A program made the translations under genes and the position numbers. Below, in pieces: positions 1 through 64,000 of a stretch of DNA of 64,000 nt. The stretch is taken from positions 62,001 to 126,000 of the forward strand of contig DRHT01000031.1 in NCBI GenBank assembly GCA_011053055.1, given 5' to 3'. Every line of letters begins with the position of its first letter. Positions within the stretch are counted from its first letter, which is position 1. The DNA is from Halopseudomonas sabulinigri. GTDB taxonomy: Bacteria > Pseudomonadota > Gammaproteobacteria > Pseudomonadales > Pseudomonadaceae. The notes beneath the pieces were generated by a model. It was not told the DNA's origin and searched no databases. It saw only the letters and a list, made by a program, of their open reading frames with translations.

Positions 1-468
1 ACATAAGCGGCCCTGCCATTCGCTATCGGCCAACGCTTCATAAGTACTCAAAGTAGCGGGATCGACACGCTCAGTGGAGTAAGCAATAGTACGCGCGCGC
101 AGCGATAAACCAGTCCAGTAACCATTGGCAGACCGGTACTGAGCTGGAATATTCGCCTCGATCACATCGGATTTGACCTCACGTAGCACGCCCTGCTGCT
201 CGGCCTGCCAGAGGTTGCCGGCGTCAACCGTAATCAGCAAGTCGGCCGGAGTATTGGCACCTTCCGCTTTCAAGCGGGCTAGCAACGGCGCTTCGCTGTC
301 GGTAATGAACTGGATGGTGGTACCGGTCTTTTCGGTATACAGGTCGAATACCGGCTTAATCAGGTGATCCTGGCGGGAAGAATAGACAACCAGTTCTTTG
401 GCCTGAGCAATACTACCCAGCGTGCTAAGTGCGAGCCCAATGACGGCTGCATTGCGAATCACTGACAT
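1..468 (-). CDS. Fe(3+) ABC transporter substrate-binding protein (N-terminal part, runs off window)
   Basis: Periplasmic iron-binding component of an Fbp/Afu/Hit-type ferric iron ABC transporter; only the first 156 codons lie in the window, so the ORF track missed it. Reading from ATG at 468, there is a signal peptide (hydrophobic [17 protein letters not shown]) followed by [17 protein letters not shown], the usual start of the mature family protein, and later [15 protein letters not shown], a typical ligand-cleft region. GAGGCG lies just before the ATG as a ribosome site. A Fur-like box upstream fits iron-controlled expression. In Pseudomonas a gene of this family lies beside the ubiI/ubiH/pepP cluster (recalled synteny). 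The exact ligand (free Fe3+ or a chelate) cannot be read from the sequence. Confidence 0.85.
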
Positions 469-501
469 GGAAACGCCTCTTGGTCGGAAAAAGAGGCTAG
501 A

Positions 502-516
502 TGATAATGATTAAGC
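502..516 (-). promoter_or_regulatory. Fur-like box upstream of the iron-binding protein gene
   Basis: TGATAATGATTAAGC matches the 7-1-7 Fur consensus (TGATAATGATTATCA) at 12 of 15 positions. It lies 34 bases before the start codon of the ferric-iron binding protein gene. Nearby GATAA...TTATC extends the dyad. The match is seen directly; Fur binding is inferred. Confidence 0.6.
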
Positions 517-548
517 TTTAGCTTATCAATGCATTAGTGTTGCGATTC

Positions 549-590
549 ATTGCACCCCAAGCGTTCGTCAGCGTCGACTTGGTGTGCAAT
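549..590 (-). terminator. Stem-loop between ubiI and the iron transporter gene
   Basis: A 13-bp inverted repeat with one mismatch (ATTGCACCCCAAG / CTTGGTGTGCAAT) and a 16-base loop lies just past the ubiI stop. A second, shorter dyad (GCCCTGA / TCAGGGC, 593-599 and 610-616) overlaps that stop. Neither is followed by a T-run, so this could be a weak terminator, an mRNA end-protecting hairpin or a leader structure of the next gene. Confidence 0.35.
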
Positions 591-609
591 ACGCCCTGAC
601 CTATCGCGA

Positions 610-1863
610 TCAGGGCCGTGCCAGCGACGGTAACTCGCCAGTCAGCCCCATGGCACGCCGCATGACTTGCGCTTTGACGAGGGGCGTCTGATCGAACAAC
701 GTCATACCCGCATTACGCAGCCAGCGCAGCGGGAGGGCTTGCGCATGAAACAGCCTTTCAAAACCTTCCATTGCAGCCATCACTGCCAAGTTGCTGCCCA
801 TCCGCGCGCGCTCGTAGCGCTGCAGCACCGTCAGCTCGGCCAGGCTTTCGCCGCGCTCCAGCGCTGCATGCAGCACATCGCTGAGCTCCGCGGCATCAAG
901 AAACCCCAGGTTCACGCCCTGCCCCGCCAACGGATGAATGCTGTGCGCGGCATCACCCACCAACACCAGCCCCGGCATAGCATATTGCTTGGCGTGCCGC
1001 TGGCGCAGCGGGATGCAGACTCGACGATCCGCCGAGAGCACTGGTCCCAACCGAGACTCGAGCGCCTCGGTTAATGCCGCGCAGAAGGCAACATCATCCA
1101 GCGCCATCATCGCGTCTGCCCGCTGTGGCAGCAAAGACCAGACGATTGAGCAGAAATGCTTCTCGCCCTTCGAGGGCAGCGGCAAAAAGGCCAGTGGGCC
1201 GCTGGGCAGAAAACGCTGCCAAGCGGTGTGCTGATGCGATTCGGACAACTCCACCGTGGTCACTAGTGCGTGATGCAGGTAATCCCACTCACGCATGGCA
1301 AAACCTGCTAGTTCGCGCAGCCGAGATCGCGCTCCGTCTGCCGCTATCACCAGAGGTGCACGCAGTCGCTGTCCGTCGGTGCCGTCCAGCCGCCAACCGG
1401 TGTCTTCACGCACCAGACCTTGCACAGTGACCTTTGGCAGCAGGGTTACGCGGCTGGCGGTAAGTTGCTGCAGCAGGGCATTTTGCACCTGATAATTTTC
1501 AACAATATGCCCGAGCCGAGACTCACCCAACGACTGCGCATCGAAATGCACTTCACCCGTACCCTCTGCGTCCCACACGCACATGCTGCGATAGCCAGCG
1601 CCTGCACCTGTCGGCAGTCGCTGCCAAGCGCCCAACGATTTGAGAATTTGCTCGGATGCAGCGCTGAGCGCGCTGACGCGCGGATCAAATCCGGAGGCTG
1701 TGGTTGGCGCTGGAATGGACTCCAACGGCTGACTGTCCAACAGGCCAATGCGTAAACGGGTATCGGCCATGGCACAGGCCAACGCAGAACCCACCATGCC
1801 GGCACCCACAATCAATAGGTCGAAATCCTGTGTTGAGCCTGGCTGCTGCGCTGCTGTACTCAT
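610..1863 (-). CDS. ubiI: UbiI/VisC-type FAD-dependent ubiquinone-biosynthesis hydroxylase
   Basis: Flavoprotein monooxygenase of the UbiH/UbiF/VisC/COQ6 family, 417 aa. It hydroxylates a ring carbon of the polyprenyl-phenol intermediate of ubiquinone (C5 in the E. coli UbiI reaction) using O2 and reduced FAD. Visible motifs are the N-terminal dinucleotide fold LLIVGAGMVGSALA, the DG motif VIAADGARSRLR near residue 170, and the GD motif LVGDAAHSIHPLAGQG near residue 310 that contacts the FAD ribityl chain. Its ATG overlaps the ubiH stop by four bases (ATGA), so the two are translationally coupled in the pepP-ubiH-ubiI operon. Family is certain; UbiI rather than another ring hydroxylase rests on operon order. 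Confidence 0.85.
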   Translation of the reverse strand: MSTAAQQPGSTQDFDLLIVGAGMVGSALACAMADTRLRIGLLDSQPLESIPAPTTASGFDPRVSALSAASEQILKSLGAWQRLPTGAGAGYRSMCVWDAEGTGEVHFDAQSLGESRLGHIVENYQVQNALLQQLTASRVTLLPKVTVQGLVREDTGWRLDGTDGQRLRAPLVIAADGARSRLRELAGFAMREWDYLHHALVTTVELSESHQHTAWQRFLPSGPLAFLPLPSKGEKHFCSIVWSLLPQRADAMMALDDVAFCAALTEALESRLGPVLSADRRVCIPLRQRHAKQYAMPGLVLVGDAAHSIHPLAGQGVNLGFLDAAELSDVLHAALERGESLAELTVLQRYERARMGSNLAVMAAMEGFERLFHAQALPLRWLRNAGMTLFDQTPLVKAQVMRRAMGLTGELPSLARP

Positions 1864-3050
1864 CCTTTCAACCCCATGGCCTGACGCGCGAAGACGGTTT
1901 TCAAGGGCGAGACTATGTCCATCCCCAATAGTCCAAGGTTGCGCCCGGCAGTCAACACCGGTCGCTGATTGCTAAACAGCCGCGTTAACCAGTCGCTCAA
2001 GGCAATGGTCTGACGCTGATCAGCCTGTTGCTGCTGCAAATAACGCTGCAACACGCGCAGATCACCGGGCGCCTGCTCCGGCTTAGCGTGCAGCAGGCAA
2101 TCAGCCAGCGCCATGGCGTCGCGCAGCGACAGGTTAAAGCCCTGGCCGGCAATCGGGTGCAGGCTATGCGCCGCGTTGCCCAATACCACTAGCCCCGAGC
2201 GCACCTGCTCTTCAGACTCAATCAAGCTGAGCGGATAGCTGTGTCGCGCGCCGACTTTTTTCAGCGCGCCCATGCGAAAACCAAAAGCCGATTGCAGGCG
2301 TGCTAAAAACGCAGCGTCTGGCAGATCAGCCACCGCTGCAGCTTCCGCAACAGGCAACGTCCAGACCAGTGCACTGCGGTTTTGCGACATCGGCAGTAAC
2401 GCCAACGGGCCGTTTTCAGTAAAACGTTCGTAAGCCACACCGGCATGGCCATTGGCGCTGGTGATATTGGCAATAATCGCGGTTTGATCGTATGCGCGGC
2501 TCTGGCGATAGATACCCAATTGCTCAAGCAGACCAGAACGCCCGCCATCGGCGATGACCACCAAGTCCGCACGCTGGTGTGCCTCACCCTGTTCTGCCTC
2601 AAGCGCTAGCTGGTAGCCTTGCTCTGCGGCGGTAATTCGGGTTACCCGCGCTGGCGCTTGCCAGCTGACCACCGAATGATCCAGCCCGCCAAGCAAGGCT
2701 TCACCGAGCACCGCATTTTCAACTACATAGCCGAGCGCTGGAACGCCCTCGCGCTGTGCCGACAGGCGGGTGACGCCCGGATGACCCCGGTCGGACACGT
2801 GAATATGCTCAATAGGCTCAACGCGTTGCGCCAAAGCTGACCAGACGCCGAGCCGCTCAAGCAACAGCCGGCTGCCATGCGATAACGCGGTGGAGCGCGC
2901 ATCGTAACTCGGCTGGGCGCCAGCGCTGCCCGGCGGCTGAGCTTCGATCAACTGTAACTGCCAGCCACGCTGTTGCGCGTGCGTCTGCAATGCCAACGCC
3001 AGACTGGCACCCACCATGCCGCCGCCGACAATGCTGATCAGTTGACTCAC
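1860..3050 (-). CDS. ubiH: 2-octaprenyl-6-methoxyphenol hydroxylase UbiH
   Basis: FAD monooxygenase of ubiquinone synthesis (C1 hydroxylation in the E. coli pathway), 396 aa. The Rossmann start is LISIVGGGMVGASLALAL; VVIADGGRSGLLEQLG is the DG motif; VVLGNAAHSLHPIAGQGFNL is the GD region, with Asn in place of the usual Asp of GDAAH, a substitution I recall in UbiH proteins. It sits between pepP and ubiI with four-base overlaps on both sides (3047-3050 and 1860-1863), which implies one transcript. Choosing ubiH for this copy and ubiI for the next follows the conserved pepP-ubiH-ubiI order. Confidence 0.88.
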   Translation of the reverse strand: MSQLISIVGGGMVGASLALALQTHAQQRGWQLQLIEAQPPGSAGAQPSYDARSTALSHGSRLLLERLGVWSALAQRVEPIEHIHVSDRGHPGVTRLSAQREGVPALGYVVENAVLGEALLGGLDHSVVSWQAPARVTRITAAEQGYQLALEAEQGEAHQRADLVVIADGGRSGLLEQLGIYRQSRAYDQTAIIANITSANGHAGVAYERFTENGPLALLPMSQNRSALVWTLPVAEAAAVADLPDAAFLARLQSAFGFRMGALKKVGARHSYPLSLIESEEQVRSGLVVLGNAAHSLHPIAGQGFNLSLRDAMALADCLLHAKPEQAPGDLRVLQRYLQQQQADQRQTIALSDWLTRLFSNQRPVLTAGRNLGLLGMDIVSPLKTVFARQAMGLKG

Positions 3051-4387
3051 GCGGGCTCGGCCTCAAGCTGGCGCGCAGCTGCCATAAGCGCTTCGATTTC
3101 GTCCGGGTCTTTGACCACTTTATCCGTTAATACTTGGCAGCCGGTCTTGGTGACGATCACGTCATCCTCAATACGGATACCAATACCACGCCATTTGCGC
3201 GGCACGCTGTCGTCATCCGGCGATATATAGATGCCCGGTTCAACGGTCATAACCATGCCCGGCTCCAGCGCACGCCAGACGCCACCAACGCGGTATTCCC
3301 CAACGTCGTGCACGTCCATGCCCAACCAATGGCCGACCCGGTGCATATAGAAACGGCGATAGGCTTCAGTCGCAATCAACTCATCAACATCGCCCTTAAG
3401 CAGACCCAGGTCGACCAGGCCGGCGGTTATCACCCGCAGGCTTGCGTCGTGCGACTCGTTCCAGCTGCGATCCGGCCCTATTACTTCGATAGAGGCATAC
3501 TGCGCGGCCAAAACAATGTCATAAATCGCACGCTGCTCTGGACTGAAGCGCCCGTTGGCCGGGAAAGTACGCGTGATATCACTGGCGTAGCAGTCCAGTT
3601 CACAACCGGCATCAATCAAAATAAGGTCGCCGTCGCGAATCTGTGCCGTGTTTTCGGTGTAATGCAGAATGCAGGCATTGCGGCCAGCTGCGACAATCGA
3701 AGAGTAGGCTGGCGAACGGCTGCCGTGGCGCATAAAGGTGTACTGCAGCTCGGCTTCCAGCTGGTACTCGTACATGCCAGGCCGGCAGACTTGCATGGCA
3801 CGCGTATGCGCCTCACAGGAAATATCCGCAGCGCGCTGCATGACCTTCTGCTCGCCCGCACTTTTGTACAGACGCATATCGTGCAGCAGGTGATCGAGGG
3901 CAACAAACTCACTCGGCGGTTGCGCACCCAAGCGTGCCTTGCTGCGAATTTGGTTGATCCAGTTGGTCAGGCGGCGATCAAACTCCGGATTAGCACCCAT
4001 CGCATAATAAACCCGAGTGCGCCCTTCAATCAGACCCGGCAGAATGTCGTCTACGTCAGTAATCGGGAAGGCATCGCTGGCACCGTATTCGCTGACCGCA
4101 CCTTCCTGTCCGGCACGGTAGCCGTCCCACAGCTCGCGTTCTTTGTCTTTTTCGCGGCAGAACAGCACGTAATCGCCATGCTCACGACCGGGAATAAGAA
4201 CGGCCACCGCTTCCGGCTCGGGGAAACCGGTAAGGTATTGAAAGTCGCTGTCTTGACGATAATTGTGTTCTACATCACGGTTACGCACATAGACAAGCGC
4301 GGCCGGCAGAATCGCAATACTGTTGGGTTCCATCTGGTTCATCAGTGCCTTGCGGCGGCGGGCGTAATCCTGCTTGCTGATTTGCAT
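3047..4387 (-). CDS. pepP: Xaa-Pro aminopeptidase P
   Basis: Cytosolic metallopeptidase that removes an N-terminal residue preceding proline. The ORF track begins at 4450, but the start at 4387 (MQISKQDYARRR) fits better: it gives 446 aa, close to E. coli PepP (about 440), leaves an 11-base gap to the upstream stop, and has GAGG a few bases before the ATG. An N-terminal AMP_N domain spans about residues 1-150 and the pita-bread catalytic domain about 170-440. Metal ligands are visible in LIDAGCELDCYASDITRTF (two Asp), HRVGHWLGMDVHD (His), MTVEPGIYI (Glu) and GIRIEDDVIVT (Glu). It is the second gene of the ygfB-pepP-ubiH-ubiI operon. Confidence 0.93.
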   Translation of the reverse strand: MQISKQDYARRRKALMNQMEPNSIAILPAALVYVRNRDVEHNYRQDSDFQYLTGFPEPEAVAVLIPGREHGDYVLFCREKDKERELWDGYRAGQEGAVSEYGASDAFPITDVDDILPGLIEGRTRVYYAMGANPEFDRRLTNWINQIRSKARLGAQPPSEFVALDHLLHDMRLYKSAGEQKVMQRAADISCEAHTRAMQVCRPGMYEYQLEAELQYTFMRHGSRSPAYSSIVAAGRNACILHYTENTAQIRDGDLILIDAGCELDCYASDITRTFPANGRFSPEQRAIYDIVLAAQYASIEVIGPDRSWNESHDASLRVITAGLVDLGLLKGDVDELIATEAYRRFYMHRVGHWLGMDVHDVGEYRVGGVWRALEPGMVMTVEPGIYISPDDDSVPRKWRGIGIRIEDDVIVTKTGCQVLTDKVVKDPDEIEALMAAARQLEAEPA

Positions 4388-4398
4388 GAAGACCTCGT

Positions 4399-4971
4399 TC
4401 AATGCAGTGATGCGGGTGGTGTGTCCTGCTCGGAAGTCGCTGGCTGGCATTCACTGAACACCATAAGTACCGCCATACGCACGTATTCCATCACTTCCAT
4501 GAAATCGACCTCATTCGCCTCAGTCTCATCCAGATCAGTTTGTACCTGCGAGATGGCAACAAAATCACGTAGCACGCTGTCGGCTTCTTCGCTCAGCTCA
4601 TCGCTGCGCTCGACCAAGCCAAACCCAGCCAGAAAACCCTCACACCACTGACCGAGCGTCTCGGTGCGGTGATCAATGGTGGCGTTGTCATCGGGTAGCA
4701 CCAGATTAAGCTCAAAGCCGCTGCCGGCTAGCTCTGCCAGGCTCGCGTCATAAAGCTGAATTAGCGCCACCTTGCCGGCCTCGGACAAACTGCCAGAGCC
4801 GTCAAGCAGCTCATTCGCGACGGCCAGCCAAGTGGTGTGGTCGAGTCGCGCGCCAGCCGAAAGGCGGCCAACCAAGTGGCCGTGCAACTCAGCCGGACGA
4901 CCTACCGCCCCCACATCGTTGCAGATCTCAGCGTAACGGTCATAGTCAAAAACGGCAGGGATCAAAGCCAT
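4399..4971 (-). CDS. ygfB: YgfB/UPF0149 family protein
   Basis: UPF0149 (YecA/YgfB) protein of 190 aa, first gene of the pepP-ubiH-ubiI operon. All-helical and acidic; VGRPAELHGHLVGRLSAGARLD and LGQWCEGFLAGFGL are the family's two recognisable helices, and a C-terminal VDFMEVMEYVRMAVLMVF segment completes it. The ATG follows GGAGGCCCGG. In P. aeruginosa, YgfB is reported to repress the antiterminator AlpA's activation of ampDh3, linking it to beta-lactam tolerance; whether that holds here depends on alpA elsewhere in the genome. The biochemical activity of the family is otherwise unknown. Confidence 0.85.
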   Translation of the reverse strand: MALIPAVFDYDRYAEICNDVGAVGRPAELHGHLVGRLSAGARLDHTTWLAVANELLDGSGSLSEAGKVALIQLYDASLAELAGSGFELNLVLPDDNATIDHRTETLGQWCEGFLAGFGLVERSDELSEEADSVLRDFVAISQVQTDLDETEANEVDFMEVMEYVRMAVLMVFSECQPATSEQDTPPASLH

Positions 4972-5160
4972 AGTGGTTTCCGGGCCTCCTGGAAGTGAGA
5001 AACAGACACTGCTGCGGGTTTGGATTACAGGTATGCTATGACCTGTACGCGGACGCTCGAAGCAGATGAACTAATGTGAGTCTATTGTGCCTGCCCGGCA
5101 AGGTGGAAATCTACCGCCCCGCCGTCGGCAAGCCCAAACCGAACGCCCATTGCGCGAGGT

Positions 5161-5189
5161 TTGACCACCTTTCAGGCCGCCTCTATAGT
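5161..5189 (+). promoter_or_regulatory. Sigma-70 promoter of the TIGR02449-zapA operon
   Basis: TTGACC, 17 bases, TATAGT: five of six matches to each sigma-70 hexamer with ideal spacing. It lies 23 bases before the ATG at 5212 and overlaps the TTG that the ORF track took as the start, which argues for the downstream ATG. Confidence 0.75.
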
Positions 5190-5211
5190 GGCTCCACACC
5201 GGGAAGACAGA

Positions 5212-5430
5212 ATGGCACCAATGGACGCACCCGATATCGACGTACTCACACAGCGTATCACCCAACTGATTGACCTCTGCGACCAGCTTAAATTGCAGAA
5301 TCAGCACCTGCTTGCGCAGGAGCGTCTATGGCGGGATGAGCGCGTACAGTTAATTGAAAAGAACGATTTGGCCCGTCAGAAGGTCGAAGCCATGATACTG
5401 CGACTCAAATCTCTGGAGCACGACTCATGA
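5212..5430 (+). CDS. TIGR02449 family small coiled-coil protein
   Basis: 72-aa protein, almost wholly one amphipathic helix (LTQRITQLIDLCDQLKLQNQ followed by a charged heptad region ending VEAMILRLKSLE), so probably a coiled-coil dimer of the TIGR02449/SlyX-like type. ATG 5212 is chosen over the listed TTG 5161 because GGAAGA precedes it and because a promoter occupies 5161-5189. Its stop overlaps the zapA start (ATGA), so it is coupled to zapA. The gene is regularly placed before zapA in Pseudomonas; function unknown, with a division-related role only suggested by this placement. Confidence 0.82.
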   Translation: MAPMDAPDIDVLTQRITQLIDLCDQLKLQNQHLLAQERLWRDERVQLIEKNDLARQKVEAMILRLKSLEHDS

Positions 5431-5729
5431 GCCAACCCCTGACCGTCACCTTACACATACTCGATAAGGAGTATCGTGTTAGCTGCCCGCCCGAAGAACG
5501 CAGCAACCTCGAGCAGGCTGCACGACATCTTGATACCACTATGCGCGACATCCGCAACAGCGGAAAAGTCATTGGCGTTGAACGCATCGCTGTCATGGCA
5601 GCGCTGAATATCAGCCATGAAATGCTGACCGGCAATCACGATCAAAGCGGCACCCTGAACGAGCAAAAGACGCAAATCAGCGATTTAGTTAAACGCCTCG
5701 ATCAAGCACTGGAAAATCACCAGAGCTGA
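5427..5729 (+). CDS. zapA: Cell division protein ZapA
   Basis: 100-aa ZapA, which bundles FtsZ filaments at midcell. The N-terminal globular part carries VTLHILDKEYRVSCPPEER, a clear family signature, followed by AARHLDTTMRDIRNSGKV and a C-terminal coiled coil (about 60-100). Start overlaps the upstream stop by four bases. 6S RNA and 5-formyl-THF cyclo-ligase follow, the conserved zapA-ssrS-ygfA order of gamma-proteobacteria. Confidence 0.93.
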   Translation: MSQPLTVTLHILDKEYRVSCPPEERSNLEQAARHLDTTMRDIRNSGKVIGVERIAVMAALNISHEMLTGNHDQSGTLNEQKTQISDLVKRLDQALENHQS

Positions 5730-5837
5730 ATATTGCGCCAGCGATCATCTACTTCGCTGGCGGCCTTGCCACACCGAATACCAACCCATTTAAACAACAA
5801 TCGGCCTATCGGCATCGAAGTCGAGTCGGGATTTCTG

Positions 5838-5843
5838 TATAGT
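5838..5843 (+). promoter_or_regulatory. -10 element of the 6S RNA promoter
   Basis: TATAGT sits six bases before the expected 6S RNA 5' end at about 5850. The -35 region is weak by eye. Assignment depends on the position of the RNA. Confidence 0.55.
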
Positions 5844-5849
5844 GGGCAA

Positions 5850-6025
5850 CATCCCTGGGGTGTTTGCCAGTCGGAGATGTCCCTGAGCCGATACTCCTGT
5901 ATTAGGAGGCCACGCGTTGTTGCCAGTGTGCATGTCCGCATGACGGAAAGCCTGAGGCAGCGCCGTGTCCCCCACCTTGAACTTTCGGGTTCAAGGGCTA
6001 ACCCGACAGCGGCACTCCGGGGACC
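5850..6025 (+). ncRNA. ssrS: 6S RNA
   Basis: 6S RNA mimics an open promoter and binds sigma-70 RNA polymerase holoenzyme in stationary phase. Location between zapA and the 5-formyl-THF cyclo-ligase gene is diagnostic. The sequence carries blocks recalled from Pseudomonas 6S RNA: TCCCTGGGGTGTTTGCCAGT at the 5' end, ATGTCCCTGAGCCGATACT next, and a 3' part CTTGAACTTTCGGGTTCAAG that forms a hairpin, with GGCACTCCGGGGA at the end pairing back to the 5' CCCTGGGG region. The T-run at 6026-6030 directly precedes the next ATG. Ends are estimated to a few bases. The ORF-track entries across this span are spurious. Confidence 0.9.
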
Positions 6026-6031
6026 TTTTTC

Positions 6032-6661
6032 ATGACGCCCGACTCCCGTAAGCAACTACGCAAACAACTGCGCACTGCTCGTCAAAACCTGAGTCGAGGC
6101 GCCCAAAAACAGGCTAGCCGACGATTAGCACGGCGCATCGGCCAAAGCAGCCTGTTTACTCGCAGCCGCCATATTGCTTTCTATTTGGCGGCTGATGGCG
6201 AGATCGACCCCTCCCCGCTCATCGCGCGCTGCCGCAAACTAGGCAAACATTGCTACCTGCCGGTATTGCACCGCTGGCCGAGCACGCACATGAGTTTTCA
6301 GCGCCTGCTGCCGCAACAACGCTGGATACGCAACCGCTTCGGCATACGCGAACCAAAACCCAACCGCCGCTTGCAGATCAAGCCATGGCGTCTTGATCTG
6401 GTGCTGATGCCGTTGGTGGGGTTTGATGCGCAAGGGAATCGTCTCGGCATGGGGGGCGGTTTTTATGATCGCGCCTTTGCTTTCAAGCACCGCCGTTCTC
6501 ACTGGCAGACGCCAGTGCTGATAGGACTTGCTCACGATTGCCAAAAGACCCGTTCATTACCCATAGCCGGCTGGGACATTCCGCTAGACGGGATAGTGAC
6601 TGATCGGGAGCAGTTGCTACTGCGCCCTGGTCTACAGCGCTCTAAATTAAATCAGGGATAA
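6032..6661 (+). CDS. fau: 5-formyltetrahydrofolate cyclo-ligase
   Basis: Converts 5-formyl-THF to 5,10-methenyl-THF with ATP (also called YgfA). 209 aa, normal length. An N-terminal basic segment is followed by RHIAFYLAADGEIDP and CYLPVL, and the C-terminal substrate/ATP loop is LGMGGGFYDRAF with PLVGFDAQGNR just before it, the family hallmark. It starts immediately after 6S RNA, with which it is usually co-transcribed. In E. coli this gene has been tied to persister formation. Runs of basic residues at the N-terminus are common in family members. Confidence 0.93.
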   Translation: MTPDSRKQLRKQLRTARQNLSRGAQKQASRRLARRIGQSSLFTRSRHIAFYLAADGEIDPSPLIARCRKLGKHCYLPVLHRWPSTHMSFQRLLPQQRWIRNRFGIREPKPNRRLQIKPWRLDLVLMPLVGFDAQGNRLGMGGGFYDRAFAFKHRRSHWQTPVLIGLAHDCQKTRSLPIAGWDIPLDGIVTDREQLLLRPGLQRSKLNQG

Positions 6662-6944
6662 CGGGCGTCTACTTCACGCGCCGAGGACTTATCTAGGTAA
6701 CTCTGGGTATATCCCGTTGTTACCACCCCTAAACCGAAAACTATGACCAAAACCCACAACATATCTGGTTTGCGTCGCACGCGTTGCCTCCCTCTGGATC
6801 CGGCAATCTATTATTAGTCCGTACGGCGTTTGAAGCTGGATCCACCCCAATGGATCTTGAGATACTTCAAACCTGCGTAACAGTGCGTTCCATTTAACCC
6901 CTTCAAAAAGCCTTGTCAAGGCTGGACACTAAAAGGAGTACCTA
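6662..6944. other. Structured intergenic segment with two large inverted repeats
   Basis: No convincing gene. It holds a 29-base imperfect palindrome, GGTAAC-TCT-GGGTATATCCC-GTT-GTTACC (6696-6724), and a second dyad GTTTGAAG...CTTCAAAC (6828-6835/6865-6872) enclosing GGATCC...GGATCT. A 76-codon minus-strand ORF spans the first dyad but resembles nothing I recognise. AGCCTTGTCAAGGCT (near 6910) and AAAAGGAG belong to the leader of the next gene. Could be a small RNA, a miniature mobile element or a decayed insertion. Confidence 0.4.
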
Positions 6945-7394
6945 ATGGCTTACTGGTTAATGAAGTCTGAGCCGGATAGTTTTTCCATCGACGACTTGCG
7001 TAGCGCCGGTCAAGCGCCATGGGACGGTGTCCGCAATTACCAAGCCCGCAACTTCATGCGCAACATGCAGCCGCGTGACAGCTTTCTTTTCTATCATTCC
7101 AGCTGCAAACCGCCGGGCATCGCGGGCATTGGCGAGATCGTTAGCGAACCCTACCCTGACCGAGCCGCGCTAGATCCAGAGAACCCATACCACGACGCCA
7201 AGGCAAGTGAAGATCGTTTACCTTGGGTGGCTGTGAACGTCACGTTATCAAAAAAGTTCCCGACACTATTGGCACTAGCTGACATCAAACAACTCAACGG
7301 GCTTGATGGGCTGCCCTTGCTGCACAAGGGAAACCGTCTATCAGTGATGCCGGTCACTCCCCAACAATGGGCGATACTGACAGCGGCAACCTAG
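6945..7394 (+). CDS. EVE domain protein
   Basis: 149-aa EVE-domain protein (PUA-like fold; thymocyte nuclear protein 1 family). MAYWLMKSEPDSFSIDDL at the start, WDGVRNYQARNFMR near residue 27, DSFLFYHSSCKPPGIAG near 50 and LPLLHKGNRLSVMPVT near the end are characteristic; EVE domains bind modified bases in RNA or DNA. The ATG follows AAAAGGAG. The gene commonly follows the 6S/cyclo-ligase locus in Pseudomonas, so it is housekeeping in context rather than part of a defence island. Substrate unknown. Confidence 0.9.
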   Translation: MAYWLMKSEPDSFSIDDLRSAGQAPWDGVRNYQARNFMRNMQPRDSFLFYHSSCKPPGIAGIGEIVSEPYPDRAALDPENPYHDAKASEDRLPWVAVNVTLSKKFPTLLALADIKQLNGLDGLPLLHKGNRLSVMPVTPQQWAILTAAT

Positions 7395-7497
7395 CCTTTA
7401 TCGAGAAAGCGACTCGCCAAACGACAACCGCTCCAGGCAAACTGGCCTCATTGACAGCATTGTGCTATCAGTACAGCTAGACACACAGAGTGCAGTC

Positions 7498-9357
7498 ATG
7501 CCAGCCCGATCAGCCAAGCGCAATCCCAAACAGGCCTTCACCCTTATAGCCTTGCTGTTCGGGCTGCTGTTGGTTGCTATTTTTTATGTCTGGCAGGCGC
7601 TACTTGCAGCAGAACAGGCACAGGCACGCGCTCGCTTGCAGTTGGAAGCCAACAGTTTAGCCGCGCAGATAGAGGCGCGCTTTGAGCAGCAAACCGCCAC
7701 CCTCGTTCGTTTAGCGCAACGCTGGGACTCGCAGCGTGAGAACCCACATCTTTGGCAGGCTGACGCTGATCGTCTGTTGCGCGACTTCAAGAATTTCCAG
7801 GCTATTGAATGGTTGGACCGCGATTACCGCATGCGGTGGATTCAACCTTTAGCTGGCAACGAGGCGGTCATCAATTTCACCTATCAAAAAGACCACCCCA
7901 ACTACCCCGTCCTGGTTATGGCACAGCGTAGCGGCTCACCACATCTGAGTAACACCTTCAAACTTGCCCAAGGCGGCCAAGGGTTGGCCTATTACGTGCC
8001 ACTTTACCGGCAGGGCACTACCGGCAGGGAGTTTGACGGTTTCTTGCTAGGCATCTTTCGCGTCGAAGTGTTGCTGGCAGATATGCTAAGAGACCTGCGG
8101 GTTAATCGCCTTAGTATTGAATTGGAAGAACGCGGGAAAACTCTGGTTAACCGACCAACCAGCGACCAATTGAGCAACAGCTGGAGCGTTTCCAGCCCAG
8201 TAGTGCTCGGCGAAAATCACAACTTTGCGCTAATTGTTCACCCCACGCAGCATCTGCTCGATACCGCCACCACTCATCTGCCACTGATGATCATGATCAG
8301 CGGCACAATGACCGCCCTATTGCTATGCTCATCGCTGTGCTTGGCCGTACTAGGCGCACGCCGTAATGAGACATTAAAAAATACCAACCGCCAACTGCAG
8401 GCCGAAGGAGCACGGCGCCAGGCTACAGAAGAGAGCTTCAAGCACAACCAGGCACGACTGAAGCTAATAATCGACATGACCGATCATAGCCACGATGCGC
8501 TATTCATCATCGGTCTTGAGCCACAAGAATTGGTGTATTTAAACCGCACTTGCTGGCGGAGCCTTGGCTACAGTGAGGAAGAGTTGCTGCAATTGTCCAG
8601 CATCGCCCCCAAGGACATCATGCCCGATGTCGCCAAGTGGCTACACTCAGTGAAGAAGCTGATACATAACCAAGGCAACGCCATTTTTCAGCAACATGTG
8701 CGTAACCGCGCGGGTCAACTAACGCCACTAGAAATAAGTGTGCGACATTTACGCCGGATGGGGCGTGATTATTTGATTTGTGTAGGTCGCAACAATAGCG
8801 AGCAACTGGAAATAGCCGAGCGACTACAACGGCTATCCAATCAAGATGGCCTGACCGGCCTCTACAATCGCCGCTATTTTGACAAAACATTGCTCAGCGA
8901 ATGGCGTCGCCTGCGCCGCGACAACATGCCATTGGGTTTACTGATGTTAGATGTAGACCATTTCAAGCGCTTCAACGACCATCTGGGGCATCAAGCCGGT
9001 GACGACGCGCTACAGCGTCTGGCTACCTCACTAAACAACTGTCTGATGCGCGAAGGCGACTGCGTCTGCCGCTATGGTGGTGAAGAGTTTGCGGTTATTT
9101 TGCCGGGTGCTGATCTACCACAATGCATGCATGTCGCACGGCGTATCCACGAAGCTGTCGGCCTGATGGCTTTGCCGCACCCGGAAACCAGCAACAAAAG
9201 CGGCCTACTCAGCGTCAGCATTGGCGCTGCCAGTCTGCAGCCCATGCCAGAGTGGAGCCCTCACGACCTGATCAAACAAGCCGATGACGCCCTGTATCGC
9301 GCCAAAGCGGAAGGGCGCAACCGTACCTGCTGCGCGGACCAGGACGAACAAACCTAA
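7498..9357 (+). CDS. Membrane diguanylate cyclase: periplasmic sensor, PAS, GGDEF
   Basis: Makes c-di-GMP from two GTP at the inner membrane. With ATG 7498 it is 619 aa: TM helix about 14-34, a periplasmic region of about 220 residues (CHASE-like), TM about 260-284, PAS about 318-430, GGDEF about 446-610. The active-site motif is RYGGEEFAVIL and the RxxD product-inhibition site (REGD) lies five residues before it, so it should be active and feedback controlled. The listed GTG start at 7462 lies next to a perfect -35 TTGACA (7451-7456), which favours the ATG. Its stop overlaps the convergent ilvA stop. Signal sensed is unknown. Confidence 0.85.
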   Translation: MPARSAKRNPKQAFTLIALLFGLLLVAIFYVWQALLAAEQAQARARLQLEANSLAAQIEARFEQQTATLVRLAQRWDSQRENPHLWQADADRLLRDFKNFQAIEWLDRDYRMRWIQPLAGNEAVINFTYQKDHPNYPVLVMAQRSGSPHLSNTFKLAQGGQGLAYYVPLYRQGTTGREFDGFLLGIFRVEVLLADMLRDLRVNRLSIELEERGKTLVNRPTSDQLSNSWSVSSPVVLGENHNFALIVHPTQHLLDTATTHLPLMIMISGTMTALLLCSSLCLAVLGARRNETLKNTNRQLQAEGARRQATEESFKHNQARLKLIIDMTDHSHDALFIIGLEPQELVYLNRTCWRSLGYSEEELLQLSSIAPKDIMPDVAKWLHSVKKLIHNQGNAIFQQHVRNRAGQLTPLEISVRHLRRMGRDYLICVGRNNSEQLEIAERLQRLSNQDGLTGLYNRRYFDKTLLSEWRRLRRDNMPLGLLMLDVDHFKRFNDHLGHQAGDDALQRLATSLNNCLMREGDCVCRYGGEEFAVILPGADLPQCMHVARRIHEAVGLMALPHPETSNKSGLLSVSIGAASLQPMPEWSPHDLIKQADDALYRAKAEGRNRTCCADQDEQT

Positions 9358-10868
9358 CCGAGATACAAGCGGTAAGCTGGATTATCCGTTTCATCCCAAT
9401 ACTGATAACCGATACTTTCCAGCGCTTCCGTAACCAGATGCCGGTCCTGCTCCGGAACCTGCAATCCGGCCACTACACGACCATACGCGGCACCATGGTT
9501 ACGGTAATGAAACATTGAGATATTCCAGCGCCCGCCGAGCTTATTGAGGAAGTTGAACAGCGCACCCGGGCGTTCAGGAAACTCAAACCGAAATACCACT
9601 TCATTCTTCACCTGTTCGGCATGCCCACCGACCATGTGCCGGACATGCAGCTTAGCCAGTTCGTTGTCGGTCAAATCCAGCACCGGAAAACCCTGATCGA
9701 TCAGTTGGGCTACCAGCTGATCGCGCGGATCCAACTCGGGGTGCGTCTGTACGCCAACAAAAATATGCGCTTCGCTGCCGCTGTGATAGCGATAATTGAA
9801 TTCAGTAATCGCGCGCTTGCCGATAGCCTCACAGAAGATTTTGAAACTACCGGGTTTCTCTGGAATGGTTACGGCCAGCAGCGCTTCGCGCTTCTCGCCA
9901 ATTTCCGCCCGCTCAGCCACGTGGCGCAAACGGTCAAAATTCACATTGGCGCCAGAATCAATCGCCACCAGCACCTGACCGGTGCAACCTTCACGCGCCA
10001 CGTACTTTTTGATACCCGCAACGCCCAGACAACCTGCCGGCTCGCAGATCGAGCGGGTATCGTCGTAGATATCCTTGATCGCCGCGCACATTTCATCGGT
10101 AGTGACGGTAATGACTTCATCCACGTAATGACGGCAGACCTCAAAGGTATGCTCACCAATCTGAGCAACCGCTACGCCATCGGCAAACAAACCGACCTGG
10201 CTCAGCACCACACGCTCATCGGCAGCCAGCGCTGCCTTTAGGCAGGCGGAGTCTTCCGGCTCCACACCAATGACTTTGATGTCCGGGCGCAGATACTTTA
10301 CATAAGCCGCAATACCGGCAATCAGCCCGCCACCGCCGACCGGGACAAAGATCGCGTTCAGCGGTCCTTGAACCTGCCTCAGTATCTCCATTGCCACCGT
10401 ACCCTGGCCAGCAATGGTATCGGGGTCATCGTAGGGGTGGATGTAAACAAAGCCTTTTTCTTTTACCAGCTTCTGCGAATAGGCCAGGGCCTCATCAAAA
10501 GCATCACCATGCAGCACAACTTTACCGCCGCGCGCGCGAACGGCCTTTACCTTGATCTCCGGCGTAGTGCGCGGCATCACGATGGTGGCTTTTACGCCCA
10601 TATGCCGCGCCGCAAAGGCGAGACCCTGAGCATGATTGCCTGCTGAGGCCGCTACCACGCCGCAAGCGCGCTGCTCGTCGGTCAGCTGCGCCAACTTGTT
10701 GTAAGCGCCGCGTATTTTGAAGGAGAAAACCGGCTGTAAATCCTCGCGCTTGAGCAATACAGTGTTACCCAGGCGCTCTGACAAAAAAGGCGCCGCGTGC
10801 ACAGGGGTCTCGATGGCTACGTCATAGACACGCGAACAGAGGATCTTCTTTACATAGGTTTCAAGCAT
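9354..10868 (-). CDS. ilvA: Threonine ammonia-lyase, biosynthetic
   Basis: PLP enzyme that deaminates threonine to 2-oxobutanoate, first step of isoleucine synthesis. About 504 aa from the start [20 protein letters not shown], which matches the usual family beginning; two further in-frame ATGs (10883, 10898) come from a short tandem repeat. PLP lysine is in [12 protein letters not shown]; the phosphate loop is [18 protein letters not shown]; two ACT-like regulatory domains follow ([19 protein letters not shown] and [20 protein letters not shown]), so allosteric control by isoleucine and valine is expected. Divergent from rpiA, as in other pseudomonads. Confidence 0.94.
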
Positions 10869-10898
10869 CGGTGTTTCCAACATGGGCGCTTCCAGCAT
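10857..10898 (-). repeat. 15-base tandem repeat carrying three candidate ilvA starts
   Basis: ATGCTGGAAGCGCCC / ATGTTGGAAACACCG / ATGCTTGAAACC: two and a half copies of a 15-base unit, each with an in-frame ATG and a GGAA that could act as a weak ribosome site for the next ATG. Translated it reads [15 protein letters not shown]. Confidence 0.75.
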
Positions 10899-10983
10899 CG
10901 GCGAGACGAGCTCGTTCCGGGTGAAAACAGCCAGTCTAGCGAATCCCCGCCTGCACGACTACACGCCACCCGCCGCAACCCCG

Positions 10984-10989
10984 TATAAT
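10984..10989 (+). promoter_or_regulatory. -10 element upstream of rpiA
   Basis: Perfect TATAAT 34 bases before the rpiA ATG. No good -35 hexamer at 16-18 bases, so strength is uncertain. Confidence 0.5.
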
Positions 10990-11022
10990 CCGCCCTTTGC
11001 CAGCCCGCGAGAGGAATCCAGC

Positions 11023-11697
11023 ATGACCCAGGACGAATTGAAACAAGCCGTAGGCCAAGCCGCCGTGGACCGCCTGCTGCCCCACCTGGACGCCCAAAGC
11101 ATCATCGGCGTCGGCACCGGCTCAACCGCGAACTACTTCATAGACGCGCTGGCCAAGCATAAGTTGGCGTTTGAAGGCGCAGTTGCCAGTTCAGAAGCCA
11201 CCGCAGAACGCCTTAAAAGCCATGGCATTGCCGTGTATGAACTCAACAGCGTGAGTCATCTGGACTTTTATGTGGACGGCGCCGACGAAAGCAACGAGCG
11301 GTTGGAATTAATTAAAGGCGGCGGCGCAGCCCTGACCCGCGAGAAAATCGTCGCGGCTGTGGCAAAAACCTTTATCTGCATTGCCGACGATAGCAAGCTG
11401 GTGCCCGTGCTCGGCAACTTCCCGCTGCCGGTGGAAGTCATCCCGATGGCACGCAGTCATGTAGCGCGTGAGATCGTCAAACTCGGCGGAGATCCAGTTT
11501 ACCGCGAGGGCTGCGTTACCGATAACGGCAACGTCATTATCGACATCTACAACATGTCGATCGTTGATCCGCAGCAGCTCGAAAGCGATCTAAATGCCAT
11601 CGTCGGCGTGGTCTGTAATGGGCTCTTTGCAGCGCGCCCAGCAGATGTTCTGCTGCTCGGCACTAAAGCAGGTGTGAAGACACTCGAACGCAACTGA
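11023..11697 (+). CDS. rpiA: Ribose-5-phosphate isomerase A
   Basis: Interconverts ribose-5-phosphate and ribulose-5-phosphate in the pentose phosphate pathway. 224 aa from ATG 11023, which follows GAGAGGAA; the longer ORF start at 10882 runs back through the promoter and is rejected. Motifs: [16 protein letters not shown] phosphate loop, [38 protein letters not shown] (catalytic Asp, Glu and Lys region). Divergent from ilvA. Confidence 0.95.
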
Positions 11698-11710
11698 ACC
11701 TAATTCAGTT
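11692..11710. terminator. Small dyad between convergent rpiA and the SdiA-regulated-type gene
   Basis: AACTGAA-CCTAA-TTCAGTT, a 7-bp stem with a 5-base loop, spans both stop codons. No T-run; weak as a terminator. Confidence 0.3.
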
Positions 11711-12604
11711 GCCGGGCACGAAACGATAAAACAGGTTGGGCTCGCTGACTAAGTAGAGCCGCTGCTGCTCATCCATCGCCAGCCCTTCGGCCTGCGGGAT
11801 AGTCTTTTGCAGGCCGCTCATGCCACGCCATAAGCCCAGCAAACTGAGCGGCTCACCGGTCTCAGCGTATTCCACCACCATGTGTGAATCATCACTGAGC
11901 AACAACAGGTGACCCGTCTCATCGTGCATGCTTAACGACGATAAGTCATGCATGAACAAGCGCGGAGAGTCGGGCGATTTGAGTTCTTGAATCTGCACCG
12001 CCATAGGCTCGCCAGCGCGCGCATCAACGAAGCCACTGACCGATAGGACTCGCAGCGGGTCACGCTCTTTGACCACCAACAAGCGATGCTTGCGGCCATC
12101 CCATGACAAGCCCTCGAATCCTTTATTGCCATTAAGATCCAGACCAATGGCCAGACTCGGCGCAGCCGTCGTATTAACTTCAATAGCATCTTCCGGTACG
12201 TCCAGTACCAGCAGTCGTTGACGGCGCTCTTCGGCAACCACATAGCGGTTACCCGCCACGTGAGTCAGACCCTCCATATCCTGCACACCATTGATTCGCA
12301 CTGTGCGCAACAACACCCCTTCAAGACTCAGCTCCACCAGCAGTGGCTCACCGTTAAGCACCGCGAATAAGGTGTTGCTCTCACGGTTATAGGTCAATGC
12401 CGAGACGTCGTCTTCCAGACCGATGATACGTTGCCCCTCAATATCAACGCGGTAATCGCCGAGTTGCAGCGCACCTGCTTGAGCGGGCTGGGCGCCCAGC
12501 CGCCATGCATGCCAGAGCAGGCTATCAAGGCGCAAAAAATGCAGCGCAACTGCAGCTAACAGCAACACTAGCAGCAGTCCTGCTATCAGCTTCTTCATGT
12601 GCAT
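11705..12604 (-). CDS. SdiA-regulated (YjiK-like) beta-propeller protein
   Basis: 299 aa with an N-terminal signal anchor (KKLIAGLLLVLLLAAVALHFL) and a periplasmic SdiA-regulated/phytase-like propeller domain: DVSALTYNRESNTLFAVLNG, NGVQDMEGLTHVAGNRYVVAEE, KGFEGLSWDGRKHRLLVVKE and a final PQAEGLAMDEQQRLYLVSEPN blade. Catalytic activity is unknown; related domains are predicted esterases or phytase-like. Two ATGs (12604 and 12598) are possible. Last gene of an apparent operon with the FAH-family enzyme (16 bases apart) and D-2-hydroxyglutarate dehydrogenase. Confidence 0.75.
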   Translation of the reverse strand: MHMKKLIAGLLLVLLLAAVALHFLRLDSLLWHAWRLGAQPAQAGALQLGDYRVDIEGQRIIGLEDDVSALTYNRESNTLFAVLNGEPLLVELSLEGVLLRTVRINGVQDMEGLTHVAGNRYVVAEERRQRLLVLDVPEDAIEVNTTAAPSLAIGLDLNGNKGFEGLSWDGRKHRLLVVKERDPLRVLSVSGFVDARAGEPMAVQIQELKSPDSPRLFMHDLSSLSMHDETGHLLLLSDDSHMVVEYAETGEPLSLLGLWRGMSGLQKTIPQAEGLAMDEQQRLYLVSEPNLFYRFVPGN

Positions 12605-12620
12605 CTCTAAATTGGGGTGT

Positions 12621-13289
12621 TCAACCCGCTATGCGCGTGTCGATCTGCAATTTACCGGGAATGGATAGCTGCAAGCGGTCACCTGGCTGCAACACGCCGA
12701 CGCCCGCTGGCGTGCCCGTTATCACCACATCACCCGGCAACAAGGTGAACTGGGTAGCGATATGCTTGATCAACGTCAGAATGGGAGTGATCATCTCCGC
12801 CGCGGTGCCCCGCTGACGGCACTCACCGTTGATATCCAACTGCATACCAAGCTCGCTTAGCTCGCCCGCCTCTGCCGCTGGCACGAAGGGGGACAAAGGG
12901 CAGGCGCCATCGAAGCTCTTGGCGCGCTCCCAAGGATGGGCCTTGGCTTTGAGTTGATCTTGCAGTTCGCGCAAGGTCAGATCCAGCGCCAGACCCACAC
13001 CGATAACGGCCGCGGCAGCATCACCGTCACTGACCTCACCCGATAGCCGCTGACCAATCAGCAGCGCGATTTCGGTTTCGTAGTGCACCGGGCCGCGATT
13101 CTGAATCAACGAAATTTTGTCACCGATAGGCACCACCGAGGTGGCCGGCTTGATGAACAACAGCGGCTCTGTAGGCACCGGATTATTCAATTCGCGCGCG
13201 TGCTCTGCGTAGTTACGGCCCACGCAAACGACCTTACCCATCGGCAAATCAACCGCCGAGCCATCCAGATAACGATGCTGATAGATCAT
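12621..13289 (-). CDS. Fumarylacetoacetate hydrolase family protein (FAHD1/YcgM-like)
   Basis: 222 aa from ATG 13289 (MIYQHRYLDG), preceded by AGAGGAAT; the longer listed start is upstream of that site. FAH fold with KVVCVGRNYAEHARELNN, FIKPATSVVP, the Mg-binding VHYETEIALLIG (two Glu) and LDLTLRELQDQLKAKAHPWE (Asp). TGTPAGVGVLQPGD ends the domain. Members act on oxaloacetate or acylpyruvates as decarboxylases, hydrolases or tautomerases. Beside a 2-hydroxyglutarate dehydrogenase, a role in clearing odd C4/C5 keto acids is plausible but not shown. Confidence 0.85.
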   Translation of the reverse strand: MIYQHRYLDGSAVDLPMGKVVCVGRNYAEHARELNNPVPTEPLLFIKPATSVVPIGDKISLIQNRGPVHYETEIALLIGQRLSGEVSDGDAAAAVIGVGLALDLTLRELQDQLKAKAHPWERAKSFDGACPLSPFVPAAEAGELSELGMQLDINGECRQRGTAAEMITPILTLIKHIATQFTLLPGDVVITGTPAGVGVLQPGDRLQLSIPGKLQIDTRIAG

Positions 13290-13360
13290 GTTATTCCTCT
13301 GTATTTCAGATCGGGGAGGCAGGGCACGGCAGTGCGCGCCCGCATGCAATGCTGTTCGGC

Positions 13361-14752
13361 TCAGGCGAAGATCTTACCCGGGTTCATGATGCCGTTCGGA
13401 TCAAACACTGCCTTGATCGACTTCATCACCGCGATCTCAGCCGGGCTACGGCTGTAAGTCAGGTAATCGCGCTTGGTCATGCCCACGCCATGCTCAGCAG
13501 AGATCGACCCGTTGTATTTTTCAACGACTTCAAATACCCACTTATTGACGGTTGCGCACTTCTCGAAGAACTCATCCTTAGACAGATTATCCGGTTTGAG
13601 AATATTCAAGTGCAAGTTGCCGTCGCCAATATGGCCGAACCAGACGATTTCAAAATCGGGATAATGTTCGCCGACGATGGCGTCAATTTCGTGCAGGAAG
13701 GCCGGCACTTTGCCGACCGTAACCGAAATATCGTTTTTGTAAGGCGTCCAATGTGAAATGGTCTCGGAGATAAACTCGCGCAGTTTCCAGAGATTCTGCA
13801 GCTGCTGGTCACTTTGACTCATTACCCCGTCCAGTACCCAACCCTGCTCAACGCAATGCTCAAACGTAGCCAGCGCATCGTTGGCGATATCGTCACTGAT
13901 GGCTTCGAATTCCAGCAGCGCATAAAAAGGGCAGTCAGTTGCAAAGGGCGCCGGTACATCGCCACGGCCCATGATCTTCGCCATCGCCTTGTCAGAGAAA
14001 AACTCGAAGGCAGTCAGGTCCAACTTATCCTGAAAGGCGTGCAACACCGGCATGATCGAATCAAAATCAGGCGTACCCAGAACCATCGCAGTGAGGTTCT
14101 TCGGCGCCCGATCCAAGCGCATGGTGGCTTCCACCACAAAACCCAGGGTGCCTTCAGCGCCGATAAAGAGTTGGCGCATATCGTAGCCAGTGGCGTTCTT
14201 GATCAGGTCTTTGTTCAATTCCAGCAGCTCGCCAGTGCCGGTCACCACCTTCAGACCAGCAACCCAATTGCGGGTCATCCCGTAGCGAATAACTTTGATA
14301 CCACCAGCATTGGTGCCGATATTGCCGCCAATCTGACTTGAACCTGCAGAAGCAAAATCCACCGGATAGTAGAGCCCCTGCTCTTCAGCAAACTGCTGAA
14401 GCTGCGCAGTGATCACGCCAGGTTGGCAGACCACGGTGCGGTCAAATGCGTTGAAATCGCTGATCTGATTCATGTAATCAAAAGACACTACAATCTCGCC
14501 ATTGGCAGCGACTGCAGCGGCAGACAACCCCGTACGACCGCCAGAAGGCACCAGCGCCAGCTTCTGCTCATTAGCGAAGCGGACAATGGCCTGTACCTGT
14601 TCGACCGTCTTGGGGAAAACGATCGCTAGCGGTGCAGGCTCAAAGTGTTTGGTCCAGTCCTTTCCCCAAGTGTTGAGCGACTCGGCGTCAACCCGAACCT
14701 TGTCAGGCTCTACCAGGGTTTTGAGGGTATCGATCACGGCTTCTGGGGTCAT
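13361..14752 (-). CDS. FAD-linked D-2-hydroxyglutarate dehydrogenase
   Basis: 463-aa GlcD/D2HGDH-family flavoprotein. FAD_binding_4 domain at about 40-220 with LALVPSGGRTGLSAAAVA and SSQIGGNIGTNAGGIKVIRYG, then the C-terminal FAD-oxidase domain with WFGHIGDGNLHLNILKP (metal/substrate His residues) and SAEHGVGMTKRDYL. It oxidises D-2-hydroxyglutarate to 2-oxoglutarate, passing electrons to a carrier such as ETF. Divergent from serA: SerA reduces 2-oxoglutarate to D-2-hydroxyglutarate, and in P. stutzeri these two enzymes are reported to be coupled, which drives serine synthesis. Could act on D-lactate too, but the serA context favours D2HG. Confidence 0.85.
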   Translation of the reverse strand: MTPEAVIDTLKTLVEPDKVRVDAESLNTWGKDWTKHFEPAPLAIVFPKTVEQVQAIVRFANEQKLALVPSGGRTGLSAAAVAANGEIVVSFDYMNQISDFNAFDRTVVCQPGVITAQLQQFAEEQGLYYPVDFASAGSSQIGGNIGTNAGGIKVIRYGMTRNWVAGLKVVTGTGELLELNKDLIKNATGYDMRQLFIGAEGTLGFVVEATMRLDRAPKNLTAMVLGTPDFDSIMPVLHAFQDKLDLTAFEFFSDKAMAKIMGRGDVPAPFATDCPFYALLEFEAISDDIANDALATFEHCVEQGWVLDGVMSQSDQQLQNLWKLREFISETISHWTPYKNDISVTVGKVPAFLHEIDAIVGEHYPDFEIVWFGHIGDGNLHLNILKPDNLSKDEFFEKCATVNKWVFEVVEKYNGSISAEHGVGMTKRDYLTYSRSPAEIAVMKSIKAVFDPNGIMNPGKIFA

Positions 14753-14928
14753 GGTGGGCTCTCAAACAAAATTCATGCAGCGCCTGAGTACATTTCATGC
14801 AGCGACAGGCATCAAAAAAGGCAGATTATGCTAGCATACGCGGCTTCCGAAACAGGACACTTCTGTCGGACAAAATCGCAAACGGTTTTGCTCGGCTCTT
14901 CTTAATCAGCATTCGGGTAACTGACACC

Positions 14929-16158
14929 ATGGCCAAAACCTCGCTGGACAAAAGCAAAATCAAGTTTCTGCTCCTCGAGGGCGTACACCAGACTGCCGTC
15001 GATACATTAAAGGCAGCCGGTTACACCAACATCGAGTATCACGCCGGCTCTCTGCCGGAAGAGCAGTTGAAAGAAGCCGTTGCCGATGCACACTTCATTG
15101 GTCTGCGCTCGCGCACCCAGCTTACCGCCGAAGTATTCAGCCACGCCCATAAGCTGGTGGCTGTTGGCTGTTTCTGCATTGGCACCAACCAAGTTGACCT
15201 GAACGCCGCGATGGAAATGGGTGTAGCCGTATTTAACGCTCCCTACTCCAACACCCGCTCGGTCGCCGAACTGGTACTGGCCGAAGCCATCCTGCTGCTG
15301 CGCGGCATTCCAGAAAAGAACGCGGCCTGCCACGAAGGCGGCTGGATGAAGAGCGCCACTAACTCCTACGAGATTCGCGGCAAAAAGCTCGGCATCATCG
15401 GCTATGGCTCGATCGGCACTCAGCTGTCGGTCCTGGCCGAAAGCCTGGGCATGAAAGTGTACTTCTATGATGTGGTCACCAAACTACCTTTGGGTAACGC
15501 GACCCAGGTCGGTTCACTGACCGAACTGCTGGGCATGGCCGACATCGTCACCCTGCACGTACCGGAAACGGCAGCCACCAAGTGGATGATGGGCGAAGCG
15601 GAAATCCGCGCCATCAAGCAAGGCGGCATTCTGATCAACGCCGCCCGTGGCACGGTAGTGGATATCGATGCACTGGCCGCCGCACTGCGCGACAAGCACC
15701 TTAACGGCGCAGCGATTGACGTATTCCCGGTTGAGCCACGCGCCAATGGCGACGAGTTCATCAGCCCGCTGCGCGAGTTCCAGAACTGCATCCTGACGCC
15801 GCACATTGGTGGCTCCACTATGGAAGCTCAGGCCAACATCGGCCTGGAAGTAGCCGAGAAGCTGGTACGTTACAGCGACAACGGCACCTCCATCACCTCG
15901 GTCAACTTCCCGGAAGTGGCATTGCCGTCACACCCTGGCAAGCACCGCCTGCTGCACATTCACGAGAACGTGCCAGGCGTCATGAGCGAGATCAACAGTG
16001 TGTTTGCCGCGAACGGCATCAACATCTGTGGCCAGTTCCTGCAGACCAACGAGAAGGTCGGTTACGTAGTTGTCGATGTCGACGCAGACAACTCCGACCT
16101 GGCGTTTGAGAAGATACTGCAGGTCAAGGGCACCATCCGCGTACGGGTTTTGTTCTAA
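14929..16158 (+). CDS. serA: D-3-phosphoglycerate dehydrogenase
   Basis: First enzyme of serine synthesis. With ATG 14929 (MAKTSLDKSKIKFLLLEGVH) it is 409 aa, the usual length; the listed start at 14797 would add 44 upstream codons across the intergenic region. Substrate domain, NAD domain GIIGYGSIGTQLSVLAESLG (about 155-175), catalytic region INAARGTVVDIDALA and LTPHIGGSTMEAQ, then a C-terminal ACT domain (LLHIHENVPGVMSEINSVF) for serine feedback. Followed by a strong terminator. Confidence 0.95.
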   Translation: MAKTSLDKSKIKFLLLEGVHQTAVDTLKAAGYTNIEYHAGSLPEEQLKEAVADAHFIGLRSRTQLTAEVFSHAHKLVAVGCFCIGTNQVDLNAAMEMGVAVFNAPYSNTRSVAELVLAEAILLLRGIPEKNAACHEGGWMKSATNSYEIRGKKLGIIGYGSIGTQLSVLAESLGMKVYFYDVVTKLPLGNATQVGSLTELLGMADIVTLHVPETAATKWMMGEAEIRAIKQGGILINAARGTVVDIDALAAALRDKHLNGAAIDVFPVEPRANGDEFISPLREFQNCILTPHIGGSTMEAQANIGLEVAEKLVRYSDNGTSITSVNFPEVALPSHPGKHRLLHIHENVPGVMSEINSVFAANGINICGQFLQTNEKVGYVVVDVDADNSDLAFEKILQVKGTIRVRVLF

Positions 16159-16195
16159 AAAAGCCTGATAGCGCGGTCCACCGCGCTGCAGTGAT

Positions 16196-16229
16196 AAAAG
16201 GGGCGCAACTTCGGTTGCGCCCCTTTTTT
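16196..16229 (+). terminator. Rho-independent terminator of serA
   Basis: AAAAGGGGCGCAAC-TTCG-GTTGCGCCCCTTTTTT: a 14-bp perfect stem with a stable TTCG tetraloop and a T-run. A small extra hairpin (GCGCGG/CCGCGC) lies at 16171-16186. Confidence 0.95.
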
Positions 16230-16326
16230 GTTAGGGCAGGCGAATGCACCCCATTGCGCCCGCTGTCATACGCTGGAAACCTGACGCTGGTTCAATGGCG
16301 CTTCCACTCGCCAACCGGCTCACACC

Positions 16327-17679
16327 ATGTCTGCCATTCAGTCTCTCACTGCCTTGCTCAAGCCGGTCGATCCGCTAAGCCCTGAAATGACCATCAGTGA
16401 TGTCGCCGACCAGTTACTGCTGCCCGACTTCAAGGCTTTCCTCTCACTGCCGGTCGTTGATAACCAGCAGCGCCCGCTTGGTTTGGTCAGCCGTTACCGC
16501 CTGCAAGATATCTTCATGCAGCGCTTTGGCCGCGATTTGTGGGGTAAACGCTCAACAACCGAGGCTGCCAACCCAGACTCCCTGGTAATCCCTATCAACA
16601 CGCCGCTGGACGAAGCCGCGCGCATCGTCACAGCGCAGCTGCAATACCCCATTACCGAAGACTTTATTCTGGTCGACGAGGCGGGGCGCTATCAGGGATT
16701 AGGCACCGTACTGGACCTGCTAAAAGCCATGGAGAGCCGCATAGACCAACGTAATCGCGCGCTCAACCGCGCACTCCGCGAGCTGAAGAACTCACAAGCA
16801 CACCTGATTCAATCAGAGAAAATGGCGTCACTAGGCCAAATGGTGGCTGGAGTCGCGCATGAACTGAATACGCCGCTGGGCTATGTGAAGAACAATGTGC
16901 AGCTGTTGCGCGACCTAGTGCAGCCACTACTGGAGCTAGCCGAAGCGCAGGCGCAGCTAAGTCAGTGTCTGAACGACCCCAACACACCCACTGATACAGT
17001 CGAAGCGGTGTTCGCCCGCGTACAAGATGCCACCGAGCTGGCCTCCCCCGCGACCTTCGAGGAAGACTTCACACCGCTGGTGGATGACACCCTGTACGGG
17101 CTGGAGCAGATCGGCGAACTGGCTGTGAGTCTCAAGGACTTTGCCCGCCTGGACCGCGCCATGAGCGAAGAAATCGACCTGAACGAATGCGTGCGCAGCG
17201 CCCTGGTGATCGCGCGCAATAGCTTAAAAGACAAAGCGCAAGTGGTTACTCGCCTCAGCGATGAATTGCCATCCATCACCTGTACGCCATCACAAATCAA
17301 CCAAGTGCTGTTGAACATGCTCACCAATGCAGCGCAAGCCATGCGGGGCAGCGGCCAGATTTTGATCAAGAGCTGGGCGGATACCCAGCGTGCTTACATC
17401 TCAATTCAGGACAACGGCCAAGGCATCCCGAAAGCCATTCAGCAGCGCATCTTCGATCCTTTCTTCACCACCAAGGCAGTGGGCGAAGGCACCGGGCTGG
17501 GGCTGGCAATTAGCTACAAAATTGTGCAGCAACACGGCGGCAATATCCGCTTTGCTTCCGAGCCCGGGCGCGGCACGCGCTTCGTTATCAGCTTGCCGCT
17601 GAGCCAACCCGCATCACTGCAACGGCAGCCGCAGCATCGGCTGCCGCAGCATCGGCTGCCGCTACAACGGAGCGCTTGA
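16327..17679 (+). CDS. Soluble CBS-domain sensor histidine kinase
   Basis: 450 aa with no membrane segment. An N-terminal CBS pair occupies about 1-135 (MTISDVADQLLLPDFKAFLS, PLGLVSRYRLQDIFM, FILVDEAGRYQGLGTVLDLL), suggesting sensing of an adenine nucleotide or similar ligand in the cytoplasm. A coiled coil leads to the HisKA-type H-box KMASLGQMVAGVAHELNTPL (about 165-185), then a long linker and HATPase_c: N-box LNMLTNAAQAMRGSG, G1 DNGQGIP, F-box IFDPFFTTK, G2 GEGTGLGLAI. The C-terminus ends in a short Gln-Pro-His-Arg-Leu repeat encoded by a 15-base direct repeat (near 17623-17665). One base separates it from the response regulator gene. Confidence 0.88.
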   Translation: MSAIQSLTALLKPVDPLSPEMTISDVADQLLLPDFKAFLSLPVVDNQQRPLGLVSRYRLQDIFMQRFGRDLWGKRSTTEAANPDSLVIPINTPLDEAARIVTAQLQYPITEDFILVDEAGRYQGLGTVLDLLKAMESRIDQRNRALNRALRELKNSQAHLIQSEKMASLGQMVAGVAHELNTPLGYVKNNVQLLRDLVQPLLELAEAQAQLSQCLNDPNTPTDTVEAVFARVQDATELASPATFEEDFTPLVDDTLYGLEQIGELAVSLKDFARLDRAMSEEIDLNECVRSALVIARNSLKDKAQVVTRLSDELPSITCTPSQINQVLLNMLTNAAQAMRGSGQILIKSWADTQRAYISIQDNGQGIPKAIQQRIFDPFFTTKAVGEGTGLGLAISYKIVQQHGGNIRFASEPGRGTRFVISLPLSQPASLQRQPQHRLPQHRLPLQRSA

Positions 17680-17680
17680 T

Positions 17681-18616
17681 ATGACCACGGCCGACCGCGT
17701 AAGTATCCTGTTTGTAGATGATGAAGAGCGCATTCTGCGCAGCCTGTCACTGCAGTTTCGTCGTCAATATCAGGTTATAACGGAGTCCAATCCAGCGCGG
17801 GTAATGGCGCGCCTGGAGATCGAACCGGTCGACATCATCGTTAGCGATCAGCGCATGCCCCAAATGAGCGGCAGCCAGTTGCTTAGCCAGGTACAGCAGG
17901 CTTACCCAAACAGCCTACGCATTCTACTCACCGGGTACTCCGACCTGGATGCCGCTGTCGATGCGCTGAACAGTGGTGGCATTTTCCGCTACCTGACCAA
18001 ACCTTGGGAACAGCAGGACATGGCAGACACGCTCGCGCAGGCCGCCGAGATAGTCCGCCACCGGCGCCGATTTCTGGCCCAGGCACCCGTCGCGGTTCCG
18101 ACGCCTGCGGTTGCGGCTCAACGCGTTCGCCTGTTGTTAATTGATGACGATCAAGAAACCCTGTTACTGAGCCGCGACATTTGTGGGCGCCTCGGCGTGC
18201 AATTGCAGGCAGTCAGCACACTGGATGGGGCTTTAGCCAAGTTAAACGAAGAGGAAATTGATATTTTGCTCAGCGATATCCGCCTGGGCAATGACGATCT
18301 GCGTCCACTACTAATGACGTTGGCGCAAGCTCATCCGCAATTGCTGAGCATTGTAGTGACGCCTTTTCAAGACACCCAGCTGCTGCTCAAACTAATTAAT
18401 CAGGCACAAATTTTTCGTTATCTGCCCAAGCCAATTCGGCGCGGCATGCTGGAGCGGGCGATCAAGACCGCAGTGAATCAGGTAGAGGAGGCAAGGCTGC
18501 AGCCCAGCGTACCCTCACTGCGCCAAGCTGAGGCCCCGCGTGCGGCCGAAGAGCAGAGCCGGGTGAGCAACTTTATGGGCATGCTCGGGCGCTTACGGCA
18601 ACGCTTAACCGCTTGA
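17681..18616 (+). CDS. Response regulator with two receiver domains and no output domain
   Basis: 311 aa. Receiver 1 (about 5-125): acidic pair LFVDDEERIL, phosphoacceptor IIVSDQRMPQMSG, Thr in ILLTGYSD and Lys in YLTKPWEQQD. Receiver 2 (about 145-265): LLIDDDQETLLL, DILLSDIRLGNDD, VVTPFQD and YLPKPIRRGM, so all key residues are present in both. The remaining tail (about 270-311) is polar with no recognisable domain. Coupled to the CBS kinase gene (one-base spacing). It may signal by protein contact or be a phosphate sink. Receiver 1 resembles that of RpfG-type regulators, but no HD-GYP domain is present. Confidence 0.85.
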   Translation: MTTADRVSILFVDDEERILRSLSLQFRRQYQVITESNPARVMARLEIEPVDIIVSDQRMPQMSGSQLLSQVQQAYPNSLRILLTGYSDLDAAVDALNSGGIFRYLTKPWEQQDMADTLAQAAEIVRHRRRFLAQAPVAVPTPAVAAQRVRLLLIDDDQETLLLSRDICGRLGVQLQAVSTLDGALAKLNEEEIDILLSDIRLGNDDLRPLLMTLAQAHPQLLSIVVTPFQDTQLLLKLINQAQIFRYLPKPIRRGMLERAIKTAVNQVEEARLQPSVPSLRQAEAPRAAEEQSRVSNFMGMLGRLRQRLTA

Positions 18617-18636
18617 ACCGGCTGCACACGATCTTT

Positions 18637-19116
18637 TTATACAGCCAAAAGCGCAACCAGCTGCTCAATCTCATCCTCGTTGAATACTTTTACGCCTGAG
18701 CGACGCAAGGCGGCAGCAGTGACGCCTTCTCCCGTGACCCGAGTGCCGTTGAAGTTGCCATCGTAGTTTTCATGATTGCCGCAGGAAGGACTGCGCGCTT
18801 TGAGTAGCGCAAAACGAATGTTGTGGCTTGACGCCAGCTGCACGGCGCGGTCGGCGCCGCGCACAAAAGCGGCCGTTACATCATCCCCGTCTACGGTCAG
18901 CACTGGCAGCAGACCGTCAAGTACCGACGCTCCCTGCCCACCGGGGATCTCAGCCGGGGGCCTTGGTGTCGGTAAGCCACCCGCTACTTCTGGACAAACG
19001 GCAACCACTCGACCCTCGGCCTGCCAACGCAATAACTGCTCCTGCGGATCGAAACTGCCACCGTCATAGCGCACCGCATGACCTAACAGGCAGCGGCTAA
19101 CCAGGATTTTTTCCAT
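18637..19116 (-). CDS. DUF523 family protein
   Basis: About 159 aa from MEKILVSRCLLGHAVRYDG, the normal family start; five extra codons upstream (start 19131) are possible. DUF523 proteins keep Cys in SRCLLGH, VCPEVAGGLPTPRPPAEI and LKARSPSCGNHENYDG, a pattern suggestive of a metal or Fe-S site. Function unknown. On the same strand and just downstream of the prolyl hydroxylase gene. Confidence 0.85.
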   Translation of the reverse strand: MEKILVSRCLLGHAVRYDGGSFDPQEQLLRWQAEGRVVAVCPEVAGGLPTPRPPAEIPGGQGASVLDGLLPVLTVDGDDVTAAFVRGADRAVQLASSHNIRFALLKARSPSCGNHENYDGNFNGTRVTGEGVTAAALRRSGVKVFNEDEIEQLVALLAV

Positions 19117-19171
19117 TGCAACGTCATCCATTCTTAGAGCAAGGCGCTTTAGTCTAAGCCCGCTACGGCGT

Positions 19172-19807
19172 TCAACGCAGCAGCGGATTGTCCGGGCGGC
19201 GGCGGAACCAGCCAGCCAAGCTCGCCCTGTCTTTGCCAGCAGCCAACACCTCGTGTTCTATGTCCGCGCTAGCGAATACGGCCACCGTACCGGCGCGCGG
19301 CGGAAAATCTCGCACCCCTGAATCCAGATGCAGCCGCAATTCACCGCCGTCACCTGGCTGCCAGTGCTGATTTAGATAAGCAACCACCGACACCGCACGC
19401 AAAGGGCTATTTTGAAAACGATCCAGATGCCTTTGGTAGCCAGCGCCCGGCGGATACAGCGCAAAGTGAGTTTCAAAGCTATCCAGCCCCAGGAAAAGGC
19501 TGCGATTTAATGCTCCGCGCAGGGTATCCATCAGCGCCAGATAAGTGGCATTGGCCGCATGGTGTGGGCAGTCATCCAGCCAACGGGTGTAATCACCGCG
19601 AATTTCCGGCACAACTGCTTGATCGCCGCCTCGGCCGATAGCGGCTGGGGTCAGGCGGTCCTGCTGCCAAAGCGCGCGGCACTGCTCAGCCAGCGCCTGC
19701 ACTAGCGGCCCAGGTAGCAAGTTGTCCTGCACGGACCAACCGCGCTCAGCCAACTCGTCAGCTATCAGCTCATAACGGCTGACCGACACCTCGGGGAACT
19801 CGAACAT
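19172..19807 (-). CDS. HIF-PHD-like 2-oxoglutarate/Fe(II) prolyl hydroxylase
   Basis: 211 aa. The catalytic double-stranded beta-helix shows the iron-binding HxD in YQRHLDRFQ, then VVAYLNQHWQPGDGGELRL, VFASADIEHEV with the distal His, and RASLAGWF with the Arg that binds 2-oxoglutarate. These blocks align well with human PHD2 (YVRHVD, YLNKDW, GGxLR, PHEV, RYAITVWYF). A P. putida enzyme of this family (PPHD) is reported to hydroxylate a proline of EF-Tu and, as I recall, its gene lies near serA. So this is probably the EF-Tu prolyl hydroxylase, an oxygen-dependent modifier. Substrate is inference. Confidence 0.8.
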   Translation of the reverse strand: MFEFPEVSVSRYELIADELAERGWSVQDNLLPGPLVQALAEQCRALWQQDRLTPAAIGRGGDQAVVPEIRGDYTRWLDDCPHHAANATYLALMDTLRGALNRSLFLGLDSFETHFALYPPGAGYQRHLDRFQNSPLRAVSVVAYLNQHWQPGDGGELRLHLDSGVRDFPPRAGTVAVFASADIEHEVLAAGKDRASLAGWFRRRPDNPLLR

Positions 19808-19985
19808 GGCAGTGATACTCGAAGAGGGAACGCCGGCCTGCCAGAGGCCGCATCAGAGAATGCGATAGACTTACTACAGAGAAGACTGTATTCGCTCCGC
19901 CGCTCATTGCGCGTCTAGCGGGTCAATCCGAATAAGCGGTCGCGGGCATTGTAAGTCATAGCAACTCTCTGGCAAGATTTTCCGC

Positions 19986-20001
19986 GCGGGCAGCTGCCCG
20001 C
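19986..20001. promoter_or_regulatory. 16-base perfect palindrome before the DUF2059-like gene
   Basis: GCGGGCAGCTGCCCGC is fully self-complementary and sits about ten bases upstream of the AGAGG ribosome site of the next gene. It could be an operator or an mRNA hairpin; nothing decides between them. Confidence 0.4.
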
Positions 20002-20022
20002 ACGTCATTACAAGAGGCTTTT

Positions 20023-20769
20023 ATGCGTCACACCCTATTTTCAGCCGTTCGCACCACACTGATGAGCGGTTTATTGGCCATCAGCATCCCCGCATTCGCC
20101 AATACCAATGAGCTGTACCAAGTCTCCGGCATGCAAACCCATCAGGAGCACTTTCAGCAAGCCTTGAAAAAAGCGCAACAGCGCTATGCAGCCCAATTGC
20201 CCGCGTCCGTCGCTGAGAACCTGAAGAACAAGAGCAACGAGCGCTTTGAGTCAGGCCGTATGCATGCTCGAGCGGCCGCCACGCTGCAAGTTAATCTAAA
20301 CGACAGTGAGCTAGAGCAAGCGTTAACGTTCTACCGCAGTGATCTGGGTCAGCAGGTAGTCACTGCAGAAACCCGAGCCACCTCACCAGCCGAGGTTAGC
20401 GCCATGCAAAATGGCCTGCCGGTGATGCAGGCCAGCGCCGAACGCAAAGCCACTATCGACCGATTGGCCAAGCAATTACCGGCCCTGGACATGGGCGAAG
20501 AAGTTTCAATGGCGCTAGCCGGCATGGCGACTCAGAGCGCTAACCAAATGCTCGGTGGGCTGTTCCAGATTCCCGAAGGGCTGGCCACGCAGCAACGCGG
20601 CGCACTACGCTCACAAATGGAGCCGAACTTGCCGCAGACCCTCTTGTACGTTTACCGCGACCTGGATGACGCACAACTCAACAGTTATGCAGACTGGAGC
20701 GAGTCGGACAACGGCCGCGCTTTTTATAAAGCCGCGAACGCTGCTGCGCATGACGCACTGAATCCCTGA
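20023..20769 (+). CDS. Periplasmic DUF2059-like protein
   Basis: 248 aa with a Sec signal peptide (LMSGLLAISIPAFA, cleaved near residue 26). The mature part is helical, with two similar segments: LNDSELEQALTFYRSDLGQQ and LDDAQLNSYADWSESDNGRAFYK, the repeated 'elaxxxxfyxsxxGxxf' pattern of DUF2059 proteins. AGAGG precedes the ATG. Function unknown. A single-gene unit closed by a strong terminator. Confidence 0.65.
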   Translation: MRHTLFSAVRTTLMSGLLAISIPAFANTNELYQVSGMQTHQEHFQQALKKAQQRYAAQLPASVAENLKNKSNERFESGRMHARAAATLQVNLNDSELEQALTFYRSDLGQQVVTAETRATSPAEVSAMQNGLPVMQASAERKATIDRLAKQLPALDMGEEVSMALAGMATQSANQMLGGLFQIPEGLATQQRGALRSQMEPNLPQTLLYVYRDLDDAQLNSYADWSESDNGRAFYKAANAAAHDALNP

Positions 20770-20785
20770 TTCAGCTGAAGCACAA

Positions 20786-20825
20786 AAAAACGGGACACTA
20801 AGCCAAGTGTCCCGTTTTTATTTTT
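20786..20825. terminator. Bidirectional Rho-independent terminator
   Basis: AAAAACGGGACACT-AAGCCA-AGTGTCCCGTTTTT with a T-run on + and A-run on the other side, lying between convergent genes. Works in either direction. Confidence 0.92.
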
Positions 20826-20867
20826 AGCATCAACCTATCCAGTCAGACGCCTTCTTCCAGTAGCCAG

Positions 20868-21800
20868 CTACCCGCCTAAACGCGGGGCCAGCCACTCCAG
20901 ATATTGCTTACGTAGCTTCTGGTGCTCATTGGCCAAGTGATGCCGCGCCTTGGGCAAGTAAAGCGTATCCGGCTCGGCAAACTTGCTTTCCAATACCTTA
21001 ATGTTGTGCTGCCAGTCCACAGTACCGTCATCCTGACCTTGAATAATCAAGGGTTTGTGAGCCACACTGCTGGCACTCTCGATGCGCGGAATCCAGCGTT
21101 CCAGCGCTTGCACCCAAGCCACCGGCAATACCTGTGGCTGCAGCGGATCGTGAGTACGGATGAAATCCAGAAAAGCCTGATCACTGGAGTTATCGGTGAA
21201 CTTGCGACCCAGTTGCTGTACAAAACCGCCCAGCAGGCGCAGCCCCATCTGTGAGAATCCCCACTGCCGTGGCCGCACCAACGGAGCCATCAGAATGGTT
21301 TCGCCCAGCTCTTGCGGCAGTGGGCCGTGCAACAGTCGATCAATTAGAATGGCGCCGCCGGTGCTCTGCCCAAGCATGTGCCAAGGCGCCGGCAACTCCC
21401 AGAGCATCGCCTGCTCAAGAACACCATCAAGCACCTTCTGATAGCGCATAAAACAATCAATACTCGCGCGTTCGCCACTGGACAGACCGTGCCCCGGCAA
21501 ATCGAACGCCAATACGGCGAAATGCTGCTGCAACGCCCACTCAATCAAATGCCGATACAAGCCCATATGGTCGTAATAACCATGCAGAATCAACAGAGTG
21601 CCGCGAGCAACCGGTGGCTTCCATATTTGTACCGCGACACTGAATCCATCCACCTCAATGCGCCCGAGATGCTGGGCCGAACGCTCGCTGAAGTCGATCC
21701 CGTAATAACCAGCATAACGACGCGCAGCCGCATCCACTGCCCGGCCAGGTTCAAGTGCCGGCAGCTGATCAACAAAGGAAGTAATAAAAGCCTGGTCCAT
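20868..21800 (-). CDS. Alpha/beta hydrolase (lysophospholipase/monoglyceride lipase type)
   Basis: 310 aa. Oxyanion region LLILHGYYDHMGLYRH, then FDLPGHGLSSGERASID, nucleophile elbow MLGQSTGGAILI (Ser), late Asp in IIQGQDDGTVDW and catalytic His in LPKARHHLANE. No signal peptide, so cytoplasmic or membrane-peripheral. Resembles PldB-like hydrolases; substrate not readable. Single gene, convergent with the DUF2059-like gene and divergent from glcB. Confidence 0.85.
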   Translation of the reverse strand: MDQAFITSFVDQLPALEPGRAVDAAARRYAGYYGIDFSERSAQHLGRIEVDGFSVAVQIWKPPVARGTLLILHGYYDHMGLYRHLIEWALQQHFAVLAFDLPGHGLSSGERASIDCFMRYQKVLDGVLEQAMLWELPAPWHMLGQSTGGAILIDRLLHGPLPQELGETILMAPLVRPRQWGFSQMGLRLLGGFVQQLGRKFTDNSSDQAFLDFIRTHDPLQPQVLPVAWVQALERWIPRIESASSVAHKPLIIQGQDDGTVDWQHNIKVLESKFAEPDTLYLPKARHHLANEHQKLRKQYLEWLAPRLGG

Positions 21801-21983
21801 TCAATGTCCAGCCAGAAAAAGGGATGCAAGCCCGCAACAGCGGCCTAGACGGCTGCGCGGCCCCACAGAATTCCACGTTATGAGCATGATTTGCAACCGA
21901 TCATCGTGTAACATTCTGGCTCTCCAAATTCCACGTCCTGGTGCGCGATGCGCGCAGGTTATCAGCAGAGTGAGGGTTGCCCC

Positions 21984-24161
21984 ATGACAGACCGCGTCCA
22001 AGTTGGCAGTTTACAAGTTGCCAAGGTTCTCCACGACTTCATCAACCAGCAGGCCATTCCGGGCACCGGCGTCGACGCCACCGCCTTCTGGGCCGGCTTT
22101 GAAGCGCTGATCAACGACTTGGCGCCGAAGAACAAAGCCTTGCTGGCCAAGCGTGACGATCTACAGGCTCAAATCGACGCCTGGCACCATGCACACAAGG
22201 GCCAAGCCCATGACGCTGCTGCTTATAAAACCTTCCTGCAGCAGATCGGTTACCTGTTACCCGAGCCCGAAGATTTCCAGGCCACCACCGCCAACGTCGA
22301 CGAAGAAATCGCCACCATGGCCGGCCCGCAGTTGGTAGTCCCGGTGATGAATGCGCGCTTCGCTCTGAACGCAGCCAATGCTCGCTGGGGCTCACTCTAC
22401 GATGCCCTCTATGGCACCGACGCCATCTCCGAAGCAGACGGCGCAAGCAAAGGCCCTGGTTACAACGAAATCCGTGGCAACAAGGTTATCGCTTTCGCGC
22501 GTGACTTCCTCAATCAGGCAGCCCCGCTGGCGAATGGTTCCCACGTTGATTCAACGGCTTACACCATCAAGGACGGCCAACTGAGCGTCGCTCTTAAAGA
22601 TGGCACCCGCACAGGCCTGAAAGATGCCGCCCAGTTTATCGGTTTCAATGGTCCTGCTGACGCGCCCACCGCCGTACTGCTCAAGCACAACGGCCTGCAC
22701 TTCGAAATCCAGATCGACGCGACCACCAACGTCGGCCAGACCGATGCGGCTGGCGTAAAAGACGTACTGATGGAATCGGCACTGACCACCATCATGGACT
22801 GCGAAGACTCCATCGCTGCCGTTGATGCCGACGACAAGACCGTCGTCTACAGCAACTGGCTGGGCCTGATGAAAGGCGATCTGGCGGAAACCGTCAGCAA
22901 GGGCGGCAGCAACTTCACCCGCACCATGAATCCCGACCGCGAGTACACCACCGCCGACGGTTCAAGCCTGTCTCTGCACGGTCGTTCACTGCTGTTCGTA
23001 CGTAATGTTGGCCATCTGATGACCAACAACGCCATTCTCGACAAGAGCGGCAATGAAGTGCCTGAAGGCATCATGGATGGCGCAGTCACCAGCCTGATCG
23101 CGCTGCACAACCTGAATGGCAACACCAGCCGCAAGAACACCCGCACCGGTTCGGTCTATATCGTAAAGCCGAAGATGCACGGCCCGGAAGAAGTCGCCTT
23201 CACCAGCGAGCTTTTCGGCCGCATCGAAGACATGCTTGGCATGCAGCGCAACACGCTGAAAGTCGGCATCATGGATGAAGAGCGTCGCACCACAATCAAC
23301 CTGAAAGCCTGCATCAAGGCTGCCAGCGAGCGTGTAGCTTTCATCAACACCGGCTTCCTGGACCGTACCGGCGACGAGATTCACACGTCAATGGAAGCAG
23401 GCGCTTTCATTCGCAAGGGCGAAATCAAAGGCGCAGTCTGGATTGGCGCCTATGAGAACAACAACGTCGACATCGGTCTGGCGACTGGCCTGAAAGGCCG
23501 TGCTCAAATCGGCAAAGGCATGTGGGCCATGCCCGACCTGATGGCCGCCATGCTGGAGCAGAAAATCGGTCACCCCATGGCAGGTGCTAACACTGCCTGG
23601 GTTCCCTCTCCGACTGCCGCCACCCTGCACGCCTTGCATTACCACAAGGTGAACGTGGCTGAACGTCAGGACGAACTGGCCAAGCGCACTGCAGCTTCTG
23701 TCGATGACATCCTGACCATCCCGCTGGCTGCCAGCACCGACTGGTCCAAGGAAGACATTCAGCAGGAACTGGACAACAACGCTCAGGGCATCCTTGGCTA
23801 TGTTGTGCGCTGGATTGATCACGGCGTTGGCTGCTCCAAGGTGCCAGACATCAACGATGTGGGCCTGATGGAAGACCGCGCGACTCTGCGTATCTCCAGC
23901 CAACACATTGCCAACTGGTTGCGTCACGGCATCTGCTCGGAAGAGCAGGTCATGGAAACGATGAAGCGCATGGCTGCAGTGGTTGACCGTCAAAACGAAA
24001 ACGACCCGGCCTACAAGCCAATGGCGCCAAACTTTGACGACAGCATCGCCTTCCAGGCCGCCGTTGAACTGTGTGTCGAAGGTACCAAGCAGCCAAACGG
24101 TTATACCGAGCCGGTTCTGCATCGTCGTCGCCGCGAGTTTAAAGCCAAGTTCGGCCAGTAA
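21984..24161 (+). CDS. glcB: Malate synthase G
   Basis: Condenses glyoxylate with acetyl-CoA to malate in the glyoxylate bypass. From ATG 21984 it is 725 aa, the usual MSG length; the 12 extra codons in the ORF track are not needed and GAGGG precedes this ATG. Signatures: [28 protein letters not shown]-like region [42 protein letters not shown] and [17 protein letters not shown]. Needed for growth on C2 units, for instance acetyl-CoA from fatty acids or alkanes. Followed by its own terminator. Confidence 0.96.
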
Positions 24162-24183
24162 GCCCGCAGCGCAGCACTGAAAG

Positions 24184-24208
24184 ACCCGGCCGCGCGCCGG
24201 GTTTTTTC
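24184..24208 (+). terminator. Terminator of glcB
   Basis: ACCCGGC-CGCGC-GCCGGGTTTTTTCG: 7-bp GC-rich stem followed by six T. Confidence 0.9.
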
Positions 24209-24316
24209 GTTTTAGGAGGACAGAAAAAGAGAGTGGCACGCTATTGGCCGTCATTGAGAAAAAGCGCATCATCCGCGCCAATTCGTATTTATCGCAGTGC
24301 ACAGTCAATAACGGGG

Positions 24317-24910
24317 ATGTGGCGCGTGGAAAGAATCGAGCCGGTTTTCAGTAAAAAAGAGCAAGGCACCAGCGGCCTGTATGCAAGCCGGGAACGCGCA
24401 GAAAAGAGCCGCAAAATAACGCGCCCCGCGGTACTTGAGATGGAAGGCAGATTATCTCTGGCCAATTACTGGCTATATCACGCGGCCTTCAACCTCGATC
24501 TCTTTATGCTGTTTTACGCACTAGCCTATTACCTGCTGCGCCACGACCCGTTTTTATTAATGCTGAGCATATCGATCCTCTTCCTGCTCAACTGCTGGGT
24601 CAGTCTCGCACTGGTTATCCGACGCACCCGAGACATCGGTTGGTCTGCTTGGTGCTGCTGGCTGTTCGCCCTGCCGCTGATTGGCGAACTTTTCATGCTG
24701 TTCATAGCCCTCAGACCCGGGCAGCGTAAGAGCAACAGGGCCGGACGACCGAATCCGTTCTACAGCAAGGCGCAGCATCGGCAGATAGCCGTTCTTGCCG
24801 TGCTCAACACAGCACTAGTTGTGTTACTGCTGATGCTCTTTCAAACACACATTGAGGACGCCTCGCGCATCATCGTGACGGCATTTCTTGAGCTCATTAG
24901 CAGACGATAA
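24317..24910 (+). CDS. DUF805 membrane protein with cytoplasmic N-terminal extension
   Basis: 197 aa if it starts at ATG 24317. The C-terminal 150 residues form a DUF805 domain: EGRLSLANYWLYHAAFN, paired TM helices, then RRTRDIGWSAWCCWLFALP and FIALRPGQRKSNRAGRPNP, plus a last TM helix near the end. Residues 1-40 are charged. The ORF track uses GTG 24233, which has AGGAGGA 12 bases upstream; the region between has no family similarity that I can see, so the start is uncertain. Function unknown. Confidence 0.7.
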   Translation: MWRVERIEPVFSKKEQGTSGLYASRERAEKSRKITRPAVLEMEGRLSLANYWLYHAAFNLDLFMLFYALAYYLLRHDPFLLMLSISILFLLNCWVSLALVIRRTRDIGWSAWCCWLFALPLIGELFMLFIALRPGQRKSNRAGRPNPFYSKAQHRQIAVLAVLNTALVVLLLMLFQTHIEDASRIIVTAFLELISRR

Positions 24911-24987
24911 AACCGACCCCAGCTGAACCCTTAGGCAACAACGAGCTCCAAACTCAAGCAAAGCGAATTGATACGGGAGCACGCAGA

Positions 24988-25302
24988 ATGAAATACATCT
25001 TTGAAGTACACATCAAGGAAGGTTTTCACGCGGAGGATTATGCCGACGCCTGGGTTCGCGCCAGCCAATTGATTCAGCAAGCACCTGGCGCTAAAGGTAC
25101 CGAGCTACATCGCAAGATAGGCGATCCGCGCACGTTGATCGCCATTGCCCATTGGGAGAACAAGACTGACCGCGATGCGATGGAAGGCAAGCCCAGCGAA
25201 GCAGTGGCAAAAATCATCAAGGGAGCCGCGCGCTTCTGCGATATCCGTTTTATTGGGGAGTTTGATGAGCCGGAATGGGTGGTGATGCCGCCAGCAAGTT
25301 GA
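24988..25302 (+). CDS. Small dimeric alpha/beta-barrel (ABM-like) protein
   Basis: 104 aa. MKYIFEVHIKEGFHAEDYAD starts a beta strand and helix; later PGAKGTELHRKIGDPRTLIAIAHWENKTDRDAM is the pattern of antibiotic-biosynthesis-monooxygenase-like ferredoxin folds. RBS GGGAGC before ATG. Function and substrate unknown; possible small-molecule oxygenase or stress protein. Confidence 0.65.
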   Translation: MKYIFEVHIKEGFHAEDYADAWVRASQLIQQAPGAKGTELHRKIGDPRTLIAIAHWENKTDRDAMEGKPSEAVAKIIKGAARFCDIRFIGEFDEPEWVVMPPAS

Positions 25303-25339
25303 TCGCCGCGTAGCGCGACTAGCTGAACAGACTAATCAC

Positions 25340-25582
25340 TCACTCAGCTTCATTCTTCTTGTGCCCACGCAAATTGAGCACAAACAAACCGACCTGCAGG
25401 GTAATCAGGGCGTAAGCTGCGGTGTGCCAACCCCAAACGATCCACAACAGGTTGCTGAAAATAAAACAGCAGAACCCCCAGTTGCGTTTACGCCGAACTT
25501 GCGAACCAACCAACCAGGCGGCGATCAGTGTCGTCACCATCGCCGGCCATTGCAGCAGGTCTATCAATGTATCCATGTCCAT
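25340..25582 (-). CDS. Small membrane protein, conserved hypothetical
   Basis: 80 aa with three hydrophobic segments (MVTTLIAAWLVGSQV, WGFCCFIFSNLLWIVWGW, AYALITLQVGLFVLNLRG) and a basic-acidic tail KKNEAE. The WGFxxFxxSNxLWxxWG pattern is one I associate with conserved hypothetical Pseudomonas proteins; no function known. The start codon lies inside a perfect hairpin (25569-25601), and there is no clear ribosome site before it, so expression may be controlled or the true start may be one of the next ATGs (25576). Confidence 0.6.
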   Translation of the reverse strand: MDMDTLIDLLQWPAMVTTLIAAWLVGSQVRRKRNWGFCCFIFSNLLWIVWGWHTAAYALITLQVGLFVLNLRGHKKNEAE

Positions 25583-25601
25583 AATGAATGGACATGGATA
25601 C
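25569..25601. repeat. Perfect 14-bp inverted repeat over a start codon
   Basis: GTATCCATGTCCAT-AATGA-ATGGACATGGATAC. The stem contains the first two ATGs of the minus-strand gene and its loop is where a ribosome site would be expected. No T-run follows, so it is not a terminator of the usual type. Confidence 0.85.
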
Positions 25602-25701
25602 TGCAGCAGCGTTCCGTATCCGCCACTGCTTAACTATGCCCTTTCAACACAAGAAGTTTAGAATCCACCTTCTCCTTCCTTGACTGCTCAATGGGGTTTG
25701 C

Positions 25702-26658
25702 ATGAAAGCTGCTGTCGTCGAGAACGTAAATTTACCACCCCGCTATGCCGACTTCCCTGAACCACAAGCACAGGCTGGCGAAGTAATGGTCAATGTGCGC
25801 GCTGCCGCGCTTAGTCAGCTGGTACGCGCCCAGGCTTCAGGCAAGCACTACTCTAGCCCAGCACCTCCCTTTGCACCTGGCGCTGATGGTGTGGGTGTTT
25901 TGAACAATGGCCAGCGCGTCTATTTTGCCTTTCCGCGCGGCCCGGTGGGTGCCATGGCCGAACGCGTGGCCGTTGCTGCCGACTGCGTAGTAGCAATACC
26001 CGACGGGATCGACGACCTGACTGCGGCCGCTATCGCCAATCCGGGAATGTCATCTTGGGCAGCGCTGACCGAACGCGCGCATTTCAAACCGGGGGAGGCT
26101 GTCCTAATCAACGGCGCAACTGGCGCTTCAGGTCGCCTGGCTATCCAGGTAGCTAAGCATCTAGGCGCTGGCCGCATCGTGGTCACAGGCCGAAACCCAG
26201 CAACTGAGCCGGAACTCTTGGCTTTGGGGGCTCACCGTTTCATTGCACTACAGCAGGAGGCGCAGACGTTACTGGCGCAACTGCGTGAGGAAATAGACGG
26301 TGGCATCGACGTGGTGCTGGATTACCTCTGGGGGCCATCGGCCGAAGCCATAATGACCGCAGCCGACGGTCATGCTCCGGGGCAGGCCGCACGCCGAATT
26401 CGGTTTGTGAACATAGGCTCGCTCGGCGGCGCGAACATTGCTTTGCCCGCCGGCGCACTGCGCAGCAGCGGGCTGGAACTCATGGGCAGTGGACTAGGTA
26501 GTGTATCGAACGCAGCACTGGTGCGTTGTATTGGCGAGCTTCTCGGCGCCGTAGCAAAAGCCGACCTGCACGTCGAGGCAATCGCTAAGCCACTCGCGCA
26601 AGTAGAGACCGTGTGGACCGACAACAGCCTCGCAGGTCGCGTGGTGTTTACACTTTAG
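25702..26658 (+). CDS. Zinc-independent MDR-family quinone oxidoreductase/alcohol dehydrogenase
   Basis: 318-aa medium-chain dehydrogenase/reductase. GroES-like N-terminal part (about 1-120, FAPGADGVGVL), then a Rossmann domain with VLINGATGASGRLAIQVAKHLG binding NADPH and VVTGRNPATEPELLALGAH. The AxxGxxG form and the lack of a catalytic Cys/structural zinc cluster point to a quinone oxidoreductase type. Start at ATG 25702 after GGGG. The 3' end overlaps the convergent DUF3087 gene by 11 bases. Substrate unknown. Confidence 0.82.
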   Translation: MKAAVVENVNLPPRYADFPEPQAQAGEVMVNVRAAALSQLVRAQASGKHYSSPAPPFAPGADGVGVLNNGQRVYFAFPRGPVGAMAERVAVAADCVVAIPDGIDDLTAAAIANPGMSSWAALTERAHFKPGEAVLINGATGASGRLAIQVAKHLGAGRIVVTGRNPATEPELLALGAHRFIALQQEAQTLLAQLREEIDGGIDVVLDYLWGPSAEAIMTAADGHAPGQAARRIRFVNIGSLGGANIALPAGALRSSGLELMGSGLGSVSNAALVRCIGELLGAVAKADLHVEAIAKPLAQVETVWTDNSLAGRVVFTL

Positions 26659-27190
26659 CTTTTGCCGCTTTTATCGCCTCCAGCCACTCGCTGTGCAATT
26701 GGTACTGCTCTGGCTCAAGGCCTTGCCCTTGCAGGGTCGTGAGCAGCTGTTCACGCTCGGCAACCAGGTCGTCCAACGCGCTGGTATTACCATCTAGCTG
26801 GTGCATTTCCAGCAGCCCAAGATGATAGAAGCGCAACAGCTTCTGCGCCTCTGGATTGCCGCGCGCGACCTCATCCTTAACTTGATGCATAACATTGGTA
26901 ATACGCATTAAGCTGCGTTTTAAGCCCCAGCCGTAAGCGGCTGGGCGCATAAATGCCTGCTGCCAGAAAGCATAACGTACGATGAGTACCGTCAGCGTCG
27001 CACCCAACAGCACTCCTGCCAGGTTCCAGCGAAAGTTGCTGACGTCAGGCTGGCCAAACAAAGCAACCAAAAGGGTCGACAACGCCATCGCCAGCAACGC
27101 AAACAGACCGATGACTACAAAGGTGCTTTTACGCGTCTGCCGACGATAGATAACCGGGTCGCGCTGCTCAATCTCGAATAGAATCGCCAT
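26648..27190 (-). CDS. DUF3087 membrane protein
   Basis: 180 aa. N-terminal cytoplasmic segment IEQRDPVIYRRQTRKS, two TM helices (about 24-46 and 55-75), and a cytoplasmic helical tail with KLLRFYHLGLLEMHQLDGN and QLHSEWLEAIKAAKAK. Matches my memory of DUF3087 proteins; function unknown. Monocistronic, convergent with the dehydrogenase gene. Confidence 0.7.
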   Translation of the reverse strand: MAILFEIEQRDPVIYRRQTRKSTFVVIGLFALLAMALSTLLVALFGQPDVSNFRWNLAGVLLGATLTVLIVRYAFWQQAFMRPAAYGWGLKRSLMRITNVMHQVKDEVARGNPEAQKLLRFYHLGLLEMHQLDGNTSALDDLVAEREQLLTTLQGQGLEPEQYQLHSEWLEAIKAAKAKV

Positions 27191-27356
27191 ACTTGCACCT
27201 CTGTGCTCTGTTTCTGCGCAGAAGTGTACGCAGTCCGCCGGTAAAAGGCAGCCGTGGAGCCAGCTATACTATTGCTCAACTCTGGCTCAAAGCCGTATCA
27301 GCGGTAAACTGCTCTGCAGAAGCACACCCTTTCGACCCATCAACAATGGCCCGCTT

Positions 27357-28046
27357 ATGTCCTTTATACAACGTGCAACAACCTGCCAACGCTTGCTCAC
27401 TGTATGTTCTCTTACCTTACTGCTGAGCGCTTGCGCCAACCAGCAGCATAGCGATGACAGTCAAAGCGGGAGTGACGAGATTGCCAACAGCCTGATCAGC
27501 GGCGAGCTACACAACGGGCACTATCGCGCCGCCGACGGCAGCTTCAGCGTCGATACCCCGTTCCGCCCGGGCAGCGAAGCCTACCGCAACATGCACATTG
27601 CCGAATCATTGGATATCAGCGAAAGCCAAGTGCAGTTCACCTCAGCCGCTGCACCGGTCGAGGTTTATCGCGTGCATCTATTCAAGGGCGACCTGCCAGC
27701 CGAAGGCGAGCTATACCGCCAAGCCACCGCGCAATATTTCAAGCTGTTTGAAGAACGCTACGAAACCACCCTGGAGCCCATCACCCTGCAAGACCACGAA
27801 GTCAGCGGCGTCACCGCAACCAGCGCCACTTTTGGTCAACATATCCCACAGCGCAGCGCGCTCGGTCTCAATGCAGAGGCGGTTGATATCTGGCACAGCT
27901 ATTACTATCTGGAGCGCGGCGACAACGCGGCGTTTATCTGGATTAACCGTCCCCAGCCCAATCAACCCGGCGCGACCCAGGGTGCAGAAGAGCGCATTGA
28001 AGGCTTCATCGACTCTTTCCAACTGACCAGCAAATCGCTGCATTAG
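27357..28046 (+). CDS. Putative lipoprotein, unknown function
   Basis: 229 aa. Type II signal peptide with lipobox LLLSAC (Cys about residue 26), then a Ser/Asp/Gln-rich linker and a folded domain of about 180 residues (DGSFSVDTPFRPGSEAYRNM near the start; YYLERGDNAAFIWINRP near the end). The domain contains no motif I can name. Asp at the position after Cys is absent (Ala-Asn), so outer-membrane sorting is likely. The ribosome site is weak. Confidence 0.65.
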   Translation: MSFIQRATTCQRLLTVCSLTLLLSACANQQHSDDSQSGSDEIANSLISGELHNGHYRAADGSFSVDTPFRPGSEAYRNMHIAESLDISESQVQFTSAAAPVEVYRVHLFKGDLPAEGELYRQATAQYFKLFEERYETTLEPITLQDHEVSGVTATSATFGQHIPQRSALGLNAEAVDIWHSYYYLERGDNAAFIWINRPQPNQPGATQGAEERIEGFIDSFQLTSKSLH

Positions 28047-28525
28047 GGTTTTGCGAGAGACCTCTCAGGACTGCTCGTGATGAACCAGGGCGGCATCACC
28101 TTGATTGGTATTCGCACCGGGACAGAAAGTAGCTTGGCAACCAAAGGCATTCGAAGCACTTTTAGCGGCATGTGCGAAAGCGCTGGCTTTTTGCTTTGGT
28201 TCGGCGGGCTGCTCACGCTGATAAGTAAGGCGGAAAATTGCTCAAACTCACCGCGCACATAGCCGGTCGGGACGCTGCCGATACATTAGGAAAGCAAGAG
28301 CTCGATCAACTGTTTCGCAACACACAAGCCACTCTCCCTTTGTAGCCCGCAGAGCAACAGGATAAGATTCGCCTGCGCGGATTCGAGCCCGACACGAGAC
28401 ACTGGTCCGGCGATCGAATGCAGGTCCCGTTCCAGGGCGCCTTTGCACACTTTTACTCAGTTCCATGCCCAGAGCGCGCCGCCCACTCGCGCGCCGAGGC
28501 TAGCACTATTATCAGGATTTACAGC
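28047..28525. other. 479-base gap with no supported gene
   Basis: Holds only short ORFs on both strands. One frame, collinear with the lipoprotein gene that follows, is open from about 28233 except for one TAG (28341-28343), and could be a decayed upstream gene or chance. ORFs 28077-28262 (+) and 28043-28258 (-) resemble no family and lack ribosome sites. No terminator with a T-run is seen. The promoter of the next gene presumably lies near its 3' end. Confidence 0.5.
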
Positions 28526-29353
28526 ATGCCCCGTTCACTATCCCACTTTATTTTGCTGCTATGCCTTGCCGTCGTTCAGGGCTGTGCCACTTACACCACC
28601 CCCGCTGGCGGGGTAAATATCCCCTCTCTGGGCGAAGGCGACATTGCCGAGCTTATGGCCGTTGAACCTGCTGCCAAGTTTCCTGCCCGCCTTGCGGTAG
28701 CGCGGGTACAGTCATCGGGTTACAGCTCGCGCACCAACGACAGTTACGGTAGCGGCCGCTACAGCGTGGTGACCACACGCGACATCGAAGACGAAGCCGA
28801 ATTCAGCCAACTGGCAAGCATGGACATGGTTGCCGGCGTAGCCCCCGTGGGTCGTTTGTTACTGCCAGAGCAGCTCGACACTATCAAGGACCTGCGCCTG
28901 TCCGCCGCACGCCTGAAGGCGGATATGCTGCTGATCTACTCTATAGACACGGCTTTCCACGTCGAAGGGAAAGCGCTTGGCCCGCTGACTGCGATAACCT
29001 TGGGCTTTCTGCCTAGCAAACAAGCTTTTGTTTCCTCAACCACTTCTGGTTTGTTAGTCGATGTGCGCACCGGTTATACCTATGGCGTAGCCGAGGCCAC
29101 CGAACGCAACGTGCAACGCACAACCCTTTGGGACAGTGCGGATGCAGTCGACCGCGCGCGGACCGAGTCAGAAGCCGCCAGCTTCAAACACTTTATCGGT
29201 GAAGTGGGCACTCTCTGGGGCGATACCTTACGCCAGTATGCTGTAAGCGAACCGATACCAGAGCCCGTTGCGCCGCCAGCCCCAAGCAAACCAATCCCTA
29301 CCGCTCCGGCAACATTGGAGCCCAGCGGCGGGCAGGAAACCTTTACCTTCTAG
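28526..29353 (+). CDS. Putative lipoprotein, unknown function
   Basis: 275 aa from ATG 28526 (MPRSLSHFILLLCLAVVQGC): the lipobox VVQGC is correctly placed only with this start, so the 36 extra codons in the ORF track are rejected. Mature domain includes LAVARVQSSGYSSRTNDSYG, RLSAARLKADMLLIYSIDT and LLVDVRTGYTYGVAEAT; the last resembles outer-membrane proteins that report on cell-surface assembly but I cannot name the family. The C-terminus is Pro-rich (PIPEPVAPPAPSKPIP). Confidence 0.7.
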   Translation: MPRSLSHFILLLCLAVVQGCATYTTPAGGVNIPSLGEGDIAELMAVEPAAKFPARLAVARVQSSGYSSRTNDSYGSGRYSVVTTRDIEDEAEFSQLASMDMVAGVAPVGRLLLPEQLDTIKDLRLSAARLKADMLLIYSIDTAFHVEGKALGPLTAITLGFLPSKQAFVSSTTSGLLVDVRTGYTYGVAEATERNVQRTTLWDSADAVDRARTESEAASFKHFIGEVGTLWGDTLRQYAVSEPIPEPVAPPAPSKPIPTAPATLEPSGGQETFTF

Positions 29354-29456
29354 GCATTTGTAGCGCCATATTATTTCGCCAGCCTGCTTACACTCCGTTA
29401 CACTCGGAATTCAGCGCATCTATCTGCCGCGCGGCAACCTGGAAGCTTGACTGCAG

Positions 29457-31322
29457 ATGACCAGCAATAGACGGCAAAGAACCTGGATATCCGACCGGAG
29501 CAACAGTTTGCTCAAGATTTGGCTGCTGCTGGCTGGTTGCCTGCTAGCCATGTCGAGTGCTGGCGCCCAGGCGTACCAGCTGAGTTCTGCCGACCATATC
29601 AATCTCTCGCCTGAGCTATCGATTTATCAGCATCAAGGCGGCCCGGCTGACCTGCAGGAAGTGCGGCAGGCCTATGCGCAGCAGGCATTTGAACCACCCC
29701 GCGACAGCCCTACAGCGAGCAACTTCGGCTTAACAGATGCACAAATCTGGCTACGCGTTGAGCTCGATACCACTACTACGTCACCTTCACGCTGGCTACT
29801 TGAAGTCGCCCATGCCTCACTGGACGACGTGGACCTCTACCTCGCACGTGACGCAGAGCCCTTCTTGCATCAGCACTCCGGCGACCACATCGCATTTGAT
29901 GACAAACCCATCAAGCATCGCAACCATGTTTTTGAACTGCAGCTTGAGCCCAACAGCCATTACACCCTGTACCTGAGTATTGCATCCGAAGGTACGCTAG
30001 CTGCCCCTGTGAGCCTATGGCAGCCGGCGGCCCTGTGGCACGAGGATCAGTTCAGCTATTCAATGTTGAGTATCTACTACGGTTTAATGCTGGCACTGCT
30101 GGTGTACAACCTGTTTCTTTACCTGTCGTTGCGCGATCCGCTGTATTTGATCTACGTCGCCTTCATCAGCTGTCTGGCCATCGGGCAAGCCGGGCTCTCC
30201 GGGCTGGTGGGGCAATTTATCTGGCCGCACAACGCCTGGCTGACCAACTTGGCCCCGACTACCGCCGTTTCCGCCGCCGGCTTTTTTGGCGCCATGTTCG
30301 TGCAACGCTTTCTGGCCGACACGCCGCGGCGCTTGCGGCTGCAATGGTTGATGCCAGTGATCAGCTGCGCTTACGCGGCCACCTTCATTTGCGTGCTCTT
30401 TTGGTCGTACCACTTAGCCGCTATTGCGGTGAACGTTATTTCGCTGCTATTTGCTGCCAGCGCTTTTTTTCTAGGTGCCGTAAGCCTCTATTTTCGCGAA
30501 CCCGGCGCGCGCTTCTTTGTGCTGGCATGGATTTCTTTTCTGTCCGGTGTCACTGTGATTTCATTACACAACCTCGGCCTGCTGCCCTCGAATTTGCTGA
30601 CTTCCAATGCCCTGGCCATTGGCTCGGGTTTAGAAATGCTTTTACTCTCACTGGCCCTGGCAGACCGCATCAACGACATCCAGCGGGCGCGTGATCAAGC
30701 GCAGGCACAAGCGCTGCAGATTCGCCAACAGATGCTGGAAAACGTGCGTGAGAGCGAGCGCCTGCTCGAAGCGCGTGTCGCAGAGCGTACGCTTGAACTC
30801 GAACAAACCAACCGACAGCTGCAACAAAGCCAGCAACTACTGGAGCAGCAGGCAAAACATGACGCCCTAACCGGACTGGCGAACCGTGCATTGCTGGCAG
30901 AGCGGTTGGTCGACGCGCAAGCAAGAGCAGACAGAAGCCATTCCCGTTTCGCCCTACTAGTGGCCGACCTCGACAGATTCAAGAGCATTAACGACCAGTG
31001 GGGGCACACCGCCGGCGATCAGGTATTGGTCGAAATAGCCAAGCGTCTGATCGCAGTCGTGCGCACCAATGATGTGGTTGCGCGTATGGGCGGCGATGAG
31101 TTTGTACTGGTATTGGAATCGCTAAAAGACCCCGCTGACATACCCACATTGCACGCCAAGATACGCCAAGCTGTGTGCTCACCTATTGTTCTGGACACCG
31201 GCGAATCGGTCAGCGTCGGCGTCAGCATCGGCTCGGCCTTCTATCCAGACGATGCCGCCAACGCCAGCCTCCTGTTCAACTACGCAGACAAGGCAATGTA
31301 TGCCGAAAAGCCAGTTAACTGA
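29457..31322 (+). CDS. 7TMR-DISM diguanylate cyclase
   Basis: 621 aa. Signal peptide ending near AQA (about 39), periplasmic 7TMR-DISMED2 sensor domain (about 50-190, typical of carbohydrate or peptide sensing), seven TM helices (about 205-395), a coiled coil, then GGDEF (about 460-620). Active site [11 protein letters not shown] with RTND as the RxxD inhibitory site. It should make c-di-GMP. The protein ends soon after the GGDEF fold (YADKAMYAEK) and its last codons overlap the start of a lipase gene. Confidence 0.88.
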   Translation: MTSNRRQRTWISDRSNSLLKIWLLLAGCLLAMSSAGAQAYQLSSADHINLSPELSIYQHQGGPADLQEVRQAYAQQAFEPPRDSPTASNFGLTDAQIWLRVELDTTTTSPSRWLLEVAHASLDDVDLYLARDAEPFLHQHSGDHIAFDDKPIKHRNHVFELQLEPNSHYTLYLSIASEGTLAAPVSLWQPAALWHEDQFSYSMLSIYYGLMLALLVYNLFLYLSLRDPLYLIYVAFISCLAIGQAGLSGLVGQFIWPHNAWLTNLAPTTAVSAAGFFGAMFVQRFLADTPRRLRLQWLMPVISCAYAATFICVLFWSYHLAAIAVNVISLLFAASAFFLGAVSLYFREPGARFFVLAWISFLSGVTVISLHNLGLLPSNLLTSNALAIGSGLEMLLLSLALADRINDIQRARDQAQAQALQIRQQMLENVRESERLLEARVAERTLELEQTNRQLQQSQQLLEQQAKHDALTGLANRALLAERLVDAQARADRSHSRFALLVADLDRFKSINDQWGHTAGDQVLVEIAKRLIAVVRTNDVVARMGGDEFVLVLESLKDPADIPTLHAKIRQAVCSPIVLDTGESVSVGVSIGSAFYPDDAANASLLFNYADKAMYAEKPVN

Positions 31323-32106
31323 GCCACGTTCGCACCGCCGTCGCGTTAGTTCTAGCCTGCTCTTAGCGGCTCTACTTTTGGCCTTCACCGCAGTAACGGC
31401 TCACGCCAGCGAATGCGTAGTCCTGCTGCACGGCCTGGCCCGCACCAGCCACTCGATGGAAGACCTGCAAAGAACGCTGGGTGAAGCGGGCTATCAAGTA
31501 GTCAATCGTAATTACCCTTCCCGCCAGTACCCAGTGGCAGAGCTCAGCGACATGGCCATTACCCCGGCACTGGAAGCCTGCGCGCCGGAGAGCACGCGGC
31601 ACTTCGTGACGCATTCCTTGGGAGGCATTCTAGTGCGCTACTACCTTCAGAAGCACGAGTTGCCGCAGCTGGGCCGTGTGGTCATGCTTGGGCCACCCAA
31701 TCAGGGCAGCGAAGTGGTTGATGCCCTCAGCGAGATTCCCGGCTTCACTTGGCTCAATGGCCCAGCGGGGCTGGAACTTGGCACCGAAGCGAAGGATATA
31801 CCGCAACAGCTTGGGCAGGCAGATTTCAGCGTCGGCATCATAGCCGGCACCCAGAGCATCAACCTCGTTCTCTCAACCATGCTACCCAACCCGGATGACG
31901 GTAAGGTCTCGGTGGCAAGTACCAAGCTGAAAGGCATGAGCGATCACATCACGTTGCCGGTCACCCACCCGTTCATGATGCAGGACGAGCAGGTGATAGC
32001 GCAGACTTTGCATTTTTTGCGATACGGCCACTTTGTACACTCTTTGCAAATCCCCCATCAGGATCCACCGAAAGGCTTTCAGGCCAAACAGAGCAAACCA
32101 CAATGA
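31300..32106 (+). CDS. Secreted alpha/beta hydrolase (lipase/PGAP1-like)
   Basis: 268 aa with start chosen at ATG 31300, which overlaps the end of the upstream cyclase gene by 23 bases and gives a signal peptide (VSSSLLLAALLLAFTAVTAHA). ECVVLLHGLARTSHSMEDLQ is the oxyanion-hole segment; nucleophile Ser in FVTHSLGGILVRYYL; VMLGPPNQGSEVVD is a lipase-family block. Catalytic His probably in THPFMMQ. Predicted periplasmic lipase or esterase. A longer start at 31186 lies within the cyclase frame and is unlikely. Confidence 0.78.
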   Translation: MPKSQLTEPRSHRRRVSSSLLLAALLLAFTAVTAHASECVVLLHGLARTSHSMEDLQRTLGEAGYQVVNRNYPSRQYPVAELSDMAITPALEACAPESTRHFVTHSLGGILVRYYLQKHELPQLGRVVMLGPPNQGSEVVDALSEIPGFTWLNGPAGLELGTEAKDIPQQLGQADFSVGIIAGTQSINLVLSTMLPNPDDGKVSVASTKLKGMSDHITLPVTHPFMMQDEQVIAQTLHFLRYGHFVHSLQIPHQDPPKGFQAKQSKPQ

Positions 32107-32179
32107 CACCAAAGCGGCATGCGCCTATCCAATAGGCTAGTATTGCCGTCTTGCAAAAGTCCCACCTCATAGGACCCAC

Positions 32180-32917
32180 ATGCTGATCCACACCCTGATC
32201 GACCTCGGCGTGATGCTGCTCAGCATTACGCTGATTTACCTAAGCCTCCTGAGCTACGCCAGACGCCGACGCCCCAACTGGCACAGCAAACTGCAAGAAC
32301 GGCGCGCAGTCATTTTGCTGGTGTTCACGCTATTGGTGATCGCCATAAAGGTCAGCCAGGAAGTGCTCGGCGGGCATACCAGTGAGATGGATATCGCCAT
32401 TCTGGAGTACATTCACCAGCACACCTCCCCTGCCACAGTCAGTGCGTTCCAGTGGATTACCCTGAGCGGGTCATCCAGATTCCTTACCATCCTGGGCGTG
32501 CTGTTAACAGCCATACTGCTGCTGGCGCGCCATTACCGCGAAGCACTGCTGTTATCGGTATCAATGATCGGCGGAGGACTGTTGGTTTACAGCATCAAAC
32601 TGGGAATCGCCCGCGACCGTCCGGCACTCTGGGAGACCGACTGGTATTGGGGTTACAGCTTTCCCAGCGGCCACACGCTGGGCACCGCGGCCTGCGCCAC
32701 CGCACTGGCGCTGTGCGCTGCGCAGCTGTGGCCCGCCTCCCGACGCCCGGCTGTTTTGCTGGCCGGTTTATGGATCTTATTGGTGGCTGCCTCGCGGCTG
32801 GTTCTAGGCGTGCATTGGCCAACCGATGTGCTGGTCGCAGCCTGCCTGGGCATTGTGTTGCCGATTTTGCTACGGGTAGCGTTTACCGCACTGTCTAAAC
32901 CGCAGCAGCCTGGCTAA
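32180..32917 (+). CDS. PAP2-type membrane phosphatase
   Basis: 245 aa, about six TM helices. All three PAP2 motifs are present: KLGIARDRP (KxxxxxxRP), FPSGHTLG (PSGH) and SRLVLGVHWPTD (SRxxxxxHxxxD), which form the vanadium-haloperoxidase-like active site at the periplasmic face. Likely dephosphorylates undecaprenyl pyrophosphate, phosphatidate or phosphatidylglycerophosphate. Its 3' end overlaps the convergent MASE1 cyclase gene by 23 bases. Confidence 0.88.
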   Translation: MLIHTLIDLGVMLLSITLIYLSLLSYARRRRPNWHSKLQERRAVILLVFTLLVIAIKVSQEVLGGHTSEMDIAILEYIHQHTSPATVSAFQWITLSGSSRFLTILGVLLTAILLLARHYREALLLSVSMIGGGLLVYSIKLGIARDRPALWETDWYWGYSFPSGHTLGTAACATALALCAAQLWPASRRPAVLLAGLWILLVAASRLVLGVHWPTDVLVAACLGIVLPILLRVAFTALSKPQQPG

Positions 32918-34355
32918 GCTCAGCAACCTCTACACGGTTTCGCCCCGCCGCCTTAGCCCTATATAACGCTTTGTCGGCCTCAGCCAGCAAATCATCCAAC
33001 TCGTTTAAGGGCGCTTGCGCGTGCCAAGCCATGCCTATGCTAACGGTCACCTGCAGCGTTTGATCGTTGGCTACCGGGGTTTTTAACTCGGCTACTGCGG
33101 CCAACATGCGCTGAGCCAGCCCCATGGCGATCTCTCGATTGATCCCCTCAAAAATAACCGCAAATTCTTCACCTCCGGTACGACCAAACACATCGCCGTC
33201 ACGCAGGGTGCCGCCAATTACCCGTGCAAAGCCGCGCAGCACCTCGTCACCTACCGCGTGACCATGGTTGTCATTGACCGCTTTGAAATGATCGATATCC
33301 AGTACCATCACCGCCACGGATGAGCTGCCGCTGCTCGCATTTTCAAGCAGGTGCTGACCTCGAGCAAAAAAACCACCACGATCCAATACCGCAGTGAGGT
33401 GATCGTGGCTGGCCAGGTACTCAAAACGCTGTAACAACTCGTTGCGGGCGCCGTTCACGCAGGCGACCGTCAAAGGCCCCAAAGCTACCAGAGCGATGCC
33501 CAGGCGAATCGAGATAATCGCATCCATGTGGGCATCTGACTGCTCCAAACCTTGAAGGGTGACACTAATACTGGACATCATGACCAAGCTGGCCAGTGCC
33601 GTTAGCACCACGGTCGCCCTGGTCGAGTATTGCAAAGCGCACCATAGCAATGCCGGTACAGGCACCCCAATTGAGCCAGGCCCATTCCATATAGCCGCCA
33701 ATGCCACTGAAACACAGAGTGTCGCAGCCGGGAGCAGGTGAAATAGCAGATCACTCCTCTCTGTGGGCTGGGCGTTGTCTGCTCGGCGCTCAAAACGAGT
33801 AAGCATCAACGGCAGAATCAAAATCCCGTTGACCAATTCGGAGGTAAACCAAAATCCGGCCATATGCCCAACACCACTGGCGAACCAGTCCGGCGCGCAC
33901 CAGCGCACCAAAGTCAGGCCCGATACCGTGCTGCAAAAGGCCGCGACAATACACACCACCAACAATTGTAGAACCGACGCTGGCGTATCCAGCGTCGGTA
34001 TATCCGGGCCGAACCGTCGATACAAGAGCACACCCACCGCGACAAAGACCAGATTGGTAAAAGCCAAGGAAAATGCCAGCAACGGCTGCCCACCGAACAT
34101 CAGGTCAGGTGCCATATAAGCCAGCAGCGCCACCAGCCAGCCCATCGGGTGGACAAGCAGAGGTATGCGTAGCATAAGGCCTAACAGCAAGGCATTGGCC
34201 GGCCAAAAAGCGGCCATAAAACCAAATGGACGAGTGAGCACGCCGAACAGCGAGGCACCAAACACCAGCAGCGCCATCAGCGACAGGTAGATAAGTAACT
34301 GATACCCCTGGCTCTTGCCTGCCACAAATCTACCCACCGCACTCTTGTTGTACAT
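32895..34355 (-). CDS. MASE1-GGDEF diguanylate cyclase
   Basis: 486 aa from ATG 34355 (the ORF track starts two codons earlier at TTG). MASE1 membrane sensor of about eight TM helices (to about 290; PFGFMAAFWPANALLLGLML is characteristic), then GGDEF with GRTGGEEFAVIFEG and RDGD inhibitory site. Signal unknown. Faces the PAS-GAF-GGDEF gene divergently across a 198-base intergenic region. Confidence 0.88.
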   Translation of the reverse strand: MYNKSAVGRFVAGKSQGYQLLIYLSLMALLVFGASLFGVLTRPFGFMAAFWPANALLLGLMLRIPLLVHPMGWLVALLAYMAPDLMFGGQPLLAFSLAFTNLVFVAVGVLLYRRFGPDIPTLDTPASVLQLLVVCIVAAFCSTVSGLTLVRWCAPDWFASGVGHMAGFWFTSELVNGILILPLMLTRFERRADNAQPTERSDLLFHLLPAATLCVSVALAAIWNGPGSIGVPVPALLWCALQYSTRATVVLTALASLVMMSSISVTLQGLEQSDAHMDAIISIRLGIALVALGPLTVACVNGARNELLQRFEYLASHDHLTAVLDRGGFFARGQHLLENASSGSSSVAVMVLDIDHFKAVNDNHGHAVGDEVLRGFARVIGGTLRDGDVFGRTGGEEFAVIFEGINREIAMGLAQRMLAAVAELKTPVANDQTLQVTVSIGMAWHAQAPLNELDDLLAEADKALYRAKAAGRNRVEVAELSQAAAV

Positions 34356-34553
34356 TGTCAACGCCGCTCGGCCCCCATCACTTCGACCTTTTATTCATTC
34401 AAGCACACGCGGCCGCCCTCACCACCGATAAAATCCAAGAAAAACGGACAGAGTGCGACCTAACAACTAAAATGCCATCATAAAGGCCGCATTCTACCGG
34501 ATACCGCCCTACTGCACTCCGGTAAGGCCACACGTCCCATAAGGGTATCCCGC

Positions 34554-35960
34554 ATGAAAAGCGACATTCCCTCATCTCCCCCGATCAATGCACTGGATTT
34601 GCTGCTGGACGCCGTGTGTATGGTCAGTGCTGATGGCCGCTTCGTCTACGCCAGTGCTGCTTGCGAACGTGTTTTTGGCTACACCAGTGAAGAGTTAGCT
34701 GGCCGGGTGATGCTTGAATTGGTTCACGACGACGATGTGGCTGCAACATCGGCTACCGCAGAGCGCGTAATGCGCGGCGAGCAGATCACCCACTTCGAGA
34801 ACCGCTACGTGCGAAAAGACGGTCAGATAGCACATATCATGTGGTCTGCCCGCTGGTCTGAGGCGGACCAGTTACGCATCGCCGTTGCCCGTGACGTGAC
34901 CGAACAACGCCACGCTGAAGCCATGCGTGCTGCGGTGTACGCGATTTCTGAGGCAGCCAATCAGGTTGGCGACCTGACCGTCCTGTTTCAACGGATTCAT
35001 CATATTGTGCGCGACCTGCTGCCTGTTCAGCTGTTCAGCATCGCTCTTTACAACGCGAGCACAGCCACGCTCGATTTTCCTTACTGTGAGCAGGAAAGCG
35101 CATGCGACTTAACCTCAGATAATCAAGATCCCGTTTTACTGAGCGCGCGTATATTGAACAGTGCCCAGCCATTACTACTTACCCCCGCACAACAAGTGGA
35201 ACACCCCGTTGATTTAGGCTCCACCGCTACGCCACTGAATTGGCTCGGAGTACCCTTGATGGCACAGGGCAGCGTGCTAGGTGCCCTGCTGCTGCAGGGT
35301 GATCCAAACGGCCCGTATTACAACACCCGTGATCTGGATCTTTTGCAATACGTGTCCACCCAAATCACAGCCGCCATACAGCGCTCGCAACTGCAATCGC
35401 GGCTGCAATTTCAGTCTCATTACGACCAACTGACCGGCCTACCCAACCGGGCCTTGCTGCTCGACCGATTGGGTGTTGCCTTGGCGCGGGCCCAGCGCGA
35501 CAGGCACAGCATCGCCCTGCTTTATCTGGATATGGATAACTTCAAGCAGGTCAACGACAGTCTTGGGCACGATATGGGCGACCAACTACTGCGGGAGGCG
35601 GCCGAGCGATTAGCGGGTTGCGTACGCGCTTGCGACACCGTCGCCCGGATGGGCGGCGATGAGTTCGTGATACTGCTGGAAAACGTGCAGCGCAGCACCA
35701 GTGCAGAAGCTATCGCCAGCAAGGTTTGCCTTGCGCTCGGGCAAACCTATCAATTGGACGGGACCCGCATTAGCGGCGGTGCGAGTGTCGGCGTAGCACA
35801 GTATCCAGAGCATGCCGACGATGCCCAGCAACTAATTAAACAAGCCGATCAAGCCATGTATCGTGTTAAACAAAGTGGCGGCAATGGCCACCAGACCGCC
35901 TTTTCAGAAGCATCAATAGCAATGCCCCTGCAGTCACACCAACAAACACGTATGAGCTGA
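34554..35960 (+). CDS. PAS-GAF-GGDEF diguanylate cyclase, cytoplasmic
   Basis: 468 aa without TM segments. PAS about 10-115 ([30 protein letters not shown]), GAF-like about 135-280 ([32 protein letters not shown]), GGDEF about 290-455 with [13 protein letters not shown] and RACD as the inhibitory site; [19 protein letters not shown] is typical. Senses a soluble ligand or redox/oxygen cue. No EAL domain. Divergent from the MASE1 cyclase gene. Confidence 0.88.
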
Positions 35961-36116
35961 TGTAAAACACGCTTACCGATTCCAATGCGCCAAACTCGCA
36001 GGGAACCATAACCGACCGCCAGCGCCTAAACAGGAACAAATTCCACTTTTGTTCAGGCTCGCGCGGATCAACCACTTCCAGCAGCCCGACGATCTCATCT
36101 CACTCAGGGTAATGGA

Positions 36117-37103
36117 ATGCCGAAAACATCTGCAGTCCCCCGTTCCACCAATCCACAGCCCGAACTGCGCGGTGATGAAACCTTCTACATAGTGCTCAAT
36201 ACGGGCTCCGGTAAGCACCAAGGTGACGAGGTGCAAGACAGTATCAGCAAAGTGCTGAATGCTGCGGGCCGTCAATTCAAGCTGCTCAAAGTCAAAGGGG
36301 GTGACGGCTTGGCTGCAGCAGCACAACAAGCCGTGGAGCTAGCCAAAGCCAATCGAGGCGTAGTGGTTGCCGCCGGCGGTGACGGCACTCTAAATGCCGT
36401 TAGCAACGCGGTGCTGGGTACCGGCCTGCCGTTTGCTATTTTGCCGCAAGGTACCTTCAATTATTTCGGTCGTACCTATGGCATTTCGCAGGATACGGAA
36501 ACCGCTACCCGCTGCATGCTCGACGCGGTAATCCAGCCGGTGCAGGTCGGCATGCTCAACGACAAGGTATTTTTGGTGAACGCCAGCCTGGGTTTGTATC
36601 CCACGCTGCTGGAAGACCGGGAGAGTTATAAGCAGCGCTACGGTCGCAGTCGCTGGGTGGCACTATGGTCGGCCATGGTCACGCTGTTTCGTGCCCATCG
36701 CCAGCTTTCGGTGCAGCTCGATTTTGAAGGCAAAACCCGTACTTTGCGCACCCAGACGATTGTCGTGGGTAACAATTCGCTGCAACTCGAGCATATTGGC
36801 GTGCATGAAGAGGTCGAGCTACAGCGCGATCATCTGGTCGCGATGACCGCCAAACCACTCAGTACTCTCGCACTCTACGGGCTTGTCGCGCGTGGGCTGC
36901 TCAGCCGCATGGGTGAAGCGGACAATCTAATCAGCTTCGGCTTCAAGAAGATGACAGTACGCTTGGGCCCAGCCCGCAAACGCATCAAAGTGGCAATGGA
37001 TGGCGAAATATTCTGGTTGCGTGCGCCGCTAGAGTTTCGCGTGCCTGAAGAATACTTGCCGTTGCTGGTGCCTCGCGACGACGCACAACGGGAGCGCGCA
37101 TGA
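36117..37103 (+). CDS. Diacylglycerol/sphingosine kinase-family lipid kinase
   Basis: 328-aa YegS/DagK-family kinase. Nucleotide-binding VVVAAGGDGTLNAVSNAV (GGDGT loop, about 80-100), then LPFAILPQGTFNYFGRTYGI with the family's P-x-G-T-x-N pattern. FLVNASLGLYPTL begins the C-terminal beta-sandwich. Probably phosphorylates a diacylglycerol-type lipid. Overlaps the next phosphoesterase gene by four bases (ATGA), an operon. Confidence 0.85.
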   Translation: MPKTSAVPRSTNPQPELRGDETFYIVLNTGSGKHQGDEVQDSISKVLNAAGRQFKLLKVKGGDGLAAAAQQAVELAKANRGVVVAAGGDGTLNAVSNAVLGTGLPFAILPQGTFNYFGRTYGISQDTETATRCMLDAVIQPVQVGMLNDKVFLVNASLGLYPTLLEDRESYKQRYGRSRWVALWSAMVTLFRAHRQLSVQLDFEGKTRTLRTQTIVVGNNSLQLEHIGVHEEVELQRDHLVAMTAKPLSTLALYGLVARGLLSRMGEADNLISFGFKKMTVRLGPARKRIKVAMDGEIFWLRAPLEFRVPEEYLPLLVPRDDAQRERA

Positions 37104-37909
37104 CGTGTTTACTGCATATTTCAGACCCGCATTTTGGCACCGAGCAAAGTAAGGTTCCCGCCGCGCTGTTGCGCCTGGCACAGCAACACCAGCCTGATCA
37201 CATTCTGCTCAGCGGCGACATCACGCAACGTGCGCGACCTAGCCAGTTCGCCGCCGCGCGCGCCTTCACCGACCTCTTGCCAGCGCCGGTGCTGACCGTG
37301 CCCGGCAATCATGACATTCCGTTGATCATTAATGTGTTCGCCCGGCTGTTTTATCCCTATCGTAATTACGCAAGGGAGTTTGGACAGGAGCTGGAACCGG
37401 TACTGGAGACAGAGCAGCTACTGGTGGTCTGCGTCAATTCAACCAAACCGGCGCGGCACAAAAACGGCGAGGTAACAGCAGCGCAGATAGCCCGGGTTGC
37501 ACAGCGCCTGAGACAGGCGAAACCGGGACAACTGCGTATTGTCATGCAGCACCATCCGGTACGTGCCATCGAGGAATCAGACCAGTCCAACCTGCTGATC
37601 GGCCGAGCGCAGGCGATTCCGGAATGGGTGGATGCGGGGCTCGATTTGCTGCTTGCCGGGCATATTCATCTGCCTTACATACGCCCTCTGACCGGGCAAC
37701 ACAGCCCCCGCACCGGCTGGACGGCGCAAGCAGGCACTGCGGTATCGCAACGAGTACGTGGCAGTATTCCCAACTCGGTAAACCTGATACGCCATGGGTG
37801 CCACGAGGGTCTACATGAGTGCAGCGTCGAGCGCTGGGATTACGCTGAGCAAGCCGATGAATTCCAATTATTTAGCCAAACCGATCTGGCGTTGCACCGG
37901 AGCGACTAA
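37100..37909 (+). CDS. Calcineurin-like metallophosphoesterase
   Basis: 269 aa with the complete dinuclear metal site: LHISDPHFG (DxH), LLSGDITQRA (GD), TVPGNHDIP (GNHD), MQHHPVRA (HH) and LLAGHIHLPY (GHxH). Belongs with CpdA/Icc-type class III phosphodiesterases by motif order; substrate could be a cyclic nucleotide or a phospholipid headgroup. Coupled to the lipid kinase upstream and three bases from the extensin-like gene downstream. Confidence 0.87.
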   Translation: MTCLLHISDPHFGTEQSKVPAALLRLAQQHQPDHILLSGDITQRARPSQFAAARAFTDLLPAPVLTVPGNHDIPLIINVFARLFYPYRNYAREFGQELEPVLETEQLLVVCVNSTKPARHKNGEVTAAQIARVAQRLRQAKPGQLRIVMQHHPVRAIEESDQSNLLIGRAQAIPEWVDAGLDLLLAGHIHLPYIRPLTGQHSPRTGWTAQAGTAVSQRVRGSIPNSVNLIRHGCHEGLHECSVERWDYAEQADEFQLFSQTDLALHRSD

Positions 37910-37912
37910 GGC

Positions 37913-38632
37913 ATGCGCCTGTTCCAATCTGGTTTTAATGCCTTTTTGTGCCTGCTACTGCTGCTAATCCTGTTCGCATTACTGCAACCATGGTGGAGCC
38001 TTCCTCCCGAATGGAACCCGCGCACACCAATCAGCTTGAATGACCCCGTCACGCCGGTCACTCGCTGGAAACTGCAGCAGTTACGAAACACGCCTCAAGA
38101 GTGCCTCGCATTGCTTGATAGTGCTGCCGACGACTCCCTAAAGCACACGCCCTTAGCGGATTACACTCCCGTTAAAGGCTGCCCACTGAGCAATGTGGTG
38201 CGTATAGAGCGGACCAGTGTGGGCTTCAATGCGCCCTTCACGTTAACCTGCCCGGTCGCAGTCAGTTGGTTGATGTTTGAGCGCCAGCGCTTGCAGCCCT
38301 TAGCCGAGCAACACCTGGGCTCTCCCCTGGCCCGGATCGAACACTTCGGCACCTTTGCCTGCCGCAACATTTATCACCGCGAAAATGCGCGGCGCAGCGA
38401 GCACGCCAGCGCAGCCGCTTTCGATGTGGCTGGTTTTACTACCCGCAGCGGCGTGCAGGTCAGCGTACTCAAGGACTGGAGCAACCAGGCGGCCGCCAAC
38501 AAATCGCTATTTCTGCACGAGGCTCACGACGCCGCCTGCGATTACTTCGGCACCGTTCTGGGTCCAGACTACAACGCCCCACACGCCAATCATTTTCATC
38601 TCGACAACCGCAACTTCGGCTACTGCCGCTAA
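37913..38632 (+). CDS. Extensin-family (pfam06904-like) periplasmic protein
   Basis: 239 aa with an N-terminal signal anchor (FLCLLLLLILFALLQPW). Extensin-like C-terminal domain: GFNAPFTLTCPVAV, HFGTFACRNIYHREN, SEHASAAAFDVAGF and HANHFHLDN. The HxxxxxxxD...HxH arrangement resembles LAS-type zinc peptidases, so it may cut peptidoglycan peptides; four Cys suggest disulfides. Third gene of the lipid kinase-phosphoesterase operon. Confidence 0.82.
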   Translation: MRLFQSGFNAFLCLLLLLILFALLQPWWSLPPEWNPRTPISLNDPVTPVTRWKLQQLRNTPQECLALLDSAADDSLKHTPLADYTPVKGCPLSNVVRIERTSVGFNAPFTLTCPVAVSWLMFERQRLQPLAEQHLGSPLARIEHFGTFACRNIYHRENARRSEHASAAAFDVAGFTTRSGVQVSVLKDWSNQAAANKSLFLHEAHDAACDYFGTVLGPDYNAPHANHFHLDNRNFGYCR

Positions 38633-38730
38633 CAGCTGTCGCACCGGTGTGTTGCAGTGCCAGCCATTGTTGCCGGCCCTACCCGACCGTTAAACTGCGC
38701 GCCTATCCTGCATCTCTGCCGCGGAGCCTC

Positions 38731-39513
38731 ATGTCTGATCTGTCGCTGTACCAACTCGCCTTGATTGGTCTGATTTTCGTCTGGAGCGGGTTTGTGCGCT
38801 CAGGTCTGGGTTTTGGCGGCGCAGTACTCTCGCTGCCCTTTTTGCTGTTGGTAGACAACGATCCGCTGGTATTTCTACCGCTGATTGCAGCGCATCTACT
38901 GATATTCTCTTCGCTCACTATTTTCATGAACAACCGCAAGCGTGCGCCCCAAACCGATGGCCAGGCGCGCGAAAGCACCGTGGACTGGCGTTACCTGTGG
39001 CGCATGCTGGGCATTATGATAGTGCCGAAAATGATCGGCGTGCTGGGCTTGCTGACCCTGCCAGCCAGTGTGATGAGCATCATCATTTTTTGCATTGTCG
39101 GCGCCTATTCAGTCTCCTACATTCTCAACCGGCCCTTTCGCAGCAACAGCAAGGTCGTGGATACCCTGTTTCTGATGCTCGGCGGTTACGTCAGCGGTAC
39201 CTCATTAATCGGTGCGCCGCTGATCATCGCCGTAGCGGCGCAACATGTGGCCAAAGAGAAACTGCGGGATACCCTGTTCGCGCTCTGGTTCATTCTGGTT
39301 GCCATCAAGATGGCTGCCTTCATCTACGCCGAAGTCGACCTGCAGCTGATCCACCATCTGTGGTTGCTGCCCTGCGTCACAGTGGGTCATTTCATCGGCC
39401 TGCGCTTCCACGACCATATGCTCAAAGGTGAGACCAGCAAGTTCTTTCGCATGCTGGGCATTACCCTGTTGGTAATCAGCTGCATCGGTCTGTGGCAAAT
39501 ACTCGCGGCTTAA
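38731..39513 (+). CDS. TauE/SafE-family membrane transporter
   Basis: 260 aa from MSDLSLYQLALIGLIF (ATG 38731); the 28 upstream codons in the track precede a weak ribosome site (CGGAG) and are rejected. About seven TM helices; SGFVRSGLGFGGAVLSLPFLLL is the N-terminal repeat signature, and LFLMLGGYVSGTSLIGAPLII the second. Exports sulfite or sulfonates in known members; exact substrate unknown. Not obviously in an operon with the upstream extensin-like gene (98-base gap). Confidence 0.85.
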   Translation: MSDLSLYQLALIGLIFVWSGFVRSGLGFGGAVLSLPFLLLVDNDPLVFLPLIAAHLLIFSSLTIFMNNRKRAPQTDGQARESTVDWRYLWRMLGIMIVPKMIGVLGLLTLPASVMSIIIFCIVGAYSVSYILNRPFRSNSKVVDTLFLMLGGYVSGTSLIGAPLIIAVAAQHVAKEKLRDTLFALWFILVAIKMAAFIYAEVDLQLIHHLWLLPCVTVGHFIGLRFHDHMLKGETSKFFRMLGITLLVISCIGLWQILAA

Positions 39514-39573
39514 AGAAAAACCGCAAGAACGGTCTATGCTGGTTTAACTCGACACTCTGCCAGGAGCCAATCC

Positions 39574-40179
39574 ATGACCAGCCTGACGCTCTACACCAAC
39601 CCACAATCACGCGGGCGCATCGCCCACTGGATGCTGGAAGAGACCGGCACGCCCTACGAAACCGTATGGCTCGAATATGGCGAGCAAATGAAGAGCCCCG
39701 ATTACCTGGCAATCAATCCGATGGGCAAGGTACCCGCGCTGGTACACGGCTCCGTGGTCGTGACCGAGTGTGCGGCCATTTGCGCCTATCTAGCCGATCG
39801 ATTCCCGGCAAACCACCTGGCACCAGCGGTGGACGATCCGCGCCGCGCCACCTATTTGCGCTGGTTATTTTTCGCCGCCGGACCCTTGGAAACCGCCGTA
39901 ACGGCAAAGTCCCTAGGCTGGGAAGTGCCTGAAGGCCGCAGCCAGATGGCCGGGTTTGGCAGCTATGCTGACGTCCTCAATGCCATAGAGAGCGCCCTGC
40001 AGGTCGGCCCTTGGCTGTGCGGCGAACTGTTCACCGCTGCCGATGTGTATATTGCGTCTCAGCTTGGCTGGGGCATGATGTTCGAGAGCATTGAAAAGCG
40101 CTCGGTCTTTGAGCGCTACGTCGAACGCGCCTATGCACGCCCCGCTAATATCGAATCAGATCGACTCAACAACCTTTAA
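39574..40179 (+). CDS. Glutathione S-transferase
   Basis: 201 aa. N-terminal thioredoxin-like domain TLYTNPQSRGRIAHWMLEE with GKVPALVHGSVVVTECAAIC (cis-Pro and the Glu-Cys/Ser glutathione contact), then a helical C-terminal domain (LCGELFTAADVYIASQLGWG). Ser or Asn in NPQSRG replaces the catalytic Tyr/Cys of other classes. AGGAGCC before ATG. Substrate unknown. Confidence 0.87.
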   Translation: MTSLTLYTNPQSRGRIAHWMLEETGTPYETVWLEYGEQMKSPDYLAINPMGKVPALVHGSVVVTECAAICAYLADRFPANHLAPAVDDPRRATYLRWLFFAAGPLETAVTAKSLGWEVPEGRSQMAGFGSYADVLNAIESALQVGPWLCGELFTAADVYIASQLGWGMMFESIEKRSVFERYVERAYARPANIESDRLNNL

Positions 40180-40187
40180 CCCGCCGA

Positions 40188-41630
40188 TCAACCAACCAGG
40201 CTCTGCTCGCTTAAGTCATGTTCGTCCCGATAGCGGATTCGCACTGTTTTGAAACGCAGGTCCACTGTCAGGTGGCAGTAGTGTTCGCCATGCCGCCAGG
40301 CCATGGCGACGCTGCTATCGTTGGAATAGTTCAGTTCGAAGCGGCCATCGAAGGCTGGGTAATTGCTACGAAAACGCATCAATTTCAACAGCCGTTGAAC
40401 CACCGGTTGCTCTATCGCGTCATCCACCTCTGACAAACTGTAATAGTGGCGATTAATATCGCGTAGCTCACCACTTTCACGCATCAGCTCTTCATCGTTA
40501 CAGCCTGCCAGCAAACCGACGTAATACACTTGCGGAATGCCGGGGCAAAAAAACTGGATTGCGCGTGCGGCGATGTAGGCGTCGTCGTTCTGCATCAATG
40601 CATCGTAGAAGGTACAGGTGAGCTGATAGATGGCACCTACGCTGTTCACCCTGGCCGCCGAGCGACGCAGGATCGGGTCGGCGCTGCGCTCGTTGATGTT
40701 ATCGATCAAACCTTTAATCTTGTCATCCGGCAGCACGCCCTCGACATCAGGAATGCAGATGCCGTCGTGCGTATCCAGCACGGTGATCATGTTGCGGGGG
40801 CACATGCGCAACCAGTTTTTCAGGTAGGTACTGTTGGCATCCAGCAGTGAATAGAGCATCAACGGCGGCAGCGCGAAACCGTAAGGATGCATGTTGCGCC
40901 GGCCGATGGCGTATTGAAAACTGGTGTGATCGTGCACCTCAGGTAGGCACTCTGCACCATGGCGTAGCGCTACGTCGTTGATCCATTCGAGGATACGATA
41001 GACATCTGGCTCAACCAGAAAGCAACTGGTCCCGATGCGCTTGGTGGTGTAGCCAAAGGCATCCAGACGCAGCAGTTTTACGCCGCGCTCGGTGAGAAAA
41101 CGGATGTAGTCTTCCATCAACTCATAAGTGAGCGGCGATTCGTAATTCAGGTCAATCTGCCGTTCGGTGAAAGTACACCAGACCCGCCCGGTGCTGCCGT
41201 CAGCAAAGGTCACGTCGCGAAAGGGTTCTTTCTCCTTACGGATATGAATCTTGGCCAGATCATCCGGGGTGATTTCACCGAAGCGCTCAACGTGCACAAA
41301 CAGCTCGGCATACTTTGACTCAAAGCCCTTACCCACAAAGTCGAGAAACTCTACTGACTCGTCAGAGATGTGATTGACGGTCAGATCGCAGCACAGGTCA
41401 TAGTCGGCTGCCAGCCGCTCAATATCGGTCCAATCTCCAAACTCCGGGTCCACTTCTTTGTGCGTCAGTGGCGAAAAACCGCCGTCGGCATTCGAGGGAA
41501 AGAACGGCAGTATATGCACGCCACCAATGGCATCAGACAGATGCTTGTTAAGGGTGGCGTGCAGATCCTTGAGATTATTACCAATACGGTTGGGATAGCA
41601 GATCAGTTGCACGGCGTTGCGGAGCGGCAT
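40188..41630 (-). CDS. GH13_18 sugar phosphorylase (sucrose or glucosylglycerol phosphorylase)
   Basis: 480 aa from ATG 41630 (MPLRNAVQLICYPNRIGNN), with AAGGAT eight bases upstream; the listed start at 41669 is rejected. GH13 subfamily 18 barrel: GGVHILPFFPSNADGGFSPL, catalytic Asp in LLRLDAFGYT, acid/base Glu in CLPEVHDH, third Asp in VLDTHDGI. No signal peptide. Family members phosphorolyse sucrose, sucrose-6-phosphate, glucosylglycerate or glucosylglycerol; I recall a glucosylglycerol enzyme from Marinobacter. The acceptor cannot be told from sequence by eye. No sugar transporter or kinase is adjacent, which is unusual for a catabolic sucrose enzyme. Confidence 0.82.
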   Translation of the reverse strand: MPLRNAVQLICYPNRIGNNLKDLHATLNKHLSDAIGGVHILPFFPSNADGGFSPLTHKEVDPEFGDWTDIERLAADYDLCCDLTVNHISDESVEFLDFVGKGFESKYAELFVHVERFGEITPDDLAKIHIRKEKEPFRDVTFADGSTGRVWCTFTERQIDLNYESPLTYELMEDYIRFLTERGVKLLRLDAFGYTTKRIGTSCFLVEPDVYRILEWINDVALRHGAECLPEVHDHTSFQYAIGRRNMHPYGFALPPLMLYSLLDANSTYLKNWLRMCPRNMITVLDTHDGICIPDVEGVLPDDKIKGLIDNINERSADPILRRSAARVNSVGAIYQLTCTFYDALMQNDDAYIAARAIQFFCPGIPQVYYVGLLAGCNDEELMRESGELRDINRHYYSLSEVDDAIEQPVVQRLLKLMRFRSNYPAFDGRFELNYSNDSSVAMAWRHGEHYCHLTVDLRFKTVRIRYRDEHDLSEQSLVG

Positions 41631-41731
41631 AGACAATATCCTTGCACAAAGAGTAAATCCCGGCTGCACATCACCTTAGTCGGGTAACCCTGCTCCTGCA
41701 AAAACCGCGCCTCGGTCAGGCCGAAAGCCTG

Positions 41732-42952
41732 CTACGCCTCGCCGTGCAACGGATGCCGCGACTCATGGCGACGCGCCAGCCAGTAAAGCAGCAGACCGCC
41801 GAGCGCCGTTGCAGCACCCACATAACCGGTCGAGGTCCAACCAAAACCAGCAACAATGGCCATGCCGCCAAGCCAAGGTCCGAGCGCATTGGCGATGTTG
41901 AAGGCGGCGTGATGCGCCGAGGCCGCCAGCGTCTGCGCATCAGCCGCCACATCCATCAAACGAGTTTGCAACGGCGGCGATAGCGCCACCATGCTACCCA
42001 CTGCCACAGAGGCCAGCAGGATGCTCCACATGGCCTGCGCCGCCAACGGAAACAGCAGCAGGACTACGGTGCTCCAAACCAGTACCACACCCACTGCGCG
42101 AAACTGCAGACGCTCGAACAACCAGCCGCCCACCAGATTACCGAGAATCGCACCCACGCCAAACGCCGCCATTGCCAGCGGCACCATAGCGCGAGGCACT
42201 TTGGTGACATCCAACAGCGTCATCGCCAAATAGCTGAACACGCAGAACATACCAGCAAAGCCAATGGCGCCAATACCTAGCGCGAACCAGACCTGAGGCC
42301 GACGAAAAGCCTGCAACTCAGTCAATGGATTGCTGGGTTTGTGTTGTGCTTCAAGCGGTACAAAGATCGCTACCATCACGATCGTCAACAGCGCGATCAC
42401 GGCCACCGCGACAAAGGCATAACGCCAACTGATCGACTGCCCCAACATGGTTGCCAATGGGTTACCAATTAGAATGGCCACGGTCAGGCCCAGCATAACC
42501 TGACTGACCGCGGCAGCACGTTTGTTCGGCGCGACCAAAGACGCAGCTACCAAGGCGGCAACACCAAAATAGGCACCGTGCGGCAGGCCCGCGATAAAAC
42601 GCGCCACCATCAAGCTGTGATACCCCGGCGCCAGCGCGCTACCCACATTGCCGACGGCAAAAAAAGCCATCAACAGCAGCAACAAATTACGCCGGCGCAA
42701 GCGCGCGCCAAAAATCGCCAACACCGGCGCACCTACCATCACGCCGATGGCGTAAGTACTGATAACGTGGCCGACCTGCGGTTCGCTGACTTGCAGGTCA
42801 GCAGCCATATCCGGCATCAGACCCATGATCACGAATTCGCCGGTGCCTATGGCAAAGCCGCCGATCGCCAGCGCCAACAAAATCAGCCAGGAAGCTACCT
42901 TGGCCGGCACCTCCGTAGTGGGGGCATAGGTTTCCAGCGATGAATCCGACAT
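41732..42952 (-). CDS. MFS transporter (AraJ/sugar-efflux type)
   Basis: 406 aa, twelve TM helices. GTGEFVIMGLMPDMAADLQV is the TM1 region and GARLRRRNLLLLLM the loop 2-3 motif of DHA1-family exporters such as AraJ/SotB/NepI; MVGAPVLAIFGAR and FIAGLPHGAYFGVAALVAAS are further hallmarks. Likely exports a small molecule (sugar, nucleoside or drug). Same strand as, and 101 bases upstream of, the GH13_18 gene, so the pair may be co-transcribed. Confidence 0.88.
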   Translation of the reverse strand: MSDSSLETYAPTTEVPAKVASWLILLALAIGGFAIGTGEFVIMGLMPDMAADLQVSEPQVGHVISTYAIGVMVGAPVLAIFGARLRRRNLLLLLMAFFAVGNVGSALAPGYHSLMVARFIAGLPHGAYFGVAALVAASLVAPNKRAAAVSQVMLGLTVAILIGNPLATMLGQSISWRYAFVAVAVIALLTIVMVAIFVPLEAQHKPSNPLTELQAFRRPQVWFALGIGAIGFAGMFCVFSYLAMTLLDVTKVPRAMVPLAMAAFGVGAILGNLVGGWLFERLQFRAVGVVLVWSTVVLLLFPLAAQAMWSILLASVAVGSMVALSPPLQTRLMDVAADAQTLAASAHHAAFNIANALGPWLGGMAIVAGFGWTSTGYVGAATALGGLLLYWLARRHESRHPLHGEA

Positions 42953-43183
42953 GCAGTTTTCCTGTCAGGGAGTTAGCAAAGCCGCCGATTATTCGCCCTT
43001 TGCCCGCTTGGGTGAACCCATGCGTGAAAGATTCGGCAATAATTTGCGCAATCAGCTAGAAAACCGTCTATTTTGTCGCTTTAGGGACACTAGCACAGGT
43101 CATCTTGCGGTGGACGGTGGCCTGAAGCTCGGCAACCTCAGGCAATCCGGTATGCTGGCGGCACTGAATCGGGAATCTGCCGC

Positions 43184-43639
43184 ATGTGGGAGCTAACAAG
43201 TTACGCTGGACTCTTTCTGATTGCATTTGGCGCCGCCACCGTGCTGCCTGCACAATCAGAATTCGCCTTGGTCGCCATGCTACTGCAAGGTCATTACCCG
43301 ACCTCGATGCTGTTGCTGGTCGCCACCGCCGGCAACGTGCTGGGCGCAGTATTGAACTGGGTGCTGGGCACCTACATTGAGAAACTGCAGCACAAGCGCT
43401 GGTTCCCGTTAAAACCCAAACAACTGCACCGCGCGCAGGCTACCTATCACCGCTGGGGCTACTGGTCGCTGTTGATGAGCTGGGCACCCTTTATCGGTGA
43501 TCCGCTGACCATAGTTGCTGGGTTAATGCGCGAACCCTTGTGGCGTTTCGTTTTGATTGTGACCCTGGCCAAGGGCGGCCGCTACCTACTGCTGGCCGCT
43601 ATTACGCTTGGCTGGGTTCCTGCCGACGCAGCGGGCTAA
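43184..43639 (+). CDS. YqaA-like DedA/SNARE-associated small membrane protein
   Basis: 151 aa with about four TM or re-entrant segments. AATVLPAQSEFALVAMLLQG, ATAGNVLGAVLNWVLGTYIE and SWAPFIGDPLTIVAGLMR are YqaA/DedA signatures. DedA relatives carry lipid phosphates across membranes; YqaA itself is uncharacterised. Start ATG 43184 follows GGGAAT. Convergent with the VF530 gene nine bases away. Confidence 0.85.
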   Translation: MWELTSYAGLFLIAFGAATVLPAQSEFALVAMLLQGHYPTSMLLLVATAGNVLGAVLNWVLGTYIEKLQHKRWFPLKPKQLHRAQATYHRWGYWSLLMSWAPFIGDPLTIVAGLMREPLWRFVLIVTLAKGGRYLLLAAITLGWVPADAAG

Positions 43640-43647
43640 TCAGCCTG

Positions 43648-43878
43648 TTAGCGCAACGACTCGATGTACAGCGACTCAACTTTGGTCCGCGCCCAGGGCG
43701 TTTTACGCAGGAATGTCAGGCTGGATTTAACGCTCGGCTGGCTGATAAAACAGTTGATGGGAATGCGCCGCGACAGCTCCTCCCAGCCAAACCGCTCAAC
43801 CAACGCCTCGACAATCGCCTTGAGTGTTATTCCGTGCAACGGGTCTGTGTGTTTGATTTCGCTGGGTTCTTGCGGCAT
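43648..43878 (-). CDS. VF530 family DNA-binding-like small protein
   Basis: 76 aa. DPLHGITLKAIVEALVERFG and PSVKSSLTFLRKTPWARTKVE are the conserved core of VF530 (DUF2132), whose fold I recall as a small winged or helical, probably DNA-binding, domain. No known role. Full length and single-gene. Confidence 0.85.
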   Translation of the reverse strand: MPQEPSEIKHTDPLHGITLKAIVEALVERFGWEELSRRIPINCFISQPSVKSSLTFLRKTPWARTKVESLYIESLR

Positions 43879-44010
43879 GACGGCATCCTGATTAAGCGGT
43901 ATCCGCCCAAGCGCGCTGAGCGCGGGCGCGAAAGCCTGTATTCTACCCGCAGCTCGCCGCTTGCCCAGCCCCGGCGCGACAATTTAGCCCCGCAGCAGAT
44001 GGAACAGTAG

Positions 44011-44538
44011 ATGAATGATCCCCAGGTACTGATTGGCCTGAGTAACCCAAAGAGTCCTACCAACGTGGGCGCCGTGATGCGCGCTGCCGGCTGCTTTAGC
44101 GCCGATGCCGTGCGTTATACCGGCACACGGCATGATCGCGCCGCGCGATACAGCACCGATACCCAGCAGGTCAGCCGGCACATCCCGATCACCCGTGTTG
44201 AGAGCATGTTGGACGCTTTACCGCCCGCCATTCAGGTGGTCTGCATCGAACTGGTTGAAGGCGCCATAGCGCTGCCAGACTTCGTTCACCCGGAGCGCGC
44301 GCTTTATCTGTTTGGGCCTGAAGACGGCACTCTGGAGCAGTCGCTGATTGATCGCGCCGATGCGGTTGTTTACATACCTACGGTGGGTTGCCTCAACCTC
44401 GCCGCCACGGTCAATTTGGTGCTCTACGATCGTCTCTGCAAGAACCCGCAGCATACCCGCGGCGATGAGCTGATCCGGCGCAGCCGCGACACCAACAACA
44501 ATGCTAGAATCCGCGCCAAACCAGCCACCCCAAAATAG
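44011..44538 (+). CDS. SpoU/TrmH-family RNA methyltransferase
   Basis: 175 aa. NPKSPTNVGAVMRAAGCF is SPOUT motif 1, FGPEDGTLEQSL motif 2 and VGCLNLAATVNLVLYDRL motif 3, forming the SAM-binding knot. Too short to carry an RNA-binding extension; acts on tRNA or rRNA by family. GGAACAG before the ATG. Its TAG stop is immediately followed by the flavoprotein ATG, so the two are one operon. Confidence 0.85.
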   Translation: MNDPQVLIGLSNPKSPTNVGAVMRAAGCFSADAVRYTGTRHDRAARYSTDTQQVSRHIPITRVESMLDALPPAIQVVCIELVEGAIALPDFVHPERALYLFGPEDGTLEQSLIDRADAVVYIPTVGCLNLAATVNLVLYDRLCKNPQHTRGDELIRRSRDTNNNARIRAKPATPK

Positions 44539-45774
44539 ATGTCAGCCGTGTCTAACTCTTCTACCGACTTTGACGTGATAGTACTGGGCGCCGGTGCCTC
44601 CGGCCTGTTTTGCGCCTTTACTGCGGCCCAGCGTGGTCGGCGTGTGCTGGTATTAGAGCGGGCCAACAAGATCGGCAAGAAAATACTCATGTCCGGTGGC
44701 GGGCGTTGTAACTTCACCAACCAGTTCGTCGAGCCAAGCCATTTTTTGTCGCGCAACCCACACTTTTGCAAATCCGCGCTCAAACGTTACAACCAGTGGG
44801 AGTTCATCGCACTGGTCGCGCAGCACGGCATTGACTATGAGGAGCGCAAGCATAGCCAGTTGTTCTGCAAAGATTCCGCCAAGCAGATCGTCGCTATGCT
44901 GGAGGACGAATGCATCAACGCCGGCGTCGAAATTCGTACCCAGTGCGAGCTGCAGCGGCTTGAGCCGCTAAATGATGCTGCCAGCCCTTTGCGCTACCGT
45001 CTGCACCTAGAGCAAGACGGACGCGCACAACGCCTGAACTGCAACGCGTTGGTGATCGCCACTGGTGCGCTCTCGGTGCCCACTCTCGGTGGCTCGGGGA
45101 TAGGCTATGAGTTGGCCGAGCAGTTTGGCCTGAAGCTGGTGCCGCGCCAGGCTGGACTGGTGCCTTTCATGTTCAGCGATGCCATGAAACCTTTTTGCGA
45201 GCGCCTCTCCGGCCTGGCGCTGGATATTGAGGTAAGTTGCAACGGCCAGTCGTTCAGCGAGGCGATGCTGTTTACCCACCGCGGTATCAGTGGGCCGGCG
45301 ATTCTGCAGATATCCAGCTACTGGGCTCCGGGTGATGAAATCAGTATTGATCTATTGCCCGGTATTGCTGCCGTCGAATGGCTGCTGCAGGCCAAGCAAG
45401 AGCAACCACGCAGCCGCCTGAAAACCCGACTTGGCCAGCAGCTTTCCAAAGGCCTGGTGGCAGAGCTTCAGCAGCTCTGGTGGCCGCAGGATGATGACAC
45501 CGCACTGGCCGAGTTCAGCGACCGCCGCCTCAGCGAGATTGGCCAGCGCCTCAACGCTTGGCGGCTCAAGCCCTCAGCTACCGAGGGCTATCGCACTGCG
45601 GAAGTGACCCTCGGCGGCGTCGACACCGACGATATCAGTTCGAAAACCATGGAAGCAAAAAACCAGCCTGGGCTGTATTTCATCGGCGAGGTGTTGGATG
45701 TTTCCGGCCATCTGGGCGGCTTCAACTTCCAGTGGGCCTGGTCGTCGGGTTATACCGCGGGCCAGTTCGCTTAG
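44539..45774 (+). CDS. HI0933/YhiN-family FAD oxidoreductase (BaiN-type)
   Basis: 411 aa. FAD start DVIVLGAGASGLFCAFTAAQ, then KIGKKILMSGGGRCNFTN, a family signature, LVIATGALSVPTLGGSGIGYE and a C-terminal GQFA end after YFIGEVLDVSGHLGGFNFQWAWSSGYTAG. Homologues are annotated as aminoacetone oxidase or BaiN reductase; physiological reaction unknown. Cotranscribed with the RNA methyltransferase gene. Confidence 0.86.
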   Translation: MSAVSNSSTDFDVIVLGAGASGLFCAFTAAQRGRRVLVLERANKIGKKILMSGGGRCNFTNQFVEPSHFLSRNPHFCKSALKRYNQWEFIALVAQHGIDYEERKHSQLFCKDSAKQIVAMLEDECINAGVEIRTQCELQRLEPLNDAASPLRYRLHLEQDGRAQRLNCNALVIATGALSVPTLGGSGIGYELAEQFGLKLVPRQAGLVPFMFSDAMKPFCERLSGLALDIEVSCNGQSFSEAMLFTHRGISGPAILQISSYWAPGDEISIDLLPGIAAVEWLLQAKQEQPRSRLKTRLGQQLSKGLVAELQQLWWPQDDDTALAEFSDRRLSEIGQRLNAWRLKPSATEGYRTAEVTLGGVDTDDISSKTMEAKNQPGLYFIGEVLDVSGHLGGFNFQWAWSSGYTAGQFA

Positions 45775-45966
45775 CGGCCACTAAAAGCGCCTACCTACTA
45801 AAAAGGCCATTTCAACCGCCTATTCAGGCATTTCTGCCCGCGCATTTCTCTGCCTATCCTGCCAGCCTTGTCTACACTGAGTCACAATCATCAGCTGCAT
45901 GCGCGCAGCCCTCTGCTGCGCCGACCACAGCAATCGGATTTGACGTTTTTTCGACAAGGAGCACGC

Positions 45967-47712
45967 ATGACTGTCATTCCCCGTTTTGCCCACCTGCCTC
46001 TGGCAACCCTGATCAGCACCCTCAGCCTTGCTAGCGGTGCCATTGCCGCGGTCGAAGATCCGGCCGACATCATTTTTTATGGCGGCCCCATTCTGACAAT
46101 GGACGATACCTACCCCAACGTGGATGCGGTCGCGGTAGACAATGGCATCATCGTCGGCGTTGGCACCCGGACCATGCTGGAAGCCGACTTTCGTGGTGCA
46201 GAAACCGAACTGCGCAACCTGAACGGGCACACCCTGATTCCCGGTTTTGTCGACGCCCACAGTCATTTTTCCTTTGTCGGCGTGCAGGCTATTTCCGCCA
46301 ACTTGCTGCCGCCACCTGATGGCCCCGGCAGCTCGATTGCTGCTCTGCAGGATGCACTCCGTCAGTATCTGGCCAGCAGCACCCGTGCGCAGGACTATGG
46401 CGTGTTGATCGGTTTCAACTACGACGACTCGCAACTGCTTGAAAAGCGCCACCCCACGCGAGCAGAACTGGATGCAGTCTCAACGACTATTCCGATCATG
46501 GCCATTCACCAATCCGGCCATCTCGGCGTGTACAACACTAAGGCGCTGGAAGTCCTTGGCATCAACGCCAACACACCAAACCCAGAAGGCGGCACCATCT
46601 ACCGCGAGAAAGATGGTGTTACACCCAACGGTTTAATGGCTGAGAATGCGCATATTTCAGCGCTGATCAAACTGCTGCCCGAGTTCACTCCTGAGCAGCG
46701 CATCGACATGCTCAACAAGGCCCAACAGATCTATCTAGCCAACGGCTTCACTACCATCCAGGACGGCCGTACTTCACCCGGCAGCCTGCATGGCTTGGCA
46801 CAGGCAGCCAAAGCCGGCTATTTCAAGGTCGACGTGGTGGCCTACCCGGATCTGGTCGCCAACCTCGAAGACCCGATGCTGGACGGCCCGTTGATGTCGC
46901 GCACCTATTCCGACCACTTCCGTATTGGCGGCGTCAAATTGACCTTCGATGGCTCCCCACAGGGCAAGACCGCTTGGTTCACCCATCCGTACTTTCAGCC
47001 GCCAGAACATGAGCCAGATGACTACAGCGGCGCGCCGCTGTTTGCCAATGATGCCGAAGCGCGCAGGTTGATGGAGATGGCCTATACCAACGGTTGGCAG
47101 GTGATGGTGCACGCCAACGGCGACGCGGCCATTGACCAACTGATCCGCCTGACCGATACCGTGCAACGCGAGATACCCGAGGTCGATGACCGGCGTACCG
47201 TTCTGATTCACGGCCAGTATCTGCGCCCCGATCAAATTCCGCAGCTGGCGACGCTTGGCATATTCCCTTCGCTTTACCCGATGCACACCTTTTACTGGGG
47301 CGATTGGCATCGCCAGTCAGTCGCAGGTCCGGAGCTGGCTAAGTTCATTTCGCCAACTGGCTCGGTCTACCGTTCGGGTATGAAATTCAGCATTCACTCC
47401 GATGCCCCCGTGGTGTATCCCAACTCCATGCGTATTCTGCACAGCGCCACTAACCGGGTGACCCGCAGCAATATTATCCTCGGGCCGGAAGAACGACTGG
47501 ATGCCCTGACCGCTCTGAAAGCGATGACCATCTGGCCGGCTTACCAACATTTCGAAGAGAGCAGCAAAGGCTCCATCGAGAAAGGTAAGCTGGCCGACTT
47601 GGTCGTGTTGTCGCATAACCCAGTCACCCTGGATCGTGAGCAGTTGTTGGGCGTCAAGGTGCTGGAAACTATTAAAGCCGGAGAAACTGTCTACAAGGCC
47701 GCAGCGCAATAG
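45967..47712 (+). CDS. Secreted amidohydrolase of the YtcJ type
   Basis: 581 aa from ATG 45967, preceded by AAGGAGCACGC; the TTG start at 45868 is rejected because the signal peptide (LPLATLISTLSLASGAIAA) begins only here. Metal site: PGFVDAHSHFSF (HxH), with later His in VLIHGQYLRPDQ and Asp in SIHSDAPVVYP. GKLADLVVLSHNP ends the composite domain. Periplasmic amidohydrolase on an unknown amide; YtcJ-like members act on exotic N-acyl compounds. Confidence 0.85.
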   Translation: MTVIPRFAHLPLATLISTLSLASGAIAAVEDPADIIFYGGPILTMDDTYPNVDAVAVDNGIIVGVGTRTMLEADFRGAETELRNLNGHTLIPGFVDAHSHFSFVGVQAISANLLPPPDGPGSSIAALQDALRQYLASSTRAQDYGVLIGFNYDDSQLLEKRHPTRAELDAVSTTIPIMAIHQSGHLGVYNTKALEVLGINANTPNPEGGTIYREKDGVTPNGLMAENAHISALIKLLPEFTPEQRIDMLNKAQQIYLANGFTTIQDGRTSPGSLHGLAQAAKAGYFKVDVVAYPDLVANLEDPMLDGPLMSRTYSDHFRIGGVKLTFDGSPQGKTAWFTHPYFQPPEHEPDDYSGAPLFANDAEARRLMEMAYTNGWQVMVHANGDAAIDQLIRLTDTVQREIPEVDDRRTVLIHGQYLRPDQIPQLATLGIFPSLYPMHTFYWGDWHRQSVAGPELAKFISPTGSVYRSGMKFSIHSDAPVVYPNSMRILHSATNRVTRSNIILGPEERLDALTALKAMTIWPAYQHFEESSKGSIEKGKLADLVVLSHNPVTLDREQLLGVKVLETIKAGETVYKAAAQ

Positions 47713-47736
47713 GATGTCAAACCAAGGAGCATCATT

Positions 47737-48330
47737 ATGAAACCGACTGTCGAGCCTTCCTCTACCGGCACAGCCGCCGTTCCCGCTCTACTCGGTGACC
47801 TTAGCCGCAATTGGGGCTGGTTGCTGGCTTTGGGCATTCTCTTCATTGTCCTAGGCCTGATTGGTCTAGGCATGAGCGTTACCCTGACCATCGCGACGGT
47901 ATTTCTGTTTGGCGTCATGCTGTTAGCCGGGGGCGCTCTGCAGCTGGTTGACGCTATCCGCAGCAAAAATAGTGGAGGACGCCTAATTAGCGGGCTTATG
48001 GGCGCACTCTACTTGCTCGGTGGTTTTCTGCTGATTAGCAAGCCACTGGCCGGTTCTGCCGTCATTACCCTGTTGCTCGGCGCTGCCTTTTTTGCCATCG
48101 GCCTGGTGCGCATCATGCTAGGCATGCAGCTGCGCAGTACCGGCAGCAACTGGGGCTGGCTGGTGTTTGCCGGCGGTATCTCGCTATTGCTGGCGTGCAT
48201 GATTTTCCTGCAGTGGCCAGCCTCAGCGTTATGGCTGATTGGCATCTTGGTGGCGATTGAGATGCTCGTGCATGGCTGTGCCTATGTGATGCTGGCCTTG
48301 GCTGCCAAGGCAGTAAGCCGCAACCTCTGA
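47737..48330 (+). CDS. HdeD-family membrane protein (DUF308)
   Basis: 197 aa, about six TM helices in DUF308 repeats. WLLALGILFIVLGLIGLGMSV and ISLLLACMIFLQWPASALWL are typical repeat units. HdeD is an acid-resistance membrane protein in E. coli; function here unknown. CAAGGAGC lies at the right spacing before the ATG, 25 bases after the amidohydrolase stop. Confidence 0.87.
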   Translation: MKPTVEPSSTGTAAVPALLGDLSRNWGWLLALGILFIVLGLIGLGMSVTLTIATVFLFGVMLLAGGALQLVDAIRSKNSGGRLISGLMGALYLLGGFLLISKPLAGSAVITLLLGAAFFAIGLVRIMLGMQLRSTGSNWGWLVFAGGISLLLACMIFLQWPASALWLIGILVAIEMLVHGCAYVMLALAAKAVSRNL

Positions 48331-48354
48331 TGCGGCCGACCTGTAGTGAATAGC

Positions 48355-49983
48355 TCAGGCGGCGTGCGAACGTCGCCCGGCTATCAACCCCCAAAACAAT
48401 AACAACGCCAGCGCGGCATAAAGACTCCGCTGCACCAGCACAGCATGGCGGCTGTAGAAGCTGCCGCCCGCATTCGCAGAGAAGGGTATATCCACCAGTC
48501 GTTCCGCCCGTGAGAAGGCCTGCGTGCTGGCTACCACTCGCCCACTGGGCACGATTGCTACCGACGGGCCATTGTTGATCAAGTGCACCATGGGTACGCG
48601 ATTCTCCACCCCGCGCAGGACCGACATATCGCGATGCTGAAACGGCTGTGATGTCTCGCCAAACCAGTTGTCCTGCGACAGAAACAGCAACAGTTTACCT
48701 GCTGAATCAGCCCCAATGGATTCAGCCACAAACTGCGGAAAGGCCGTCTCGTAACAGACTTTGGGTATCACCCGCATATCACCTACCCTGAACTCCACGT
48801 GCTCAGTACCCGCGCCAACCGGGCGCAGATAATCCCCCATGAACATGCGGGTTACTTGGGTGATCCCCGGCAACTCAAAAAAGGCTGGCAGATATTCGCC
48901 AAAGGGCATGCGTTGCACCTTACGGTACTGCCCGGCTAGCCGGCCATTGTGATCCAACCAAGCCACCGTATTGAAGCTGACCTGCTCGGCGTTAACCCAG
49001 CGATTTTCCACATCGTGGAAGAACAGCGGCACGCCCCAGCTGGTGACCTCCTTGCCGTACCCATGGCGCACGGTGAACATATCGTAATAGCCCTTGTAGC
49101 GCGCTTCAGGCCAGGCCACCCATTGGGCACCCGCTTTCGCCAGCCGGCGACTGGCAACCATCTCTTCCGGCGCCTCACGGGTAAAACCTTCGCGCGGCGC
49201 TGGAATGCGACGCCTCGGCGGGTCATTGGGCTGCACCAAGCCAATGCGCGTGGTATCCCAGCTGCGTACCTGGTTATCCCAATAAGACAATGCGTAAAAC
49301 CCATAGGCAAACCACAACAGCAATACAGCGCCTGCCACCAGCATGCCCATACCAGCCCCGCGGCTGTTACTGTAATAGGCTTGGAGCAGCTGAAAAAGCA
49401 GCCCACTGAACAGCAACATGATGATATTCAAGCCCTGCGCACCCAGCAGGTCAACCCCCTGCAGGGCAACCAGAAAACGCGCTTGCCCTTCGGCAAAGTC
49501 GGTAACAAAAAGCTGTGGGAAAATCGCCATAACGACAGCGATAACCAACGGAAAGGTGAGCAGGTCCCAAGTTGGCACACGCAGTGCCAACCAGCGGTAG
49601 AGCAAACATGCAAAGCCCAAAGCCAAGCCGGTATACAGCCAGAACAACCCCGCCAAGATAGCACTGACCGGCCAAGACAAGCCTTTGAGATGAATCATAA
49701 AATCGATCATCCAATGGCTGGCGCCAGCAAAACACAGCACGCCCGCCAGCCAGCCAAGGGCAAAGGCGGCCGGCAAGCGCGTATCACGCAATGCGTAGAG
49801 CAAGGGTACTCCGGCTAACCAACCGGTCCAGAACAACACCGGGTTAACCCATGGCGCAAACATCATCACGCCGCTGACGGCAGCCAACAACACGCGAGTA
49901 GTCCATGACACCACGCGCGCTTGCTCGGCCAGCACCAGGGTTTCCGTCGCCAGACTCGCGGGCGATGCATCAAACTGCGACAT
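48355..49983 (-). CDS. Lnt-like apolipoprotein N-acyltransferase/nitrilase-fold membrane enzyme
   Basis: 542 aa. An N-terminal region with several TM helices (about 25-250) is followed by a carbon-nitrogen hydrolase domain: Glu in WPEARYKGYYD, Lys in YRKVQRMPFGEYLP and Cys in PKVCYETAFPQFV form the E-K-C triad of Lnt, which transfers an acyl chain to lipoprotein N-termini. A copy linked to leuS is the usual housekeeping lnt in pseudomonads, so this is probably a second or divergent paralogue; the regular lnt is not in this window. A different amide or ester substrate is possible. Confidence 0.8.
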   Translation of the reverse strand: MSQFDASPASLATETLVLAEQARVVSWTTRVLLAAVSGVMMFAPWVNPVLFWTGWLAGVPLLYALRDTRLPAAFALGWLAGVLCFAGASHWMIDFMIHLKGLSWPVSAILAGLFWLYTGLALGFACLLYRWLALRVPTWDLLTFPLVIAVVMAIFPQLFVTDFAEGQARFLVALQGVDLLGAQGLNIIMLLFSGLLFQLLQAYYSNSRGAGMGMLVAGAVLLLWFAYGFYALSYWDNQVRSWDTTRIGLVQPNDPPRRRIPAPREGFTREAPEEMVASRRLAKAGAQWVAWPEARYKGYYDMFTVRHGYGKEVTSWGVPLFFHDVENRWVNAEQVSFNTVAWLDHNGRLAGQYRKVQRMPFGEYLPAFFELPGITQVTRMFMGDYLRPVGAGTEHVEFRVGDMRVIPKVCYETAFPQFVAESIGADSAGKLLLFLSQDNWFGETSQPFQHRDMSVLRGVENRVPMVHLINNGPSVAIVPSGRVVASTQAFSRAERLVDIPFSANAGGSFYSRHAVLVQRSLYAALALLLFWGLIAGRRSHAA

Positions 49984-50199
49984 GGAACCTCTTATTATTA
50001 TTCAGAAGCTAATCTGCGGCGGTTCATCAGACGCAGGAATCCAACGAATTTATGCCAATAAAATCACGCTTCGACAATAGAAGCGCGACCACCACGGCAA
50101 CATCACCCGTTAGGGTGAATTTGCCAGAGCCATCAGACTGGAATCCGGTAAACAAAACCCGGTACTCTTGATTTTTCGCTGCCGAACGGACATGCATTT

Positions 50200-51099
50200 A
50201 TGCCCCATTGGTTGACTGGTTCACTCACCTGTTTGCTGATTCTGCTGAACACCCTGATCGGCATTGGCCCGATGTTGGTCTTCGGACTGCTCAAGGCGCT
50301 TATTCCAAACGCGGATCTGCGTCGCGGATGCTCCAAAGCAGTGATGTGGGTCGCGGAAACCTGGGCCGAGATCAATAAACGCATCTTTCATCTGCTGCTA
50401 CCAACTCAGTGGGATGTACGTTGCGACACCACGCTGGCAAGCGAGCAATCTTATCTGGTGATCAGCAATCACCAGACCTGGGTGGATATCCCCGCCCTAG
50501 TGAACGCCTTCAACCGCAAAACGCCTTATTTCAAGTTCTTCCTTAAACGCGCGCTGATCTGGGTACCGTTTCTCGGCTTGGCGTTCTGGGCACTCGACTA
50601 CCCCTTCATGAAGCGCTACAGCAAAGCCCATCTGGCCAAGCACCCGGAAGACCAGGGTAAAGACTTGGAAATTACCCGTCGCGCCTGCGAAAAATTTCAA
50701 CAGCTGCCGGTCACCGTAGTGAATTACCTGGAAGGTACGCGTTTCACTCCAGGCAAGCACCGGCAGCAGCAATCACCCTTTCGCTACCTGCTTAAGCCCA
50801 AAGCCGGCGGCATTGCCTTTGTGGTCGCCGCACTCGGCGCGCAGATGCGCTCGGTGCTAGATGTCACTATTGTCTATCCCGACGAGCGCCCGCCAGGCTT
50901 CTGGCAACTGGTTAGCGGACAGGTGACACGGATCACCGTGGATATCCGTTGTCGCACTCTACCCACCCAGCTGATAGACGGCGATTACAGCCTTGACCTT
51001 GAGTACCGCAACCAATTTCAGCAGTGGGTCAGTCAGCTATGGATCGAAAAAGATCAGCGCATTGCCGCCCTGCGTCGCGAACTCGCCGAACGACCTTGA
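50200..51099 (+). CDS. YihG-like 1-acylglycerol-3-phosphate acyltransferase
   Basis: 299 aa. One or two N-terminal TM helices, the HxxxxD catalytic motif in LVISNHQTWVDIPALV, and the PlsC block NYLEGTRFTPGKH (EGTR). This longer LPLAT type (YihG) acylates lysophosphatidate or lysophospholipids at the inner membrane. The region after about 200 (GGIAFVVAALGAQMRSVLDVTIVYPD) matches the family's C-terminal part. Divergent from the Lnt-like gene across 216 bases, which contains only a small TCACCC/GGGTGA dyad. Confidence 0.87.
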   Translation: MPHWLTGSLTCLLILLNTLIGIGPMLVFGLLKALIPNADLRRGCSKAVMWVAETWAEINKRIFHLLLPTQWDVRCDTTLASEQSYLVISNHQTWVDIPALVNAFNRKTPYFKFFLKRALIWVPFLGLAFWALDYPFMKRYSKAHLAKHPEDQGKDLEITRRACEKFQQLPVTVVNYLEGTRFTPGKHRQQQSPFRYLLKPKAGGIAFVVAALGAQMRSVLDVTIVYPDERPPGFWQLVSGQVTRITVDIRCRTLPTQLIDGDYSLDLEYRNQFQQWVSQLWIEKDQRIAALRRELAERP

Positions 51100-51116
51100 G
51101 CTGCCAGGCACAAAGG

Positions 51117-52241
51117 TTAACCCGGTAATTCACCGATGACCTCAGACAGCGACTGAGAGGGCAAGCCGAGCGCTTCGGCCACCTCGGAATTACACAAAAT
51201 CCCCCCGCTAAGATTCAAGCCTTGCGCAAGATGCGGATCCTCGCTCAGCGCCTGCTTGACGCCTTTATTTGCCAGCGCCAAGACAAAGGGCAGGGTTGCA
51301 TTATTCAGCGCCTGAGTTGAGGTACGTGCGACTGCACCGGGCATGTTAGCAACGCAATAGTGCACTACCTCGTCAACCACATAGGTGGGCTGATCATGGG
51401 TAGTGGGGCTTGAGGTTTCGGCGCAACCGCCCTGATCAATCGCCACATCCACCAATACAGCACCCGACTGCATGCGTGCCACCATCTCGGCGCTGATCAA
51501 CTTGGGCGCGGTAGCACCCGGGACCAATACCGCGCCAATCACCAGGTCGGCGCCCAGCAATTGCTCTTCCAACGTCACGCCAGTCGAATAAAGGGTACTG
51601 ACGCGATTGCCGTACTGCGCGTCCAGGCGCCTGAGTGCGTCCGGGTTCTTGTCCAGCACGGTGACATCAGCGCCTAGCCCAACGGCCATTGCCAGCGCAT
51701 TGCTGCCGACCACCCCACCGCCCAGAATGACCACCTTACCGCGGGGTACGCCCGGCACGCCGCCGAGCAGCACACCTCGCCCACCCTTGGCTTTCTCCAA
51801 ACAGCCGGCGCCAGCTTGAATGGCCATGCGCCCAGCCACCTCGGACATTGGCGCCAATAGCGGTAAGCGTCCGTGCGCATCAGTTACGGTTTCATAGGCG
51901 ATACAGATGGCCCCGCTGGACAGCAGGTCTTCGGCCTGGGCGCGATCTGGCGCCAGATGCAAGTAAGTGAACAGGATCTGACCGGGGCGCAGGCGGGCGC
52001 GCTCTTCGGCCTGCGGCTCCTTGACCTTGACCAGCAAGTCGGCTTGGGCAAACACCTCCTCCACCGTCACCAGCTCCGCGCCAGCTTGGCGATAGAGTGC
52101 ATCATTGTAGCCAATCGCCGTGCCGGCATCGTGCTCGACAAACACTTGATGCCCCTGGCGCACTAGCTCGCGCACTGATTCAGGCGTCAACCCCACGCGG
52201 TATTCATGATTTTTGATCTCTTTCGGAACGCCAATATGCAT
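51117..52241 (-). CDS. ald: Alanine dehydrogenase
   Basis: NAD-dependent conversion of L-alanine and pyruvate plus ammonia. 374 aa, full length. [20 protein letters not shown] at the start, [14 protein letters not shown], the NAD domain [21 protein letters not shown] (about 165-185) and [20 protein letters not shown] are diagnostic. Catalytic His and Lys in [14 protein letters not shown] region and KVKEPQAEE. Convergent with the acyltransferase gene. Confidence 0.94.
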
Positions 52242-52338
52242 GGCACTGCCCTCCTCACTGACCGGACTCTAGAGTTATCAGTGTAGTTGGCAGCGAAGGA
52301 TGATCGTCAAAAGATTGAGAAGGCGTGCAGAGAGGGCG

Positions 52339-53394
52339 TTAATCAGCTGCAGGAGCGGCTTCTGGAAAAGAGCTTGTGGCAGCAACAATCCGATTGCGTC
52401 CGCCGCTTTTGGCATCATACATGCGCTTGTCGGCGACTTTCAGTAAGGCGCTCAGATCAGCCCCATCATCGTTCAAGGTCGCCACGCCACCACTAAAACT
52501 CATCTGCAACGCAGTGCCATCGGCCAGCTGCAATGGCGTGGTAGCCAATTGCTGACGCAGCTGATCTGCCAAGCTAGCGGCCTGATGGTGATCCGCGCCG
52601 AGCAGCAGAACGGCGAATTCTTCGCCACCCAGCCGGCAAGCCAAGTCAGAGCCACGCAGGCGACCAGATAGCAAATGAGCCGCATGCTGCAAGGCTTGAT
52701 CCCCTATATCGTGTCCGTATTGATCATTCACTCGCTTGAACATGTCCAGATCCACCACCACCAGGGACAGCGCCATTCCACTGCGCTCTGCCTGGCTGCG
52801 CAAGCGAAGGAACTCTTCACCCAGGCGCATGCGGTTGGCGATGCCAGTCAGGTTGTCAGTGCCGGCTAGCTCAATCAAGCGTGCCTCATTGCTCGTGCGG
52901 CTGCGCTCATAGATATGTGAAAACAGCATTACCGCAAAACTACTGAAGGCAAGGTTGGTGGCAATGAGTGCGTCCATCGAATTCTCGCCGGTCATGTAAC
53001 GCACATTGAAGGCGATGACCGCCGCGGTAACAAAGATCAACGACATCCATAGGCCGCCGCGCTGGCCCAGCAGCAGGTAGGAAATGATGGGGATGGTTTG
53101 AATCCATGCAAACACGGTGAAAGAGGTTTTTGGCAGCAATAAAGCAAATACCATCATGCAGAAAAAAAGGACTAGATAAGCGACCGTCCAGGCAACCAGA
53201 TGCCGGGTGGTCGGCACAACGCGCTGCAAGCTCAGCGCAAAAAATGCATACGCCACTTCCAGCCCCGCCAGCAAATACATCCCGCGATAGCTATTCAAGC
53301 CAGCGAAGATAAGACCAAAGACAAATGTGAGCCACAACAACGCCCGCAAAACGGAACGGCGATGGCTTTGATTTTGTTCGAGTTGCTTGGCCAT
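52339..53394 (-). CDS. Membrane diguanylate cyclase (TM sensor-GGDEF)
   Basis: 351 aa. About six TM helices in the first 180 residues without a large periplasmic loop, then GGDEF: LTGIANRMRLGEEFLRL, VDLDMFKRVNDQYGHDIG, and RLGGEEFAVLLLGADH with the RxxD inhibitory site RGSD. AAGGA lies eight bases before ATG. The tail after the GGDEF fold is short and alanine-rich. Confidence 0.87.
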   Translation of the reverse strand: MAKQLEQNQSHRRSVLRALLWLTFVFGLIFAGLNSYRGMYLLAGLEVAYAFFALSLQRVVPTTRHLVAWTVAYLVLFFCMMVFALLLPKTSFTVFAWIQTIPIISYLLLGQRGGLWMSLIFVTAAVIAFNVRYMTGENSMDALIATNLAFSSFAVMLFSHIYERSRTSNEARLIELAGTDNLTGIANRMRLGEEFLRLRSQAERSGMALSLVVVDLDMFKRVNDQYGHDIGDQALQHAAHLLSGRLRGSDLACRLGGEEFAVLLLGADHHQAASLADQLRQQLATTPLQLADGTALQMSFSGGVATLNDDGADLSALLKVADKRMYDAKSGGRNRIVAATSSFPEAAPAAD

Positions 53395-53645
53395 TTTTTT
53401 CCTTTTAAATCACCCTTTGCAACGGGCGCAGCAACATACTTCGGAACAAACAACAACCCAATAGTATCCATTCAAGTAGGCAATATGCGAATCGGGGCTG
53501 AAAAAACTCTGGCATTTGTGCCGAATGTCTTCTCAAGAGGTCAATATCTTGTCATGCTTGCAAAATAGTCTAAGTAATAGCCATCTGCCTTTACTTGACA
53601 AAATAAAGCACAGAATAACAGACAAATGGCGCCAAGGATCTTGAA

Positions 53646-54650
53646 GTGACCGCGATTCCACTGCTGGTATGTGACGACTCCAATATGGCTCGCAAGCAGC
53701 TGATTCGAGCACTGCCGGCAAATTGGCCGTTTCGAATTACGCAAGCCACCAATGGCTTGGAGGGTTTGGAGGCGATTCGCGCCGGCGCAGGGCAAATAGT
53801 TTTGCTCGATTTGACGATGCCCGAGCTTGATGGTTTCGGCGTGCTGGCGGCGCTGCGCGAAGAAGCGCTCGAGTGTGAAGTTATAGTGGTTTCTGGCGAC
53901 GTCCAGGAAGAAGCCGTGCGCCGCGCCAAAGCGTTAGGCGCACGCGCGTTCATCAAGAAACCAGCTGACCCTATGCAGTTAGCTGAAGCGCTGAATTCCC
54001 TGGGTGTCGAGGTGCCGCTCACTACGCCTGCAACAGACGGCCGGGAAAGCGAATTTCCGCTGCCCAACGTTTCTTTCCGCGATGCCTTCCGTGAAGTATC
54101 CAATGTTGCCATGGGGCGTGCCGCCGAACTGCTAGGGCGGGTGCTCAATCTGTTCATCAAGCTGCCCATACCCAACGTCAATATTTTGGAAGTCGGCGAG
54201 CTGCACATGGCGCTGGCCGACGCTCAGCGCGGGCAGCGATTGTCTGCCATTTGCCAAGGCTTTATTGGCGGCGGCGTTGCCGGAGAAGCCTTGTTGATCT
54301 TCCATGACTCAGAGATTGGCGATGTAGCCCAACTGCTGAACGCGCGCGAAGATGAAAACGCACAGCTTGAAATGCTGCTGGATTTGGCCAGCATCATCAT
54401 CGGCGCTTGCCTCAACGGCCTGTCTGAGCAGCTGAACATCACCCTGTCACAGGGACACCCGATGGTGCTAGGCCAACATTGTCCTATTGAAGACCTAATT
54501 CGCATCAACCAACGCCGCTGGAAGCGCACCTTGGCTGTGGAAATCAGCTACGGTCTGGAAGACCTGGAGATTCATTTCGACCTGTTGCTGCTGTTTACCG
54601 AAGACTCGGTCCCTCGGCTACGGGAAACCCTCGACTTCATGATCAACTGA
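53646..54650 (+). CDS. Response regulator fused to a CheC-like phosphatase domain
   Basis: 334 aa from GTG 53646, preceded by AAGGAT; the exact start is open but the receiver begins immediately. Receiver (about 5-120): CDDSNMARKQL, phosphoacceptor VLLDLTMPELDG, IVVSGD and FIKKPAD. CheC/CheX-like domain (about 150-330): the catalytic pattern ExxNxxxG is present in REVSNVAMGRAAELLGRVLN, while the pseudo-symmetric second helix LLDLASIIIGACLNGLSEQL has Asp and Ser where E and N would be. So one potential phosphatase site, CheX-like. The next gene, 31 bases downstream, is a PAS-GGDEF cyclase. Confidence 0.85.
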   Translation: MTAIPLLVCDDSNMARKQLIRALPANWPFRITQATNGLEGLEAIRAGAGQIVLLDLTMPELDGFGVLAALREEALECEVIVVSGDVQEEAVRRAKALGARAFIKKPADPMQLAEALNSLGVEVPLTTPATDGRESEFPLPNVSFRDAFREVSNVAMGRAAELLGRVLNLFIKLPIPNVNILEVGELHMALADAQRGQRLSAICQGFIGGGVAGEALLIFHDSEIGDVAQLLNAREDENAQLEMLLDLASIIIGACLNGLSEQLNITLSQGHPMVLGQHCPIEDLIRINQRRWKRTLAVEISYGLEDLEIHFDLLLLFTEDSVPRLRETLDFMIN

Positions 54651-54681
54651 CCACGTGATCAACTGAATAAAGGCAAGGCGC

Positions 54682-55635
54682 ATGGCTGCTCAGTTTGACA
54701 TCAACGAACTCCACTGGCTGCTCGACATCGTCCAGAGCATCGATGTGGGCGTGGTAGTGATGGACCGTGAATACAAGATTGAGGTTTGGAACAGCTTTAT
54801 GGAGAACCACTCCGGCTTAGGCTCGGCAGAGGTCAACCAGCGCTCATTGTTCGAGCTGTTTCAGGAAATAGACCAAACCTGGTTTACCCAAAAGGTCGAA
54901 ACTTCGGTCATGTTAGGCACCCGCGCTTTTACCATCTGGGAGCAGCGGCCCAACCTGTTTCGCTTCAAAAGCTACCAGCCGATCACCGGGCTAGCCGATG
55001 AAATGTACCAGAATGTCACCATTTTGCCGCTGCGCAGCAGTACCGGCAAAACCGATCACGTGTGTTTAATTATTTATGATGTAACCGGAGTCGCTGTAAA
55101 CAAACGGCAACTCGAGTCTGCCAATACTAAGCTGAGAGAGTTAGCGCTGCGTGACGGCCTGACCGGGTTACTCAATCGGCGTTACTGGGAAAGCTGCCTG
55201 GAGCACGAGTTCGCACGTCACCAGCGCTATGACAACGAAGTCTGCCTGGTCATGTTCGATATCGACCACTTCAAGAAGGTCAACGATACCTTCGGCCATC
55301 AGGCCGGTGACGAGGTTATCCGCACGACTGCGCGCTTGACCGAACAGCTGGCCAGAGAAACCGATTTTTGCGGACGTTACGGTGGCGAAGAGTTTGTTGT
55401 GCTGCTGCCAGACACGCCTTTGGAAGGAGCTCAACAATTTGCCGAGCGCCTCAGGCAAAGCGTCGAGCGTCAGCAACTGGACCACCAGGGTACGCCCGTG
55501 ACCTTCACCATCAGCTTAGGCGTTGCGCGCCTGACGGATGGCATGGAAAGTTACAAAGAGTTGATTGAGCGCGCCGACAAAGCGCTTTACCAGTCCAAAG
55601 AAGCTGGCCGCAACCTCACCACCATTGCGGAATAA
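54682..55635 (+). CDS. PAS-GGDEF diguanylate cyclase, cytoplasmic
   Basis: 317 aa without TM helices. PAS-like sensor about 10-140 (IVQSIDVGVVVMDREYKIEVW), a helical linker, then GGDEF about 150-310: MFDIDHFKKVNDTFGHQAG, RYGGEEFVVLLPD with RETD as the inhibitory site. Co-oriented with and 31 bases from the receiver-CheC gene, so they probably act together in one c-di-GMP signal path. Confidence 0.88.
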   Translation: MAAQFDINELHWLLDIVQSIDVGVVVMDREYKIEVWNSFMENHSGLGSAEVNQRSLFELFQEIDQTWFTQKVETSVMLGTRAFTIWEQRPNLFRFKSYQPITGLADEMYQNVTILPLRSSTGKTDHVCLIIYDVTGVAVNKRQLESANTKLRELALRDGLTGLLNRRYWESCLEHEFARHQRYDNEVCLVMFDIDHFKKVNDTFGHQAGDEVIRTTARLTEQLARETDFCGRYGGEEFVVLLPDTPLEGAQQFAERLRQSVERQQLDHQGTPVTFTISLGVARLTDGMESYKELIERADKALYQSKEAGRNLTTIAE

Positions 55636-55657
55636 GACCACATTCAAAAGTCATTTC

Positions 55658-55673
55658 TGTGAAGCATTTCACA
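55658..55673. promoter_or_regulatory. Perfect CRP/Vfr-type binding site
   Basis: TGTGA-AGCATT-TCACA, both half-sites and the six-base spacing identical to the CRP/Vfr consensus. It overlaps the -35 hexamer of the promoter at 55668-55696, centred about 37 bases before the predicted transcript start, which suggests repression unless another start is used. Confidence 0.75.
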
Positions 55674-55696
55674 TCTCACAAATAGCCGGGTATGAT
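55668..55696 (+). promoter_or_regulatory. Sigma-70 promoter for the small ORF/dbpA region
   Basis: TTCACA-17 bases-TATGAT: five of six matches to each hexamer and ideal spacing. Predicted start near 55703, giving a leader of about 115 bases before the ATG at 55817. A second possible -10, TATTAT, lies at 55732-55737. Confidence 0.65.
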
Positions 55697-55816
55697 GCGC
55701 GGCAAGGGATCGAAAGCGTCAAGGAAGAGGCTATTATAGAATAAAACCTGCCTGATAGACGTTTTTCTGACAGCATCCAAGCCATAGCAAGTCAACCAAC
55801 ACACGGCAGTCTGACC

Positions 55817-55981
55817 ATGAAATCACCTACACGCGGGTGGCGCTGGGCCTATCGCAAGACCCGCAGCTACCACACTACAAAATTGCAGGCGCTATACCGC
55901 GCGACTCGTTACTGGGCAACCGGTGATACCGGCTCCTTTATCAGCCATGGCGGCTTTCGCAAGACACGCATTCGGCGCTGA
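55817..55981 (+). CDS. Small basic protein, 54 aa, uncharacterised (below ORF-track cutoff)
   Basis: ATG to TGA, 54 codons. Very rich in Arg and Lys and in aromatics: MKSPTRGWRWAYRKTRSYHT at the N-terminus, then QALYRATRYWATGDTGS and a basic end FRKTRIRR. Codon use looks like that of the neighbouring genes. It has a plausible promoter 120-150 bases upstream but only a weak ribosome site. The composition suggests nucleic-acid or ribosome binding; that is inference. It ends 67 bases before the predicted dbpA start, and overlaps the spurious 5' extension of that ORF in another frame. Confidence 0.55.
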   Translation: MKSPTRGWRWAYRKTRSYHTTKLQALYRATRYWATGDTGSFISHGGFRKTRIRR

Positions 55982-56048
55982 TAGCGCTGCTGGCCAGCAA
56001 GTCCAATCTGATACACTGCAAGGCCTTTCTTCGCTTCAGGCCAGCCCC

Positions 56049-57431
56049 GTGACCCAGACTACCTTCGACTCGCTAAAACTGCCCCAGGCTATGCTCGATA
56101 CCCTGCAGCAAATGGGCTATGCGAGCATGACGCCGATTCAAGCCGAAGCGCTGCCGCTGATACTTCAGGGCAATGATCTGCTGGCCCAGTCACGTACCGG
56201 CAGCGGCAAGACAGCCGCCTTCGGTATCGGCCTGCTGACCCCACTAAACCCGCAGTTCTTTGGCTGCCAGGCACTGGTGCTGAGCCCTACGCGCGAATTG
56301 GCGACGCAAACGGCTACAGCCTTGCGTAACCTGGCACGCGGGCTGCCCAATATCAAAATTATTACGCTATGCGGTGGTACTCCTTTTGGACCGCAAGCCG
56401 CCTCGCTGGAACAAGGTGCACACGTCATCGTCGGCACGCCCGGTCGAATCCAAGATCACTTGGCTCGCGGTACTCTGACCCTCGACAACCTTAACTGCCT
56501 GGTGCTAGACGAAGCCGACCGGATGCTCGACATGGGTTTTGTCGACCCTATCCGCGAGATCATCGGTCACACGCCAAAGCGCCGCCAGACTCTGTTGTTT
56601 TCAGCAACCTACCCGTCAGGTTTGAAATCATTGGCCAGCGAATTCATGCGCGAGCCGAAACAGATCACCATAAGCGATGCCAGCCCAAGCAATCCCATCA
56701 CTCAGCGCTTCTACGAAATTGAAGAGAAGCAACGCTTTGATGCCGTGTTACGTTTGCTCGCCGCCGATCGACCACAACCCTGTATCGCGTTTTGTCACAC
56801 TCGCCAGCAGTGTCAGGAACTGGCCGACTTTTTGAACGCCAATAGCATCAGTGCGCAAGCTATACACGGTGACATGGAGCAACGCGACCGCGATCAAGTA
56901 CTGGCATTGTTTGCCAATCAGAGCTGCAGCGTGCTGACCGCGACCGATGTTGCCGCCCGAGGCATCGATATCGAAGGCGTTGCAGCGGTAATCAACGTAG
57001 AACTCTCGGCTGATCCTTCCGCGCATACCCACCGCATTGGGCGTAGCGGCCGTGCCGGCCAGTCCGGCTTGGCGCTGAGCCTGGTGGCCCCTCGCGAACT
57101 CAAACGTTCGCGCGCAATTGAAGAAACCAGTGGTGAACCGCTGAACTGGCAGGAGCTCGACAGCTTGCCTGCCAGACTCGACCAGCCAATGATCGCGCCC
57201 ATGCGCACGCTGGCGGTAGCCGGTGGCCGCAAGGACAAGTTACGCCCCGGCGACCTGCTTGGCGCCCTCACTGGCGACGCGGGCTTATCGGCAGATGCAA
57301 TTGGCAAGATCAGCATCAGTGACTATCAAGCCTTGGTCGCTATTCGCCGCGATCAGGCCAAGCAGGCACTCGCGCGACTGAGCGAAGGTAAGATCAAGGG
57401 CCGCAACTTCAGGGTGCGCCTGCTGTCATAG
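56049..57431 (+). CDS. dbpA: DEAD-box RNA helicase DbpA
   Basis: Ribosome-assembly helicase activated by 23S rRNA hairpin 92. 460 aa from GTG 56049 (VTQTTFDSLKLPQAML, read as Met), which fits the E. coli start; the listed start at 55923 crosses the small ORF. Motifs: Q motif MTPIQAEALPLI, Walker A SRTGSGKTAAFG, VLDEADRMLDMGF, LLFSATYPS, TDVAARGIDIEGV, HRIGRSGRAGQ. The C-terminal RRM-like DbpA RNA-binding domain is present (LRPGDLLGALTGDAGLSADA ... GKIKGRNFRVRLLS), which separates it from SrmB and RhlB. Confidence 0.9.
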   Translation: MTQTTFDSLKLPQAMLDTLQQMGYASMTPIQAEALPLILQGNDLLAQSRTGSGKTAAFGIGLLTPLNPQFFGCQALVLSPTRELATQTATALRNLARGLPNIKIITLCGGTPFGPQAASLEQGAHVIVGTPGRIQDHLARGTLTLDNLNCLVLDEADRMLDMGFVDPIREIIGHTPKRRQTLLFSATYPSGLKSLASEFMREPKQITISDASPSNPITQRFYEIEEKQRFDAVLRLLAADRPQPCIAFCHTRQQCQELADFLNANSISAQAIHGDMEQRDRDQVLALFANQSCSVLTATDVAARGIDIEGVAAVINVELSADPSAHTHRIGRSGRAGQSGLALSLVAPRELKRSRAIEETSGEPLNWQELDSLPARLDQPMIAPMRTLAVAGGRKDKLRPGDLLGALTGDAGLSADAIGKISISDYQALVAIRRDQAKQALARLSEGKIKGRNFRVRLLS

Positions 57432-57481
57432 CGCCAACCGTAATCCCCATAACCGATAAATACCGATAACGAGCGCCGTCC

Positions 57482-59380
57482 ATGGATGCCAGTCAGCAAC
57501 TGATTCTGTTGATTCTTGGTTGTACCATTGCATTATTTCTATGGGGCCGCTGGCGCCACGATGTGGTGGCCTTGGCCGCTTTGATGGCCTGCGTGGTTAC
57601 CGGCTTAACCCCAGCCGCGGATGCGTTTGTCGGCTTTGGTCATCCTGCGGTAATTACCGTGGCGGCTGTGCTGATTTTGAGCAAGGGCCTGCAAACCACC
57701 GGCGCCGTAGAAGCACTGGCCCAGCGCGCCCTACCCAAGAACGGCGGCCCTTTGCTCAGCCTGGCCGTGCTAACTCTGCTGGGTGCAGGCTTATCAGCGT
57801 TCATGAACAACGTTGGAGCCATGGCACTACTCATGCCGCTTGCGCTGCAACTCGCGGCGCGTGAAGGCATGCCGCCCGGCAAAGTCCTCATGCCACTGGC
57901 GTTTGGCACCATTCTAGGCGGCATGACCACGCTAATTGGTACTCCTCCTAACCTAATTGTCGCCGGCTTCCGCGCCCGCGAAGACCTTGGCGGCTTCGGC
58001 ATGTTCGACTTCACGCCAGTGGGCATCGCAGTCGCCATAGCCGGGGTGATCTTTGTCGTCTTCACCAGCCGCTGGCTGGTGCCACGTCGCGAGCAGCCCG
58101 ACGTGGGCAGCTTCGATACCGGCACCTACCTGACCGAAGTGCATATTGACGCCGACAGCAAAGTCGATGGCAAAACCCTGGCGGAAGTTGAGCTACTACT
58201 GGAAGAGAACGACGCGCAAATTGTCGGCATGGTACGCAATGACTTTCGCGTCACCGCCCCCATGCCCAGCCGCGTGTTGCGGGCCGGCGACATTCTGGTA
58301 ATCGAGGCAGAGCCTGAAGGGCTAGGCTCTTCGCTCACCCGTCTGGGCCTGAAACTGGAAGAAGCAGTACCCACCAACGGCAATGACAAGCAGGACGAAG
58401 GGCAGGACAGCGAAGAAAAAAACGAGTCGGCAAGCAGCGAAAAAGAACCCCCGCAGAGCGATGCTACGGCTGAGCAGAATAAGGACAAAGATAAAGAGAA
58501 AAGCAGCAAGCCCTCACTGTCCGATGAAATAACGCTACAGGAGCTCGCAGTGCAGCCCGGCGCCGACATCCTCGGTCGCAGCGCATCCCACATTCAACTG
58601 CGCACGCGTTTCGGCATCAACTTGCTGGCCATATCCCGCCGCGGCCATCGCTCTATTCGCCGGCTGCGCTGGACCGAGATCCAAGCCGGCGATGTGCTGC
58701 TGATGCAAGGAACCCCGGAAGCCATCTCTGGTTTTGCCAGCGAGTACGGCTGCGTCCCCTTAGCACCACGGGCCATTCTAATTCCCGACGGGCGTCAAGC
58801 GCTGACTGCCGCCGGCATCATGCTGTGCTCCATCGCGCTGGCCGCCTTCGGCATCCTGCCGGCGGCGGTCGCCTTTATGGCCGGGGTGTTGGGTTACATG
58901 CTGACCCGCGTGATACCCCTGCGGCGCATTTATGAGGCGGTCGATTGGCCAATCATAGTGCTGCTGGCTGCGCTTATGCCGATGGCAGCCGCGATGGCCG
59001 ATACCGGCGCTGCCGACCTGCTGGCCAAAACGCTATTGGATAACTTTGCGCAGGGTAACGCAGTCATTGCTTTGGTTTTGATGCTGGTCGTCACCATGAC
59101 GCTGTCGGATTTCATGAACAACGCTGCCACCGCAGCCGTCATGTGCCCAATCGCATTGAGTGTCGCAGGGCAACTGGAGGTTAATCCCGACAGTTTTCTC
59201 ATGGCTGTAGCCATCGGCGCTTCCTGTGCGTTCCTGACGCCAATCGGCCACCAGAACAACACATTGATTCTTGGCCCCGGCGGCTTTCGCTTTGGCGATT
59301 ACTGGCGTCTTGGCCTGCCCCTGGAGCTGCTGGTCGTTGCCGTCAGCGTCCCTATGCTGCTGTGGGTGTGGCCACTTTAA
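57482..59380 (+). CDS. SLC13-type permease with two TrkA-C domains and a charged linker
   Basis: 632 aa. About 10-12 TM helices in two halves with SLC13 motifs: MNNVGAMALLMPLALQLA and LIGTPPNLIVAG in the first, DFMNNAATAAVMCPIALSVA in the second. Two cytoplasmic TrkA-C (RCK-C) domains sit between the halves (about 205-295 and 350-430), separated by about 50 highly charged residues (DEGQDSEEKNESASSEKEP and EQNKDKDKEKSSK) with no fold. The linker is unusual for the family. Transport substrate is unknown (di/tricarboxylate, sulfate or similar). Start follows dbpA by 50 bases. Confidence 0.85.
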   Translation: MDASQQLILLILGCTIALFLWGRWRHDVVALAALMACVVTGLTPAADAFVGFGHPAVITVAAVLILSKGLQTTGAVEALAQRALPKNGGPLLSLAVLTLLGAGLSAFMNNVGAMALLMPLALQLAAREGMPPGKVLMPLAFGTILGGMTTLIGTPPNLIVAGFRAREDLGGFGMFDFTPVGIAVAIAGVIFVVFTSRWLVPRREQPDVGSFDTGTYLTEVHIDADSKVDGKTLAEVELLLEENDAQIVGMVRNDFRVTAPMPSRVLRAGDILVIEAEPEGLGSSLTRLGLKLEEAVPTNGNDKQDEGQDSEEKNESASSEKEPPQSDATAEQNKDKDKEKSSKPSLSDEITLQELAVQPGADILGRSASHIQLRTRFGINLLAISRRGHRSIRRLRWTEIQAGDVLLMQGTPEAISGFASEYGCVPLAPRAILIPDGRQALTAAGIMLCSIALAAFGILPAAVAFMAGVLGYMLTRVIPLRRIYEAVDWPIIVLLAALMPMAAAMADTGAADLLAKTLLDNFAQGNAVIALVLMLVVTMTLSDFMNNAATAAVMCPIALSVAGQLEVNPDSFLMAVAIGASCAFLTPIGHQNNTLILGPGGFRFGDYWRLGLPLELLVVAVSVPMLLWVWPL

Positions 59381-59411
59381 GGCCTAGACCACGCCGGTCA
59401 AATTGCATGTT

Positions 59412-59448
59412 TCTCTAGCTCTGACTCAAACAGGATCAGAGCTAGAGA
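59412..59448. terminator. Long stem-loop between convergent permease and sodC genes
   Basis: TCTCTAGCTCTGA...TCAGAGCTAGAGA: perfect 13-bp stem with an 11-base loop. No T-run on either side, so terminator activity is uncertain, but the position between convergent genes supports it. Confidence 0.5.
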
Positions 59449-59482
59449 TAGACAGCCCGACACCAGCAACAGCTGCTGCGAT

Positions 59483-60010
59483 TTATTCGCTGATCAGGCC
59501 GCATGCAACACGCGCACCGCCACCACCCAATTTTTCCGGTTGATCGGAATTGTTGTCACCGCCCGCATGCACCATCAACGCACGCCCTTCAATTTCTGCC
59601 AGCGTTTTGATTCTTGGCGCCAGTACCGGGTAGTCGGCAACACCCTGAGCATTAACATACAGCCCAGGCAGATCACCTAAATGACCCTCTCCGTATGGCC
59701 CAAGGTGCTCACCCGTGCTGGCGGGATCGTAGTGACTGCCTGCCGCAGCCGCCGGAGTAGGCTTGCCATCCTTATCGGCGGTGGCACAACTGGGGTTTTC
59801 GTGTACGTGGAAGCCATGTAAACCGGCAGGCAGCGATTTCAGGTTTGGCGTAAACAACAGCCCATCGTCGGTTTCGCTGATCACAACAGTACCAATTGAC
59901 TCCTGCTTGCCGTCCAGCCCCACCTTGTTAATGGTCACTTCTTGGGAGGCCGCTTGGGCCATTCCCGCCGTCAATGCCAGTGCCAATGCCAATCCGTTAC
60001 GTGCTTTCAT
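59483..60010 (-). CDS. sodC: Periplasmic Cu/Zn superoxide dismutase
   Basis: 175 aa with signal peptide (LALALALTAGMAQA). Copper and zinc ligands: GFHVHENPSC (His), AAGSHYDPASTGEHLGPYGEGHLGDLP (His, His, Asp) and LMVHAGGDNNSD with the last His. A disulfide pair is expected between the first Cys and the Cys in RVACGLI. Removes superoxide in the periplasm. Downstream of and same strand as the rubredoxin-alkB operon but separated by a hairpin. Confidence 0.93.
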   Translation of the reverse strand: MKARNGLALALALTAGMAQAASQEVTINKVGLDGKQESIGTVVISETDDGLLFTPNLKSLPAGLHGFHVHENPSCATADKDGKPTPAAAAGSHYDPASTGEHLGPYGEGHLGDLPGLYVNAQGVADYPVLAPRIKTLAEIEGRALMVHAGGDNNSDQPEKLGGGGARVACGLISE

Positions 60011-60060
60011 AATGAACTCCAGTTGTCATGTCGCATGAGGGCAGAACGGAGAATTAACCA

Positions 60061-60078
60061 GGCCAGCGCGAGCTGGCC
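60061..60078 (-). terminator. Small hairpin between the rubredoxin and sodC genes
   Basis: GGCCAGC-GCGA-GCTGGCC, 7-bp GC stem, followed on the minus strand by only a short T-rich stretch. Weak terminator or 5' leader structure of sodC. Confidence 0.35.
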
Positions 60079-60186
60079 CCATTTCCCCGCCTCTGTGATA
60101 GTGACAGGACACCAGCGCGGTTGTTCCTTCTGCCTGCACGCACAACGCCGGCCTAACCAAGAGCGCGGCGCGTCATTCTGCGTGAT

Positions 60187-60369
60187 CTAGTCACCCGGCG
60201 ACGGCTCAGCAACCGCACTGAAGTCTTCTTTATAACGCACCGCGCAATCGGGACAGGCGAAACTATCTGGCAGCGTTTCCCAACGGGTGCCCGCCGCAAA
60301 CCCCTGATGCGGATCACCCTGCGCTTCGTCATATTCGTAATCACACTCGGGGCAACGATAGCGGCTCAT
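60187..60369 (-). CDS. Rubredoxin (AlkG-like)
   Basis: 60 aa. One iron site from two CxxC pairs: RCPECDYEYDEAQGDPHQG and SFACPDCAVRYKEDF. The residue after each CxxC is Asp or Ala rather than the Gly of most rubredoxins, a variation I associate with the AlkG1 type, which in some species could not pass electrons to AlkB. It overlaps alkB by four bases (60366-60369), and would otherwise be its electron donor via a rubredoxin reductase not in the window. Confidence 0.85.
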   Translation of the reverse strand: MSRYRCPECDYEYDEAQGDPHQGFAAGTRWETLPDSFACPDCAVRYKEDFSAVAEPSPGD

Positions 60370-61574
60370 GCTGTCGCCTCCACCATCCCCGGCACCTGGC
60401 TTTCAGGGCTCAATGCATAACGACGCATCAACATTTCCTTTTTCGCCGGCAAAAAGTTGATGCGCTCAGGGTCGCGATCGACCGCGTCCAGCAAGCGTTT
60501 ATCCATTACCTTGAACCATAGCGGCGGAAAATACGCCAACAGATACATGCCAGGGTACCCGCTTGGCAAACGCGGCAGATCCTCGAAGTCGCGTAGCGAT
60601 TGATAGCGCCGTGTGGGATGCGCGTGATGGTCGGAATGGCGTTGCAGGTGAAACAACGTCCAATTGGAAAACAGGTGGTTACTGTTCCAGGAATGATGCG
60701 GCTGACAACGTTCATAGCGACCACTCGGCTGCTTGATACGTAGCAGGCCGTAATGCTCGATGTAGTTGGCCTGGGTCAGCTGGAATGCACCCCAGAAGGC
60801 TATCAGCAGCATAATCGGCAATATCCCGATACCCAGCCAGGCAATCAACCCTCCGTAAAGCAGGGCACTGATCAGCGCCGGTTGCAGAATTTCATTCTCT
60901 AGGCTCCATACCGACTTCCCGCAGCGGTCCAGCCGTTGCGCCTCCAAATCCCAAGCACGAAAGAAAGCGCCGGGCATCTCGCGGAATACGAAGCGATAAA
61001 CGCTCTCGCCCATACGCGACGAAGCAGGATCTTCGGGCGTCGCCACATCACGGTGGTGGCCGCGATTGTGCTCTACGAAGAAATGCCCGTAACAACCCAG
61101 CGCCAGGGTGATCTTGGCGAGCCAGCGCTCAAGCGTGCTCTTCTTGTGGCCCATTTCATGACCCAGATTCAAGCCAAAGCCCAACGAGCCTCCGGTGGCC
61201 AGAATCACCGCCAGAATGCCATGCCAAGGTAATTCGTGAGTGCCCAGGAAAATGATGTTGACCAGAAAACTGACCCAAAGAATGGGCACCAGTGCGTAAG
61301 TGACATAACGGTAATAGGGGTCAGCCTCCAACGCAGGAACAGCCTCCTCCGGTGGGTTGCTCAAATCCTCACCCAGCAGACCATCCAGCATGGGGATGAC
61401 CACGTAGCCGAATAATGTCGATATCCAGAGCCACATGACGTTCGGTGAAACCAACATATAGAGAAGCGGGCCGACCAACGCCAGGCACGGTACCAGCAGT
61501 GAGAACAACCAAAGCCGACGCTTACGGTCGACGTAACCGAAGAGGCCATTGTCCGGTGCAGCAATAGCGGTCAT
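60366..61574 (-). CDS. alkB: Alkane 1-monooxygenase
   Basis: Integral-membrane di-iron enzyme that hydroxylates the terminal carbon of medium-chain n-alkanes. 402 aa, about six TM helices. The three His boxes are intact: NLGHEMGHKK, EHNRGHHRDVATPEDPAS and LQRHSDHHAHPTRRYQ, with an extra His motif PHHSWNSNHLFSNWTL. AAAAGGATGATCAC precedes the ATG. Divergent from an AraC regulator and coupled to rubredoxin. Confidence 0.94.
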   Translation of the reverse strand: MTAIAAPDNGLFGYVDRKRRLWLFSLLVPCLALVGPLLYMLVSPNVMWLWISTLFGYVVIPMLDGLLGEDLSNPPEEAVPALEADPYYRYVTYALVPILWVSFLVNIIFLGTHELPWHGILAVILATGGSLGFGLNLGHEMGHKKSTLERWLAKITLALGCYGHFFVEHNRGHHRDVATPEDPASSRMGESVYRFVFREMPGAFFRAWDLEAQRLDRCGKSVWSLENEILQPALISALLYGGLIAWLGIGILPIMLLIAFWGAFQLTQANYIEHYGLLRIKQPSGRYERCQPHHSWNSNHLFSNWTLFHLQRHSDHHAHPTRRYQSLRDFEDLPRLPSGYPGMYLLAYFPPLWFKVMDKRLLDAVDRDPERINFLPAKKEMLMRRYALSPESQVPGMVEATA

Positions 61575-61717
61575 GTGATCATCCTTTTATTGTTGTGGTT
61601 ATGACCCTGACATCTTCTGCTCAGCAATCAATAACAACACCCGTTGCAACCGGCAAATTATCGTCATATTGTGACATCAGCTACTGCCCCAATCCCCTAA
61701 CCACAACAAGGTTCAGT
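61575..61717. promoter_or_regulatory. Divergent alkB-araC intergenic region
   Basis: 143 bases serving both genes. It contains repeated words that could be operator sites: TTGTTGTGGTTATGA near the alkB start and CAATAACAACACCC opposite it, and two TGACATC words (near 61608 and 61672) about 65 bases apart. None is a strong match to a known site; listed as the place to look for AraC-type binding. Confidence 0.35.
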
Positions 61718-62740
61718 ATGCCGTCCCAACAATTCTGGCTCAGCCCAGCGGTTCACCCCGTGTACGCACGCCTGGTTTACGCCGAGCTGTTGCGCCAAGG
61801 CTTGAGCGCCGAACAGATACAGACCGACATTCCGCTAGACTGGAGCGCGCTGTTACACAGCAATCAGTTCCTCAGCCTCAGTAACCTGCAGAGCTTGCTG
61901 CTCAATGCCATGGCGCTCAGCGACTGTCCTTGGCTGGGTTTTGCTGTGGGTATGCATACAGATGTAAGCGCACACGGCCCGGCTGGTTACGCGGCAGTCA
62001 CCGCGCCCACGATTGGCGAGGCCATCAGCCTCACAGAGCAATACACCAGCTTGCGTCAGCACCTTGCGGCGTTTCGATTGGAAAGCAGCCAGCCCCCCGT
62101 ATTGGTTCTCGACGAATTACGCATGCCCGAAGCCATCCGCGAATATCTGCTGGGGCATTTCACTACCGCGCTGCTTCGGCTGCTTGAAACCCTCGGCGGG
62201 CAACCGCTGAACAGCGCCATCCGTATAGACTGGCCGTTGCCGAAGCCTTGCTGGGCGAAAGAGATTGAAGGTTATGCTGGAGAATGGCGCTATGGCGCAG
62301 ACGCTCTGCGCATTTACCTGCCGGCTGGACTACTGCAGCAAGACTGTCTCGGCGCTGATGCCCAAGCCTGCCAACAGGCTCTGCGCGATTGCGCCAACCA
62401 GCTACACCGCCAGCAACGAGGCGGCACCCTGACTGAGCGTATCAAACAGCGTCTACTGCAGACCGGACAAGGCTTTCCCACGCTGCCTGAGATGGCGGAA
62501 CACGAACATGTCACCGCGCGTACACTGATTCGTCACCTGCGCAACGAAGGCACTCACTATCAACACATTCTGGACAACCTGCGTAGCGAGCAGGCGAGCT
62601 GGTTATTGGTGCACACCGAGCTGAGTATCGAGAGCATTGCCGAGCGGCTGGGCTATCAGGATACCAGCAACTTCAGCCGCACCTTTCGTCGTTGGCACGG
62701 CTGTACGCCCAGGTTATACCGCACCCAGTATCAGCGGTGA
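61718..62740 (+). CDS. AraC-family regulator (OruR/ArgR-like), probable alkB regulator
   Basis: 340 aa from ATG 61718 (MPSQQFWLSPAVHPVYARLV), with CAAGG six bases upstream; the start at 61595 would put the gene through the shared promoter. N-terminal Arabinose_bd-like domain (LGFAVGMHTDVSAHGPAGYA) and C-terminal HTH_18 with LSIESIAERLGYQDTSNFSR and HGCTPRLYRTQ. Position suggests control of alkB, as in AlkR-type regulators. Inducer unknown. Confidence 0.85.
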   Translation: MPSQQFWLSPAVHPVYARLVYAELLRQGLSAEQIQTDIPLDWSALLHSNQFLSLSNLQSLLLNAMALSDCPWLGFAVGMHTDVSAHGPAGYAAVTAPTIGEAISLTEQYTSLRQHLAAFRLESSQPPVLVLDELRMPEAIREYLLGHFTTALLRLLETLGGQPLNSAIRIDWPLPKPCWAKEIEGYAGEWRYGADALRIYLPAGLLQQDCLGADAQACQQALRDCANQLHRQQRGGTLTERIKQRLLQTGQGFPTLPEMAEHEHVTARTLIRHLRNEGTHYQHILDNLRSEQASWLLVHTELSIESIAERLGYQDTSNFSRTFRRWHGCTPRLYRTQYQR

Positions 62741-62770
62741 GGCAAGCAGCGCCCCACCGGCCGACGTCGG

Positions 62771-63868
62771 TTACTGAGGCGTAACCCGCAACACGCTGCC
62801 ATTGGCGCTATCGGTCAGCAGATAAACTGCGCCATCAGGACCGGTGCGCACATCACGGAAACGAGCGTTCAGTTCTTTAAAAAGGCTTTGCTGCTCAACC
62901 ACCTTGGTGCCATCCAGCACTACCCGGCGTACTTCCTTACCGGCCAAGGCCGATACCAGCAAATTACCCTGCCACTGCGGGAACAGCTCGCCGCGATACA
63001 AGGTCATGCCCGAAGGTGCGATAGAGGGAGTCCAGTGCAGCAGCGGCTGCTCCAGCCCCGGCAGTTCGGTGTATGGCGACACCTGGGCACCGTCGTAATC
63101 GATGCCATAGGTGATTTTTGGCCAGCCGTAATTCTTGCCAGCCTCAATCAGGTTAACCTCGTCACCACCGCGCGGGCCGTGCTCATTACTGAATATCCGT
63201 TGTGTTTGCGCATCGTAGAGGATCGCTTGCACGCTGCGGTGACCAATACTGAACAGCTCTGGCTGCGCGCCTTCTTGCGCAACAAAGGGATTATCTTGAG
63301 GGGCAGAACCATCGCGATTCAGACGCACAATGCTTCCCAAGTGGTTGGCGGTGTTCTGCGCCTGCTCGCGATAATCGAAACCGTCGCCCAAGGTCAGCAG
63401 AAGAGTGTTGTCTGGTAGAAAGGCTATGCGACCGCCGTAATGGGCGCTACCTTTTTTGGCTGGCTGCACGCGGAAAATTTCCTGAGTGTTTTCCAGCGCT
63501 TTGCCATTGAAGTGCGCCGAAGCGAGGCAGGTATGGTTAGCCTCGGCCGTACCACAGGCATAGCTCATGAATAGCTCGCCTGACTCAGCAAAGTCCGGCG
63601 CCAAAGCCAGCCCCATCAGGCCCGCCTGGCTATTAACGAACGCCTCAGGTACGCCGCTGATCGGCTCGGCCTGCAGCTCACCCGCCGCGTTGATCAAACG
63701 CAGCCGGCCAGCCCGCTCAGTCACCAACATGCCGCCATCAGGCAAAAAGGCTAATGACCAAGGGAAGGACAAACCTTCGGCAACGGCCTCAATTTTATAG
63801 TCTGCGGCCTGAACGCTGGCGCTAGCCGCCAGCAACAGGACGGCACTCACAAGAGCTTTATTTAACAT
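62771..63868 (-). CDS. PQQ-dependent aldose sugar dehydrogenase (YliI/Asd-like)
   Basis: 365 aa with signal peptide (LVSAVLLLAASASVQA). Six-bladed propeller: GLSFPWSLAFLPDGGMLVTERAGRL at blade 1, SIGHRSVQAILYD and FSNEHGPRGGDEVNLIEAGKNYGWP (PQQ and Ca region), then LYRGELFPQWQGNLLVSALA. Oxidises aldose sugars in the periplasm with PQQ as cofactor. Convergent with the AraC gene. Confidence 0.87.
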   Translation of the reverse strand: MLNKALVSAVLLLAASASVQAADYKIEAVAEGLSFPWSLAFLPDGGMLVTERAGRLRLINAAGELQAEPISGVPEAFVNSQAGLMGLALAPDFAESGELFMSYACGTAEANHTCLASAHFNGKALENTQEIFRVQPAKKGSAHYGGRIAFLPDNTLLLTLGDGFDYREQAQNTANHLGSIVRLNRDGSAPQDNPFVAQEGAQPELFSIGHRSVQAILYDAQTQRIFSNEHGPRGGDEVNLIEAGKNYGWPKITYGIDYDGAQVSPYTELPGLEQPLLHWTPSIAPSGMTLYRGELFPQWQGNLLVSALAGKEVRRVVLDGTKVVEQQSLFKELNARFRDVRTGPDGAVYLLTDSANGSVLRVTPQ

Positions 63869-63892
63869 AGGTCATTCTCCTTGAGCGAGTCA

Positions 63893-64000
63893 TCAGCCCA
63901 GCACCCGCAGCCCGCGCCGCGCTTTAGGCTTGGTCAAACGACCAAACAACCAACTGCCCACACCGACCGCCAGCATCATGCACAGCAAGCCAGCGGTAAC
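63893..64000 (-). CDS. C-terminal fragment of a membrane protein (runs off window)
   Basis: 35 codons to TGA at 63893. LLCMMLAVGVGSWLFGRLTK is a last TM helix followed by a basic tail (KPKARRGLRVLG). Not identifiable from this fragment. The gap to the sugar dehydrogenase ATG is 24 bases, so the two are probably one operon. Confidence 0.55.
   Translation of the reverse strand, partial: VTAGLLCMMLAVGVGSWLFGRLTKPKARRGLRVLG

Follow-up and report, generated by a model that had tools for sequence, protein, structure and literature searches.

The region between a GGDEF operon and dbpA in Halopseudomonas sabulinigri contains an unlisted short open reading frame (ORF), and raises the question of whether this ORF is a gene and, if so, whether it belongs with the helicase gene beside it or stands on its own. 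The window referred to here is the whole 64,000-nucleotide stretch of DNA from this species that was analysed; its relevant features are listed in Table 1. The original prediction described a 54-codon basic ORF encoding a protein of no known family, preceded by a sigma-70 promoter with an overlapping CRP/Vfr box and possibly linked, through dbpA, to ribosome assembly. The comparisons described below support the gene, its promoter and its novelty and separate it from dbpA, and a stand-alone mobile unit encoding either a nucleic-acid-binding regulator or a phage-exclusion protein appears the most likely interpretation.

Table 1. Features of the small-gene unit and its flanking genes, in window coordinates.
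Feature	Position	Strand	Sequence or type	Remarks
PAS-GGDEF diguanylate cyclase	54682..55635	+	final gene of response regulator/GGDEF operon	neighbour
Candidate CRP/Vfr box	55658..55673	+	TGTGAAGCATTTCACA	centre about 37 bases upstream of presumed transcription start
Sigma-70-type promoter of small gene	55668..55696	+	TTCACA-17-TATGAT	10/12; -35/-10 recognisable in close orthologues
Leader element	55717..55772	+	GTCAA...TTTTTCTGAC	can pair into terminator-like hairpin
Small gene	55817..55981	+	54 codons, MKSPTRGWRWAYRKTRSYHTTKLQALYRATRYWATGDTGSFISHGGFRKTRIRR	homologues, purifying selection, AlphaFold2 fold HHEE (predicted)
Probable extended -10 of dbpA	56009..56017	+	TGATACACT	conserved with or without small gene
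dbpA	56049..57431	+	DEAD-box RNA helicase, GTG start	neighbour, outside unit

Searches by tblastn with the 54 residues recovered 37 further homologous copies (57–87% identity, E < 1e-13) from 26 of the 36 other Halopseudomonas genomes, and homologues therefore occur in 27/37 genomes with up to three copies in each; the same search gave no clear homologue in 21 genomes from other families of the same order. In the comparison of homologues the boundary of conservation coincides with the start codons. Pairwise dN/dS among copies at the dbpA locus lies between 0.03 and 0.19 for almost every pair whose dS is usable (the exceptions being one pair at 0.27, one with zero amino-acid change and two with saturated dS), the pooled values for six independent pairs are pN 0.032 vs pS 0.438, and most Stenotrophomonas and phage pairs show the same direction as those of Halopseudomonas. 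The marks of protein-coding sequence, namely a conserved start, a conserved frame and purifying selection, were all found, and a spurious ORF is ruled out by the homologues and the dN/dS values. The ORF upstream of dbpA is thus a real and strongly conserved gene, a conclusion that these alignments support well; the tblastn and dN/dS comparison proposed with the original prediction returned both a conserved ORF and amino-acid-level constraint (dN/dS well below 1), far beyond chance.

The association with dbpA, and hence with ribosome assembly, did not survive comparison. A factor for translation or ribosome assembly that works with DbpA would agree with the basic character of the protein, with the presence of dbpA directly downstream of 19 copies in 19 genomes of the genus and with the location of further copies close to thrS and to an EF-G-like gene. 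However, dbpA was found in 17 of 17 genomes tested, including all 10 Halopseudomonas genomes that lack the small gene, near relatives of the window genome have an empty site at this locus, and G012, with a DbpA 92% identical to that of the window, has a gap of about 130 bases between the GGDEF gene and dbpA and no trace of the unit in it. Conversely, the small gene persists in L013, L021, L015 and L025, where dbpA has gone from the position. The motif CTGnTACACTG, the probable extended -10 of dbpA, precedes this gene in every dbpA arrangement examined, and most other family copies adjoin unrelated genes, those found beside them including genes for ThrS, an EF-G-like GTPase, RadC-domain and TPS-domain proteins, a LysR regulator with type II secretion genes, and a sensor kinase or protein kinase; phages carry the small gene as well. 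The probable promoter of dbpA, the empty sites and the ubiquity of dbpA indicate that the small gene is a separate insertion lying between two transcription units, and membership of a dbpA operon or a functional link with it was rejected (no co-inheritance, no shared promoter). Independence from dbpA is well supported by gene order, the adjacency is incidental, and a role as DbpA partner is highly improbable. Scarcely credible is a role in cis on dbpA, whether as leader peptide or as attenuator: the ORF does lie within the dbpA upstream region and some leaders hold a terminator-like hairpin, but this protein is also conserved in phages and in front of many other genes, and the probable promoter of dbpA lies downstream of the ORF.

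Other genes of the surroundings include, at 53646-55635 of the window, a response regulator (with a weak CheX-like match) followed by the PAS-GGDEF cyclase, an operon that most of the genus conserves upstream of the unit; another GGDEF gene on the opposite strand (52339-53394); and an ORF on the minus strand (59483-60010) that resembles by eye a periplasmic Cu/Zn superoxide dismutase.

The homologues form a family of 50–64-residue, highly basic and aromatic-rich proteins with the signature WxWAYxKxRS-xxxx-AxYRATR-xxxx-GDTGxFxSHGGxRKSRI. Members also occur in other Pseudomonadaceae (up to four diverged copies), in 14 of 61 Stenotrophomonas genomes, in two Pseudomonas plasmids whose annotation is blank at both spots, and in 21 viral contigs of IMG/VR (18 plus 3 from a further search); the family is absent from 273 other Gammaproteobacteria genomes (0/273). 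A Stenotrophomonas-group genome contains a tandem pair (G553:C5:17967-18427). The gene order around the copy in L060, titled Halomonas sp. isolate SAT58, matches that of Pseudomonas abyssi L057, and its title or binning may therefore be wrong. The family was not found among INPHARED phages, against which four proteins gave zero matches, so the phage evidence rests on the IMG/VR contigs, from which L171, L175 and L180 were excluded because these contigs group with copies from chromosomes (of Stenotrophomonas or of a different genus of the Pseudomonadaceae) and may represent host flank. Phage and plasmid copies cluster in the tree (support 83/84) separately from Halopseudomonas chromosomal copies, and copies at the dbpA locus largely follow the vertical lineage with some duplications, many forks being weak because the alignment has only 54 columns.

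The absence of a described family, as originally claimed, was upheld: Pfam, NCBIfam, PHROGs and PADLOC yielded no significant profile match to any member (the best were scattered single-member scores, E 0.014) and no convincing relative, and a sequence search of the PDB found none either. The literature search found no paper on Halopseudomonas small proteins or containing the family motif; the sequences of a P. stutzeri survey, which are placed in its supplements, lie outside this comparison (PMC10433244). Judged by these searches, the family is undescribed, spans bacterial families and phages and is missing from the databases consulted.

In the phage contigs that were annotated, the copies are inverted between the last tail gene and the endolysin gene, and this arrangement involves two endolysin families and several tail types. 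The gene order in L182 is tape measure, tail protein, gpD-type tail protein, inverted small gene, endolysin and Rz-like spanin, and in L165 tail J, structural protein, tail fibre, inverted small gene, endolysin and O-acetyltransferase. In L172 and L176 the endolysin is on one flank, and the opposite flank is occupied by a GDSL-domain protein, which in L176 is tail-fibre-like. L164 and L179 have a gpD-type gene on one flank, and L174 and L170 an O-antigen-acetylase-type gene nearby. Promoter-like sites were found 45–62 bases upstream in several copies; most phage copies have no obvious terminator, one being present in L165 only. A single unit inserted between adjacent phage genes, as in morons, is thus seen in inverted orientation in several phage types, and mobility among chromosomes, phages and plasmids is well supported by these locations. 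A conserved family with lone copies at many places and carriage by phages and plasmids makes a mobile phage- or host-control gene likelier than a helicase partner.

The same context underlies the strongest rival to a regulator, a protein of phage exclusion or superinfection immunity: morons at the junction of tail and lysis genes often shield the lysogen from other phages, and the copies on chromosomes would then be domesticated defences of one gene each, directed against a component of incoming phage. The position beside tail and endolysin genes in several phage types, in two of them near O-antigen acetylases (conversion genes), the patchy presence with several diverged copies per genome and the precedent of moron-borne immunity proteins (PMC11364771) agree with this reading, against which stand the lack of a PADLOC match, the lack of recognised defence genes among the neighbours of family copies, and the vertical inheritance and strong constraint of the dbpA-locus copy, unlike most exclusion genes, which evolve fast. 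Phage exclusion is considered possible though rather unlikely. That the protein is a growth inhibitor, the toxin half of a small toxin-antitoxin pair in which a partner or an antisense RNA silences it, is quite improbable, since its small size, basic character and patchy distribution on plasmids and phages are offset by the lack of a conserved partner gene adjoining the copies, of a recognisable hydrophobic helix and of a family match, and by strong purifying selection.

A trans-acting, nucleic-acid-binding small regulator is favoured over exclusion. All 87 family members examined are basic (pI at least 9.4, net charge +3 to +13), the window protein having a net charge of +13 and a pI of 11.8, and it is from this shared basicity that we infer nucleic-acid binding. 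Basic charge by itself is a weak indicator of such binding, and basic surfaces rich in W and Y can bind membranes or acidic proteins as well. AlphaFold2 models the window protein with helices at residues 8-17 and 22-35 and strands at 37-43 and 48-53 (mean pLDDT 82.7, pTM 0.62), and a phage member, modelled from a second alignment, with the same order of elements (mean pLDDT 80.1); two plasmid rows were left out of the structure-prediction alignment. The protein is therefore predicted to adopt a compact helix-helix-beta-hairpin mini-fold. Searches with this predicted fold gave no match in PDB or BFVD at E <= 0.001, all being at E > 1, and neither fold nor profile matches pointed to a nucleic-acid-binding class.

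With respect to transcription, TGTGAAGCATTTCACA is a perfect TGTGA-N6-TCACA and overlaps the -35 of TTCACA-17-TATGAT, the better of the two promoters in its kilobase (0.3 expected from shuffles); both box and promoter are exactly as first described. By chance an exact box would turn up about 0.06 times in 64 kb (64000/4^10), and one box with at most one mismatch was found there vs 1.75 expected. The whole genome (3.82 Mb) contains four perfect boxes vs 3.6 estimated by simple arithmetic, and one occurrence of the reversed control pattern; the number is thus about that of chance and not unusual by composition alone. The box is nevertheless plausible, because all four perfect boxes lie outside called ORFs and each upstream of a gene, the genome encodes a CRP/Vfr orthologue (361 bits vs a family cut-off of 266), and the window box closely fits the published Vfr consensus ANWWTGNGAWNYAGWTCACAT (TGNGA...TCACAT; PMC8787478). 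The other three boxes (L001, L003 and L004) precede genes named by eye as flgM-like, fliE-like and lipoprotein-like, the first two hinting at CRP/Vfr control of flagellar genes.

Conservation of the box is uneven, and on this point the original prediction stands in part. In eight close orthologues a -35/-10 pair is recognisable in most, together with the right half of the box, TTTCACA, which doubles as the -35 and is the only well conserved half; the left half reads TGTGA, TGCGG, TGAGA, TGGGA or TGCAA, is lost in three and persists as TGnGA in two. Across 105 upstream regions, 7 contain a box with at most one mismatch vs 0.55 from shuffles (the maximum of 200 runs being 4), an excess that is no more than suggestive because the seven fall into about three lineages. 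Three Stenotrophomonas copies have CGTGAT-N4-RTCACA 19–30 bases before the start, and one near-identical Stenotrophomonas pair keeps the palindrome arms with a changed spacer. A CRP/Clp-like palindrome occurs within about 30 bases of the start in L080, L157 and L087 (a near form in the first L175 copy), and in three of these four it just follows a TATCGT-like -10, as a possible operator. Repression of the small gene by CRP/Vfr, as suggested from the geometry of box and -35, is possible.

Between promoter and gene, the hairpin ends GTCAA/TTGAC of the leader element are kept in 7 of 8 close orthologues; the element is regarded as no more than suggestive because the folding energy of the whole window leader is ordinary compared with shuffles (z -0.23), and Rfam detected no element in the leader. 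The leader of L007 contains a clear intrinsic terminator (GCCGCC...GGCGGC-TTTTT) between promoter and start codon, which may represent an attenuator or, alternatively, the end of the GGDEF operon.

Taken together, a compact stand-alone unit comprising its own promoter, a short leader and one ORF would move between genomes. Temperate phages would carry the small gene as a moron, inverted at the tail/lysis junction, and plasmids would carry the unit as well; owing to the inversion, late transcription would not express the gene, and its own promoter could do so in the lysogen. In Halopseudomonas one copy would have settled on the chromosome between the GGDEF operon and dbpA and have passed to vertical inheritance. 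The protein would be a small trans-acting regulator that controls host or phage expression by binding nucleic acid, with the conserved basic residues K14, R16, R28, R31, R48 and R51 as proposed contacts, and in this species cAMP-CRP/Vfr bound at the -35 would modulate, probably lower, its transcription. Binding, CRP control and expression in the lysogen are the steps that we infer, and the proposal as a whole, an undescribed mobile-unit family encoding such a regulator, is held with about even confidence. A wider view is advanced more tentatively: a tiny nucleic-acid-binding or phage-exclusion family, settled at the same tail-lysis junction in several temperate phage types, repeatedly established on chromosomes of Pseudomonadaceae and Stenotrophomonas and under CRP-family control in some lineages, may set cell state for both phage and host.

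For host control expressed in lysogens, or for phage exclusion, the gene offers a small candidate that lends itself to testing, with several diverged natural copies and empty-site relatives as ready controls. It also illustrates that a below-cutoff ORF by a core gene can prove to be mobile instead of that gene's partner, and that a signature kept across bacterial families and phages can be absent both from the standard libraries and from such plasmid gene tables as were checked.

Hha/YmoA and CsrA/RsmA are small dispersed regulators that occur in several copies per genome and on chromosomes, plasmids and phages. The small-gene family shares with them its size, multicopy state and carriage by all three, and differs in having no family-model match and a predicted order of two helices followed by a beta-hairpin. 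Compared with the Vfr/CRP promoters of Pseudomonas (PMC8787478), the window promoter has a fitting box, which however overlaps the -35 and is not intact in orthologues. Tai and other moron-borne immunity proteins (PMC11364771), likened here by genomic context, are likewise moron-borne; Tai genes are found for the most part upstream of the packaging module, whereas the small-gene family occupies the tail-lysis junction. Phage morons (units of more DNA) are inserted between adjacent phage genes (PMC4378225, PMC2629481), and the small gene resembles them as a single accessory coding region placed between neighbouring genes in related phages, running against the late genes and with a probable promoter of its own in some copies; unlike morons, it mostly shows no terminator, belongs to an undescribed family and is also a chromosomal gene conserved across a bacterial genus.
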